This document shows positions 1 to 43,406 of a stretch of DNA of 43,406 nucleotides, in pieces. Each line of letters begins with the position of its first letter. Position 1 is the stretch's first letter. The notes under the pieces are model-generated. The model saw only the letters and a program-made list of their open reading frames with translations, was not told the origin of the DNA and searched no databases. The stretch is from Gemmatimonadota bacterium (GTDB taxonomy: Bacteria > Gemmatimonadota > Gemmatimonadetes > Longimicrobiales > Gaopeijiaceae), in NCBI GenBank assembly GCA_027623325.1, contig JAQBXY010000027.1:1-43406 (forward strand). The letters are read 5' to 3'. Made by a program: the position numbers and the translations under genes.

Positions 1-3000
1 CGCCGCCCTGGCCCTGCTGCCCTTGGCCCTGTTGGCCTTCCTGACCCTGCTGTCCCTGACCCTGTTGGCCCTGTTGCCCTTGGCCCTGTTGGCCTTCCTG
101 CCCTTGCTGACTCTGACCCTGTTGCCCCTCCTGGCCCTGCTGACTCTGACCCTGTTGCCCCTCCTGGCCCTGCTGACCGGGCTCGTTCAGGCGCCGGTCC
201 ATGGCCTCCATGCTACGCACGAGGTCGCGCGTGTCGTCGAGCGCGTCTTCCAGTGGATTTGCCTGACGTTGGCTCGACGCGCCCTGCGCTCGCTCCAGTT
301 GGTCCCGGAGCGCTTGTAGGTCGCCTTCGATCTGCAGCTCCATCGTCACCGCCGATTGTGGGTCCCACTGCTCGATCGTTCCGCGGGAGTACTGCAGCTT
401 CTCCTTCAGCTTCGACTCACGAATCTGGTTCGCCGCCTCGGCGAGTTCGCGAGCAGCCTGCGGGTTGTCAGCGCGCCCACTGCTGGCCGCGGCGTCGAGC
501 TGGCGTTCGAGATCCTGAACCGCCCCGTGCATTTGGTCCTTTCGCTCACGGAGCCGGTCGATCTCCGCTTGGCGCTCCGGGCTACGGTCCGTCGGTAGCT
601 CGCGGACATCTCTCTGCACGTCGCGCTGCTGACGCCGTAGCTCGTCGACCTGGGCGATGGCGTCTTCGGCGTCGCGGCGAGCTCGGTCGGACCGCGCTTC
701 TTCGAGCTGCCTGCGTGCTTCCTCCAACCCTCTCAGGGCCGAGTTCGCCTCGGACGTCGACTGACTTCCAGAGGAAGCGGCAGCCTGGCGCATGGCGTCC
801 GCGGCCCGCTGCAGATTCCTGGCAGTTTGCTCGAGTTCCGGGTCGTTGTTCTCTCTCGCCAGTCGTTGCAACTGACGCGCAGCCTCCTCGGTCTCATCCG
901 CGAGTTCGCGTTGCCCCTCACCGCCCCCGGCGGCTCCGCTCTGATTCTGAGACGCACGACGGCGCTGACGCTCGGCTTCCTGCTCCTGTCGGCGTGCGAG
1001 CTCCTGGAGCCGCTCGAGCAACTCGTCCACCTGATTGTCGGCTTGCTGTTGCTGTCCGCGTTGGACCGTCTCGTACTGATTCTTCAGCTTGTCCAGCTCC
1101 AGCTCGAAGAGATCCGCGAGATCCTCCGCGGCCTGCTGACCGCCTCCACCCCCGCCTCCGCCAGCCTGCTCCTGCTGTTCCTGGACGTAGCGTTCGTAGG
1201 TCTCTTCCGCCTGCTGAAGAAACCGAAGGGCTTCCTGCTCGTCGGGGAGAGCCTCTCGAAGCGCACGATTCGCGAGATCTTCCTGAACCCGCGTCATGGC
1301 CTCGAAGGCCTTGGGTAGAATGGCGGAGACGTCGCGGAAACCCGGGTCGGTCTGGGTGAGCCCGCGATTCTGCATACGCTCGAGCAAGGTCGTTACCTGA
1401 TCCTGGAGGCGACCTTGGGCAAGCCCGACGCTCACGACGTTCTCGTTGAACTCGCTCTCGCTATACGAGTCCCGCTGGCGAATCAGGTTGAACGTGGCCG
1501 CAATGATCTGGCGCTGGAGCTCCGAAAGGGCGGTTTCGGCTCCGCCACCCCCGCCACCACCACCGCCGCCCCCCTGTTGCTCGGCTTGGCGATACGCCCG
1601 CTCAAAGGGCCTCATGTTGAGGAAGTAGATATCGCTGGTGACGACGCGTGCTGTGCTCCCAGACCGGTTGTCGCGAACCATCGCGTAGTAGGAAACGAGG
1701 TCGCCCGGCTCGAGCTCCCACTCCTCCAGGAAGAGGGTGTGCCCCGTCACGACCTCCGAGAGCGGGGTGCCGCTTGCCTGGAATACGGCCACAGTGTCCT
1801 CTGGGCCACCGTTCACCGAGTAGACGAGTCGGATGTCCCCGATCCCGTAGTCGTCGTCTGCGCTCATCTCGAGGAACACCTCCTCGATGGGCGACGCCGG
1901 CATGTCCCGCCCGGGGCGGGAGAATTGAATCGAAGGCGCCTGATCCTCCAGGACGTCGATGTTGTATTCGGGCGACGACGCAACGAACGCGCCATTCTCG
2001 CGAGCGAGTTCGATGGAATAGAAGTCATTGGTCCCTACCGTGACCCGCACCGACAAACTGCCGTCGGGGTTCACGGTGAGTTCGTCGGAAGCCACCCCGT
2101 CCAGCACGAGTCGGCCGCCGGGGGTCAGCATCGTGGGTTCGATGCGGAGCTCCACAACGGTGCCCTCGAGCGCGGCGATATCTCCTCCGTCGGGCACCGT
2201 TCTTGGCTGCAGGCCGGTGTACGCCGGGAAGTAATACGTCAGGTCCAACTGATCCACGTAGGGGAGATCCGCCACGTCGATGGCGAAGGTGGGTGACCGT
2301 ATGCCGGTGGACTCGACGAAGTACTCGGTCGGCTCGTTGATACCGAGCAGCATGACCTCGAAACCGCCATCGATTCCCGAAAGCATCGTGAGCCGCTGGA
2401 AGGTCTGGTCCGACTCACCCTTGGTGAAGATCGAAGCGTCCCCGGCTTCGAACCCGCCCAGGATCGCCGTCACGACCTGATCGGAGCCGCGTGCGATCGT
2501 CACATCGCCAGGCGCTACCGATACGGAGTAGGGATTGACCGCGGCCGGGTCCGTGGTTGGAAGCAGCAAGGCGGCGAGCCCGACGCGGACGTGCTCCGGC
2601 CCGAGCAAAGTCGCCGAGAGAACCAGGACGGCCACCGCGGTCAGCGCTCCGGCGAACCGATAGAGTCCGCTTTGCTCGACGCGGCGCCCGTAGTCGACAC
2701 TACGGGCCTTTTCGAGCGCGATCTCGGCAACCCTTTCTGCGAGATCGGGCGAGGCCGCGCCGGAACCTTCTTCGAGAACGCTCATCACCGCATGCTCGAG
2801 TGACGGCTCGTGCTCCTCGAGGTACAGCGCCACTTGAACGTCGGAGACCCGCCTGAACAGAGGCCGAACCAGGAAGACGTAGGTCGAGACCGCAAGCGTG
2901 GTCCACGTCAGGAACCTCAGCCACACGACCGCTGCTGCCGAGAAACGGAGTCGCTCGAGTCCGATCGCCGCCAGAAAGACCACGAGTCCGGTGAGCCCGA

Positions 3001-3109
3001 CGACCCAGGCCAGTCCTCGAAGGGCGAGGCGCGCGCGCCAGCGCCACCGCACGCTTCGTACGACATCGAGGATTCTGTTCTGGACCAAACGTCGTTCCGA
3101 GTCCTTCAT
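1..3109 (-). CDS. DUF4175-like membrane protein with coiled-coil and Gln/Gly-rich tail (3' end beyond the window)
   Basis: The reading frame is open from ATG at 3109 to the left edge, giving 1036 complete codons without a stop, so the C-terminus is missing. The start follows a purine-rich GGGAGAGGG. The N-terminus (MKDSERRLVQNRIL) leads into two hydrophobic segments at about residues 30-50 and 60-80 and a third near 150-170. A beta-rich extracytoplasmic region follows to about residue 500. The rest is a long Gln/Glu/Arg/Ala-rich coiled coil, broken by Gly tracts near residues 520 and 650. It ends in a Gln-Gly repeat tail at the window edge. This layout fits the DUF4175 family seen beside BatA and MoxR genes. 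It is the last visible gene of the nine-gene minus-strand run, 88 bases after the BatA-like gene. Its role is inferred to be an envelope-spanning scaffold; no enzymatic motif is visible. Family confidence is good, function unknown. Confidence 0.8.
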   Translation of the reverse strand, partial: MKDSERRLVQNRILDVVRSVRWRWRARLALRGLAWVVGLTGLVVFLAAIGLERLRFSAAAVVWLRFLTWTTLAVSTYVFLVRPLFRRVSDVQVALYLEEHEPSLEHAVMSVLEEGSGAASPDLAERVAEIALEKARSVDYGRRVEQSGLYRFAGALTAVAVLVLSATLLGPEHVRVGLAALLLPTTDPAAVNPYSVSVAPGDVTIARGSDQVVTAILGGFEAGDASIFTKGESDQTFQRLTMLSGIDGGFEVMLLGINEPTEYFVESTGIRSPTFAIDVADLPYVDQLDLTYYFPAYTGLQPRTVPDGGDIAALEGTVVELRIEPTMLTPGGRLVLDGVASDELTVNPDGSLSVRVTVGTNDFYSIELARENGAFVASSPEYNIDVLEDQAPSIQFSRPGRDMPASPIEEVFLEMSADDDYGIGDIRLVYSVNGGPEDTVAVFQASGTPLSEVVTGHTLFLEEWELEPGDLVSYYAMVRDNRSGSTARVVTSDIYFLNMRPFERAYRQAEQQGGGGGGGGGGGAETALSELQRQIIAATFNLIRQRDSYSESEFNENVVSVGLAQGRLQDQVTTLLERMQNRGLTQTDPGFRDVSAILPKAFEAMTRVQEDLANRALREALPDEQEALRFLQQAEETYERYVQEQQEQAGGGGGGGGQQAAEDLADLFELELDKLKNQYETVQRGQQQQADNQVDELLERLQELARRQEQEAERQRRRASQNQSGAAGGGEGQRELADETEEAARQLQRLARENNDPELEQTARNLQRAADAMRQAAASSGSQSTSEANSALRGLEEARRQLEEARSDRARRDAEDAIAQVDELRRQQRDVQRDVRELPTDRSPERQAEIDRLRERKDQMHGAVQDLERQLDAAASSGRADNPQAARELAEAANQIRESKLKEKLQYSRGTIEQWDPQSAVTMELQIEGDLQALRDQLERAQGASSQRQANPLEDALDDTRDLVRSMEAMDRRLNEPGQQGQEGQQGQSQQGQEGQQGQSQQGQEGQQGQGQQGQQGQGQQGQEGQQGQGQQGQGG
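105..170. repeat. Two perfect 33-bp tandem copies inside the Gln/Gly tail
   Basis: Bases 105-137 and 138-170 are identical 33-mers (11 codons each on the minus strand). They lie in a wider degenerate array of CTGTTGGCC/CTGACC-type units covering roughly 1-180. On the minus strand they encode alternating Gln and Gly with occasional Glu and Ser. The period is a multiple of three, so copy-number change keeps the frame. Confidence 0.85.
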
Positions 3110-3197
3110 CGCCCTCTCCCGTTGCGGCTCATCTGCAAACTATTACCCGCTCACCCGACCTCGCCATCGTCCGGACCGCGACGCGACGTACTCTTCC

Positions 3198-5327
3198 CTA
3201 ACCCGTTGCGACTCCTTGGGCTCCCGACCCCCGTCTCGACACCCAATTCGAGATTGCCGTTTCTGTGATGAACAACCCGAGGGCTACGACCAGCAACCAA
3301 CGCCAGAGTGACTGTCTGCGCTCCTGGTCCTCTCGTTGGAGTTCGGCAGCCACCGTGAAGGTGGCACTGCCTGCTGTAGCCGCACGCGGGGCTTCGATCT
3401 GAAGGGCCAGCTCCTCCGGGTCGATCCGGGTGAGGTTGGATTCCTCCAAGTCGACGTTGACTGCGATGACGAACGGGCGATCTGGGTCCGAGCCCGGCTG
3501 CCGCACGGTGTAGAAACCATGTTCGTCGAGCGGGAGATAGCGGGGTCCGTCGCTCGCAGGCATGGGTCGATTGGCGCCGGAGGGCGTCAGGGCTACCTGG
3601 TCCAGTCCATCGAGGAGCCCAGCGGCTCGAGAAGAGACCAGGCCGGCGGTTTCCAGCGCGTTCGGATTTGCCAGATCCACGACCTGTCCAGTGACGAACC
3701 AGGGCACAGCTTCTGCGCGGCCGCCCAGGTATTCGGCGAGCCTGTGCACGAAGGGCAGATACACGGGCTGAAGGGCGAGGTCGTTCCAGAAGGCGTCCAG
3801 AGACGTCATCCAAACCAGAACCTTGCCTTGTCCGATCCCGACTTCTGCGAGCGCGACCGAGCCGTCGTCGAAGCGAGCTAGAACGGTCGCCGAGTCCGTG
3901 GGCTGGAGGCGACGCGCCCTGTAGAAACGCGCGCCCGTGAAATCACCGCTCCGGGGACCCGAGAACACCTCGAAAACCGGATGGTCGTACTCGAGGTAGC
4001 CGAGCCGGCCTCCTCTCCCCTGCACGCGGTCCTCCATGGGACCTACGGTGCCAGGGAGTAGGTCTGCGGCTGACGCGGGCCAGCCGCCGTCCTGCCCCAG
4101 CGCCACCAGGATTCCACCGCCTCCCTCCATGAATTCCCTGAGCCGCTCTGCCGAGCCTCCATCGATCTGGACATCGTTCAAGAAGACCGCCGCGACCCCG
4201 TCGAGATCCACGGGCCGAATCGCGCTCGCTCGCCTCAAGCGTACGTCGAAGCGTCCGTCGTCCGAGACGTCGAGGGCGCCGCGGAGGTAGAGACTCACGT
4301 CACGGGCCGCTCCCGCGCCTTCGACGATGAGGACTCCGAGCGCGCTCCCCGGCGACAGGACGAAGTGGTGCGAGTTGTCGGCGAGGAGAGGATCCTCTGG
4401 AAGGTGGACGGTTCCCGTCGTGTGCGGCTGCGAGAGCGTGAAGGGCTGAAAGGTCACCGCTCCCGCAGCGTTCGGTTCGAGCAGGAGTGGTCGACTCTGG
4501 ATCTGTTGGCCGTCGAGCTCGAGTGTGACGGCGATCTCCCGAGCGGCCGTACCGCCCCGGCGAACGATGCGGGCCGTAGGCGTGACCCGTTCGCGACCGG
4601 CCACGATCTGACGCGGCAGGGTGACATCCGTCACCATGACGTTGTCGATGGCGGAGCCCTCGGCGACCGAGATCGGAATCACACGTGACCCTGGCGGGAG
4701 TCGTACGCCCTCGTCGCCGTTCCAGCCATTCCGCTGAAAGTCACTGAGCAGGTATACGTCGCCGGACGGCAGGTTCGACTCCTCCAGAATGGTCTGGGCG
4801 ACCTTGAGCGCGGGACCGAATCGGGTCGCGCCCGATGAGACCGCGACGGTGTCGAGCGCGGCTCGTAGACGAATCCGATCCGACGTCGAGCGTGCGATCA
4901 CGTAGGCGCCCCGAGAGAAGACGACGAGCGAGGCTCGGTCCAGAGGTCCGAGTTGGTCGAAGACCCTTTGGGCTTCCTCCTTTGCTCGATCGAGCTGGTC
5001 GCCGATCGCCATGCTGTAGGACTGGTCGATGAGGACCACGACCTCGCGCGGTCCCGAACTTGCGCCCAGGCCCAAGCTGCTCTGGTCGACGAACGGGCGC
5101 GCGAACGCGAAGACCAGCAGCGCGAGGGCCAGCGCCCTAAGTGAGAGAAGAAACCAGTGTTGGATTCTTCGTCGGCGCTGCTCCTGATAGGGGATCTTCT
5201 CGAGGAACATCAGGGACGGGAAGTGCACGACATTGCGTCGCTGGCGGCGCGTAAGGTGCACTACAATCGGGACGACGACGCCCGCGATGCCGAGGAGAAA
5301 GAGCGGGACGAGAAATGTCAGGCTCAT
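3198..5327 (-). CDS. BatA-like protein with VWA domain and C-terminal membrane anchor
   Basis: This 709-residue protein begins with a BatA-type N-terminus: a hydrophobic segment at residues 4-24, a basic loop (VHLTRRQRRNVVHFPS), and a second segment near 58-76 ending in FARPF. A VWA domain follows with a complete metal-ion-dependent adhesion site: DQSYS, then the Thr of SGATRFG, then LLSDF. The middle of the protein looks like the class I glutamine-amidotransferase-like fold often attached to such proteins. A final membrane segment (WRWLLVVALGLFITETAI) precedes a short basic tail. The ATG overlaps the DUF58 stop by four bases (5324-5327), which suggests translational coupling. In known Bat/MoxR operons such proteins are inner-membrane VWA partners of the MoxR ATPase. 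That role is inferred here from context. Confidence 0.88.
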   Translation of the reverse strand: MSLTFLVPLFLLGIAGVVVPIVVHLTRRQRRNVVHFPSLMFLEKIPYQEQRRRRIQHWFLLSLRALALALLVFAFARPFVDQSSLGLGASSGPREVVVLIDQSYSMAIGDQLDRAKEEAQRVFDQLGPLDRASLVVFSRGAYVIARSTSDRIRLRAALDTVAVSSGATRFGPALKVAQTILEESNLPSGDVYLLSDFQRNGWNGDEGVRLPPGSRVIPISVAEGSAIDNVMVTDVTLPRQIVAGRERVTPTARIVRRGGTAAREIAVTLELDGQQIQSRPLLLEPNAAGAVTFQPFTLSQPHTTGTVHLPEDPLLADNSHHFVLSPGSALGVLIVEGAGAARDVSLYLRGALDVSDDGRFDVRLRRASAIRPVDLDGVAAVFLNDVQIDGGSAERLREFMEGGGGILVALGQDGGWPASAADLLPGTVGPMEDRVQGRGGRLGYLEYDHPVFEVFSGPRSGDFTGARFYRARRLQPTDSATVLARFDDGSVALAEVGIGQGKVLVWMTSLDAFWNDLALQPVYLPFVHRLAEYLGGRAEAVPWFVTGQVVDLANPNALETAGLVSSRAAGLLDGLDQVALTPSGANRPMPASDGPRYLPLDEHGFYTVRQPGSDPDRPFVIAVNVDLEESNLTRIDPEELALQIEAPRAATAGSATFTVAAELQREDQERRQSLWRWLLVVALGLFITETAISNWVSRRGSGAQGVATG

Positions 5328-6241
5328 CGAGTCTTGCTCAACCGCTCTCGAGCCAACAAGTACTGGAACAGCGCAAGGTCCAGAGGCTTGGACGTGTTCA
5401 GGAGCGTGTAATCGATCCGGTTCTTCGCGAAGCCTTTTTCGAGGGCATCGAGATGGGCCTGAATCATCTGCAGATAGTCACCCTTGAGCTTCGTCGGGAT
5501 CACCGGAATCTGCTCCCCGGTCTCGAGATCCTCGAATCCCGAGGCTTCCTCGAAAGGGAAGTCGAGTTCATAAGGATCCATAACGTGAAAGACGATCACG
5601 TCGTGTCCTCGGGCCCGCAGGGGACCCAACGCTCGCAGGACCGCTTCGGGTTCTTCGTAGAAGTCGGAGATCACGACGAGGATGCCCTTCCTACGGAGCA
5701 TCTCGGTAATCTGGAGCATGGGAGCCTCTAGATTACCGGGGCGACCAGCGTGCGCCCGGTCGAGCGTGTGAAGCACGGTGTCGAGGTGCTTCATGGAAGG
5801 CGGTACGTAGTCGACGACGTCGTGGTCGAACGTCACGAGCCCGACCCGGTCACGCTGCCGACTCGAGAAGAAGGTGAGGCACGCCGCGAGATACCGCGCA
5901 TAATCGAGCTTCGTCAGCGAGTGACTTCCGTAGCTCATGGAAGCCGACAGATCCAACAGCACGGAGAAGTTCGTGTTGGTGTCGGCTTCGAAGAGCTTGA
6001 TGTAATGCCTGTCCGTGCGGGCGAAGAGGCGCCAGTCGATTCTGCGGATGTCGTCGCCAGGCATGTACGGACGGTGCTCGGCGAAGTCCACACTGAAGCC
6101 CAGGTAGGGCGAGCGGTGAAGGCCGGTGAGGAATCCGTCGACCACCGTTCGAGCAAGCAGCTCGAGATTCCCGATGCGACCGAGGACGGCCGGATCGAGG
6201 AACTGTGTTCCAGCAGCGGTTCCTGAGCGAGAGATGGCCAA
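5324..6241 (-). CDS. DUF58 domain protein (VWA-like)
   Basis: This 305-residue protein carries the DUF58 hallmark around residues 50-80: EHRPYMPGDDIRRIDWR, followed by LFARTDRHYIKLFE. A VWA-type fold follows with the MIDAS-like DLSAS and the later VVISDF. There is no signal peptide or membrane segment, so it is probably cytoplasmic or peripherally membrane-bound. It starts 12 bases after the MoxR stop, and its stop overlaps the next start. The MoxR-DUF58-BatA order is the classic conserved core of this operon type. The family is firmly assigned; the molecular activity of DUF58 proteins is poorly known. Confidence 0.93.
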   Translation of the reverse strand: MAISRSGTAAGTQFLDPAVLGRIGNLELLARTVVDGFLTGLHRSPYLGFSVDFAEHRPYMPGDDIRRIDWRLFARTDRHYIKLFEADTNTNFSVLLDLSASMSYGSHSLTKLDYARYLAACLTFFSSRQRDRVGLVTFDHDVVDYVPPSMKHLDTVLHTLDRAHAGRPGNLEAPMLQITEMLRRKGILVVISDFYEEPEAVLRALGPLRARGHDVIVFHVMDPYELDFPFEEASGFEDLETGEQIPVIPTKLKGDYLQMIQAHLDALEKGFAKNRIDYTLLNTSKPLDLALFQYLLARERLSKTR

Positions 6242-6253
6242 CGGACGGTCGCC

Positions 6254-7294
6254 CTACATGCCCGAGGTTGGGACGCGGACGTGCTCCAGCAGCATACCCA
6301 CCAGTTCAGAAGGGGTCCGACCTTCTGACTCCGCGTGGAAGTTCGTCAACACGCGGTGGCGCATGACCGGCTGAGCGAGCGCCTGGATGTCCTCGAACGT
6401 CACGTGATAACGGCCACTCGTCAGGGCTCGCGCCTTGGCGCCGAGCACCAGGTATTGAGCCGCCCGGGGCGAGGCTCCGTAGGCGATCCACTTCTTTACG
6501 AAGTCAGGAGAGTCCCCGTTAGCGCTCGGGCGGCTCATGCGCACGAGGCTGACCGCGTAGCGGAGCACCGAGTCCGACACAGGGACGCGCCGCACGAGCT
6601 TCTGGAACGCGATCAGGTCCGGCCCCGTGACCGCGTGGCTGAAGGTCGGGTTGAGATTTCCTGTGGTCGAGCGGACGACTTCGAGCTCGTCCTCCTCATT
6701 GAGGTGTTCGATGGCGATCTCGAACATGAATCGGTCGAGCTGGGCCTCAGGCAGGGGATACGTGCCCTCGAGTTCGATCGGGTTCTGCGTCGCGAAGACG
6801 TAGAACGGCTCGTCGAGCGTGTACGTGCGGCCCTGCACGGTGACCCGGTGTTCCTGCATCGCCTCGAGCAGCGCGGCCTGGGTCTTCGGCGGTGTGCGGT
6901 TGATCTCGTCCGCGAGCACGATGTTGGCGAAGACGGGTCCGGGCGCGAAGACCATCGATCGACGCCCTGAGTCGGGGTCCTCCTGAATGATGTCCGTTCC
7001 CGTGATATCGGACGGCATCAGATCCGGAGTGAACTGGATTCGTGCGAACTTCAGATCCATGACCTGCGCGATCGTATGGATCAGGAGGGTCTTGGCCAGG
7101 CCGGGCACCCCGATGATCAGGCTGTTGCCGCCGACGAAGAGTGACAGGAGCACCTGCTCGATCACTTCGTTCTGACCCACGATCAGCTTTCGCAGTTCGC
7201 TGATGATCTGCTCGCGCCCGCTCTTCAGTCGGTCGGCTAGAGCGACATCATTTGCGTCGTCCAGCTTTACCGTTCCGATCGCGTCATCCGCCAA
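6254..7294 (-). CDS. MoxR-family AAA+ ATPase
   Basis: This is a 346-residue MoxR ATPase of normal length. Walker A is GVPGLAKT and Walker B is IVLADEINRTPPK. The sensor-1 region FATQNPIELEGTYPLPEAQLDRF is split here as FATQNPIELEGTY followed by PLPEAQLDRF. The C-terminal lid contains VRMSRPS and SPRAAQYLV. MoxR proteins couple ATP hydrolysis to remodelling or maturing VWA-domain proteins. Here the candidate partners are the DUF58 protein and the two membrane VWA proteins of the same run. It lies 59 bases downstream of the second DUF4159 gene and 12 bases before DUF58. All nucleotide-binding motifs look intact. Confidence 0.95.
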   Translation of the reverse strand: MADDAIGTVKLDDANDVALADRLKSGREQIISELRKLIVGQNEVIEQVLLSLFVGGNSLIIGVPGLAKTLLIHTIAQVMDLKFARIQFTPDLMPSDITGTDIIQEDPDSGRRSMVFAPGPVFANIVLADEINRTPPKTQAALLEAMQEHRVTVQGRTYTLDEPFYVFATQNPIELEGTYPLPEAQLDRFMFEIAIEHLNEEDELEVVRSTTGNLNPTFSHAVTGPDLIAFQKLVRRVPVSDSVLRYAVSLVRMSRPSANGDSPDFVKKWIAYGASPRAAQYLVLGAKARALTSGRYHVTFEDIQALAQPVMRHRVLTNFHAESEGRTPSELVGMLLEHVRVPTSGM

Positions 7295-7353
7295 GGTTCT
7301 CTCCGTGTGGAATAGTGGGCACGAGCCCGGTGGTTCGTTCGATGCCGGTCGAT

Positions 7354-8157
7354 CTAATGGGTCATCCCGTAGACCACATAGTTCACACCCAGCTTGTACG
7401 CTTCGTTCGCAAGGTCGATCGGGTAGTAGCCGTAATCCGAGAATTCCCAGTATTCGGCGATGTCGTTGTTGTAGTTGATAATGACCATGAGACGCTTGGT
7501 CGGATCGTTGTCCTCGTAGATTCCGTACCAGATCGGCGCACCCCCTCCGTAGGGAGGCATCACGTCCTGGGGCACGATTCGGAAGAACGAGTCGAAGATG
7601 TCGTCATTGTCGGAGACCATGACCATGTTGCCGTCGGGCAGAATGCGCCTGAGGTGAAATTCGAGATTGTCGAGCGCGTAGCCGTCCCGAAAGTCATCGA
7701 CGATCAGAAAGCCGCCCTTCTGCAGGTAGTTGGCCAATGACTCGGCCTCGGTCTCTGTCGGGTTCCAGGCCCCGACCTCGACGATGTATGCGACCGGGTA
7801 CTTGAAGAGTTCCGGGTCATCGAAGGTGAGGACGTTGGAGCCCTCCGTCTGGGCGTCGACGAAGGTCGTCTCCTTCATGATAGACAGGAAGTTCCGTTCT
7901 GCGCGGGGATAGTCGTGCGCCCACATCGCGCCTCCGCCACCCCCACGTCGTCGCCCGCCGCCGAACCCTCCGCCCCCGCCTCCCGACGAGTAGCGGATCC
8001 GAACGAAGTGAAACAGCCCGTCGTAGGGGGCGTTGATGTCCTCAAAAGACTGCCGCGCCTCGGCGTCGGCGCTCGACTCGAGCGTCGCGAAGCCGAAGCC
8101 GATACCCGCCGCCGAGCCTGCTGTGAGCACGGCCATCAAGAGTCGCGCGACCGTCAT
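7354..8157 (-). CDS. DUF4159 domain protein, second copy in the run
   Basis: This 267-residue protein has an N-terminal hydrophobic stretch at residues 3-24 that looks like a signal peptide or anchor. A Gly/Arg tract at about 60-78 (GGGGGFGGGRRRGGGGG) lies directly before the conserved WAHDYPRAERNFL. The DUF4159 core follows: YPVAYIVEVG, the GGFLIVDDF strand-turn, and a C-terminal YGMTH. Its ATG overlaps the stop of the TPR/protease gene by four bases. It is clearly paralogous to the protein at 14085-14966, sharing W-A-x-DYP, LxxGGFLIVDDF and the final Y-x-M-x-H. DUF4159 folds resemble glutamine-amidotransferase-like domains but no catalytic Cys is evident. Function unknown. Confidence 0.85.
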   Translation of the reverse strand: MTVARLLMAVLTAGSAAGIGFGFATLESSADAEARQSFEDINAPYDGLFHFVRIRYSSGGGGGGFGGGRRRGGGGGAMWAHDYPRAERNFLSIMKETTFVDAQTEGSNVLTFDDPELFKYPVAYIVEVGAWNPTETEAESLANYLQKGGFLIVDDFRDGYALDNLEFHLRRILPDGNMVMVSDNDDIFDSFFRIVPQDVMPPYGGGAPIWYGIYEDNDPTKRLMVIINYNNDIAEYWEFSDYGYYPIDLANEAYKLGVNYVVYGMTH

Positions 8158-10781
8158 GGGCGGTGCTCCTCGGTGCTGCCGCGTAGCTCGAGCAACAGTT
8201 CGAGCGCTTCCTCGTAGTTCGGGGCGATCTCGAGGGCTCCCATGACGGACAGCCGTGCCGATCGTGTGTCTCCCGCGTCGCGATGAGCGACCGCGAGGCG
8301 GAATAGCGCCTCCGCGCGGTCCGCGGGATTCAGCGCGACCACCGCGCTCCGCTCCCTTACCGCGCCCTCCCGATTGCCGAGTTCGGCGTGTAGCGCTGCG
8401 AGTCGCTCGTGAAGGGAGAGCTCATACGGCCAGATCTGAACCGCCTTGTCCAAGGCCTCTGCGCTTTCGCCCGGGCGTCCCAGCTCGGCCAGGATCTCCG
8501 CGTGAGCCAACAGAGCGGCGTAGTTCGATTCGGAAAGGGCGTTCAAGCGCGCGAGTGCCGCGGAGGCCGCCTCGAGCTCGCCCCGTTCCCGGTGTATCTG
8601 AGCAAGAAACCAGTACGGGCTGTCGGGACCGCCGTATTCGGGGAAGATCCGTAGCGCGGCCTCGAACTGTTCTTCGGCGTCCGTCCCTCGGCCGTCACGA
8701 AAGAGCATGACACCGAGGCGCAGGCGCGTGAGTAAGTCGCCCGGATGAGCGCGGGCGAAGTTCTGCAGGGCGGCAACGTCCGCTCCCGAAGCCGGTGCGT
8801 TCTCGAGTTGAAGAAGTCCCGCGAGGGGTGCTCGAAAACGTTCCTTCAGATAGTCGGCGAACTCATCGTCGAAGTCTTCGGCGGACGTCTGGAGCACCGT
8901 GCGGAACAGATGCTCGGTCGTTTCGCCGCGGCCGTAGCCATGGAGCATCTGGCGCACCGCGTCGAAGCCGTGCCGATCCTCTATGACTTGGAAGACGAGC
9001 GAGGCCTGGTAGTACGAGAAGATGACCTGCTGCGGATAGTCCGGCCGCATGAAGCCGTCGTTGAGCTCACTCACCTTCTTCAGCCGGCCGTCCTGTAGCG
9101 CCTGCAGGAACGGGATACTGGGCTGATGACCCCATCCCTCACGGCCCTTGCGTTGTTCATGTACGGCCAGCCCTTCGGAGAACCAGCGCGGGACCCGGTT
9201 GTCGGTCATCGCGAGATGGAAGGTGTGCGCCAACTCGTGCCAGAATACCGAGGCCCAATTGTAGTCACCGAGTGAGCGCGCGCTCGGGGAGTCCATGACC
9301 AGCACCCGCCCGAAGCTGACCCCCAGAGCGCCCAAGCCCGCCTCCCCGAGTGTGCGCACCGAGAAGTCTGCGTGGCTGGGGAAGAGTTCGGCCCTGACGG
9401 GGAGGTCTGGCTCGACTCCGTACCGTCGGGAAAGGCTGTCGAAGGCCTCTTCCGCGATGGGCGCGAGGTAGTTCGCGAGCAGTTGAGCTTCGGTGGAGTG
9501 CAGAAAGAGCTCGAAGTGCTCGGTAGGGCGGATCTCGAAGCGCTCGAAGGTGTCGAGGAGGTCGAGGTTGTTCTTGAACCAGGGATTGAACGGATCGCCG
9601 GCGAACGCGCGCTCGATGTTGGCTCGTCCGGCGTCGATCGCTCCCACGCGGAGTTGGTTCATGCCGAGCAGGCCCCACGCCTCCCATGCGGCGGGGTCGA
9701 GCTCGACCGCAGCCTGCGCGCGATCGACCGCCTGCTGGTACCGGCGGGTCTGTACCGAAAGCTCCGCGAGCGCGACGTCGAGTTCGGCGTAACGAGGATT
9801 GATGGCGAGGACCCTACCGCGCACGATGTCAAAAGCGGCCTGGTCATCGGCCAGCAGATGGGATCCCGCGAGCGTGGTGAGGGCGAGAAGCGACTCGGGG
9901 TTGATGGCCAAAGCAGCATCCGCGGCCTCACGCGCGTCCTCATGACGCTCGTTTGTGAGGTATTGGCCCGCGATCAGCGTGTGCGCTTCCACGTGATTCG
10001 GGTTGACCGCGAGCAACCGATCGAGGACGCGTCGCGAATCCGAAGTCCCATCGAAGGCCAAGGCCTTCGCGAGACCGAGCAGGGCGCCCGGGTGGTGCGG
10101 ATTCAGCGCCAGCACCTTCTCGAACTCGGTCTGAGCCGAGGGACTGTCATACTTCTCGAGAAAGAGGTCCCCCGCGTAAACGATGGGTGTCATCCAGGTG
10201 GGGTCCGCCGTCGCCGCCTGGTCGAGGGCCTGCAGAGCGTCCCGGAAGAGATTGGGGTCGTTGCGTCCGAGGTACCGCACCGCACGAGCGACCGCGACGA
10301 GATCGCGGGAGCTCAGGCGTCCGTCGGCGGAGTTGTACACGTCGATGAATCGATCGAAGCCCTCCATGGCCTCTTCGATTCTTCCTCGGTTGAAGTGCAA
10401 TTCCGCCAAGTTGAATCGGGCGGTCAGGCCCCACGCTCCGGCTGCTGCGACCGCGGTGGCAAACGACTGCTCCGCTTCGTCGAGGCGCCCCACCTGAACG
10501 AGCGCTTCGCCCAACGCATTCGCGACGGACCGCTCGTCGGGCGCCTCCCGTCCCGTGGAGATTGCTGCGGCGTAGGCGCCGGTCGCCACGAGCGCCTCCA
10601 TCAGTTCGACACGAGCCGCTACGGCGCCGGGGTTGTCTTTCAGAACGTCTCTGTAGAGGTCGATGGCCTCTTCGTACTCGCCGACGTTGAGGGCCGCACG
10701 GGCATCGGCGATACCCTGCGCCCGCAGCGGAATCGAGCTCGCCGCCGCGAGCATGATGAGCGCTGCCGCGACACCCCTCAC
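8154..10781 (-). CDS. TPR-repeat protein with peptidase-MA-like gluzincin domain
   Basis: This 875-residue protein starts at a GTG whose bases overlap the previous stop (10778-10781). An export signal is visible at residues 1-22, ending SIPLRAQG. TPR repeats cover about residues 25-400. A zinc protease segment then carries H515-E-L-A-H519 in FWHELAHTFHLAM. About 15 residues later comes the WFSEGLAVHEQ glutamate motif typical of gluzincins of the peptidase MA-like kind. More TPR repeats run to the C-terminus. The metal-binding residues look intact, so an extracytoplasmic metalloprotease is likely. Its position inside the Bat/MoxR run suggests it trims or assembles envelope proteins of the same machine, which is an inference. 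Confidence 0.88.
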   Translation of the reverse strand: MRGVAAALIMLAAASSIPLRAQGIADARAALNVGEYEEAIDLYRDVLKDNPGAVAARVELMEALVATGAYAAAISTGREAPDERSVANALGEALVQVGRLDEAEQSFATAVAAAGAWGLTARFNLAELHFNRGRIEEAMEGFDRFIDVYNSADGRLSSRDLVAVARAVRYLGRNDPNLFRDALQALDQAATADPTWMTPIVYAGDLFLEKYDSPSAQTEFEKVLALNPHHPGALLGLAKALAFDGTSDSRRVLDRLLAVNPNHVEAHTLIAGQYLTNERHEDAREAADAALAINPESLLALTTLAGSHLLADDQAAFDIVRGRVLAINPRYAELDVALAELSVQTRRYQQAVDRAQAAVELDPAAWEAWGLLGMNQLRVGAIDAGRANIERAFAGDPFNPWFKNNLDLLDTFERFEIRPTEHFELFLHSTEAQLLANYLAPIAEEAFDSLSRRYGVEPDLPVRAELFPSHADFSVRTLGEAGLGALGVSFGRVLVMDSPSARSLGDYNWASVFWHELAHTFHLAMTDNRVPRWFSEGLAVHEQRKGREGWGHQPSIPFLQALQDGRLKKVSELNDGFMRPDYPQQVIFSYYQASLVFQVIEDRHGFDAVRQMLHGYGRGETTEHLFRTVLQTSAEDFDDEFADYLKERFRAPLAGLLQLENAPASGADVAALQNFARAHPGDLLTRLRLGVMLFRDGRGTDAEEQFEAALRIFPEYGGPDSPYWFLAQIHRERGELEAASAALARLNALSESNYAALLAHAEILAELGRPGESAEALDKAVQIWPYELSLHERLAALHAELGNREGAVRERSAVVALNPADRAEALFRLAVAHRDAGDTRSARLSVMGALEIAPNYEEALELLLELRGSTEEHRP

Positions 10782-11788
10782 GAAGTCCCGCCCTCGCGAG
10801 CGCGGATCTCGCGGGTCTTCAAAGCCAGCTCGACCAGGAGCGGCTCCATCTCCTCCAGATAACGATCGTCCGACATCGTGTCCCGAACGCCGCGCAACAC
10901 ATTGATCCGACCCTGAATCTCGATGCGTTCTTCGTAGAGCCGTGCGAGAACCGGATCGTCCGGAGTCTGCGCCGCCGTGCCCGAGTAGCTCCCGATATGG
11001 AACGTCGCAGCCAGGAGGCCGTCGGGTCCGGTGATGCCCGCATCGTGACTCGTGACGCCATCGCCGTTGTCGTCGAGGACCGCACTCTCCGTCAGGAGTT
11101 CGTTCTGCTCCTGGTAGTAGCGCTCGACTTCCTGACGGGCATACAGGAAAGTCTCCAAGAGCGAAATTCGATCGTCGTGATCGAGATCGGCACCCTCCCC
11201 CGCGATAGCCTTCGCGAAGAATTGGCCGAACTCGGTTGCGTTGAGCTGCCGCTCTGTTCGTGTAGCCGCGATGAGGACCCGATTCGGTCCGGAGAGCGGT
11301 GTCACGAACCCTCCGCTGGCGGTCCCGGTGTGAACGAGGGCTAGCGACTGAGTGGGGAAGGCCATCAGGCCAAGCTGAAAGTCGCTAGGCGTCAGGTCAG
11401 GGCCCGGCAGGTTGAACTGAGGTTCGCTGCCTCCCGCCGTGCCATGTCCAATGAGCACGACGAGCACCCGATCCATCGGCTGGGCGTGCAGGGCGATCTC
11501 TCCGAGCACCTGAAGCACGTTCGCCCTCGTCGATCGGAGCGAGATCATCTCGGGAGCGACCTCGACCTTCTCGCCGAGATATGTCACGTCCTCGGCGCGA
11601 AGCCCGTGTCGCTCGATCAGCGCCGTGTAGATCTGCGATGCTTCCGCGTGAAAGCTGTCCCGATACTCCGCAGCTCCTCCGAGGCCTACGACGATGATCG
11701 CATGGGTGCGCCCCTGCGCCTCGGCCGTCTCGGCGGCCCCCACACAGAGGACCGCAAGAGCCGCGCATGCTCGGAGTGTGCGTCTCAC
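10778..11788 (-). CDS. Caspase/C13-like fold protein lacking the catalytic cysteine
   Basis: I place the start at GTG 11788, which overlaps the upstream TGA (11785-11788) and is followed by a signal peptide (VRRTLRACAALAVLCVGAAE, cleaved near AEAQ). This gives 336 residues; the open frame extends further upstream only as antisense of the VWA gene. The core looks like a caspase/legumain (C13) fold. VLVVLIGHGTAGG supplies the catalytic-type H115. The next strand reads HTGTASGGF, where active family members have a D-x-C-x-S-G pattern, so T156 sits in the cysteine position. The following NRVLIAATRTERQLNATEFG is typical of the fold. Two EF-hand-like acidic loops follow (DLDHDDRISLLE and DDNGDGVTSHDA). 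It is probably a non-catalytic binding protein. Family assignment is by motif only. Confidence 0.75.
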   Translation of the reverse strand: MRRTLRACAALAVLCVGAAETAEAQGRTHAIIVVGLGGAAEYRDSFHAEASQIYTALIERHGLRAEDVTYLGEKVEVAPEMISLRSTRANVLQVLGEIALHAQPMDRVLVVLIGHGTAGGSEPQFNLPGPDLTPSDFQLGLMAFPTQSLALVHTGTASGGFVTPLSGPNRVLIAATRTERQLNATEFGQFFAKAIAGEGADLDHDDRISLLETFLYARQEVERYYQEQNELLTESAVLDDNGDGVTSHDAGITGPDGLLAATFHIGSYSGTAAQTPDDPVLARLYEERIEIQGRINVLRGVRDTMSDDRYLEEMEPLLVELALKTREIRAREGGTS

Positions 11789-14070
11789 ACCAGACCCCGT
11801 ACGCGTCGGAAGCCCCACTCGGCCCCCATCAGCGTCAGCATCACCAGAAACAGGATCGGCATGTCCCAAAGGTCGTGTTCCTCGACCAGCGTCACCCCGG
11901 CGCCGGTAATCGTGATGTCCTCGGCGAGTGTGCCGACCGTCTCCGGGGTGTAGAACTGTCCCCCCGTTTCGTCGGCTATTCGCCGGAGCACCGACGTGCG
12001 ACGGGCCGAGCCGAAGTATTCTTCGTCGCTCGGAGCCACGTGGACGAAGGTTCCGTCCGAGCCGAGGGCTACGCCTCCGCGATCGGCGGAAAGTTCGATT
12101 TGATAGTCGCCCATCTCCGATGGGCGGAAGTCGACAACGAACTCGCCGTCGGTCTCGACCGTCCACTCCAGCGGCAGCTCTTCCACCACTCCCGACGGAC
12201 TCGTCAGGCGAGCCGTCACGGACGCGTCGTTGATCTCGATGTAGGTCGAGTCACCCACCGAAGCCACCAGTCGGACCACCTCTCCGGGCTCGACCTGCTC
12301 CTGATCGGCCGCAACCGAGATCGCATCCGGGACGCCGTCGACCAGCCAGCGAAGCATTTGCTGCCAAAATGCCTCGTGGCTCTGGTCCTCGAGCGGTACG
12401 TCGGCGTGCATCTGCCACAGCCAGGTGTCCTGGGCCGTCAGCGCGATCGAAGAGCCTCGACCGTAGCGTTGGAAGGCCAGGACGATCTGATCGGGACCAC
12501 CACTCTCGTGGCGCCCGGAAAGTAGAGTCGTCGCCCCGGGACGAGTCTGGAAGAGCGGATTCACCGTGGTGACCGGGGGGAGTGAGTCCCACCGTGCCCG
12601 CACGCCCGCGGGCTCCGCGTCGAGCTGTACCGCGGCGTGTGCCAGGCCCGCCGGTGTCGGCGTAGCCTTCACCTCGGCGAAATAGCCTTCAGTACCCTGG
12701 GTCCGAGGTCCAAGCACTACCGGCATGACCTCCTCGACGGGCGTTCCTTCCCAGCCACCTTCCGCGAAGGCGTCGCGCCCCCCCAAGAGGAGAAGACCGC
12801 CCCCGCGTTCTGAAACGAAATCGGCGATCATCTGAAGTTGGTCGTGCGTGAAGAACGATGCCTCCACACTCCCCAGGATGAGCCCGCGGTACCGGTACAG
12901 CTCCTCCCGGGTCGACGGGAATCCAAACTCCAGTTCGGTGCTGTCGCTGACGGCGAGACGAAGGAATTTGCTCTCCGCGGTACGCTGCAGGACCACCAGT
13001 TGGAGGTTCTCGTCCTCCTCGATGGCCCGGCGGGTGAACTTCACTTCGAAGCGGGGTTCGCCCTCGAAGTAGAGGATCTTCTCGCCTTCGCCGCGCACAT
13101 CGACCCAGGCAGTCCTCCGGTTATTGCGGTCGACGCGCTCACCGGGCTGGGTCGGGATGCGGAACTGCACGCGTCGAGATCCGGCATCACCGAGTTGAAA
13201 ACCGATCCGAGCGACGACGGGCTCGCCGTCGGGGCCCAGTTCCACCGTCTCTTCGGCGAGGATGCGGTTCTCGTCTTCGACGATGATCGGAACGGAGCGC
13301 CGTCCGTATCCACTCTGGGTAATCACGACGTCGACCATCAGGGTGGAGCCCTCGAGGACGGTGCGAGGGAGTTCGACCCGTCCGAGCTCGATGTCGGGCG
13401 TGATCCTTTCGTCTCCGACTCCGATGGTGAAGACCGGAACGCCCGCGGCCTGGAGTGGCACGAGGGCCTCGGTCAGGGGCCGGTCGTCGTTGTCGGCGCC
13501 GTCCGAGATCATGACGAGCCCGGAGAGGGGCACGCCGGCGAGCTCTTCACGGGCGGCATCGAGCGCACGCGCGAGGTTCGTGTGCGTACCGTCGTAGGTC
13601 ATCTCGTCCAGACCGTCGATTCGGCCGGCGACGTCCGAGAATCGGAAAAAGCGGAGTACGAACCGTTCGGAAAGTGCGGTGAGTAGTTCACCCTCGCCGG
13701 GCGCGAAGGCGTCCGCCACGAAGGCGCTCCGGAGTGCGCCGCTCTCGTCCGTGAGGCTCATGCTGCGCGAGTCGTCGATGAGAACGCCGACGAAGTTCTG
13801 TTGTGGCACCACCGTCGACAGAATCAGCGACGGCTGCATGAGGCAAAACACGATCGTGCCGAGGAGCGCCACTCGAAAGCTGGCCATGATGGCCCGGTCC
13901 ACGACCGTGCTCTTGCCCCGAGCGATCGTGTAGGTCGCGACCGCGCTCGCTCCGAGCAGCCCAGCAAGGCCGAGCCAGAGGCGAACGGATGCCGGTGCCC
14001 CGAAGGCGAACTCGGCCTGCTCGAAGACCAAGCTCCGGTATTTGAAGAGGAACTCGAAGATCGCGTCCAT
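11785..14070 (-). CDS. Membrane-anchored VWA protein with glutamine-amidotransferase-like domain
   Basis: This 761-residue protein has two N-terminal membrane segments (about residues 30-48 and 62-85), then a VWA domain. The MIDAS residues are complete: DDSRSMS, the Thr in DGTHTNLARAL, and the Asp in LVMISDGADND. Ig-like beta regions follow, then an amidotransferase-like part (RGGGLLLLGGRDAFAEGGW) and a last membrane segment (MPILFLVMLTLMGAEWGF). It starts 14 bases after the DUF4159 lipoprotein stop, and its own stop overlaps the caspase-like gene. Its layout mirrors the BatA-like protein at 3198-5327, so the run holds two membrane VWA proteins with opposite-end anchors. It is a likely MoxR partner by analogy. 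Confidence 0.88.
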   Translation of the reverse strand: MDAIFEFLFKYRSLVFEQAEFAFGAPASVRLWLGLAGLLGASAVATYTIARGKSTVVDRAIMASFRVALLGTIVFCLMQPSLILSTVVPQQNFVGVLIDDSRSMSLTDESGALRSAFVADAFAPGEGELLTALSERFVLRFFRFSDVAGRIDGLDEMTYDGTHTNLARALDAAREELAGVPLSGLVMISDGADNDDRPLTEALVPLQAAGVPVFTIGVGDERITPDIELGRVELPRTVLEGSTLMVDVVITQSGYGRRSVPIIVEDENRILAEETVELGPDGEPVVARIGFQLGDAGSRRVQFRIPTQPGERVDRNNRRTAWVDVRGEGEKILYFEGEPRFEVKFTRRAIEEDENLQLVVLQRTAESKFLRLAVSDSTELEFGFPSTREELYRYRGLILGSVEASFFTHDQLQMIADFVSERGGGLLLLGGRDAFAEGGWEGTPVEEVMPVVLGPRTQGTEGYFAEVKATPTPAGLAHAAVQLDAEPAGVRARWDSLPPVTTVNPLFQTRPGATTLLSGRHESGGPDQIVLAFQRYGRGSSIALTAQDTWLWQMHADVPLEDQSHEAFWQQMLRWLVDGVPDAISVAADQEQVEPGEVVRLVASVGDSTYIEINDASVTARLTSPSGVVEELPLEWTVETDGEFVVDFRPSEMGDYQIELSADRGGVALGSDGTFVHVAPSDEEYFGSARRTSVLRRIADETGGQFYTPETVGTLAEDITITGAGVTLVEEHDLWDMPILFLVMLTLMGAEWGFRRVRGLV

Positions 14071-14084
14071 GGTCGTCGCTTTAC

Positions 14085-14966
14085 CTAGTGACTCATCGCG
14101 TAAACGATCATGTTCGCGCCCATTTCGTACGCGAAGGTCGAATACATGAGTGGGTAGTAGGGACTCTCAGCCCACTCCCACGCGTCGCCCAGGTCGGTAT
14201 TCCAGTTGATGATCACCTGGAGGCGACCCTTGTCATCGAAGATGCCTCGGACGTAGGGGACGTACCCGTCGCCCTCATGAGTCTGATATCCACGCGCCGC
14301 GTTGTTGATATTCGGTACCTGGAGGATCTCTTCGATGTCGTAGTACGCTGTAAAGATCGGATGATCGTGGGGAAGGTCGACGATCGCCTTGTCGGGATAG
14401 ACGCGTCGCATGTTGAATTCGAACTGCTGCCATTCCCGGCTTCCCCAGAAATCATCGACGATTAGAAACCCACCGGCGTCGAGGTACCTCCGGAGGCCGG
14501 TCACCTCCTCTTCGGCGAGGTCCATTCTTCCGACTTCGACCGCGTAGATGACCGGGAAGCGACGAATACCGGGGTCCGCCAGGCTGACCGCGTTCTCCCA
14601 GTCGTACGCGTGCAGTCGTACGAGCCTCTTGAGCACGATGAGAAACTGGCGATCTCCCTTCGGGTAGTCCGTTGCCCACGAACCGCCACCGCCGCGCCGA
14701 AAGCCGCGACCGTAGCCGGAATAGACGGCGCGGGTCCAGTAGAACGGATACCGACCGGGCGCCTCGTTGGGGTCCATTCGGGGACCCAACGCTCCCCCCC
14801 CGCTGGGACGACCGACCGCTGGCGGTGCCTCTTGGGCCAAAAAGGAAGCACTCGGGAGAGTCACGTGGGCGCGCTGCTCGTCGACCTCCTCACCATGGCA
14901 TCCCGCGAGAGCGAGGGACGCCACAGCGGAAGCGAGCATGGCACGTGCGGGGGAGAGTCGCCTCAT
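14085..14966 (-). CDS. DUF4159 domain lipoprotein, first gene of the nine-gene run
   Basis: This 293-residue protein has a lipoprotein signal (MRRLSPARAMLASAV, lipobox LAGC at residues 20-23). A Gly/Arg-rich stretch (RGFRRGGGGSWATDYP) precedes the DUF4159 core. That core includes FPVIYAVEVGRMD, LDAGGFLIVDDFWG, IINWNTDLGDAWEWAE and a final IVYAMSH. It is paralogous to the protein at 7354-8157, but that copy has no lipobox. The nine-gene run begins here; the 193 bases upstream face the divergent gene at 15160 and should hold the promoter, though I see no convincing -35/-10 pair. Attachment to a membrane by lipid is likely; function unknown. Confidence 0.85.
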   Translation of the reverse strand: MRRLSPARAMLASAVASLALAGCHGEEVDEQRAHVTLPSASFLAQEAPPAVGRPSGGGALGPRMDPNEAPGRYPFYWTRAVYSGYGRGFRRGGGGSWATDYPKGDRQFLIVLKRLVRLHAYDWENAVSLADPGIRRFPVIYAVEVGRMDLAEEEVTGLRRYLDAGGFLIVDDFWGSREWQQFEFNMRRVYPDKAIVDLPHDHPIFTAYYDIEEILQVPNINNAARGYQTHEGDGYVPYVRGIFDDKGRLQVIINWNTDLGDAWEWAESPYYPLMYSTFAYEMGANMIVYAMSH

Positions 14967-15159
14967 GGGCTGCGGTTGTCCGGTCTGAGCGCGGAGGGTT
15001 CCTTCCTAAGGCCCTCTGCAAACAATGGTTCCTGATTCCTTCCGTACATATTCGACACGCCGGCCAGCTCACTCGCTGACATCCGCTCTGGTGAACCCAT
15101 GACTCGCGTGTCGCGTAGGGTCGGCAGCGACATTACGGCCTGCGCCCTGGATTGGACAT

Positions 15160-15543
15160 ATGACCAAGAAACCTCTGACCGTGACTTCGCGCCGGGTGAC
15201 CGGCCGCGACTTCATGATCTTCCAGCTCAAGCTCGCGCTCGACGGGACGAAAGACTTCGTCGCTTTTTGGCTATCGATCGGAGCCATCATTCTCGATTTC
15301 ATCGCGGGACGGGGACATCGGCCACGCTTGTTCTACTCGGTCGTCCGCGCGAGCGAACGATTCGATAAGTGGATCAATCTGCACAGTGTGGTCCAACGGA
15401 TGGACGAGCTCGACGCCGCGGACGGACTCTTTGATGGGAGCGATGCCGGCGATGGTTCGTTAGTCGGTCAGATCGAACAGCTCGTTCGCCGCGGCGACAA
15501 GGAGCAGAAGCGAATCAAAGAGGGCGAAGACCCGGGGCGTTGA
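15160..15543 (+). CDS. Conserved hypothetical protein, 127 aa
   Basis: I do not recognise the family. The start MTKKPLTVTSRRV leads into a basic N-terminus. A moderately hydrophobic central segment follows (residues about 35-55, FVAFWLSIGAIILDFIAG) that could be a membrane helix or a buried amphipathic helix. The C-terminal half is charged and probably helical (LVRRGDKEQKRIKEGED). It is divergent from the Bat/MoxR run, so the two may share a control region. Coding potential looks normal for this genome (high GC third positions). Confidence 0.65.
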   Translation: MTKKPLTVTSRRVTGRDFMIFQLKLALDGTKDFVAFWLSIGAIILDFIAGRGHRPRLFYSVVRASERFDKWINLHSVVQRMDELDAADGLFDGSDAGDGSLVGQIEQLVRRGDKEQKRIKEGEDPGR

Positions 15544-15637
15544 GTGGCTGGATTGCCGTTTCGACCCCGCGCCTAACACTCCACGACGTTCAAGAGTCTC
15601 ATACGCACGACTTGGCCACGCCTTCCATGGAGTCCCG

Positions 15638-16042
15638 ATGAACTTCCGAGCCCTACTCGTCTCAGCCCTGACCCTGGCCTCGCTGTCGGCCGCACCGGTC
15701 GCCGCCCAGAGCCTCACCGGAACGTGGGAGATCGCATCCGAGACCCAGCGCGGGCCGCAGACGATGACGTTCGTGCTCAGCCAGGAAGGTATGGCCCTGA
15801 CCGGGACGGTAACGCTGGCGATGGGCGGTAGGCGTGGTGGCGGTGGCGGTGGAGCGCAAACGCTCGAAATCTCGGACGGGATGGTGCACGGCGACGAGTT
15901 CAGCTTCGGCTTCACGATGACGTTTGGGGACAATTCGATCACGCAGTCCTTCTCGGGCACCTTCGAGGGTGATTCCATGCAGGGCAACATCGAGGGTGGT
16001 CGCGGGGGCGGTCGTCCCTTTACGGGCACGCGCGGCGGCTGA
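15638..16042 (+). CDS. Small secreted beta-rich protein with Gly-rich loop
   Basis: This 134-residue protein starts with a clear signal peptide (MNFRALLVSALTLASLSA, cleaved after VAAQ). The mature part begins with LTGTWEIASETQRGPQTMTF and repeats short beta-strand patterns of the form LTGTVT, MVHGDEFSFGF and GTFEGDSMQGNIEGG. A GGRRGGGGGG loop sits near residue 65. The pattern of T-G-x-(5-15)-G-x-I/V repeats is seen in small lipocalin-like or beta-barrel exported proteins, but I cannot name a family. An intrinsic terminator follows 37 bases after the stop, so this is likely a monocistronic unit. Confidence 0.7.
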   Translation: MNFRALLVSALTLASLSAAPVAAQSLTGTWEIASETQRGPQTMTFVLSQEGMALTGTVTLAMGGRRGGGGGGAQTLEISDGMVHGDEFSFGFTMTFGDNSITQSFSGTFEGDSMQGNIEGGRGGGRPFTGTRGG

Positions 16043-16078
16043 TCTCGTTGCCGTCCCCTTTCCAGAGGGGCACATTGG

Positions 16079-16113
16079 ATGGGCGGGCCTCACATGGGTC
16101 CGCCCATTTTTTT
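16079..16113 (+). terminator. Rho-independent terminator
   Basis: ATGGGCGG (16079-16086) pairs perfectly with CCGCCCAT (16100-16107) around a 13-base loop and is followed by a run of seven Ts (16107-16113). It lies between the small secreted protein and the S9 peptidase, so the peptidase, which starts 21 bases after the T run, either has a very close promoter or depends on readthrough. Confidence 0.85.
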
Positions 16114-16134
16114 GTACTTCTGAGGAGGGACACC

Positions 16135-18444
16135 ATGCGGCTGATAGTCGCCATTTTCGCCGTTTTCGCCCTCGCGACCTCCGCTTCGGCCCAGGACGCG
16201 ACGCGGCAGCTCACGGCAGACGACTACGCCCGAGCGGAGCGCTTCCTCACGGACAATACGACCCCGCTCGTCTACCGAGACCTCGTGCAACCGCAGTGGA
16301 CGGAGGATGGTCGGTTCTGGTATCGAAATCGCGTTCCAGGCGGCTCCGAATTCGTGATGGTCGACCCCGAATCGGGCCAAAAGGGTAGGGCCTTCGACCA
16401 TGCTCGAATGGCCACGGTCCTTTCGGCGGCCTCCGGGACGGTGTTGAGCGCACTCGAATTGCCGGTCGAAGACCTGACCTTCTCGGACAACGTGGTGATC
16501 GTGGAGATGGAGGGCGGCCTGCTCTACCGGTGCGCCATGACGAACTACACGTGCGCCGAGACGCGCCCGGCGCGCCCTCCGGTCTCTCCGAGCGAGATGG
16601 TTTCGCCCGATGGGCGGACGGTAGCCTTCATTCGGAGTCACAACCTCTGGGTCCGCGACCGAGATACGGGCGCCGAGACACAACTCACGCTCGACGGAGT
16701 GGAGGACTTCGGCTACGGGACCAACAACGCCGGTTGGGTACGCCGCGATCGCCCGGTCTTGAAGTGGTCCCCGGACTCCCGGAAGATCGCGACCTTCCAG
16801 CACGACGGTCGTGGTGTCGGCATGATGTATCTGGCTACCACCAAGGTGGGTCACCCCGAGCTCGATGCCTGGCGGTACCCGATGCCCGAGGACACGGTCA
16901 TTTTTCGTGTGCATCGGGTGGTCGTCGACCTGGACCGGCCGGCGGGTGACCACATGGTCCGGCTCGCCATGGAAGTGGATCAGCATCGCTCCACGTGTAG
17001 CGACCACATCGAGTGCGGCGGAGTCCTGGGCGATCTCGAGTGGAGCGCCGACGGGTCACACTTCGCATTCGTGTCTTCCTCGCGTGACCACAAGGTGGCA
17101 CGCGTTCGCATCGCCGACGCGAGCACGGGGGTCGTACGCGACGTCTTCGAGGAAGTCGAAGAGACTTTCTACGAGTCTCAGAGTGGCTGGCGCTATCTCT
17201 CGGCCTCGAATGAGATCCTCTGGTTCTCGCAGCGAGACAACTGGGGCAACCTCTTTCTGTACGACGCGACGACCGGTGCCGTGAAGCGGAAGGTCACCGA
17301 GGGTGACTGGAACGTCCTGGACATCCGCGGTGTCGACGAGGAAGGCCGGTCGGTCACGTTCATGGGGAGCGAACGAGAGGCCGGCGATCCGTACTTCCAG
17401 TACCTGTATCGGGTGGGCCTCGACAATGGACGGGTGGAGCTGCTGACGCCGGATAGCGCACACCACACCGTTTCGATTTCGCCCGACGGCAGGCACATCG
17501 TCGACTCGTATTCCACACCGTTGATTCCACCGGTCACGGTCCTCCGTTCCACGAACGGCAGTGTCAGGACCGTCCTGGAGGAGGCCGACGTGTCGCGCCT
17601 CACCGCGTCCGGTTGGCAGCCGCCGATGCCCTTCTCTGTTAAGGCTCGGGATGGAGAGACCGATCTGTACGGATTGCTCTTTCGGCCGCTCGACTTCGAT
17701 CCCAACTCGAAGTATCCCGTGGTCAACTACCTCTATCCGGGCCCTCAGAGCGGATCGGTGGGATCGCGGAGCTTTCGGGCGTCTCATCGCGACCTGCAGG
17801 CGATAGCGGAACTCGGCTTCGTCGTCATCGAACTGGATGCCATGGGGACGCCGGGCCGATCGAAGGCGTTCCATGAAGCCTACTACGGCAACATGGGAGA
17901 CAATGGCCTCCCCGATCAGATGGGGGGGATCCGGCAGCTGGCCGACCGCCACGCATGGATCGATCTCGAACGGGTCGGCATCTTTGGCCATTCGGGTGGC
18001 GGCTTCGCTGCGGCCGACGCGATCATGCGCTACCCGGACTTCTACGATGTCGCGGTGTCGCAGGCCGGCAACCACGACAACAGGAACTACGAGGACGATT
18101 GGGGCGAGAAGTGGCAGGGACTGCTCGTGGTCGCCCCGGACGGGTCCACGAACTACGACAACCAGGCGAATCAGTTGCTCGCGACCAACCTTCGCGGAAA
18201 GCTTCTCATCGCCCATGGCACGATGGACACGAACGTTCCGCCATCGAACACCATGCTCGTCGTGAACGCGTTGATCGAGGCCAACAAGGACTTCGACCTA
18301 CTCATGCTGCCGAACCGCGGTCACGGATTCGGGAATGAGCCGTACATGATGAGGCGGCGATGGGACTACTTCGTGCGGAACCTGTTGGGCGCGGAGCCGC
18401 CGCAGGGGTATGAGATCGGTCGGATGACCCGCCCGGTCGGCTAG
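16135..18444 (+). CDS. S9 family (dipeptidyl-peptidase IV-like) serine peptidase
   Basis: I use ATG 16135 because GAGGAGG (16122-16128) sits six bases upstream and a signal peptide follows at once (MRLIVAIFAVFALATSASAQ). The longer frame from 16048 reads back through the terminator. The product has 769 residues: an N-terminal beta-propeller (DPPIV N-type, roughly 30-500) and a C-terminal alpha/beta hydrolase. The catalytic triad is S620 in GHSGGG, D698 in GTMDTNVPP and H730 in NRGHGFG. Such enzymes remove N-terminal dipeptides or digest short peptides outside the cytoplasm. An S41 peptidase lies 16 bases downstream, probably co-transcribed. Confidence 0.93.
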   Translation: MRLIVAIFAVFALATSASAQDATRQLTADDYARAERFLTDNTTPLVYRDLVQPQWTEDGRFWYRNRVPGGSEFVMVDPESGQKGRAFDHARMATVLSAASGTVLSALELPVEDLTFSDNVVIVEMEGGLLYRCAMTNYTCAETRPARPPVSPSEMVSPDGRTVAFIRSHNLWVRDRDTGAETQLTLDGVEDFGYGTNNAGWVRRDRPVLKWSPDSRKIATFQHDGRGVGMMYLATTKVGHPELDAWRYPMPEDTVIFRVHRVVVDLDRPAGDHMVRLAMEVDQHRSTCSDHIECGGVLGDLEWSADGSHFAFVSSSRDHKVARVRIADASTGVVRDVFEEVEETFYESQSGWRYLSASNEILWFSQRDNWGNLFLYDATTGAVKRKVTEGDWNVLDIRGVDEEGRSVTFMGSEREAGDPYFQYLYRVGLDNGRVELLTPDSAHHTVSISPDGRHIVDSYSTPLIPPVTVLRSTNGSVRTVLEEADVSRLTASGWQPPMPFSVKARDGETDLYGLLFRPLDFDPNSKYPVVNYLYPGPQSGSVGSRSFRASHRDLQAIAELGFVVIELDAMGTPGRSKAFHEAYYGNMGDNGLPDQMGGIRQLADRHAWIDLERVGIFGHSGGGFAAADAIMRYPDFYDVAVSQAGNHDNRNYEDDWGEKWQGLLVVAPDGSTNYDNQANQLLATNLRGKLLIAHGTMDTNVPPSNTMLVVNALIEANKDFDLLMLPNRGHGFGNEPYMMRRRWDYFVRNLLGAEPPQGYEIGRMTRPVG

Positions 18445-18460
18445 GAGCCGGGAAGAACGA

Positions 18461-19507
18461 ATGAGGCACAGACACTTCGCGAGCGTGTTTATGGCCCTCG
18501 CCCTCGCGGCGTGCGCCGATGCCGGTCCGTCTGAACCGGAGTCTTCGCTCAGTCCCTTCGCGGAGGACTATCTGAACCGCGCGCTCGACATCATGGAGGC
18601 GGCGTCGATCAAGCGGTATGAAATCGACTGGCCCACGTTCGGTGAGGCGGCGCTCGTCGACGCGATGGGCGCTCAGAGTCCAGCAGAGACCCATGCGGCG
18701 ATTGTCGCAGCGCTCGAACGTCTCGGCGACAATCACAGCTTCTTCGTGGCACCCGGCGGGCAGCCGCAGCTGTTGGGGTCGAGGTCGGTCGCTGGGTCGG
18801 CGTCCGATGGAGCCGCATCGGAACCAGCGGCTGTGGACCCGAGCGTAGACCTGGTGGTGCCGGGTGTCGGGTATCTGGACGTTCCGGCGTTTTCGGGTGG
18901 TGGTCCTGAGGGGGACTTGTTGGCTCAGAGTTACCACCAGTTGATCGAGTCGGTCGACACGTTGGCTGCCGTGTGTCACTGGGTTGTCGACATCCGCGGC
19001 AACACGGGCGGCAACATGTGGCCGATGATCGATGGAGTCGGTCCCCTACTCGGCGACACCGCGATCGGCTTCTTCATCGACCCGGACAGCGTGGTCAACT
19101 CCTGGTTCTATTCGGGCGGGCTCGCGGGGTTCGATGACGTCGTCGTCGCCGAAATCCCGACACCGTACACGCTCGGGGTTGATCTCCCCTTCGTCGCGGT
19201 CCTGACCGACAGCTTGACCGCGAGCTCCGGCGAAGCCGTCGCCGTCGCGTTCCGTGGTCGGCCCGGCACACGTTCGTTCGGGGCTCCGACTTGGGGCGTT
19301 TCGACGGCGAACGCGGGCTTTCAGCTCAACGACGGTGCCGTGATCTTCCTGACGGTAACGACGATGGCCGATCGCGAAGGCACCATGTACGGGCTCGAGG
19401 TCGTGCCTGACGAGTTGGTGCCCGGCGGTACCAAGACCGGAGATCCGGCCACGGATGAGGTACTTGCGGCTGCACTTCAGTGGCTGTCGACGCAGCCCTG
19501 CGTCTGA
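18461..19507 (+). CDS. S41 family peptidase lipoprotein, NSR-like
   Basis: This 348-residue protein has a lipoprotein signal (MRHRHFASVFMALAL, lipobox LAAC). The S41 core shows VVDIRGNTGGNMWP and a TASSGE nucleophile motif (probably S256). The downstream pattern GAPTWGVSTANAGFQL lacks the lysine of classical C-terminal processing peptidases. A histidine in LGDNHSFF (H92) matches the His of the nisin-resistance (NSR) type, which uses a His/Ser dyad. No PDZ domain is evident. It follows the S9 peptidase by 16 bases, suggesting a peptide-degrading pair in the envelope. The substrate is unknown. Confidence 0.88.
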   Translation: MRHRHFASVFMALALAACADAGPSEPESSLSPFAEDYLNRALDIMEAASIKRYEIDWPTFGEAALVDAMGAQSPAETHAAIVAALERLGDNHSFFVAPGGQPQLLGSRSVAGSASDGAASEPAAVDPSVDLVVPGVGYLDVPAFSGGGPEGDLLAQSYHQLIESVDTLAAVCHWVVDIRGNTGGNMWPMIDGVGPLLGDTAIGFFIDPDSVVNSWFYSGGLAGFDDVVVAEIPTPYTLGVDLPFVAVLTDSLTASSGEAVAVAFRGRPGTRSFGAPTWGVSTANAGFQLNDGAVIFLTVTTMADREGTMYGLEVVPDELVPGGTKTGDPATDEVLAAALQWLSTQPCV

Positions 19508-19541
19508 CCCAGCCCCAAACTGACCGGGGCCGCCGTCCGCC

Positions 19542-20015
19542 CTATTCGTCGCCGCTGACGGTCACCTTTGTCATGACCACGTCTTCCTTCGGCCGATCGC
19601 CCATTCCGGTCTTCACGGCCCCGATCGCTTCGACGACGTCCATTCCTGACGTCACCTTTCCGAAGATCGCGTGCTTGCCGTCGAGCCAGCTCGTCGGTGC
19701 GAGCGTGATGAAGAACTGCGAGCCGCCACTGTTCGGGCCAGCGTTCGCCATCGAAAACATCCCAGCCGACGTGTGGGCCAGCCCTGGACCGAACTCGTCC
19801 GGAATGTTGTAACCCGGCCCGCCACGGCCGGTACCGTCTGGGTCTCCCCCCTGAATCATGAAGCCCGGAATCACGCGGTGGAAGATGACTCCGTCGTAGA
19901 AACCCTTCTTGGCCAGATCGATGAAATTCGCGGCCGTCTTCGGTGCGGCGTCCGAAAACATCTCGGCTACGATCGTGCCGTGGTTCGTCTCGATGGTGAC
20001 CGTGGGGTTGGCCAT
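19542..20015 (-). CDS. Cyclophilin-type peptidyl-prolyl cis-trans isomerase
   Basis: This 157-residue single-domain cyclophilin has no signal peptide, so it is cytoplasmic. Catalytic-site motifs are intact: [15 protein letters not shown], then [19 protein letters not shown], and [12 protein letters not shown]. It catalyses proline isomerisation during folding. It is convergent with the S41 gene; a short GCCCC/GGGGC inverted repeat (19512-19530) between them has no T run and is a poor terminator. The gene stands alone on its strand. Confidence 0.95.
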
Positions 20016-20123
20016 GCTGACTCCGGTGTGGCGGGATCCTCAGATCCGGAATTCGGAAAGGCCAAGGCTACACAAGACGAAGGGTGATTGCCAGCCTTGG
20101 GGAGCATCCCCACAATTGGGCCC

Positions 20124-22073
20124 ATGACGAAATCGATCCGGCTCTTTGCTGTGGTGATCCTTGGTGCGAGCGCGTGCACGCACGCGCTCAAACTGACCCC
20201 CAACGACGCGGACGTCGTCCTGGCCCGGCAGGCGTTGCGCGCGCCTGATCCCGGTCAGCGAGGCTCATTCGCCGTCCGCACGCTCTACTACGGGTCGGGC
20301 ACCGATAAGAACCGGCCGGAGTACCGCGACTCGGTTTCGATCACGACGGAGACCGTCGATGCATCGAAGATGGTGAGCCTCGGTGCTACCGCACGCGAGC
20401 GGAACGACTATTGGGGCTTCACCCCAGAAGAGATGCCTTTGAACGCTCGCGTGTGGTATCCCGCGGGCACCGGCCCCTTTCCGCTGGTCCTGGTCGTACA
20501 CGGCAACCACAACATGAAGGACTTCTCCGATCCGGGGTACGACTACCTCGGGGAGCTACTTGCGAGTCGCGGCTACATCCTCGCCAGCATCGACGAGAAT
20601 TTCATCAATGGCGGAATCCGCGACGAGAACGACGCTCGGGGGTGGTTCCTCCTGAAGCACGTTCAGCTCTTCGAGGGCTTCAACGAAGAGGCCGGCAACC
20701 CGTTCCAGGGCCTGGTGGACATGGGCAATGTCGTGCTCATGGGCCACTCGAGGGGCGGCGAAGCCGTCGCGAACGCGGCGGCGTTCAACCGACTGTCACA
20801 CTATCCGGACGACGCCTCGCTCGAATTCGACTTCGGATTCGACCTTCAGGGCATCGTGTCCATCGCGCCAGTGGACGGGCAGTACCTCCCCACAGGTCGC
20901 CCGGTCGTGGTCGAGGACATGAGCTACCTCACGTTCCACGGATCCCACGATGGGGACGTGACCAGCTTCCACGGCCTGCGCATTTACGACCGCATGAAGT
21001 TCAACGACCCAGACGACTTCAATTTCAAGTCGGCTGTCTACGTGTATCGCGCGAACCACGGCCAATGGAATTCGGTCTGGGGTTCACACGACGGAGGGCC
21101 CCGCAGCGCACGCTCGCTCGATCTCAGAGGGCTGATCCCGCAGGCGGACCAACGCCGATTCGCGGAGATCTACGTGTCGGCGTTCCTCGACATCGTGACC
21201 AAGGGAGACAAGCAGTATCTGCCGATTTTCCGCGATCATCGCGTGATTGGGCAGTGGCTTCCCGAGACGATGTACATCACCCGTTATGAGACGAGTGCGT
21301 TTCGCCCTCTGGCCACCTACGAAGAAGACATCGACGTCACGTCGGGCACCGAGCATGGCGTTCGAATCTCGGGTGACTCCCTGAGCACGTGGGGTGAGGC
21401 GACGATGCTGCTGCGTTCGAGCAATCGGGCGAACACCTCGGCGTCGCAGGACAATCAGGCCGTCACCATCGGCTGGAACAATCGCATCGCTGGCTCCGAC
21501 ACCACGCGGCATGGCCCGCCCGCACGATACTCGTTGCAGCTGCCTACAGACCTCGCGGCCAGGTGGAGCCTCGGGGCGGGCACGACACTCGACTTCATGC
21601 TCGGACCGACGAACGACGTGCCCGGGCCCCGTCGCGAGCCGGCTGCGGACGACGAGCCGGAGGAGGGTGATGAGGACGCACGGCCACGCCGAGGAAGAGG
21701 GGGCGGCCGAGACGACGACGAGACCGAGGATCCACCGGTCGACCTCACAATCGAGGTCGAGGACGCCGCCGGACGAACAGCGCGGGTTCGATTGGGCGAC
21801 TACGGTGCTCTCCGCCGGCCGCTCGAGACACATGTTCTACGGCGATCAGATCGAGAGGCGGCGCGATTCCAGAACCATTGGGAGTTGATCCAGCAGACCT
21901 TCTCAATTCCGCTGGGCGACTTCACCGCCCTCGAAAGGGCGCTCGATCTCCGACGCCTCACGGCGGTGCGGTTCGTCTTCGATAGGGTACACGCCGGTGA
22001 GGTGACGATCGATCAGGTCGGGTTCACTGCGCTCGATCCGGCCTTCCTGGGCGCGCGGGTCGACGGCAACTAG
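20124..22073 (+). CDS. Exported alpha/beta hydrolase with acidic and RG-rich insert
   Basis: I choose ATG 20124 because it gives a lipoprotein-like signal (MTKSIRLFAVVILGASAC), whereas the ATG at 20088 adds 12 residues in front of it. The product has 649 residues. The hydrolase part shows PFPLVLVVHGNHN, then GHSRGGE with nucleophile S209. SYLTFHGSHDGDVTS is a likely acid region and YVYRANHGQWNSVWG a likely catalytic His. This resembles the chlorophyllase/PET-hydrolase-like group. After the hydrolase come beta-rich sequences interrupted near residues 510-545 by a low-complexity acidic then Arg/Gly segment (DDEPEEGDED, RRGRGGGRDDDE). The gene stands alone; the substrate is unknown. Confidence 0.8.
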   Translation: MTKSIRLFAVVILGASACTHALKLTPNDADVVLARQALRAPDPGQRGSFAVRTLYYGSGTDKNRPEYRDSVSITTETVDASKMVSLGATARERNDYWGFTPEEMPLNARVWYPAGTGPFPLVLVVHGNHNMKDFSDPGYDYLGELLASRGYILASIDENFINGGIRDENDARGWFLLKHVQLFEGFNEEAGNPFQGLVDMGNVVLMGHSRGGEAVANAAAFNRLSHYPDDASLEFDFGFDLQGIVSIAPVDGQYLPTGRPVVVEDMSYLTFHGSHDGDVTSFHGLRIYDRMKFNDPDDFNFKSAVYVYRANHGQWNSVWGSHDGGPRSARSLDLRGLIPQADQRRFAEIYVSAFLDIVTKGDKQYLPIFRDHRVIGQWLPETMYITRYETSAFRPLATYEEDIDVTSGTEHGVRISGDSLSTWGEATMLLRSSNRANTSASQDNQAVTIGWNNRIAGSDTTRHGPPARYSLQLPTDLAARWSLGAGTTLDFMLGPTNDVPGPRREPAADDEPEEGDEDARPRRGRGGGRDDDETEDPPVDLTIEVEDAAGRTARVRLGDYGALRRPLETHVLRRSDREAARFQNHWELIQQTFSIPLGDFTALERALDLRRLTAVRFVFDRVHAGEVTIDQVGFTALDPAFLGARVDGN

Positions 22074-22127
22074 CACGCGGTCGCACCACTAGCCGTGCCA
22101 CCTCTAGAGGATCTCTGCAGAGGTTGC

Positions 22128-23051
22128 CTACCGCCAACGCACCCCGAAGCGGTGTGAGCCGCCCTCGGCGGCGTCACTGAACGGCCGGAATGCCCACTCA
22201 AGCGTCACATTGTCGCCCCAAAACGCGAATCCTGTGGTGAGTGGGCTGGCATCACTTCCGGTGGGGACGTCTTGGAATCCGACACGGGCGACGAATGTGC
22301 GCCCCTGGATGGGCCAGTACCCGACTTCGATTCCGGCACCGTAGCTCACGTCGTCTTCGTCGAAACCAATCGTGGCCGTGTACCCGATATCGAAGATGCC
22401 GAGTTGCTGTCCGTAGTTGCCCGCGCCGATCACGACACGTGTGGGCTTCTTGCCTGTGTCGAAAACCGGCTTCTCGCCGAGGTCGTGTGCGGTCACCCCG
22501 ACCACGACCGGACCGACCTCACGGGACAGGCCGACATCGAATAGGACGACGCTCTGTCGGGCGTTGCCGACACGTTCGTCGATCAGATTGAGCCCGACTC
22601 CGACGTCGATGTCGAAGAGGGCGCTCCGAGCGTACCCCAGCGTGGCGACTCGCTCCGAGACAGACGTCGAGCCAAAGTCGAAGAGATGGTCCTGGTCGGG
22701 AGGTGCCGCCTGAGCCCCCGTGCCAAACGGACTGTGCTGAAGTGTCCTCAATCCGACGGCCAGTCCACCGCCGAGCCACTGCATGGCGGCCGAGACTGCG
22801 GTCGAGCTGCTGTGAGGGCCCCACCGCTGTACGTCGAGTCCGAAGCCAGCTGCGTTCGTCAGCAAAGCCGGATGGTTGAAGAGCGCGTCCGCGTGCCCCG
22901 CGTCCATCATGTAGGCATCGCCGAGCGCCATCGCACGAGTCGAGGACGGCAACTGGGTGACCTTCGGCAGCACGCCGCTGGTTTGGGCCGCGAGCGCCCC
23001 GGGCCAGAGTACGACGAGTGCAGCAGCAGCGAGACGACGGATAGCGCGCAT
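22128..23051 (-). CDS. PorV/PorQ-like outer-membrane protein
   Basis: I start at ATG 23051, where a signal peptide begins (MRAIRRLAAAALVVLWPGAL, cleaved near LAAQ). The frame stays open further upstream but only as antisense of the Nudix gene. The 307-residue product has STRAMALGDAYMMDAGHADALFNHPA, shown here in two parts: STRAMALGDAYM and DAGHADALFNHPA. This is the characteristic N-terminus of PorV/PorQ-type beta-barrels. Alternating amphipathic strands and a C-terminal barrel-like end (SHRFGVRWR) follow. In PorV proteins the barrel serves type IX secretion or related export; no other such genes are in the window, so the role here is open. Confidence 0.75.
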   Translation of the reverse strand: MRAIRRLAAAALVVLWPGALAAQTSGVLPKVTQLPSSTRAMALGDAYMMDAGHADALFNHPALLTNAAGFGLDVQRWGPHSSSTAVSAAMQWLGGGLAVGLRTLQHSPFGTGAQAAPPDQDHLFDFGSTSVSERVATLGYARSALFDIDVGVGLNLIDERVGNARQSVVLFDVGLSREVGPVVVGVTAHDLGEKPVFDTGKKPTRVVIGAGNYGQQLGIFDIGYTATIGFDEDDVSYGAGIEVGYWPIQGRTFVARVGFQDVPTGSDASPLTTGFAFWGDNVTLEWAFRPFSDAAEGGSHRFGVRWR

Positions 23052-23136
23052 GGGCTTGGGCTCGGGACGGACTCGACCGGACGCTCCAACCTCGGGGGGG
23101 AAGGTGAGGCCCGGCAAGAGCTTCTTCCGAGAGTCC

Positions 23137-23934
23137 TCAGGGGATGGTACGGCGCACGAAGTCGTCGATGAGCGATCGGGCGATCGACATCGGGTGGGGA
23201 AGTACGGGGAGATCGTCTGTCGTGAACCAGCGCGCGTCCTCGATCTCGACGGGGTCGATACGAATCTCACCGGATATCCAATCGGCGATGAAGCCGACCA
23301 TGAGCGAGTTCGGGAAGGGGTGCGGCTGACTCGAGAAGTAGCGGAGGTTGCCGACTCGCACTCCGACCTCCTCCTCGATCTCCCGGTGGATGCACTCCTC
23401 GAGTGACTCACCCGGCTCGACGAAGCCGGCCAGCGTCGAGTACACGCCCTCCATGAAGTGTCGGGAGCGCCCGAGGAGCACCTCACGATCCCGCTGCACG
23501 AGCACGATCACCGCCGGTGCCACCCGCGCGAAATGCAGCTGACCGCACGCGGTACATGACATCGCTTCGTGCTCGGGGTGCTTGTGATTGACCGATCCGC
23601 ACCGCGAACAGAAGCCGTTGGTCCGATACCATTCCACCTTTTGGCGCGCGGTTCCGGCGGCCCGGAACTCGTCTCGAGTCAGAAGGTGATAGGCCACACG
23701 CAGGTTCTCGAACGCATAGCCTGCCGGCGCGTCGACGTCATCGCCCAGTCCGAACGTGGCTGCGGATGGTCCCGAAGCGACAGTGATCAAGGCCGGTACC
23801 CGGGTGCCGGCGAGCCGATCGGCGCCGAGGTCGGAGAGCACCTCTTCGTGATTCGGAAGCCGTACGCCGCCGTCTAGAGTCCGGAGCAGGAGGCGCGACC
23901 CCGAAAAGACGATGCACCAGGGGTCCGGACTCAT
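23137..23934 (-). CDS. nudC: NADH pyrophosphatase NudC-like Nudix hydrolase
   Basis: This 265-residue protein has a four-Cys zinc ribbon (CSRCGS and CTACG, about residues 110-130). A full Nudix box follows, GFVEPGESLEECIHREIEEEVGV (here as GFVEPGESLEEC plus HREIEEEVGV). The NudC specificity motif comes after it as SQPHPFPNSLMVGF, with His where Trp is usual. NudC hydrolyses NAD(H) and removes NAD caps from RNA. Its ATG overlaps the stop of the small zinc-ribbon gene (23931-23934). Confidence 0.92.
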   Translation of the reverse strand: MSPDPWCIVFSGSRLLLRTLDGGVRLPNHEEVLSDLGADRLAGTRVPALITVASGPSAATFGLGDDVDAPAGYAFENLRVAYHLLTRDEFRAAGTARQKVEWYRTNGFCSRCGSVNHKHPEHEAMSCTACGQLHFARVAPAVIVLVQRDREVLLGRSRHFMEGVYSTLAGFVEPGESLEECIHREIEEEVGVRVGNLRYFSSQPHPFPNSLMVGFIADWISGEIRIDPVEIEDARWFTTDDLPVLPHPMSIARSLIDDFVRRTIP

Positions 23935-24146
23935 TCAGGCTGTCTGCGGTCGAGGACATGACTCCGGTGACACGATGGGCAGGTCACCCACATGCGATCC
24001 CGCACATACGAGATGTCCCCTCGGGGAGGAACCGCGTGTCGATCGAGAGCTACGTGGCACACGGGGCACACCAAATTCTCGCCCTGGCGAAACGCCGTTG
24101 CCAGAACTCCCTGATCCTCCGGGCTGAAACGGGCGGACGCTGTCAT
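23931..24146 (-). CDS. Small zinc-ribbon protein, 71 aa
   Basis: This 71-residue protein starts MTASARFSPEDQGVLATA. It carries two Cys pairs, CPVCH and CPSCH, about 33 residues apart, a typical zinc ribbon. His residues follow each pair. It has no signal or membrane segment. The stop overlaps the NudC start by four bases (ATGA), so the two are translated together. The family is not recognised. It could be a nucleic-acid- or NudC-binding accessory, which is an inference from coupling only. Confidence 0.72.
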   Translation of the reverse strand: MTASARFSPEDQGVLATAFRQGENLVCPVCHVALDRHAVPPRGDISYVRDRMWVTCPSCHRSHVLDRRQPE

Positions 24147-24274
24147 GTGAGAGACCGATTCTCAGCAGGGAACGTGAAGCGGGTGTCTAGTCTGAGCCAC
24201 ACTATATTACATGGCTAGATGCGGGGCGGATGCCCCGATTCGAATACAGACTGCTCAAGAGCGTGCGTATATAG

Positions 24275-26671
24275 ATGGTACAGTCCTTCTTTCAGGTGGC
24301 CGCGGTGGCCTCCCTCCTCGGGCCTACCGGCTCCGAGGCTTCGGGGCCCGGTATGTCTCGGCTGGCCGAGCGTTATGTGGGGACCGCCGCCGAGATCGTG
24401 GTCGCGACCCCCTCCGTTTTGTCCGCGGGGATCGCCATCGATGGTCGCCTCGACGACGCTGTGTGGGCTCAGGCCGCGGTGCTCGAGGGCTTCACTCAGT
24501 TCAAACCGGTCGAGGGATCGGCTGCATCGCAGAGGACCGAGATCAGGGTGATCGTTGATTCCGACGCGATCTACTTCTCGATCAAGGCATTCGACGACAA
24601 TCCGGCAGGCATTCGAGCGACCCTCTCGGCTCGGGACTCCTACGTGTTTTCGGACGACTACGTGCGGGTCATCCTCGATACGTTCGACGATCAACGCCGT
24701 GCCTATGTGTTCACCGTCAACCCGCTTGGGGTGCAACATGACGGGCTGTGGAACGAGAGCGGTGGTGGCACAGGGCGGCGTGGCCATGGGAGCTTCGGGT
24801 CACCGATCGACGCCAACCCCGATTTCCTTTGGGATTCGGACGGACGACTCACCGAGGAGGGATACGAGGCGGAGCTTCGAATCCCCTTCAAGAGCCTCCG
24901 GTTTCCCGAGATGGAGGTTCAGTCGTGGGGCCTTCAGGTCGAGCGCAAGATCCAGCGCAACGGGTACGAGAGTTCATGGGCGCCGATCACCGGTAATGTC
25001 GCCAACAAGCTGACCCAGGCCGGCCAGCTGACGGACCTGCGGAATCTCGACATGGGCTTGTTCATAGAGCTCAACCCCGTCCTGACGGGCTCCCGCAACG
25101 GAGCGGTCGATGAGCTTGGGAACTTCGGCCACGACAGTCCCACGGGCGACTTCGGCTTCAATGCGACGTATGGTGTGACGTCGAACCTGACGCTCGACGC
25201 GACGTACAACCCGGATTTCAGTCAGGTCGAGGCCGACGCGGGTCAGGTCCAGGTAAACGAGCGCTTCGCGCTGTTCTTCGAGGAGAAGCGTCCCTTCTTC
25301 CTCGAGGGGACCGAGATCTTCGGGATGCCCCAGCAGATCGTGTATACGCGTACCATTGCCAATCCGATCGCCGGCGGGAAGATGACCGGTAAGGTGGGCG
25401 GACTCAATGTCGGCTACATGGGTGCGATCGATGAATCCTTCGATGTCACCGGATCGGACACATATGTGAATCTGGTCAGGGTTCGCGGTGACGTCGGGAC
25501 GTCGGGCACGATCGGGGCGGTGTACACCGACAGGACCGTTGGGTCGGGCGATTTCAACCGTGTCGCCGGGGCGGACGCTCGCATCCAGCTGGGGGGCCGC
25601 TACACCGTCACAGTTATGGGCGCGCAGAGCTTCACCGATAACGCCGACGTGCTCGAACGCGTAGACGGTCGCATGGGCTCTGCGCGAGTGGAGGGGGCCG
25701 GGCGGACGTTCTCGTTCAATGCCGACCTCGTCGACACGCAGGGTGACTTCAAGCCGGGTAGTGGCTTCTTCCAGCGAATCGGCTCGACCCAGTTCAACTC
25801 CCGCCTTTCATACACCTGGTTCGGAAAGCGCGGCGGCTTCCTCGAACAGGTGAACCCGTCGTTCGAGGCGAAGGGCTTTTGGGATCACGACGCGTTCTGG
25901 GGCGGCCAAGGGCTCGAGGAAGGTCAGCTGCAACTCGGGTGGCGCGTGGGTTTCCGCGACAATATCACGTTCTGGGGCAACGTTCAGCGAAATGTCTTCG
26001 AGTATCAGCCGGAACAGTACGAGGGACTCTATGTCGGGATGAGCGACGGTTCGTTTCAGGCCTTCAGGCCGAACCAGGATCTGTTCGGCGGCCTCAACGG
26101 CTACACCTTGTCGCTGTGGGTCAACAAGTGGGAGCGGGTCCGCGGGAACATCCGCTACAGCGTCAACGACACGCCGATCTTCGACAGGGGGTTCGGTGTG
26201 GCGGTGGAGCCGGCGCGCTCGTACTCAGGCAACCTGAGCCTCAACTTGTACCTGACCCGATCGCTCTCGTCAGACATCGGAGTTACGCAGAGCCGACTCG
26301 TCCGGAAGCGCGACGGGGTCGAGCATTCCAGCGCGATCATCCCCCGTATCAAGACTCAGTATCAATTCTCCCGGGCCCTCTTCCTGCGAGGGATCTTCGA
26401 GTACGGGTCCCAGGAGAGGTCCGCGTTGATGGATCCGAGCACAGGACTGGCGCTCTATCAGTGCGGTACGACCGCGTGCACGACCAGGAGCGGGTCCTTG
26501 GGCCACGACTTCCGGATCGAGGGTTTGGTCGGGTACGAGCCCTCACCCGGTACGGTCTTCTTCCTGGGCTACACGCGTGAAATGGACGACGGGTCGGCGT
26601 TCGGGTTCGAGAACGTACGTGCGACCGCTGATGGGTTGTTCGTCAAACTGAGCTATCGCTTCCGAATGTAG
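24275..26671 (+). CDS. DUF5916 (carbohydrate-binding-9-like plus beta-barrel) outer-membrane protein
   Basis: This 798-residue protein begins with a weak signal-like stretch (MVQSFFQVAAVASLLG). The N-terminal CBM9-like domain (residues about 50-240) shows IAIDGRLDDAVWAQA and YVRVILDTFDDQRRAYVFTV. The DUF5916 barrel follows with LDATYNPDFSQVEADAGQV and RFALFFEEKRPFFLEG. It ends in an outer-membrane-style aromatic C-terminus (FVKLSYRFRM). Such proteins are common in Gemmatimonadota and Bacteroidota. The function is uncertain but surface exposure is likely. It is divergent from the zinc-ribbon/NudC pair; the 128 bases between hold TATATT at 24203-24208, a possible -10 without a good -35. Confidence 0.87.
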   Translation: MVQSFFQVAAVASLLGPTGSEASGPGMSRLAERYVGTAAEIVVATPSVLSAGIAIDGRLDDAVWAQAAVLEGFTQFKPVEGSAASQRTEIRVIVDSDAIYFSIKAFDDNPAGIRATLSARDSYVFSDDYVRVILDTFDDQRRAYVFTVNPLGVQHDGLWNESGGGTGRRGHGSFGSPIDANPDFLWDSDGRLTEEGYEAELRIPFKSLRFPEMEVQSWGLQVERKIQRNGYESSWAPITGNVANKLTQAGQLTDLRNLDMGLFIELNPVLTGSRNGAVDELGNFGHDSPTGDFGFNATYGVTSNLTLDATYNPDFSQVEADAGQVQVNERFALFFEEKRPFFLEGTEIFGMPQQIVYTRTIANPIAGGKMTGKVGGLNVGYMGAIDESFDVTGSDTYVNLVRVRGDVGTSGTIGAVYTDRTVGSGDFNRVAGADARIQLGGRYTVTVMGAQSFTDNADVLERVDGRMGSARVEGAGRTFSFNADLVDTQGDFKPGSGFFQRIGSTQFNSRLSYTWFGKRGGFLEQVNPSFEAKGFWDHDAFWGGQGLEEGQLQLGWRVGFRDNITFWGNVQRNVFEYQPEQYEGLYVGMSDGSFQAFRPNQDLFGGLNGYTLSLWVNKWERVRGNIRYSVNDTPIFDRGFGVAVEPARSYSGNLSLNLYLTRSLSSDIGVTQSRLVRKRDGVEHSSAIIPRIKTQYQFSRALFLRGIFEYGSQERSALMDPSTGLALYQCGTTACTTRSGSLGHDFRIEGLVGYEPSPGTVFFLGYTREMDDGSAFGFENVRATADGLFVKLSYRFRM

Positions 26672-26699
26672 GAAGCGACCGGGTCGGGCAGGTTATCCG

Positions 26700-26728
26700 T
26701 TGCCGTTCGTAACGGGCCATCGTAAGCT
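26700..26728 (+). promoter_or_regulatory. Candidate sigma-70-type promoter for infA
   Basis: TTGCCG (26700-26705) and TAAGCT (26723-26728) are separated by 17 bases, about 75-85 bases upstream of the IF-1 start. The -35 matches four and the -10 three to four of six consensus positions. It is read from sequence only; no expression data. Confidence 0.35.
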
Positions 26729-26813
26729 ATGCGCCCCCGTCGAGTAATCGGGGCGATCGTGTCTCGCGGTCGAACGATTCACAGGCAGTTTTTCAGCGGA
26801 AGTGACGAGTCAG

Positions 26814-27029
26814 GTGGCGAGAGACGCTATCGAGATCGAAGGAACCGTGACCGAGGTTCTTCCGAACGCGACGTTCAGGGTCGAACTGGAAAACGGTCAC
26901 GAGGTGCTCGCGTATCTTTCCGGGAAGATGCGGAAGAATTACATCCGCGTGCTCGAGGGTGATCGGGTCAAAGTCGAGATGTCGCCCTACGATTTGAGTC
27001 GCGGTCGAGTCAGCTACCGCTACAAGTAG
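26814..27029 (+). CDS. infA: Translation initiation factor IF-1
   Basis: From GTG 26814 the product is 71 residues and starts [10 protein letters not shown], aligning with the usual MAKEDxIEVEG start of IF-1. GTG 26802 would add four residues (MTSQ). The S1-like OB fold is complete: [37 protein letters not shown] and the C-terminal [17 protein letters not shown]-1 binds the ribosomal A site during initiation. No ribosomal-protein genes adjoin it, unlike in many bacteria where infA lies in such an operon. Confidence 0.95.
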
Positions 27030-27093
27030 ACCCGAAACTCCCGGTCTGTGAGGTACGTAGGGCCACCCGGACAATGAAGCTCTGGGAGGACCC

Positions 27094-27309
27094 ATGAAAC
27101 CCTTCGCACAACTAGCCGTAGCCGCTGTATCCGGCGTGGTACTCTTCAAACTATTCGCGACGATCCTCTTTCCGTTGCTCGGCCTGATGTTCGGCTTGTT
27201 CGCGATGACGGTGAAGCTCGCGCTCATGGCTGCTGTCGTGTTCTTCGTGTACTCGCTGATCCGCAGGCGCAGGTGTGGGCCGGAGTACGAGGTCCACACG
27301 AAGACCTGA
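27094..27309 (+). CDS. Small membrane protein, 71 aa
   Basis: ATG 27094 follows GGGAGGA at good spacing. The 71-residue protein has two hydrophobic segments (about residues 6-28 and 32-57) and a basic end (SLIRRRRCGPEYEVHTKT). The charge pattern suggests a cytoplasmic C-terminus. No family is recognised. It lies 64 bases after infA and could share its transcript. Confidence 0.6.
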   Translation: MKPFAQLAVAAVSGVVLFKLFATILFPLLGLMFGLFAMTVKLALMAAVVFFVYSLIRRRRCGPEYEVHTKT

Positions 27310-27611
27310 GCGGGACTGCAGGGCGCGGTCTCATGACCCCTGACGACCGCGAGGTCGATCGGGGTCTTGGCTTGTAACCTGCGACACTTCGAACGTCGAG
27401 GAAATATGCGGCTTTTCGGGGGTTTTCGACTTGACGCCCCCACCCGGCGCGCTTACCCTTGGTCATTATGTGACTCGCAGGGCCAGGAAACACTTGATTT
27501 GATGCGGCTTTTTTGAGTGTTCGGCCACCTCTTCGGAGACCGCGCCAGGCCTGCACCCAGGGCGGCTCCGGCCGCGACCTCTTACTCATCCAGTTTTACA
27601 GGAGCCGCCAG
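27310..27611 (+). other. 302-base leader region upstream of HU
   Basis: This gene-free stretch separates the small membrane protein from HU. It contains the HU promoter candidate at 27431-27459 and a T-rich stretch near 27508-27517. The possible upstream coding extension of HU from 27513 has no ribosome site and no HU homology, so I treat it as untranslated leader. I see no known riboswitch. Confidence 0.5.
27431..27459 (+). promoter_or_regulatory. Candidate sigma-70-type promoter for HU
   Basis: TTGACG (27431-27436) and TACCCT (27454-27459) are spaced by exactly 17 bases. The -35 is five of six to consensus; the -10 is weaker. It would give a 5' leader of roughly 145 bases before the HU start. 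Confidence 0.5.
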
Positions 27612-27896
27612 ATGAACAAGTCCGACCTCGTGGAAGCCCTCGCCAACGCTACTGGCATGACCAAGGCCGATGCATCTCGTGCTGTGGATGCCATGTTCGC
27701 ACCCGCCGGAGGCATTATCTCTGCTGCCCTCAAGGGTGGTCAGCGTGTCCAGATCACCGGTTTCGGCACTTTCGAGGCCAAGCACCGTAAGGCGCGGCAG
27801 GGCCGCAATCCGCGCACCGGCCAGACGATTCAAATCCGTGCGACCAACACGCCGGCGTTCCGCGCGGGCAAGGGTCTCAAGGACGCAATCCAGTAG
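27612..27896 (+). CDS. HU-family DNA-binding protein
   Basis: ATG 27612 follows AGGAG (about 27599-27603) and starts the canonical MNKSDLVEALANATGMTKAD. The 94-residue product has the full HU/IHF fold: VQITGFGTFEAKHRKARQG, then RNPRTGQTIQI and FRAGKGLKDAI. It is a nucleoid protein that bends and compacts DNA. It is followed by a strong bidirectional hairpin and is convergent with the degenerate DEAD-box gene. Confidence 0.96.
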   Translation: MNKSDLVEALANATGMTKADASRAVDAMFAPAGGIISAALKGGQRVQITGFGTFEAKHRKARQGRNPRTGQTIQIRATNTPAFRAGKGLKDAIQ

Positions 27897-27971
27897 GCTC
27901 TGCCGATCGGGTCGTTGGGGTCGTTCCCGTTGTGAGGGGCCCGCCGCATGACCTTCACGCATCCGTGAAAA

Positions 27972-28005
27972 GAGAGGCCGTGTCGCTGAAGCGACACGGC
28001 CTCTC
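27972..28005. terminator. Strong bidirectional terminator hairpin
   Basis: GAGAGGCCGTGTCGCT (27972-27987) is a perfect 16-base inverted match to 27990-28005, closing on a TGAA-type tetraloop. On the minus strand it is followed by TCTTTTC; on the plus strand by GGCTTTG. It lies between the convergent HU and pseudo-helicase genes and can serve both, better on the minus strand. Confidence 0.85.
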
Positions 28006-28027
28006 GGCTTTGTGAGCGGCCTACGAG

Positions 28028-29581
28028 CTACGACGAACGGGGGGTAGGGCGTCGAGTCGGAGCGGTGCCTCGGCGGGGTCGGTCGAAGTCCGCGCGGACG
28101 GCACGGCCTTTGATTGTGGTCCCGTTGATGGCCTGGATGACCTTTCGAGCCACGGCGTCGTGAACCTCTACGATCGAGTGGCTTTCCTTGATCTCGATTT
28201 TCCCGACGGATTCACCCGACACGCCCGTCTCGCCCGTGATCGCACCGAGTAGGTCTCCGGCCCGGAGCCCGTCTCGCTCACCGACACCCACGAAGAGCTT
28301 GGCCCACGCGGGCGTCGAAGTCGCCTGTGACGCGGCACTCATCGTGCCGGATCCGGATGACGACCTCGCCGCCGAACGCGGAGCGTCCCTCTTCCGCAAC
28401 AGCGCGACGGCGGCAGCGGCTACCTCCGCGGGATCGAATCTGTCGAACAGAGGCTCGAGCGCGAGGAGGTACGGGGCTAGATCTTCCTCCTCCATTGCGC
28501 GCTCTACCATCTGCCGCAGCTGCTCGACGACCCCGCCTGGACCTGGGGGAGGAGGCGGGAAGGGTACGGTCACGTACCCGGTCTGTCGGCCCACACTCTT
28601 CACGTGCGCGAGCTCGCGCGGCAGCACGATGACGACACCATTGCCGCTGATCGAGTGGCGTCTGTCGAGCGTGTCCGAGTCCCAGGGGGCATCGGAACTG
28701 ACGACCACGACCTGGGCGATACCCTTGGCCGCGGATCGAGCTGCCAGGGCGTCGACACCGAGCCACACGGGCACGGATTCGTCTCCTGGTGCCCCGGCCG
28801 TGAAGCCCCTGAGCGTCAGGTAGTCCCCCATGTCGGCCGCCCGATCTTCGCTTCGACAGAAGACCAGGACGTGACGGGCCCCGTCCGAAAGAACCTCTTC
28901 GACGATCGCGAGAGCAGCCGATTCACGGGGCTCCGGAGCAACCCGGAAGCGAATCTCCCCGCGACTCGGCCCGTCCGACGACGCCGTTGCCGGCAGTGTC
29001 ATGGCTCGCTTGAACGTCCGCTCGGTCAGGTCCGTCACAGCCGTGGTCATCGGGAGCGCACTGAGCACCCGCTGTGCTCCCTCCGGTAGATAGTCGAGGA
29101 CGCGCTCGACATCTTCGAGGCCGGATATTTGATCGATGAGTTGAGCCTGGTCGACCACGATCGCGTCGACTGCGGTTGCCGATAGCTCACCAGAGGTCAG
29201 GCCGTGAACAAGGTCCTCGGCCGTACCGAACAAGACCTGGGCACGTTCGGGGAGCACCCAGGCCTTCCCGAGGGCGGCGACCGTGTGTCCGGTCACTGAC
29301 CCGAGGCGGGCCACGGACTCTGCCAGGCTGTCTGCGATGTCCGTCGTCGCACACACGACGAGGGCAAGAGGGCCATCGCCCACAGGCTCGAGGCGGCTCA
29401 GCAAGCCAACGGCCCAGGCGTGGAGCAGACCGCTGCCGGGGCCGGCCGCGAGCAAGAGGTTATTTCCCTTTCTGAGGACGGGGATCGCGGCCTCTTGAAG
29501 CGGGGTCGGGGATTCGATCCCCTCGGCGGCGAGCGCCTCGGTCAACTCCGGGGCAGCACCCAGGTCCTCAAATGATTCCAC
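28028..29581 (-). CDS. Degenerate DEAD-box helicase-like protein with DbpA-type RNA-binding domain
   Basis: From GTG 29581, one base after the previous stop, the product is 517 residues and begins MESFEDLGAAPEL, a normal DEAD-box N-terminus; GTG 29623 would add 14 residues. The Q motif is intact (SPTPLQ, Q29). The ATPase motifs are lost: Walker A reads AGPGSGLL, so the Lys and Thr are L52 and L53. Motif II is DQAQ (144-147) instead of DEAD, and motif III is SAL (174-176) rather than SAT. Motifs V and VI are barely traceable (VSSDAPWDSDTL, GRQTGY). After a Pro-rich and Ser-rich linker comes a DbpA/CsdA-type RNA-binding domain (LFVGVGERDGLRAGDLLG, SHSIVEVHD, IKGRAVRADF). It is probably an RNA-binding protein without helicase activity. 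Confidence 0.85.
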   Translation of the reverse strand: MESFEDLGAAPELTEALAAEGIESPTPLQEAAIPVLRKGNNLLLAAGPGSGLLHAWAVGLLSRLEPVGDGPLALVVCATTDIADSLAESVARLGSVTGHTVAALGKAWVLPERAQVLFGTAEDLVHGLTSGELSATAVDAIVVDQAQLIDQISGLEDVERVLDYLPEGAQRVLSALPMTTAVTDLTERTFKRAMTLPATASSDGPSRGEIRFRVAPEPRESAALAIVEEVLSDGARHVLVFCRSEDRAADMGDYLTLRGFTAGAPGDESVPVWLGVDALAARSAAKGIAQVVVVSSDAPWDSDTLDRRHSISGNGVVIVLPRELAHVKSVGRQTGYVTVPFPPPPPGPGGVVEQLRQMVERAMEEEDLAPYLLALEPLFDRFDPAEVAAAAVALLRKRDAPRSAARSSSGSGTMSAASQATSTPAWAKLFVGVGERDGLRAGDLLGAITGETGVSGESVGKIEIKESHSIVEVHDAVARKVIQAINGTTIKGRAVRADFDRPRRGTAPTRRPTPRSS

Positions 29582-29582
29582 G

Positions 29583-29909
29583 TCAGAGACTCGCTCGTGT
29601 AGGCTCGCCTGACCCGGGACCACCTGCGTCGCCGGGTTCGTACGGGAGCTGATTCAGGAAACGCTGTACTTCGTAGTCCAGCCGCGAGGTTCGCAGCTGG
29701 TCCGTGTTCGCGACCACCGCCGTGTACGCCCCATGACGATGGGCCGAGACGGTGACCGACCCCTCGGCCCCGTTATACGTAGCGCTGTGTCCACTTCCCT
29801 TCGCCCGGCTCAGGCCGACGAAGCTGGGTAGGAAGCTCTCGGCTGTCGCGAGGACTTCCTTGGGCGAGAACGCTGTCTTTCTTTGATAACCGGCCATGAC
29901 TCTGCGCAT
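29583..29909 (-). CDS. Hypothetical protein, 108 aa
   Basis: This 108-residue protein is of unknown family. It starts MRRVMAGYQRKTAFSPKE; an in-frame ATG at 29897 (MAGYQRK) is an alternative start. The central part is beta-like (HSATYNGAEGSVTVSAHRHG, YTAVVANTDQL) and the C-terminal end is Gly/Pro-rich. It may be a small alpha/beta domain of the polyketide-cyclase/START type, but this is only an impression. Its stop lies one base before the preferred start of the pseudo-helicase, so the two are likely coupled. Confidence 0.6.
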   Translation of the reverse strand: MRRVMAGYQRKTAFSPKEVLATAESFLPSFVGLSRAKGSGHSATYNGAEGSVTVSAHRHGAYTAVVANTDQLRTSRLDYEVQRFLNQLPYEPGDAGGPGSGEPTRASL

Positions 29910-29933
29910 AGGGGAGGGGCTACTGTGGCCCGA

Positions 29934-30509
29934 TCAAGGCCCGAGAAAGGTGCCGAGGGCGGTCCGGTTGTGGAAGCCCCGCACGCTGCCCCCTCCTGCG
30001 ACGATGGTGGGTGCGTCCGTGACACCCGCTTGCAGAGCCTCCTCGCGTGCCTCGAGAACTGCCTGCTCGAACCGATCTACATCGAGGACGGCCTTCGTCT
30101 CGGTGACGTCCAGTCCGAAGGCCACGCCGATCTCGACCAGCACGTCGACCCGGCCGATGTCACGTCCTTCGAGGAGGTAGGCTTCGAAGATTCTGTTCCG
30201 TACGGCATCACCGACTCCGTGAGTCTCCGCGTACAGGGCCAGCTCGTGGCTCTTTCTCGTCCACGGGACGAGCCGTGCCGGCGCGAAGAGAATGTCCCGA
30301 CTCTCGCTCTGTTGGCGGCACGACGCCCAGCGTGCGGCCAGGGCGGGATCGTCCGTTGTGACGAGCGAGGCTGGCGGCGGGCGTCGCTCGAAGGGAACCC
30401 AAGCTACCGCTCGCCCCGCCGGGTGATCGATCGCGGCGAGTTCTCGAGCCACTAGGTACGAGACCGGATCCGAGAAATCGAAGAAGAATTGGACGGGGGT
30501 GTGTTTCAT
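29934..30509 (-). CDS. DsbA-family / 2-hydroxychromene-2-carboxylate isomerase-like protein
   Basis: This 191-residue protein starts MKHTPVQFFFDFSDPVSYL, the F-x-F-D-F-x-x-P-x-S-Y-L pattern of the HCCA-isomerase/GST-kappa branch of the thioredoxin fold. The helical insert follows, and the C-terminal part GVTDAPTIVAGGGSVRGFH has the cis-Pro (APTIV) of the family. There is no CxxC, so it is not a disulfide oxidase. HCCA isomerases act in aromatic ring degradation with glutathione, but no such pathway is nearby. It is divergent from the aminotransferase. Confidence 0.82.
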   Translation of the reverse strand: MKHTPVQFFFDFSDPVSYLVARELAAIDHPAGRAVAWVPFERRPPPASLVTTDDPALAARWASCRQQSESRDILFAPARLVPWTRKSHELALYAETHGVGDAVRNRIFEAYLLEGRDIGRVDVLVEIGVAFGLDVTETKAVLDVDRFEQAVLEAREEALQAGVTDAPTIVAGGGSVRGFHNRTALGTFLGP

Positions 30510-30630
30510 TGTCCGGAAGGTGCCGCCTCGTCTCGGGCCGGTCCAGGGAGGGCCGGGGGGCGGTCGCGAGCTTTCTTGCGTCGCCCGCTCTCACCATATT
30601 GCGAGCCCGCAAGCACCGAATGAGGTGACC

Positions 30631-31830
30631 ATGCAGTTCAGTTCGAACGTCGAGAAGCTCAAGCCGTCCGCCACGATCGCGGTCAGCACGCTCGCTAAGC
30701 GGCTGGCCGCCGAAGGCAGAGACATTATCAATCTGAGCGCCGGCGAGCCCGATTTCGGTACGCCGACCTTTGTATCGGAAGCGGCCATCCAAGGTATTCG
30801 CGACGGACAGACCCGGTACACGGCTCCAGCAGGCATCCCCGAGCTTCGCAAAGCCATCGCAGCTCGCCTGAGCGAACGGGCCGGTCGAGACTTGGACTGG
30901 GAGGGTGTTGTCGTAACCTCCGGCGCCAAGCAGTCCTTGTTCAACGCCATCTTCAGCCTGTTTGGATCGGGCGACGAGGTGCTCATCGCGGCCCCGTACT
31001 GGACGACGTACCCGGACCTCGTGACGATCGCGCGGGCTGAGTCCGTCGAAGTGTTCGGCCCGGAGGAGAACGATTTCAAGATCACGCCTCAGGAGCTCGA
31101 AGCGGCTGCCACGGAGCGCACGCGGGGGTTGATCATCAACACACCCTGCAACCCGACCGGGGCGGTCTATGACGTGGCTGAGCTGCAGGCGATCGCCGAG
31201 TGGTGCCGCGATCGGGACATCTGGCTGATCAGCGATGAGATCTACCGCAGCATTCATCACGACGGCGATGGAGCGGCGCCGGGCGTGCTCAGCCTGCCGG
31301 CAGCGAGCCTTGGTCGCTACGTACTGGTCGACGGTGCATCGAAGAGCTTCGCGATGACCGGTTGGAGGATCGGCTTCTCCTTCGCAGACACCAAGGTGTC
31401 GAAGACCTTCACCGCGCTACAGAGTCAGGTGACATCGAACTCGGCGACACCGTCGCAGGTGGCCGCCCTCGCCGCATATGGCGACGCGGTCGCAGCGGAC
31501 GCGTCGATCAAGGAGATGGGCGTCGCGTTCCGGCGCAGGCGTGACCTCGTTACGGCGCGGATGAGGGAGCTCCTTCCCGGTGTCCCGTTCATCGAGCCGA
31601 GAGGCGCGTTCTACCTCTTCTTTCGGGTCGACGGTTTCTTCGATGGCGATGTGCAGGATGCCACCGCGTGGTGCTCACGGCTCTTGACGGAGAAGGGCGT
31701 GGCCCTCGTCCCGGGCGGCGCGTTCGGAGACGACCGGTGGGTGCGCATGAGCTTCGCGACGTCGGACGATCTTCTAGACAGCGCCCTGACGCGGATCGCC
31801 GAGATGGTGGGCGCGGGCGCCTCGACCTGA
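30631..31830 (+). CDS. aspC: Aspartate aminotransferase, class I (PLP-dependent)
   Basis: ATG 30631 follows GAGGTGACC and begins MQFSSNVEKLKPSATIAV, the start of the type Ib aspartate aminotransferases. The upstream extension from 30499 lacks homology. The 399-residue product shows NLSAGEPDFGTP, the NTPCNPTGAVY motif, SDEIYR, the PLP lysine in DGASKSFAMTGWRIG, and the substrate-binding Arg in WVRMSFA. It interconverts aspartate/oxaloacetate and glutamate/2-oxoglutarate. It is a cytoplasmic, stand-alone gene convergent with the tyrosine phosphatase, with a 5-base gap. Confidence 0.93.
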   Translation: MQFSSNVEKLKPSATIAVSTLAKRLAAEGRDIINLSAGEPDFGTPTFVSEAAIQGIRDGQTRYTAPAGIPELRKAIAARLSERAGRDLDWEGVVVTSGAKQSLFNAIFSLFGSGDEVLIAAPYWTTYPDLVTIARAESVEVFGPEENDFKITPQELEAAATERTRGLIINTPCNPTGAVYDVAELQAIAEWCRDRDIWLISDEIYRSIHHDGDGAAPGVLSLPAASLGRYVLVDGASKSFAMTGWRIGFSFADTKVSKTFTALQSQVTSNSATPSQVAALAAYGDAVAADASIKEMGVAFRRRRDLVTARMRELLPGVPFIEPRGAFYLFFRVDGFFDGDVQDATAWCSRLLTEKGVALVPGGAFGDDRWVRMSFATSDDLLDSALTRIAEMVGAGAST

Positions 31831-31835
31831 GCGGC

Positions 31836-32330
31836 TCAGGTCACCCGAATTCGATCCAAGAGTCCCTGGCAGGCCCGGACGACCATTTCGTAGACGGTCT
31901 CGAAACCGCTCGCTCCACCGTAGTAGGGGTCCGGAACTTCGCCACCCTCGGCCTCCGCATCGAATTCTCGGAGGAGCCGGATCTCGGCTTCCGACCCGGT
32001 CGCGCTGGCCATGCGCTCCAGATTGCGGAGGTTCTCCCGGTCCATGGCGATGACATAGTCGAAGCGGCGCAGGTCATCGTCTACGACCTGACGAGCCAGG
32101 CTGGTGAGTTCGATTCCGTGCTCTGATGCAACGATGACCGCTCGGACATCGGGTGGTTCTCCGACGTGCCAGGCGCCCGTCCCGGCCGACTCGATTACGA
32201 AGCGATCGGACAGCCCCGCCTCATGGACAAGGTTCTGAAAGACGCCCTCGGCGAGGGGTGAACGGCAGATGTTGCCGAGACAGACGAAAAGAACCGAAGT
32301 GGATGACGCGTCGTTGTCGTTCGAGTCCAT
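31836..32330 (-). CDS. Low-molecular-weight protein tyrosine phosphatase
   Basis: From ATG 32330 the product has 164 residues; the longer frame to 32708 runs antisense through the helicase start. The phosphatase loop is VLFVCLGNICRSPLAEG with catalytic C17 and R23. The general-acid Asp is in VPDPYYGG. Such enzymes dephosphorylate tyrosine on proteins, often those controlling polysaccharide export, or arginine-phosphate in some bacteria. No partner kinase is in the window. Confidence 0.93.
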   Translation of the reverse strand: MDSNDNDASSTSVLFVCLGNICRSPLAEGVFQNLVHEAGLSDRFVIESAGTGAWHVGEPPDVRAVIVASEHGIELTSLARQVVDDDLRRFDYVIAMDRENLRNLERMASATGSEAEIRLLREFDAEAEGGEVPDPYYGGASGFETVYEMVVRACQGLLDRIRVT

Positions 32331-32478
32331 CGACGAATTGATCACGTGGTGCGAGTTCGAATGCGGCCCTTGAGCCCCACCGCCAGTGCGCGGCCAACTT
32401 GTCGGCGTCCTACACCCTTGGCAAGGAAGCCAGTTACCTTTTTTGCGCGTACCTATCGTGCGCGGGATCCCGACTCCG

Positions 32479-32500
32479 AGATCCTGTTCCCCAAGGATCT
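32479..32500 (+). promoter_or_regulatory. Hairpin enclosing the Shine-Dalgarno of the DEAD-box helicase
   Basis: AGATCCT (32479-32485) is a perfect complement of AGGATCT (32494-32500) around an 8-base loop. The only Shine-Dalgarno-like sequence, AAGGA at 32493-32497, lies in the 3' arm, five bases before the TTG at 32503. Pairing would hide it and limit translation. A thermosensor or self-regulation by the helicase is possible. Confidence 0.5.
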
Positions 32501-32502
32501 GA

Positions 32503-33768
32503 TTGCTTTTGGATGCTCCCCGTTTTGCGGACCTGAATATTTCGCCCGAGCGCCTAGCCGCGATCGAGGCCCTCGGCTGGACGACGCCGACCCCAATCCA
32601 AGTGCAGGCTATTCCCGCAGGCCTGAGGGCCACCGACGTGGTTGGGATCGCGCAGACCGGAACTGGGAAGACCGCGGCCTTCATGATCCCGGCGCTCGAG
32701 AAGCTCAACGTGGGTCAAGGACTACAGGTCCTGGTCCTCTGTCCGACTCGGGAGTTGGCGCAGCAGGTGTCCGACGATACCGCCGCTCTTTCCAAAGGGA
32801 CGAGCGTTCGGTCCGAGGCGATTTTCGGAGGCGTGAGCTACGGCCCTCAGATCACTGCGCTCGAGCAAGGCTTTGAAGTGATCGTGGCGACGCCCGGTCG
32901 TTTCATTGACCATATGCAATCGAAGCGGGTCGACCTGAGCAAGGTGGCCTATCTCGTGCTCGACGAGGCTGACCGTATGCTCGACATGGGCTTTCGGCCT
33001 CAGATCGAGGAAGTGCTGAAGGGGATGCCGAAGAAGCGGCAGACCATGCTGTTCAGCGCGACCATGCCCAATGGCGTACACGATCTCGCGCTCCGAATCA
33101 CCAAGGACCCCATCTGGATCGAGGCCACACCGGCAGGAACCACGGCCGACGGAATCGAAGAGTTCTTCTACTCCGTGAAGCCCGAGAAGAAGCCCGACCT
33201 GCTCCTCGAACTGTTCAAGGGTCCGGGTTGGGATCAGATCCTGATCTTCACACGGACGAAGGCGGGAGCCGACGTCTTGGAGGCGCGTCTCCAGCGAGAA
33301 GGCATTTCTGCCGACGTAATGCATTCGAATCGGCACATGAAGCACCGGACCCGGGCGCTGGAACGCTTCGCCACAGGTAAGGTCAAGGTCTTGGTCGCGA
33401 CCGACGTGGCCCAACGGGGGCTCGACGTCGAGGGGATCAGCCACGTGGTTAACTATGACGTCCCGCTCGACCCAGAGGACTACATCCACCGCATCGGCCG
33501 GACGGGCCGGGCGGGAGCGACGGGCACGGCTATTACGTTCATCACCGCGGGTGATCTTGGCGCCATGAAGAGCCTCGAACACCGTCTCGGACGGGCGGTC
33601 GCTCGTGTTCACCTTCCGGAGTTCGACTACGCGGGGACGCCTCAGACCGAGAGCCGCTCCGCCGCGATGCGGGGCCGGAAATCGCGCTCACCTCACGGCC
33701 TCGGAACACGGTCCGCCGCAGAGCTGACTCCCGAGGAACTGGAAGCTCTGCTCAACCCTGGGTCCTGA
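32503..33768 (+). CDS. DEAD-box RNA helicase
   Basis: This 421-residue protein starts at TTG 32503 (or TTG 32509, which gives MDAPRFADL). All motifs are intact: Q motif TPTPIQ, AQTGTGKT, PTRELAQQ, LDEADRM, FSATMP, ATDVAQRGLD and HRIGRTGR. The C-terminal tail after the helicase core is short and basic (RGRKSRSPHGLG). It fits the RhlE/DeaD-like group that remodels RNA in ribosome assembly or cold adaptation. The start context and the hairpin suggest translational control. The next gene follows after three bases. Confidence 0.95.
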   Translation: MLLDAPRFADLNISPERLAAIEALGWTTPTPIQVQAIPAGLRATDVVGIAQTGTGKTAAFMIPALEKLNVGQGLQVLVLCPTRELAQQVSDDTAALSKGTSVRSEAIFGGVSYGPQITALEQGFEVIVATPGRFIDHMQSKRVDLSKVAYLVLDEADRMLDMGFRPQIEEVLKGMPKKRQTMLFSATMPNGVHDLALRITKDPIWIEATPAGTTADGIEEFFYSVKPEKKPDLLLELFKGPGWDQILIFTRTKAGADVLEARLQREGISADVMHSNRHMKHRTRALERFATGKVKVLVATDVAQRGLDVEGISHVVNYDVPLDPEDYIHRIGRTGRAGATGTAITFITAGDLGAMKSLEHRLGRAVARVHLPEFDYAGTPQTESRSAAMRGRKSRSPHGLGTRSAAELTPEELEALLNPGS

Positions 33769-33771
33769 TCG

Positions 33772-34191
33772 ATGAATTCCAAGATCTTTCGCAGGTACGG
33801 CACCTCGTTCCAGAGCGTCGAAATGGACTTCGACGCCAAGGCTCTCAACGACATCGGCTTTCGTCGGAACCGCGAGGTTGCGATCCCGGTTGCTGACTTC
33901 GAGGCCGCGTACACGGCTCTCGGTACCGTCGAGCTGAAGACGGAGGCGGTGGGGCCAGTACAATACGAGACCAAGCAGGTCCTTCTCGATCGCCTGCAGG
34001 CGAAGGTAGAGGAGCTCATCGCGAAGCTTCCGACCGGAGGCATCGTCGTCGTGGAGAACGAGTCCGGGCACGACTACCCCAAGACGCGACAGGTGACGAA
34101 GAACATCGTTGAACGCGGTGAGAACAAGCTCCATTTCGAATACAGTATGGAGCCTTCGCTGCGCGTCGCCTCGTTTGGCCCGTTAGCCTGA
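33772..34191 (+). CDS. Hypothetical protein, 139 aa, co-transcribed with the helicase
   Basis: I do not recognise the family. It begins MNSKIFRRYGTSFQSVEMDF three bases after the helicase stop. The sequence looks mixed alpha/beta and soluble, with a helical stretch (LLDRLQAKVEELIAKLP) and strands such as GGIVVVENESGHDYP. There is no signal or membrane segment. Tight spacing argues for a shared transcript and possibly a related role. Confidence 0.68.
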   Translation: MNSKIFRRYGTSFQSVEMDFDAKALNDIGFRRNREVAIPVADFEAAYTALGTVELKTEAVGPVQYETKQVLLDRLQAKVEELIAKLPTGGIVVVENESGHDYPKTRQVTKNIVERGENKLHFEYSMEPSLRVASFGPLA

Positions 34192-34289
34192 TCGGGGCAG
34201 CTGGACCGTAGGGAATCTCCCGACGCGCGGCGACTCTGTTTGCCCGACTGCTCCACCCCTTCAAGACCGGTAGCCTTCCTGTGCAGCTA

Positions 34290-34484
34290 GTAGGAGCCGG
34301 TACCGAAGGGAATGGGGTTCAGCACTCCACCCAACCCCCAGGGACGGCTCCCGGGTCTCGCCGGGAGTTCAGGGCAGGGGCTTCCGGCGGACCCGAAAGC
34401 ATGCGCGGTGTCTGTTGGCGGGAGGGTCACAGATGCTTCGCATGGGACCCGGTGAGGTTTTCCTCGCCGGGTCTTTTTGTTTTC
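34290..34484 (+). ncRNA. Candidate structured non-coding RNA
   Basis: This segment between two convergent genes has no plausible ORF but many inverted matches. GGAGCCG (34293-34299) pairs with CGGCTCC (34345-34351), which overlaps a competing pair CTCCCGG (34348-34354) with CCGGGAG (34361-34367). CATGCG (34400-34405) pairs with CGCATG (34439-34444), competing with AAGCAT (34397-34402) and ATGCTT (34433-34438). It ends in a perfect intrinsic terminator. I could not match it to SRP RNA, tmRNA, RNase P or a known riboswitch. No clear promoter was seen, so it could instead be a 3' UTR of the preceding gene. Confidence 0.3.
34446..34484 (+). terminator. Rho-independent terminator
   Basis: GACCCGGTGAGG (34446-34457) pairs with CCTCGCCGGGTC (34462-34473) with one T-G wobble and a TTTT loop. 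It is followed by TTTTTGTTTT. It ends transcripts coming from the helicase/139-aa gene pair or from the candidate RNA, and overlaps the stop region of the convergent phosphodiesterase gene. Confidence 0.88.
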
Positions 34485-35475
34485 AGCTTCCCGGGTCGGA
34501 CCGGTCCAGGCGCAGGCCGACCGCGGTGCCGTCGAGACTCCACCCCGCTTCGATGGGAATCCCCATATGGGTCAGAGCCGTCACCGCGACGTCTACGATG
34601 GAAGTAGCGCCGGACTGCCCGCCCCGTATGACCGTCGGACCGTTCACGAGAATGAAGGTGGTCATCTCCTCGATCGTGGAGCCGCCGTGGTCGCCGTCGG
34701 ATCGTCGCCCGTGGTCGGTACTGACGATGATCAGCCAATCTTCGGACGAGTACTGAGGCCGCGCGCGGATCGCTTCGACCAGTAGGCCGACGTGAAGGTC
34801 GGCGAGGGCGATCGCATCGCGGTACTCCTGGCCGATCGACGCGTTCTGGTGACTGGTCTCATCGGGATTCCCGAGGTATACGAACATCGCGTCCGGGACG
34901 GACTGGGCGATGTGCTCGACGGCGAGCCTCACCGATGCTGCGTCGGCTTCGGCCCAGCCCAACTCGTATCCGTCCAAGGTCCACTTCACATCGATCAGGT
35001 CGCTGACTGGATCGTCACCTGCTTCCAGTTCCATCAGTGGCACCCAATCCGCGACGGCGAACGTATTGAGTTCGGGTCGTGTGAGCTCGATCCGGGTGAG
35101 GAAGTCCGGGTAGGCGTCGTAGTGGCGGCCCTCGAATTCATTGTCGATCACACCGTGTTTCGACGGCCAGACCCCCGTAAGCATGGAGGACCATGCGGGC
35201 CCACTCACGGATGGAGTGGTCGTGCGCGTTCGGTCCGTAAAGAAGCCATCCGCGGCGAGGGCGTCGAGATTCGGGGTGGCCACCTCGGCGAGAACGTCGG
35301 GGCGGACGCCGTCGATCCCGATCAGCAGCACCTTGGGCGCGCGCTCGGGCGAAGTCGTGTCGGGCCGTGCATCCCCGGTGCAGGCGGACAGCGCTGTCAG
35401 CATCACGACACCTACGAGACACGCCATCAGTTGCGCCCGAGACCGACTTTCGCTCCACTTCCGACTCTGACTCAT
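34483..35475 (-). CDS. Type I phosphodiesterase / nucleotide pyrophosphatase-like lipoprotein
   Basis: This 330-residue protein has a lipoprotein signal (hydrophobic residues 16-30, lipobox LSAC). The alkaline-phosphatase superfamily core shows LLIGIDGVRPDVL, then TTPSVSGPAWSSMLTG with a nucleophile-type Thr/Ser, KHGVIDNEF, GNPDETSHQ and STDHGRRSDGDHGG, the last supplying metal ligands. It likely hydrolyses phosphodiesters or phosphate esters outside the cytoplasm. It is divergent from the cupin gene, with 24 bases between starts. Confidence 0.88.
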   Translation of the reverse strand: MSQSRKWSESRSRAQLMACLVGVVMLTALSACTGDARPDTTSPERAPKVLLIGIDGVRPDVLAEVATPNLDALAADGFFTDRTRTTTPSVSGPAWSSMLTGVWPSKHGVIDNEFEGRHYDAYPDFLTRIELTRPELNTFAVADWVPLMELEAGDDPVSDLIDVKWTLDGYELGWAEADAASVRLAVEHIAQSVPDAMFVYLGNPDETSHQNASIGQEYRDAIALADLHVGLLVEAIRARPQYSSEDWLIIVSTDHGRRSDGDHGGSTIEEMTTFILVNGPTVIRGGQSGATSIVDVAVTALTHMGIPIEAGWSLDGTAVGLRLDRSDPGS

Positions 35476-35499
35476 TGTATGACCCGCGGAGGTTCAGGA

Positions 35500-35859
35500 A
35501 TGTCTGTTCGAAATGTCGACACGCTGCCGGCCGAGCAAGTAAAAGCGGGTACGGCAACCAAGTGCCAGGTGCTTATCGGTCCGGATCAAGGGCCGAACTT
35601 CGCCATGCGCCGCTTTATCATGGAACCCGGCGGCGGTATGCCGTTGCACACGAACAAGGTCGAACACGAGCAGTATGTTCTTCGAGGCAGCGCCCGGGTG
35701 CAGATTGGCGACGACGTACATCATGTGAAGGCCGGGGACGTCGTGTACATCCCGGGTGGTGTTCCTCACAACTATCAAGCCGACGAAGGCGGGGAGCCTT
35801 TCGAGTTCCTGTGCGTCGTGCCCAATCAGCCCGACGAGATCCGACTGGTCGAGTGTTAG
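35500..35859 (+). CDS. Small cupin-domain protein
   Basis: ATG 35500 follows CGGAGG (about 35487-35492) and starts MSVRNVDTLPAEQVKAGTA. The ATG at 35479 would include the ribosome site in the coding region. The 119-residue single cupin shows PGGGMPLHTNKVEHEQYVL (metal-binding His/Glu) and AGDVVYIPGGVPHNY (second motif). Small cupins act as sugar isomerases, dioxygenases or binding proteins; the substrate is unknown. It is convergent with the GGDEF-like gene, with a 4-base gap. Confidence 0.88.
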   Translation: MSVRNVDTLPAEQVKAGTATKCQVLIGPDQGPNFAMRRFIMEPGGGMPLHTNKVEHEQYVLRGSARVQIGDDVHHVKAGDVVYIPGGVPHNYQADEGGEPFEFLCVVPNQPDEIRLVEC

Positions 35860-35863
35860 TCGC

Positions 35864-36346
35864 CTAGCCGAACTCGACTCCACCACCACCCGCCTCGGCG
35901 GCCAGGAGCGCCCGGTCGGCCTCTTCGAGCAGTTTCTGAGAGTCCTTCAGCTCGACGCGGTACACGGCGAGCCCGAACGAGATCACTCCTGTGGCGAGTC
36001 CGGTGACGGAGCTCTCCACCCGGTCGGCGGCAATGCGCGCGCCCTGCAGATTGGTACCCAAGAGCAGGACGGCGTATCGCCCGCTCCCGACATGGCATAC
36101 GAGGTCCGCATTGCGCGTGACTTTTTCGATCGCCTGTCCGAGAGCACGGAGTTCTGCGGCTGGAGCTCCGTCTCCCGCGCCCACCGAAACCAGCATCACG
36201 GTGAACGGCATCCCCCGGTGGCCAGCTTCGAACATGTAGTTGTACACGAGTTCGAAGTGGAGTCGGTTTGCCAGTCCTGTCTCCGCGTCGGTGAGAGCGG
36301 GGTGAGACCTGGCGTAATCCCGAGCGTGCGCGTCGCTACCTAACAT
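35864..36346 (-). CDS. Degenerate GGDEF-domain protein
   Basis: I start at ATG 36346, which has AGGAG five to six bases upstream; the GTG at 36397 adds 17 unrelated residues. The 160-residue protein keeps the N-terminal DAETGLANRLHFE (usual DxLTGLxNR), and the signature strand reads VCHVGSGRYAVLLLG. Thus the GGDEF loop is GSGRY (87-91), lacking the catalytic Asp/Glu pair. It is unlikely to make cyclic di-GMP and may bind nucleotide or a partner. No sensor domain is attached. Confidence 0.75.
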   Translation of the reverse strand: MLGSDAHARDYARSHPALTDAETGLANRLHFELVYNYMFEAGHRGMPFTVMLVSVGAGDGAPAAELRALGQAIEKVTRNADLVCHVGSGRYAVLLLGTNLQGARIAADRVESSVTGLATGVISFGLAVYRVELKDSQKLLEEADRALLAAEAGGGGVEFG

Positions 36347-36416
36347 TAGGACTCCTGAAACTGCGCGGGGTCCTAGGGGTACATCAATCTTAAGCACCAG
36401 CCCCGATCATGCCACC

Positions 36417-38360
36417 TTAACGATCGTTCGGGGGCAGAGCCAGCGCGACCAATTCTGCCTCTGTGCCGCCACCGCCGACGGAGATCACGATGAACTGGCG
36501 ACCCTGGTGCATATAGGTCATAGGTAGGCCAACCTGCGCGTTGGGCAGTGGGATCGACGCGATGGTCTCGCCGGTTCGCTTGTCGAGTGCCCGCAGGATG
36601 GGAGCGCCGGCCGCACCTTCACCTGCGAAGAGAAGGGAGCGGGTTACCAACAAGCCGGCCCGCGACACTTTCCCGGTGCGCGGAATATCGGCGGGATCAA
36701 GACCGAGGCGCTCGGCTACCCCCTCCGGTGTGTCGCCGTTGGGGACGGTCCAGGCTAGGTCGCCGCTCGACAGATCAAGGGCGGTGATGCGACCCCACGG
36801 CGGCCTCACGACGGGGATGCCGGGTGCGATTTGTACCCGGTCAGATCCCAGGATGTAGTTCATGTCGGACCGGTCGCCGCCCGGTACCATCACAAGGACG
36901 CCGACTTCCGTTTGGGACCCGACGAAGAGAAAGCCGGTCTCCGGGTCGAGCGCGCCACCCTCCCAGTTCGCACCCCCAAGGGACCCCGGGATCGAAAGCG
37001 TGCCGCGAGTGCCCGCGGCCGAGTCGGCGACGGACGGAGGCGTGAAGACCGGGCCCATGCGGTACCCGCGAACAACCTCGAGCGCCTGAGCCCGGAGCTC
37101 AGGGGTGAAGTCGATTAGATCCGCTTCGCTGAACCCCTGGCGGTCGAACGGAGGTGGTTTGGTGGGGAAGGGCTGCGTCGGCGAGGTCCACTCCCCGGGG
37201 ACGTCGCTCTGCGGAACCGAGCGCTCCTCGATGGGCCATATCGGCTCACCGGTGAGCCGATCGAAGACGTATGTGAATCCCTGCTTCGTGATCTGCGCGA
37301 CGATCTTGCGTGAGGCACCGTCGATTTCCAGGTCCGCGAGGATCGGGAAGGTCGGGTTGTCCCAGTCCCAGATGTCGTGATGGATCATCTGGAAGTGCCA
37401 GATCTTCTCTCCCGTGCGTGAGTCGAGGCAGACAAGACTCGTCGAGAACAAGTTGTTGCCGGGCCGGTGGCCCCCGTAGTAGTCCCCGGTCGCGGCCTCA
37501 GTCGGGAGGTAGATGTAGCCCGTCGTGGCATCGAACGAGATCGGGGCCCAGACGGCGGCGTTCCCCGTGTACGTCGAGGACCCCTCGAGCCACGTCTCGT
37601 GTCCTTCTTCCCCGGCTTCCGGAATCGTCTTGAAGGTCCACAGAAGCCGACCCGTACGAGCGTCGAAACCACGCACGTCTCCCGGAGTGTTGATGCGTGA
37701 GGGAGGCCGGAGGCCGACGTGGTGCGCGGATCCTACGACGACGACATCCCCGACGACCGTAGCCGGTGAGCTCGCTCCGATCGTACCCACGAGCGGAATG
37801 CCCTCCCGGGTCCGGTGGTCGTCGAAGAGGTCGACGGTGCCCGCTGCGCCGAAGCTCTCGACCGGGATCCCCGTCGCGGCGTCCAACGCCACGAGATGAT
37901 AACCGGGTGTGACCACGAGGATTCGGTCGTCCCCGGCTCCATCGGTCCAGTAACTCACACCTCGACCCGGGTTCGGCCTCGGCGCCCTCGCGAGGCGCTC
38001 CCCTTCATCCATGCCCCACGTCCAGAGGGTCTCACCCGTTCCCGCGTCGATCGCGACCACCGCGCGGCGCATGCCTGCGGTGGCGTAGAGGACGCCTCCG
38101 ACCATGAGGGGTGTCGTCGAGGATCGAACGAAGGGGTTGGGCCCGAAGTTGCGGGCGTTCCAGCGCCAAGCGATCTCGAGACGACCCACGTTGTCCGCGT
38201 CGATCTGGTCGAGGGGTGCGTAGCGTGTGTGCCCGGGGTCGCCCCCGTAGACCGCCCACTCTCCGCCTTGGGTCCCGAGCTGCCCGGAGAGTACGGCGGG
38301 CTGGTGGGTCAGGGCGGCGAAGGCCGCCAGAGAAACCATCAGCGTTCGGAGTGCTTTCAT
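36417..38360 (-). CDS. PQQ-dependent quinoprotein dehydrogenase (glucose-dehydrogenase-like)
   Basis: This 647-residue exported protein has a signal peptide (MKALRTLMVSLAAFAALTH). It is an eight-bladed propeller: GGDPGHTRYAPLDQI, TTPLMVGGVLYATAG, and repeated blade ends such as GYIYLPTEAATGD. Typical W-motif sequences include WHFQMIHHDIWDWDNP. It most resembles the soluble part of membrane glucose dehydrogenase, without its N-terminal membrane domain, and no heme-binding CxxCH is seen. It would oxidise alcohols or sugars in the periplasm with PQQ. PQQ synthesis genes are not in the window. Confidence 0.9.
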   Translation of the reverse strand: MKALRTLMVSLAAFAALTHQPAVLSGQLGTQGGEWAVYGGDPGHTRYAPLDQIDADNVGRLEIAWRWNARNFGPNPFVRSSTTPLMVGGVLYATAGMRRAVVAIDAGTGETLWTWGMDEGERLARAPRPNPGRGVSYWTDGAGDDRILVVTPGYHLVALDAATGIPVESFGAAGTVDLFDDHRTREGIPLVGTIGASSPATVVGDVVVVGSAHHVGLRPPSRINTPGDVRGFDARTGRLLWTFKTIPEAGEEGHETWLEGSSTYTGNAAVWAPISFDATTGYIYLPTEAATGDYYGGHRPGNNLFSTSLVCLDSRTGEKIWHFQMIHHDIWDWDNPTFPILADLEIDGASRKIVAQITKQGFTYVFDRLTGEPIWPIEERSVPQSDVPGEWTSPTQPFPTKPPPFDRQGFSEADLIDFTPELRAQALEVVRGYRMGPVFTPPSVADSAAGTRGTLSIPGSLGGANWEGGALDPETGFLFVGSQTEVGVLVMVPGGDRSDMNYILGSDRVQIAPGIPVVRPPWGRITALDLSSGDLAWTVPNGDTPEGVAERLGLDPADIPRTGKVSRAGLLVTRSLLFAGEGAAGAPILRALDKRTGETIASIPLPNAQVGLPMTYMHQGRQFIVISVGGGGTEAELVALALPPNDR

Positions 38361-38502
38361 GGTCGTGAAGCAGGGCTAGGGTCGGGGTGCGACAACCTGG
38401 CCAGGAGCTTGGTGTGCCGCCAGTTCGACGCCCCGTTGCCGGGTCTACCGGTGGCGCGTACCGTTGGAAAATCTGACGATCCATACTGACTGTAGGTGTC
38501 CC

Positions 38503-38625
38503 ATGAAGCTCCCGCGACGCTCCGTGTGGCTGGAGGAAGGCGTCCCTGCCATCCTGAAGGGGGAAACCCTTGGGCTCGAACTGACGAAGAGGGTGATCTC
38601 GCAGGAGGATCAGCAGGGGCGTTGA
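38503..38625 (+). CDS. Small ORF (40 aa) coupled to the downstream hydrolase
   Basis: ATG 38503 opens a 40-codon frame (MKLPRRSVWLEEGVP, ending EDQQGR) whose TGA at 38623-38625 overlaps a TTG start of the hydrolase by four bases (TTGA). The upstream ribosome site is weak (TAGGTG). It matches nothing I recognise. It may be a leader peptide that couples translation, or chance. The alternative long start of the hydrolase at 38496 would run through the same bases in another frame. Confidence 0.35.
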   Translation: MKLPRRSVWLEEGVPAILKGETLGLELTKRVISQEDQQGR

Positions 38626-39602
38626 ATCGGTACGCGGGTGTTGTGATCGTAACGGCGACTCTGATTGGGGTCGTCGTTTCGGGGCCCCGCGTAGGGGTTA
38701 CCGACCAATGGCTCGAGCCGGTCCTGGACGACGACCTCGACGAGTACCTCCTCGACGAGGAGTCGCGGGTCCCGGACCTGCGTCCGGGGGACGGTCGAGG
38801 GATCGTCTGGTATGACTCCGTGGCGCGGGCGCGTACCCCGATTGCCCTGGTGTACCTGCATGGATTCTCGGCCGATCGGCACGAGCTGGAGCCCGTCGTG
38901 TCGGAGCTCGGGAGCGAGTTGAAAGCGAACGTCTTCTTCGCTCGGCTCAGCGGTCACGGCCGAACGGGTAACGCGATGGCCGAGGCGACCGCGGAGGACT
39001 GGATGGACGACGTGGCCGAGGCGGTCGCGGTGGGCGGTCGAATCGGCGAGCGGGTCGTGCTCATCGGGACGTCCACAGGTGGCACATTGGCTGTTTGGGC
39101 GGCGACCCGGGAGGAAGCCCGCTCGCGACTTCTGGGAATTGTCCTCATCTCACCCAACTTCCATCCACGGAACCGAACTTCCCGAGTGCTTCTCTATCCC
39201 TGGGGTGGGCAGATCGCGCGTGCCGTTCAGGGCGCGGAGCGTTGCTTCACTCCTCTGAATGAACGGCAGCGGGAGCACTGGACCACGTGTTATCCGACGT
39301 CGGCCCTGCTGCCGATGATGGCCTTCGTCGAACACGTACGCACCATGGACCTGTCGGTGATCACGGTCTCGTCGCTCGTCTTGTATTCTGCGGACGATAC
39401 CGTTGTGGATACGCGGGAGACCGACAGGGTGCTGGCCACGTTCTCGGGGAGCGACAGCAGAGCCTACGTCGTGACGACGACGACGGACCCGGACGGGCAC
39501 GTGCTCGCGGGGGATATCATGTCTCCGCAGTCCAACGAGGAGGTCCAGTCCGTGATCGCCGACTTCGTTCGAGGTCTGGCTGCGTCGGGTGAGCTACGGT
39601 GA
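38622..39602 (+). CDS. Alpha/beta hydrolase with N-terminal membrane anchor
   Basis: I prefer TTG 38622, which gives 326 residues starting MNRYAGVVIVTATLIGVVV, a membrane anchor or signal. GTG 38496 adds 42 residues of poor protein character. The hydrolase core shows LVYLHGFSADRHE, FFARLSGHGRTGN, the nucleophile elbow GTSTGG, an acid in LYSADDTVVD and the His near DPDGHVLAGD. It resembles monoglyceride-lipase-type carboxylesterases. The deacylase gene follows with a start that overlaps this stop. Confidence 0.78.
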   Translation: MNRYAGVVIVTATLIGVVVSGPRVGVTDQWLEPVLDDDLDEYLLDEESRVPDLRPGDGRGIVWYDSVARARTPIALVYLHGFSADRHELEPVVSELGSELKANVFFARLSGHGRTGNAMAEATAEDWMDDVAEAVAVGGRIGERVVLIGTSTGGTLAVWAATREEARSRLLGIVLISPNFHPRNRTSRVLLYPWGGQIARAVQGAERCFTPLNERQREHWTTCYPTSALLPMMAFVEHVRTMDLSVITVSSLVLYSADDTVVDTRETDRVLATFSGSDSRAYVVTTTTDPDGHVLAGDIMSPQSNEEVQSVIADFVRGLAASGELR

Positions 39603-40167
39603 TCGTGCCCGGGGCGCCCACGTGACGGGCGCCGACGTGACGGATTCCGACCTCCCGCGCTTGATCGATGGCGGGGCGCCGGCGACTCCCGACGAGCTAT
39701 TGCGGCGGCTGGCCGCTCTCGGGATTTCGGCCGAGACGGTCTCGCACCGCCCGGTGTTTACGGTCGAAGAAGCGAAGGCGCACCGCGGGCAGCTGTCCGG
39801 GGCCCACACCAAGAATCTCTTCGTACGGGACAAGAAGGGCGTGATGTGGCTGGTCGTCGCGATCGAGAGTCAGGTGGTGCATCTGAATGCACTCGCCGAG
39901 TCGCTCGGTCACAAGCGGTTCTCGTTCGGGAGTGCCGAGCGACTGATGGGCTACCTCGGGGTGATTCCCGGCGCGGTCACACCCTTCGCGGTCATCAACG
40001 ACCACCGAGGCGTCGTGCGCGTCGCGCTCGACTCAGCGTTGAGTGAGCACGAGGTTTGGAACTTCCATCCGCTCGACAACGCGATGACCACGACGATTGG
40101 CGCGGCGGACATGGTGCGATTCCTGGAGGACGTGGGGCACCCGCCGCACTGGGTCACACTAGGCTGA
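39589..40167 (+). CDS. YbaK/ProX-type aminoacyl-tRNA deacylase
   Basis: From GTG 39589 the product has 192 residues; GTG 39622 or 39637 (MTDSDLPRLIDGG) are possible later starts, closer to typical lengths. The fold shows SHRPVFTVEEAKAHRG, the conserved KNLFVRDKKG, SFGSAERLMGYLGVIPGAV (split as SFGSAERLMGYL and GVIPGAV) and NFHPLDNAMTTTIG. Such proteins hydrolyse mischarged alanyl-tRNA(Pro) in trans. It is coupled to the hydrolase upstream only by position. Confidence 0.9.
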   Translation: MSYGDRARGAHVTGADVTDSDLPRLIDGGAPATPDELLRRLAALGISAETVSHRPVFTVEEAKAHRGQLSGAHTKNLFVRDKKGVMWLVVAIESQVVHLNALAESLGHKRFSFGSAERLMGYLGVIPGAVTPFAVINDHRGVVRVALDSALSEHEVWNFHPLDNAMTTTIGAADMVRFLEDVGHPPHWVTLG

Positions 40168-40174
40168 GTGGGCC

Positions 40175-41671
40175 TCACATCCCTCGGGCCATGAGCGGTA
40201 GGCGGTCGAACCAGGGGCGGGCGCGCTCGAGCTGACCCGCAAGGCGGAACAGGGTGGCTTCGTCCGAGAGCCGGCCGACGAAGTGCACACCGATGGGGAG
40301 GCCCGCCGCGTTCCAGTGGAGGGGCACCGACATCGCCGGGTGGCCCGTGATGTTGTAGATCGGCGTCCAGGGAATGAAGTCGAGCGCCGTCTTCGCGGCC
40401 TCGTCAATCAGGCGGGCGGCCTTGATCAATCGGCCGGATCCGAACATGCCGAGAATGCGTAGCTGGGTCTTCTCGGCGTCGCTCGGTCCGATGGTTCCGA
40501 TGAAGGGTGGCGGCGTCGAGAGCGTCGGCGTGAGCATCACGTCATAATCGGCGAAGAAGACACCGACGTCCCGACCCACCAGCTCCAGCTGCCGGATGGA
40601 GCGGGCGAAGTCTGTGGCGGACATCGCATGAGCCAACAGGCCGAGGGCCCACGTCGTCGGTTCCAGCTCCGAGCGTCGAGGATTGCGTCCGATCTCTCTG
40701 CCGACGTCCTCCAGGTCCGCGCTGAGCTCACCGGCCACAATCGTCAGGAAAGCCTTGGCGAACGCGTCGCCATCGATGGGCGGGTGCCCCTCGACCACCT
40801 CGTGGCCCAGGTCGCCAAGGAGGCCGACCGCGTCGTGCACCGCCGCGATACAGTCCGCGTGCACGGCCGTGCCGACCGTGGGTTCTGTCGTCCAGGCGAT
40901 GCGTAGCCGTCCCGGGTCGGTGTCGACTTCATGGGCGAAGGGACGTACGGGCGGTGCGATCTCGTAGGGCGCACCTACATCCGGCCCGTGGGTCGCGTCG
41001 AGCATCGCCGCGCTGTCGCGGACACTGCGGGTCAGGACGTGCTCGACGGTGGCGCCGCGCCACAGCTGCCCGCGCCGCGGACCGGTCGGTGTTCGACCCC
41101 GCGCCGGCTTGAGACCAAAGAGGCCACAGCACGAGGCAGGAATCCGGATCGACCCTCCGCCGTCCCCGCCGCCGGCCATCGGAACGATTCCTGCGGCGAT
41201 CGCGGCACCCGAGCCTCCGCTGGAGCCACCGGGCGAGAGAGCCAAGTTCCACGGGTTCAGGCACGGGCCCCAGAGCTCCGACTCCGTCACGGGGACGAGG
41301 CCCCACTCGGGGGTGTTGGTCTTGCCCAGCACGGACACTCCGCTCTTTCGGACGCGGATCGCCAACTCCGAGTCCCACGTTGCCACGTGGTCGACCAACA
41401 GGCGGCTTCCCGATGAGGTCGGGTGCCCCTCGTACATTGTGGCGAGGTCCTTGGCCAAGAAGGGGACTCCTGTGAACGGCCCTTCCGACCCACGTGCTGC
41501 GTCGCGCCGGGCGTCCTCCTCCATGGTCCGAACGACCGCGTTGATCCGGGGGTTCATCATGTCGATCCGGCGCAGCGCGATGTCGAGCAGCTCCTCCGCC
41601 GTGACTTCACCCGCGCGGACCCGTGCCGCGAGCCCGAGTGCGTCGTGGGCGAGATATTCGTCGTCGGTCAC
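40175..41671 (-). CDS. Amidase signature family enzyme
   Basis: This 498-residue protein starts at GTG 41671, overlapping the previous stop (41668-41671). The Ser-Ser-Lys triad is visible: K74 in GVPFLAKDL, the Ser of GGSIRIPAS, and the nucleophile in [14 protein letters not shown]. It resembles stand-alone amidases rather than GatA, since no gatB or gatC adjoins. It hydrolyses amide bonds; the substrate is unknown. Convergent with the deacylase gene, seven bases apart. Confidence 0.92.
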
Positions 41672-43170
41672 CCGTTCCCCAGCGCGCGTTCGAGGTCGGC
41701 GAGCATCTGGGCCGAACTCGTGTGGTCGGGGAGAAACTCGACCGCTCGACGAGCGTGTCGCAGCGCGTCTTCAAAGCGCTCCAGCCCGATGTAGGTACGC
41801 CCGAGTTCGAAGTGGGCGAGGCCCAGGCCGGGGTCCGCGGCGACGGCGCTGCGATACGCCGCGGCAGCCTCCTCCAGGCGACCCGCACGCTGGTGGGCAT
41901 TACCCAAGTTGAAGTGGGCGAGCGCTTCGTGAGGATTGAGTACGAGTGCCTCCTCGTACGCTCCACGGGCTCCGACCGGATCGCCGTTGCCGGCAAGAGC
42001 AATCCCGAGGTTGACCCACGCGAGCGGCTGGGCGGCGTCGACGGAAAGGCTCTCGCGGATCGCTTGGATTGCGAGCGGATAGGCTCCCGATCGACTGTGC
42101 ATCTGACCGAGCGCATGGAGGACGCGCGGGTCGCCCGGGCGCACTTCGAGCGCCTTTCGATAGGCTGACAGGCCGGTTCCGAAGTCTCCCGCGTCGCGGG
42201 CGCCGAGTTCGGTCTGGATCTGGCCCAGCTCGACCTTCACCTGCTCGACCGTCCATCCGGTGTTGAGGCGACCCACGAGGTGATAGGGCATGCTCGTGCG
42301 ACTCGAGGTCCGATCCGCCTGAATCGGAATCCACAGCTTGACGCCACCGAAGGGGAAGTTGAAGTCGGCCGGCATGACGCCGACGACCGTGCGCTGGGTG
42401 CCATCCAGGGTGATGGTGCGGCCGATGATATCGGGGTCAGCGGCGTACCGCCGTTGCCAGAGTCCATCGGAAAGGACGACGACCGGCTCACTCCCCGACA
42501 GGCCCTCCTCGGGTCGAAACGTTCGGCCTAGCGTAGGCTGCGCGGCCAACACCTCGAACATGTTCGCGCTCAGGGAAGCGTACTGGATCTGCTCCGGTCC
42601 CTCACGGTCCGTGACGTTGGCGGCCGAGTAGGTATACGCACCGAGGCTCTCGAAGGCGCGGGTACGCTCCTCCCAATCCCGGTACTGCGGATAGGAGAAC
42701 CGATCCATGTCCCAACCGGTCGTCGGATTGATCTGGTTGACCTGTACCAACTCATCGGGCGCACCGAACGGGAGCGGCCGGAAGAGGTAGGGGTTCATGA
42801 CGCTGAAAATGGTCGTGTTCGCGGCGATTCCGAACGCGAGCGTTATGACGACCAGGCCCGCATATCCCGGTGACTTTCTCACGGCTCGCAGCGCGTATTT
42901 CAGGTCCTGGAATACTTCCTCGAAGGATACCATTCTCCTCTCCCCTCTCCCTTTTCGCGTCTGCATCTCTGCGCAGTACGCTTCCGTTGATTTCAGGTCA
43001 CCGAATTGGCGCAGCGCTTCCCGCCGCGCGTCGCTCTCGTTCCATCCCGCCTCGACGAGTTCGTCGACGCATAGATCGATGTGGTGGTTCAGTTCTTCGT
43101 GTACGGAGTCGCGAGCGCCGGCCCTGGAGGTGCGGTCGAGGCGGAACGCGCGCTTGAAGTCGTAGGCCAT
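41668..43170 (-). CDS. Chimeric protein: ADOP permease N-terminus fused to TPR repeats
   Basis: This 500-residue protein starts at ATG 43170. Residues 1-80 are the ADOP N-terminus ([31 protein letters not shown]). A membrane segment follows (about 97-118, [20 protein letters not shown]), then the MacB-type periplasmic domain (about 120-320; [30 protein letters not shown]). In normal ADOP proteins this continues for about 480 more residues with FtsX permease segments. Here, after QTELG (321-323), the sequence turns into four or so TPR repeats ([36 protein letters not shown]) to the end. It is followed by an overlapping amidase start. It could be a true fusion, a deletion product or an assembly join. 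Confidence 0.8.
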
Positions 43171-43188
43171 GTGAGGTTCCCGCTCGGC

Positions 43189-43406
43189 TCAGCTGTCCTG
43201 CGCGAGGGGCTCGAGCACTTTGAAGACAGCCTCCGCATAACTGCGCCAGAAGCCGACCTCGGTCTGAAGCTGGCGGTGTCCCGAGGTCGTCATTCGGTAG
43301 TACTTGGCCCGGCGGCCCTTGTCGGATATCCCCTGCGCATGGCCGGAGAGGCCGTCCTTAACGAACGGTCATGGTCTAGTCGATCCGTGCTGTTGGGGTT
43401 GAGATC
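43189..43406 (-). pseudogene. Fragment of a PadR-family regulator with in-frame stop
   Basis: The 59 codons before the TGA at 43189-43191 encode VKDGLSGHAQGISDKGRRAK, then YYRMTTSGHRQLQTE and a helical end (EAVFKVLEPLAQDS). KGRRAKYYRMTTSGHRQL is the wing and C-terminal helix of PadR-type regulators that precede ADOP permeases. Going upstream an in-frame TGA lies at 43369-43371, where GSLYPAL should lie; only traces (G-S-x-x-P) remain. Either the gene is broken or the sequence near the edge has errors. The winged helix and start would lie beyond the window. Confidence 0.6.

Follow-up and report, generated by a model that had tools for sequence, protein, structure and literature searches.

What does a DEAD-box protein do once its catalytic motifs are gone? 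The question is raised by a minus-strand gene at positions 28028-29581 of the window, the 43,406-nucleotide stretch of Gemmatimonadota DNA analysed here. The sequence-only reading of this locus had proposed that selection preserved RNA binding but not ATP hydrolysis, and that the protein has a structural or regulatory role in ribosome assembly. The coordinates it gave are correct. The full open reading frame spans 28028-29623 on the minus strand (531 aa; 3' limit 28028), and the preferred start is the GTG at 29581, from which 517 aa are encoded. This start is backed by the orthologues, many of which have Met at this residue in the alignment; the TGA of the upstream gene (29585-29583) ends one nucleotide before it.

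The upstream gene, orf108 (29583..29909, minus strand), lies directly next to the pseudohelicase gene and is probably co-translated with it. Its 108 aa product has no Pfam or NCBIfam match and represents a conserved uncharacterised family. Further upstream are a gene for a DsbA-like thioredoxin (29934..30509, minus strand) and a divergent class I/II aminotransferase gene (30499..31830, plus strand). An HU-family gene (27612..27896, plus strand) is convergent and lies downstream. The product of 24275-26671 (plus strand) is a DUF5916/CBM9-like protein; this conserved gene adjoins the pseudohelicase locus in several genomes of the window's family. Signals found in a scan for promoters and terminators were near chance level.

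All the substitutions named in the sequence-only reading are present. The former Walker A motif (motif I; 29423..29446, minus strand, as are all features of the gene) reads AGPGSGLL; the glycines are kept, and the Lys and Thr have both become Leu. The DEAD of motif II (29141..29152) is now DQAQ, and the SAT of motif III (29054..29062) is now SAL. The degeneration goes beyond these three motifs: motif V (ARGLD) and motif VI (HRIGRxGR, with the arginine finger) are also lost, which makes hydrolysis still less likely. Both are absent from the RecA2-like domain (28538..28978; residues 216-362), which has instead the new conserved blocks EDRAAD and GAPGDxxxPVWL; the former motif VI site (28655..28669) reads LDRRH, and this is conserved across the window's family. 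The residues of motifs Ia and Ib for core RNA contact are altered. The Q-motif region (29495..29572; F18 to Q43 in the 531-aa numbering) is kept. It had been described as well kept, which holds for the window's family and for three further family-level groups (f2, f3 and f9) but not for f4, f5, f6 and f7, where the motif is gone.

Domain searches agree with this picture. Pfam finds a DEAD domain (38 bits) and, as had been claimed, a C-terminal DbpA-type RNA-binding domain (RBD; PF03880, 28091..28300, residues 442-511), which scores 82.1 bits (E 3e-23) against a cut-off of 25.6. Helices resembling the DeaD dimerisation domain (PF25399; 28385..28537) are sub-threshold in the window protein (17.9 bits, cut-off 23), and reach E <= 0.01 in 36 of 54 aligned members. 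The best NCBIfam model is PRK11776, at 138.5 bits; the DbpA equivalog cut-off of 524 bits is not reached. Of the features that define the DbpA/YxiN subfamily, the RBD and two predicted RecA-like domains are present; motifs I, II, III, V and VI are not.

The fold is predicted to have outlived the motifs. An AF2 model of the window protein (pLDDT 89.9) has two RecA-like domains, the helices and the RBD; over 196 residues of its RecA1 domain it superposes on DeaD (5gju) with Z 30.7 and rmsd 1.6, and for the whole chain Foldseek ranks DbpA (7pli) first, though the input alignment included eight intact helicases and may bias the model towards a helicase fold. A second model was made for an f4 protein in which Pfam finds the RBD alone (L153), from an alignment of degenerate relatives only. 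This model also retains the RecA domains (6aib: Z 20.8, rmsd 2.6 over 171 residues), and DbpA is again the top Foldseek match.

An intact DEAD-box gene had been placed 3 kb away. There is such a gene at 32503-33768, about 2.9 kb off, and its product has TGTGKT, DEAD, SAT and HRIGR; however, it is of the RBD-less CshA/RhlE type and is not the matching intact version. The intact RBD-bearing paralogue of this genome, of DeaD/CsdA type, is found on a separate contig (G000:C14:27058-28704).

The gene is far from unique to this genome. A scan of genome contigs returned a single relative, named as MAG OFTM400 (Gemmatimonadota). In a census of 298 Gemmatimonadota genomes, counted by hand and including fragmented assemblies which can hide genes, it is present in 71 of the 73 genomes of the window's family (f1). 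Seven other family-level groups of the phylum (f2, f3, f4, f5, f6, f7 and f9) have orthologues in synteny. The convergent HU gene is a phylum-wide anchor, following the pseudohelicase gene in members of f1, f2, f3, f9, f7, f6 and f4. The divergent aminotransferase gene lies upstream in f1, f2, f4 and part of f5; orf108 and the DsbA-like gene precede the pseudohelicase gene in f1 and f2, and the DsbA-like gene is also an anchor in one f3 genome. In some f3, f9 and f7 genomes orf108 is likewise found close by; in f1 and f2 it is the immediate upstream neighbour. In a tree made by a quick method, unrooted and with no bootstrap, a single branch (SH-aLRT 100) separates 61 degenerate from 20 intact RBD proteins, and each family group forms a clade except f4; f6 falls inside or beside it. 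Synteny is the stronger argument for orthology. Since the pattern is repeated in relatives throughout the phylum, chance is not a concern.

Two genomes of the window's family are exceptions. In one (G096) the pseudohelicase gene has been cleanly deleted and the rest of the neighbourhood is still present; the HU gene is there about 83 bases from orf108 (L199, 5691-6356). The other (G234) apparently lacks the gene. The deletion and the apparent loss indicate that the gene is dispensable, i.e. not strictly essential. Together with the loss of catalytic residues, these absences are what a decaying pseudogene, open by chance in the window genome, would have in its favour. The chance of this is negligible given the presence of the gene in nearly all of the family and across the phylum, the newly conserved positions, an RBD which is the slowest-evolving part, and a dN/dS of 0.08-0.28 among close degenerate pairs (roughly 77-96% identical). 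The last result, far below 1, is the mark of purifying selection. Values near or above 1 were obtained for distant pairs; these were discarded because synonymous sites are saturated, and conclusions are drawn from close pairs and from the pN ratio alone. A pseudogene or an artefact is rejected on dN/dS and conservation.

Selection appears to act unevenly along the protein. The median ratio of pN in the RBD to pN in the core is 0.71 for degenerate proteins (n=51) and 1.56 for intact ones (n=21; Mann-Whitney P 2.4e-9, with pairs that are disjoint yet phylogenetically not fully independent). Mean identity follows the same trend: in f1 it is 0.57 for the RBD versus 0.45 for RecA1, and in intact proteins 0.53 versus 0.67. 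In pseudohelicases the RBD thus evolves more slowly than the core; in the phylum's intact RBD helicases it evolves faster than the core. In f1, 44 positions, including the RecA2 blocks, are conserved at >=85% yet unlike intact helicases. Read from these sequence comparisons, constraint has shifted from the motor onto the RBD and new surfaces. The earlier proposal of selection for RNA binding over hydrolysis stands insofar as constraint is strongest in the RBD; it does not extend to the core, where RNA contacts are largely lost. Any putative RNA binding must therefore rest mainly on the RBD and the basic C-terminal tail. RecA1 is acidic (pI about 4.3).

The loss of catalysis is shared and ancient, and no orthologue has the full set of ATPase motifs; of the two results that would have counted against the sequence-only reading (intact homologues, or dN/dS near 1), neither was obtained. 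An alignment of 159 RBD proteins comprises 44 intact ones and a remainder that is degenerate or incomplete; with eight incomplete sequences left out, 107 are degenerate. Both HRxGR (motif VI) and ARGLD (motif V) are missing in 107/107. DEAD can still be read at motif II in one f7 protein (L121). Walker A GK[T/S] is retained in eight of the 107, namely f3 L048 and L050-L054 and f9 L059 and L060; having GKT but not V or VI, these could be intermediates which bind ATP and do not hydrolyse it. The Walker A Lys and Thr are lost in f1, f2 and f4-f7. Parsimony, which cannot separate gain from loss, counts four changes of the Walker A lysine on the tree. The eight orthologues with GKT point to a stepwise loss of catalysis. 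Judged by these alignments, the common ancestor had likely already lost motifs V and VI, motif II went in almost all lineages, and Walker A followed at a later stage and repeatedly. Divergence is extreme in orthologues from f4, f5 and f6 (L153, L166, L084, L124), in which Pfam finds the RBD alone and no DEAD domain above threshold. A weak sub-threshold Pfam phosphonate-binding match in another f4 protein (L171:1486-3027, minus strand, residues 128-183) is probably due to chance.

These distributions bear on whether the protein binds nucleotide without hydrolysing it and uses it as a switch. The window's family keeps the Q motif and the P-loop glycines G63 and G65, and motif I GKT is found in f3 and in two f9 members, as a switch would lead one to expect. 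However, it cannot be the shared function, because f1, f2 and f4-f7 have lost the Walker A Lys/Thr and f4-f7 the Q motif as well; we consider it rather improbable. As to its class, in sequence and in the predicted structures the protein is a pseudohelicase, with catalytic motifs lost, a helicase fold retained as modelled, and maintenance by selection. It is probably an RNA-binding protein, putatively one that works ATP-free.

Another suggestion is that the pseudohelicase regulates an intact RBD helicase or pairs with it, as a competitive inhibitor or the inactive half of a dimer. The dimerisation-like helices are kept, and the window genome and most f3 genomes have both the pseudohelicase and an intact RBD helicase. 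A second PF03880 protein is, however, found in only 12 of the 71 gene-bearing f1 genomes (those readable at full length are intact DeaD-type helicases). As 59/71 have none, an intact RBD partner is mostly absent; other DEAD-box partners are possible. This role is very improbable.

What the pseudohelicase may bind is suggested by its RBD. The guanine-pocket loop, V473-G-K-I476 (28196..28207), is kept and is equivalent to YxiN I436/G437/I439; in YxiN and Hera this loop contacts guanine through the main chain (PMC3695512). Like E. coli DbpA, 105/110 degenerate proteins have Lys or Arg as the middle residue; in 39/44 intact helicases of the phylum it is Ala, Thr or Ser. The DbpA RRM brings DbpA to nascent ribosomes via hairpin 92 of 23S rRNA (PMC7973409), and 50S maturation is where DbpA, CsdA and YxiN act (PMC8190605). 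Targets of PF03880 domains vary: the Hera RBD binds the single strand adjacent to hairpin 92 and the stem, not hairpin 92 itself (PMC3695512), and for CsdA, binding at hairpin 92 is reportedly absent (PMC8190605). This variation leaves room for the main rival, a selected RNA-binding pseudohelicase with a non-ribosomal target, for example a regulator of mRNA or small RNA, or an RNA chaperone of the general kind represented by CsdA and Hera. The RBD of the window protein is near neutral (pI about 6.9, versus 10.6 in the intact paralogue), and the locus is syntenic with DsbA, orf108, HU and aminotransferase genes, not ribosomal ones. The guanine-pocket Lys/Arg, like DbpA and unlike the intact DeaD-like paralogues, argues against such a target, as does the action of DbpA, CsdA and YxiN on 50S maturation. 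We regard it as unlikely.

The preferred reading, to which we assign a probability of about 0.6, is that the gene encodes a DEAD-box pseudohelicase, an ancient DbpA/DeaD-type duplicate retained as an ATP-independent RNA-binding scaffold, likely on the 50S subunit. The protein could plausibly contribute to 50S assembly by way of 23S rRNA hairpin 92; from the RBD family it can be suggested, with moderate confidence, that it docks or acts as a scaffold during 50S maturation. ATP hydrolysis would have been lost in an early Gemmatimonadota ancestor after duplication of a DbpA/DeaD-type RNA helicase. The RBD would dock on RNA, with 23S rRNA around hairpin 92 in the nascent 50S as the most likely site, and the acidic, newly conserved RecA surfaces may bind either a partner protein or a different region of the particle. 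The pseudohelicase would then serve not as a motor but as a placeholder or recruiter. An inactive E. coli DbpA mutant is said to block 50S assembly (so the title of a 2009 report by Sharpe Elles), and a naturally dead version would thus need a different release step.

A more specific version is tentative, with the odds somewhat against it. Here the protein would be an ATP-independent 50S assembly factor derived from a dead DbpA-type helicase, vertically inherited in Gemmatimonadota, which replaced the RBD helicase in most f1 genomes. The relatives would, as part of the same tentative version, represent successive stages from motor to scaffold: all have lost motifs V and VI, f3 and some f9 members still have Walker A, and f4 and f6 proteins can no longer be recognised as helicases by sequence. 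If true, a bacterial DEAD-box pseudohelicase present throughout a phylum, with intermediates still extant, would be a natural series for this transition, and would address which of the motifs is the first to be lost and whether ATP-free function is possible for a DbpA-type protein. There is also a consequence for annotation pipelines, which will name f1 members as ATP-dependent helicases and see f4 and f6 members as isolated RBDs.

By the count of the 2022 Utp25 paper, only two pseudohelicases had been proposed, Utp25 itself and Deinococcus PriA (PMC9539457). No others were found in the open-access literature searched, nor was anything relevant on RNA helicases of Gemmatimonadota. The closest active systems are DbpA and YxiN of E. 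coli and B. subtilis, which have the same domain order as the window protein and the same guanine-pocket loop, with the Lys as in E. coli DbpA; the window protein differs in lacking the motif I Lys/Thr, DEAD, SAT and motifs V and VI, and in its acidic core. The intact DeaD/CsdA-type paralogue also has two RecA domains, dimerisation-like helices and an RBD. Its motifs are intact, however, its RBD is very basic and evolves faster than its core, and it is missing in most f1 genomes. Utp25, a pseudohelicase of the yeast and human SSU processome, is likewise DEAD-box-derived, with dead motifs and a retained RecA fold (PMC9539457), and is taken as the model for how the window protein may work, but it is eukaryotic, acts in small-subunit assembly, has a disordered N-terminus and lacks a DbpA RBD. 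Among 54 aligned proteins a match to PF22916 (UTP25 NTPase-like) was listed for one relative (E 0.0066) and none for the window protein; this bare match is too weak to claim kinship, and on present evidence Utp25 is not an orthologue. Deinococcus PriA offers a bacterial parallel, a lineage-wide loss of helicase motifs in which nucleic-acid binding is kept, as assayed in PriA (PMC4504706). It is a non-DEAD-box protein of DNA replication restart and the sole PriA of its lineage, whereas the pseudohelicase described here appears to be a retained duplicate.
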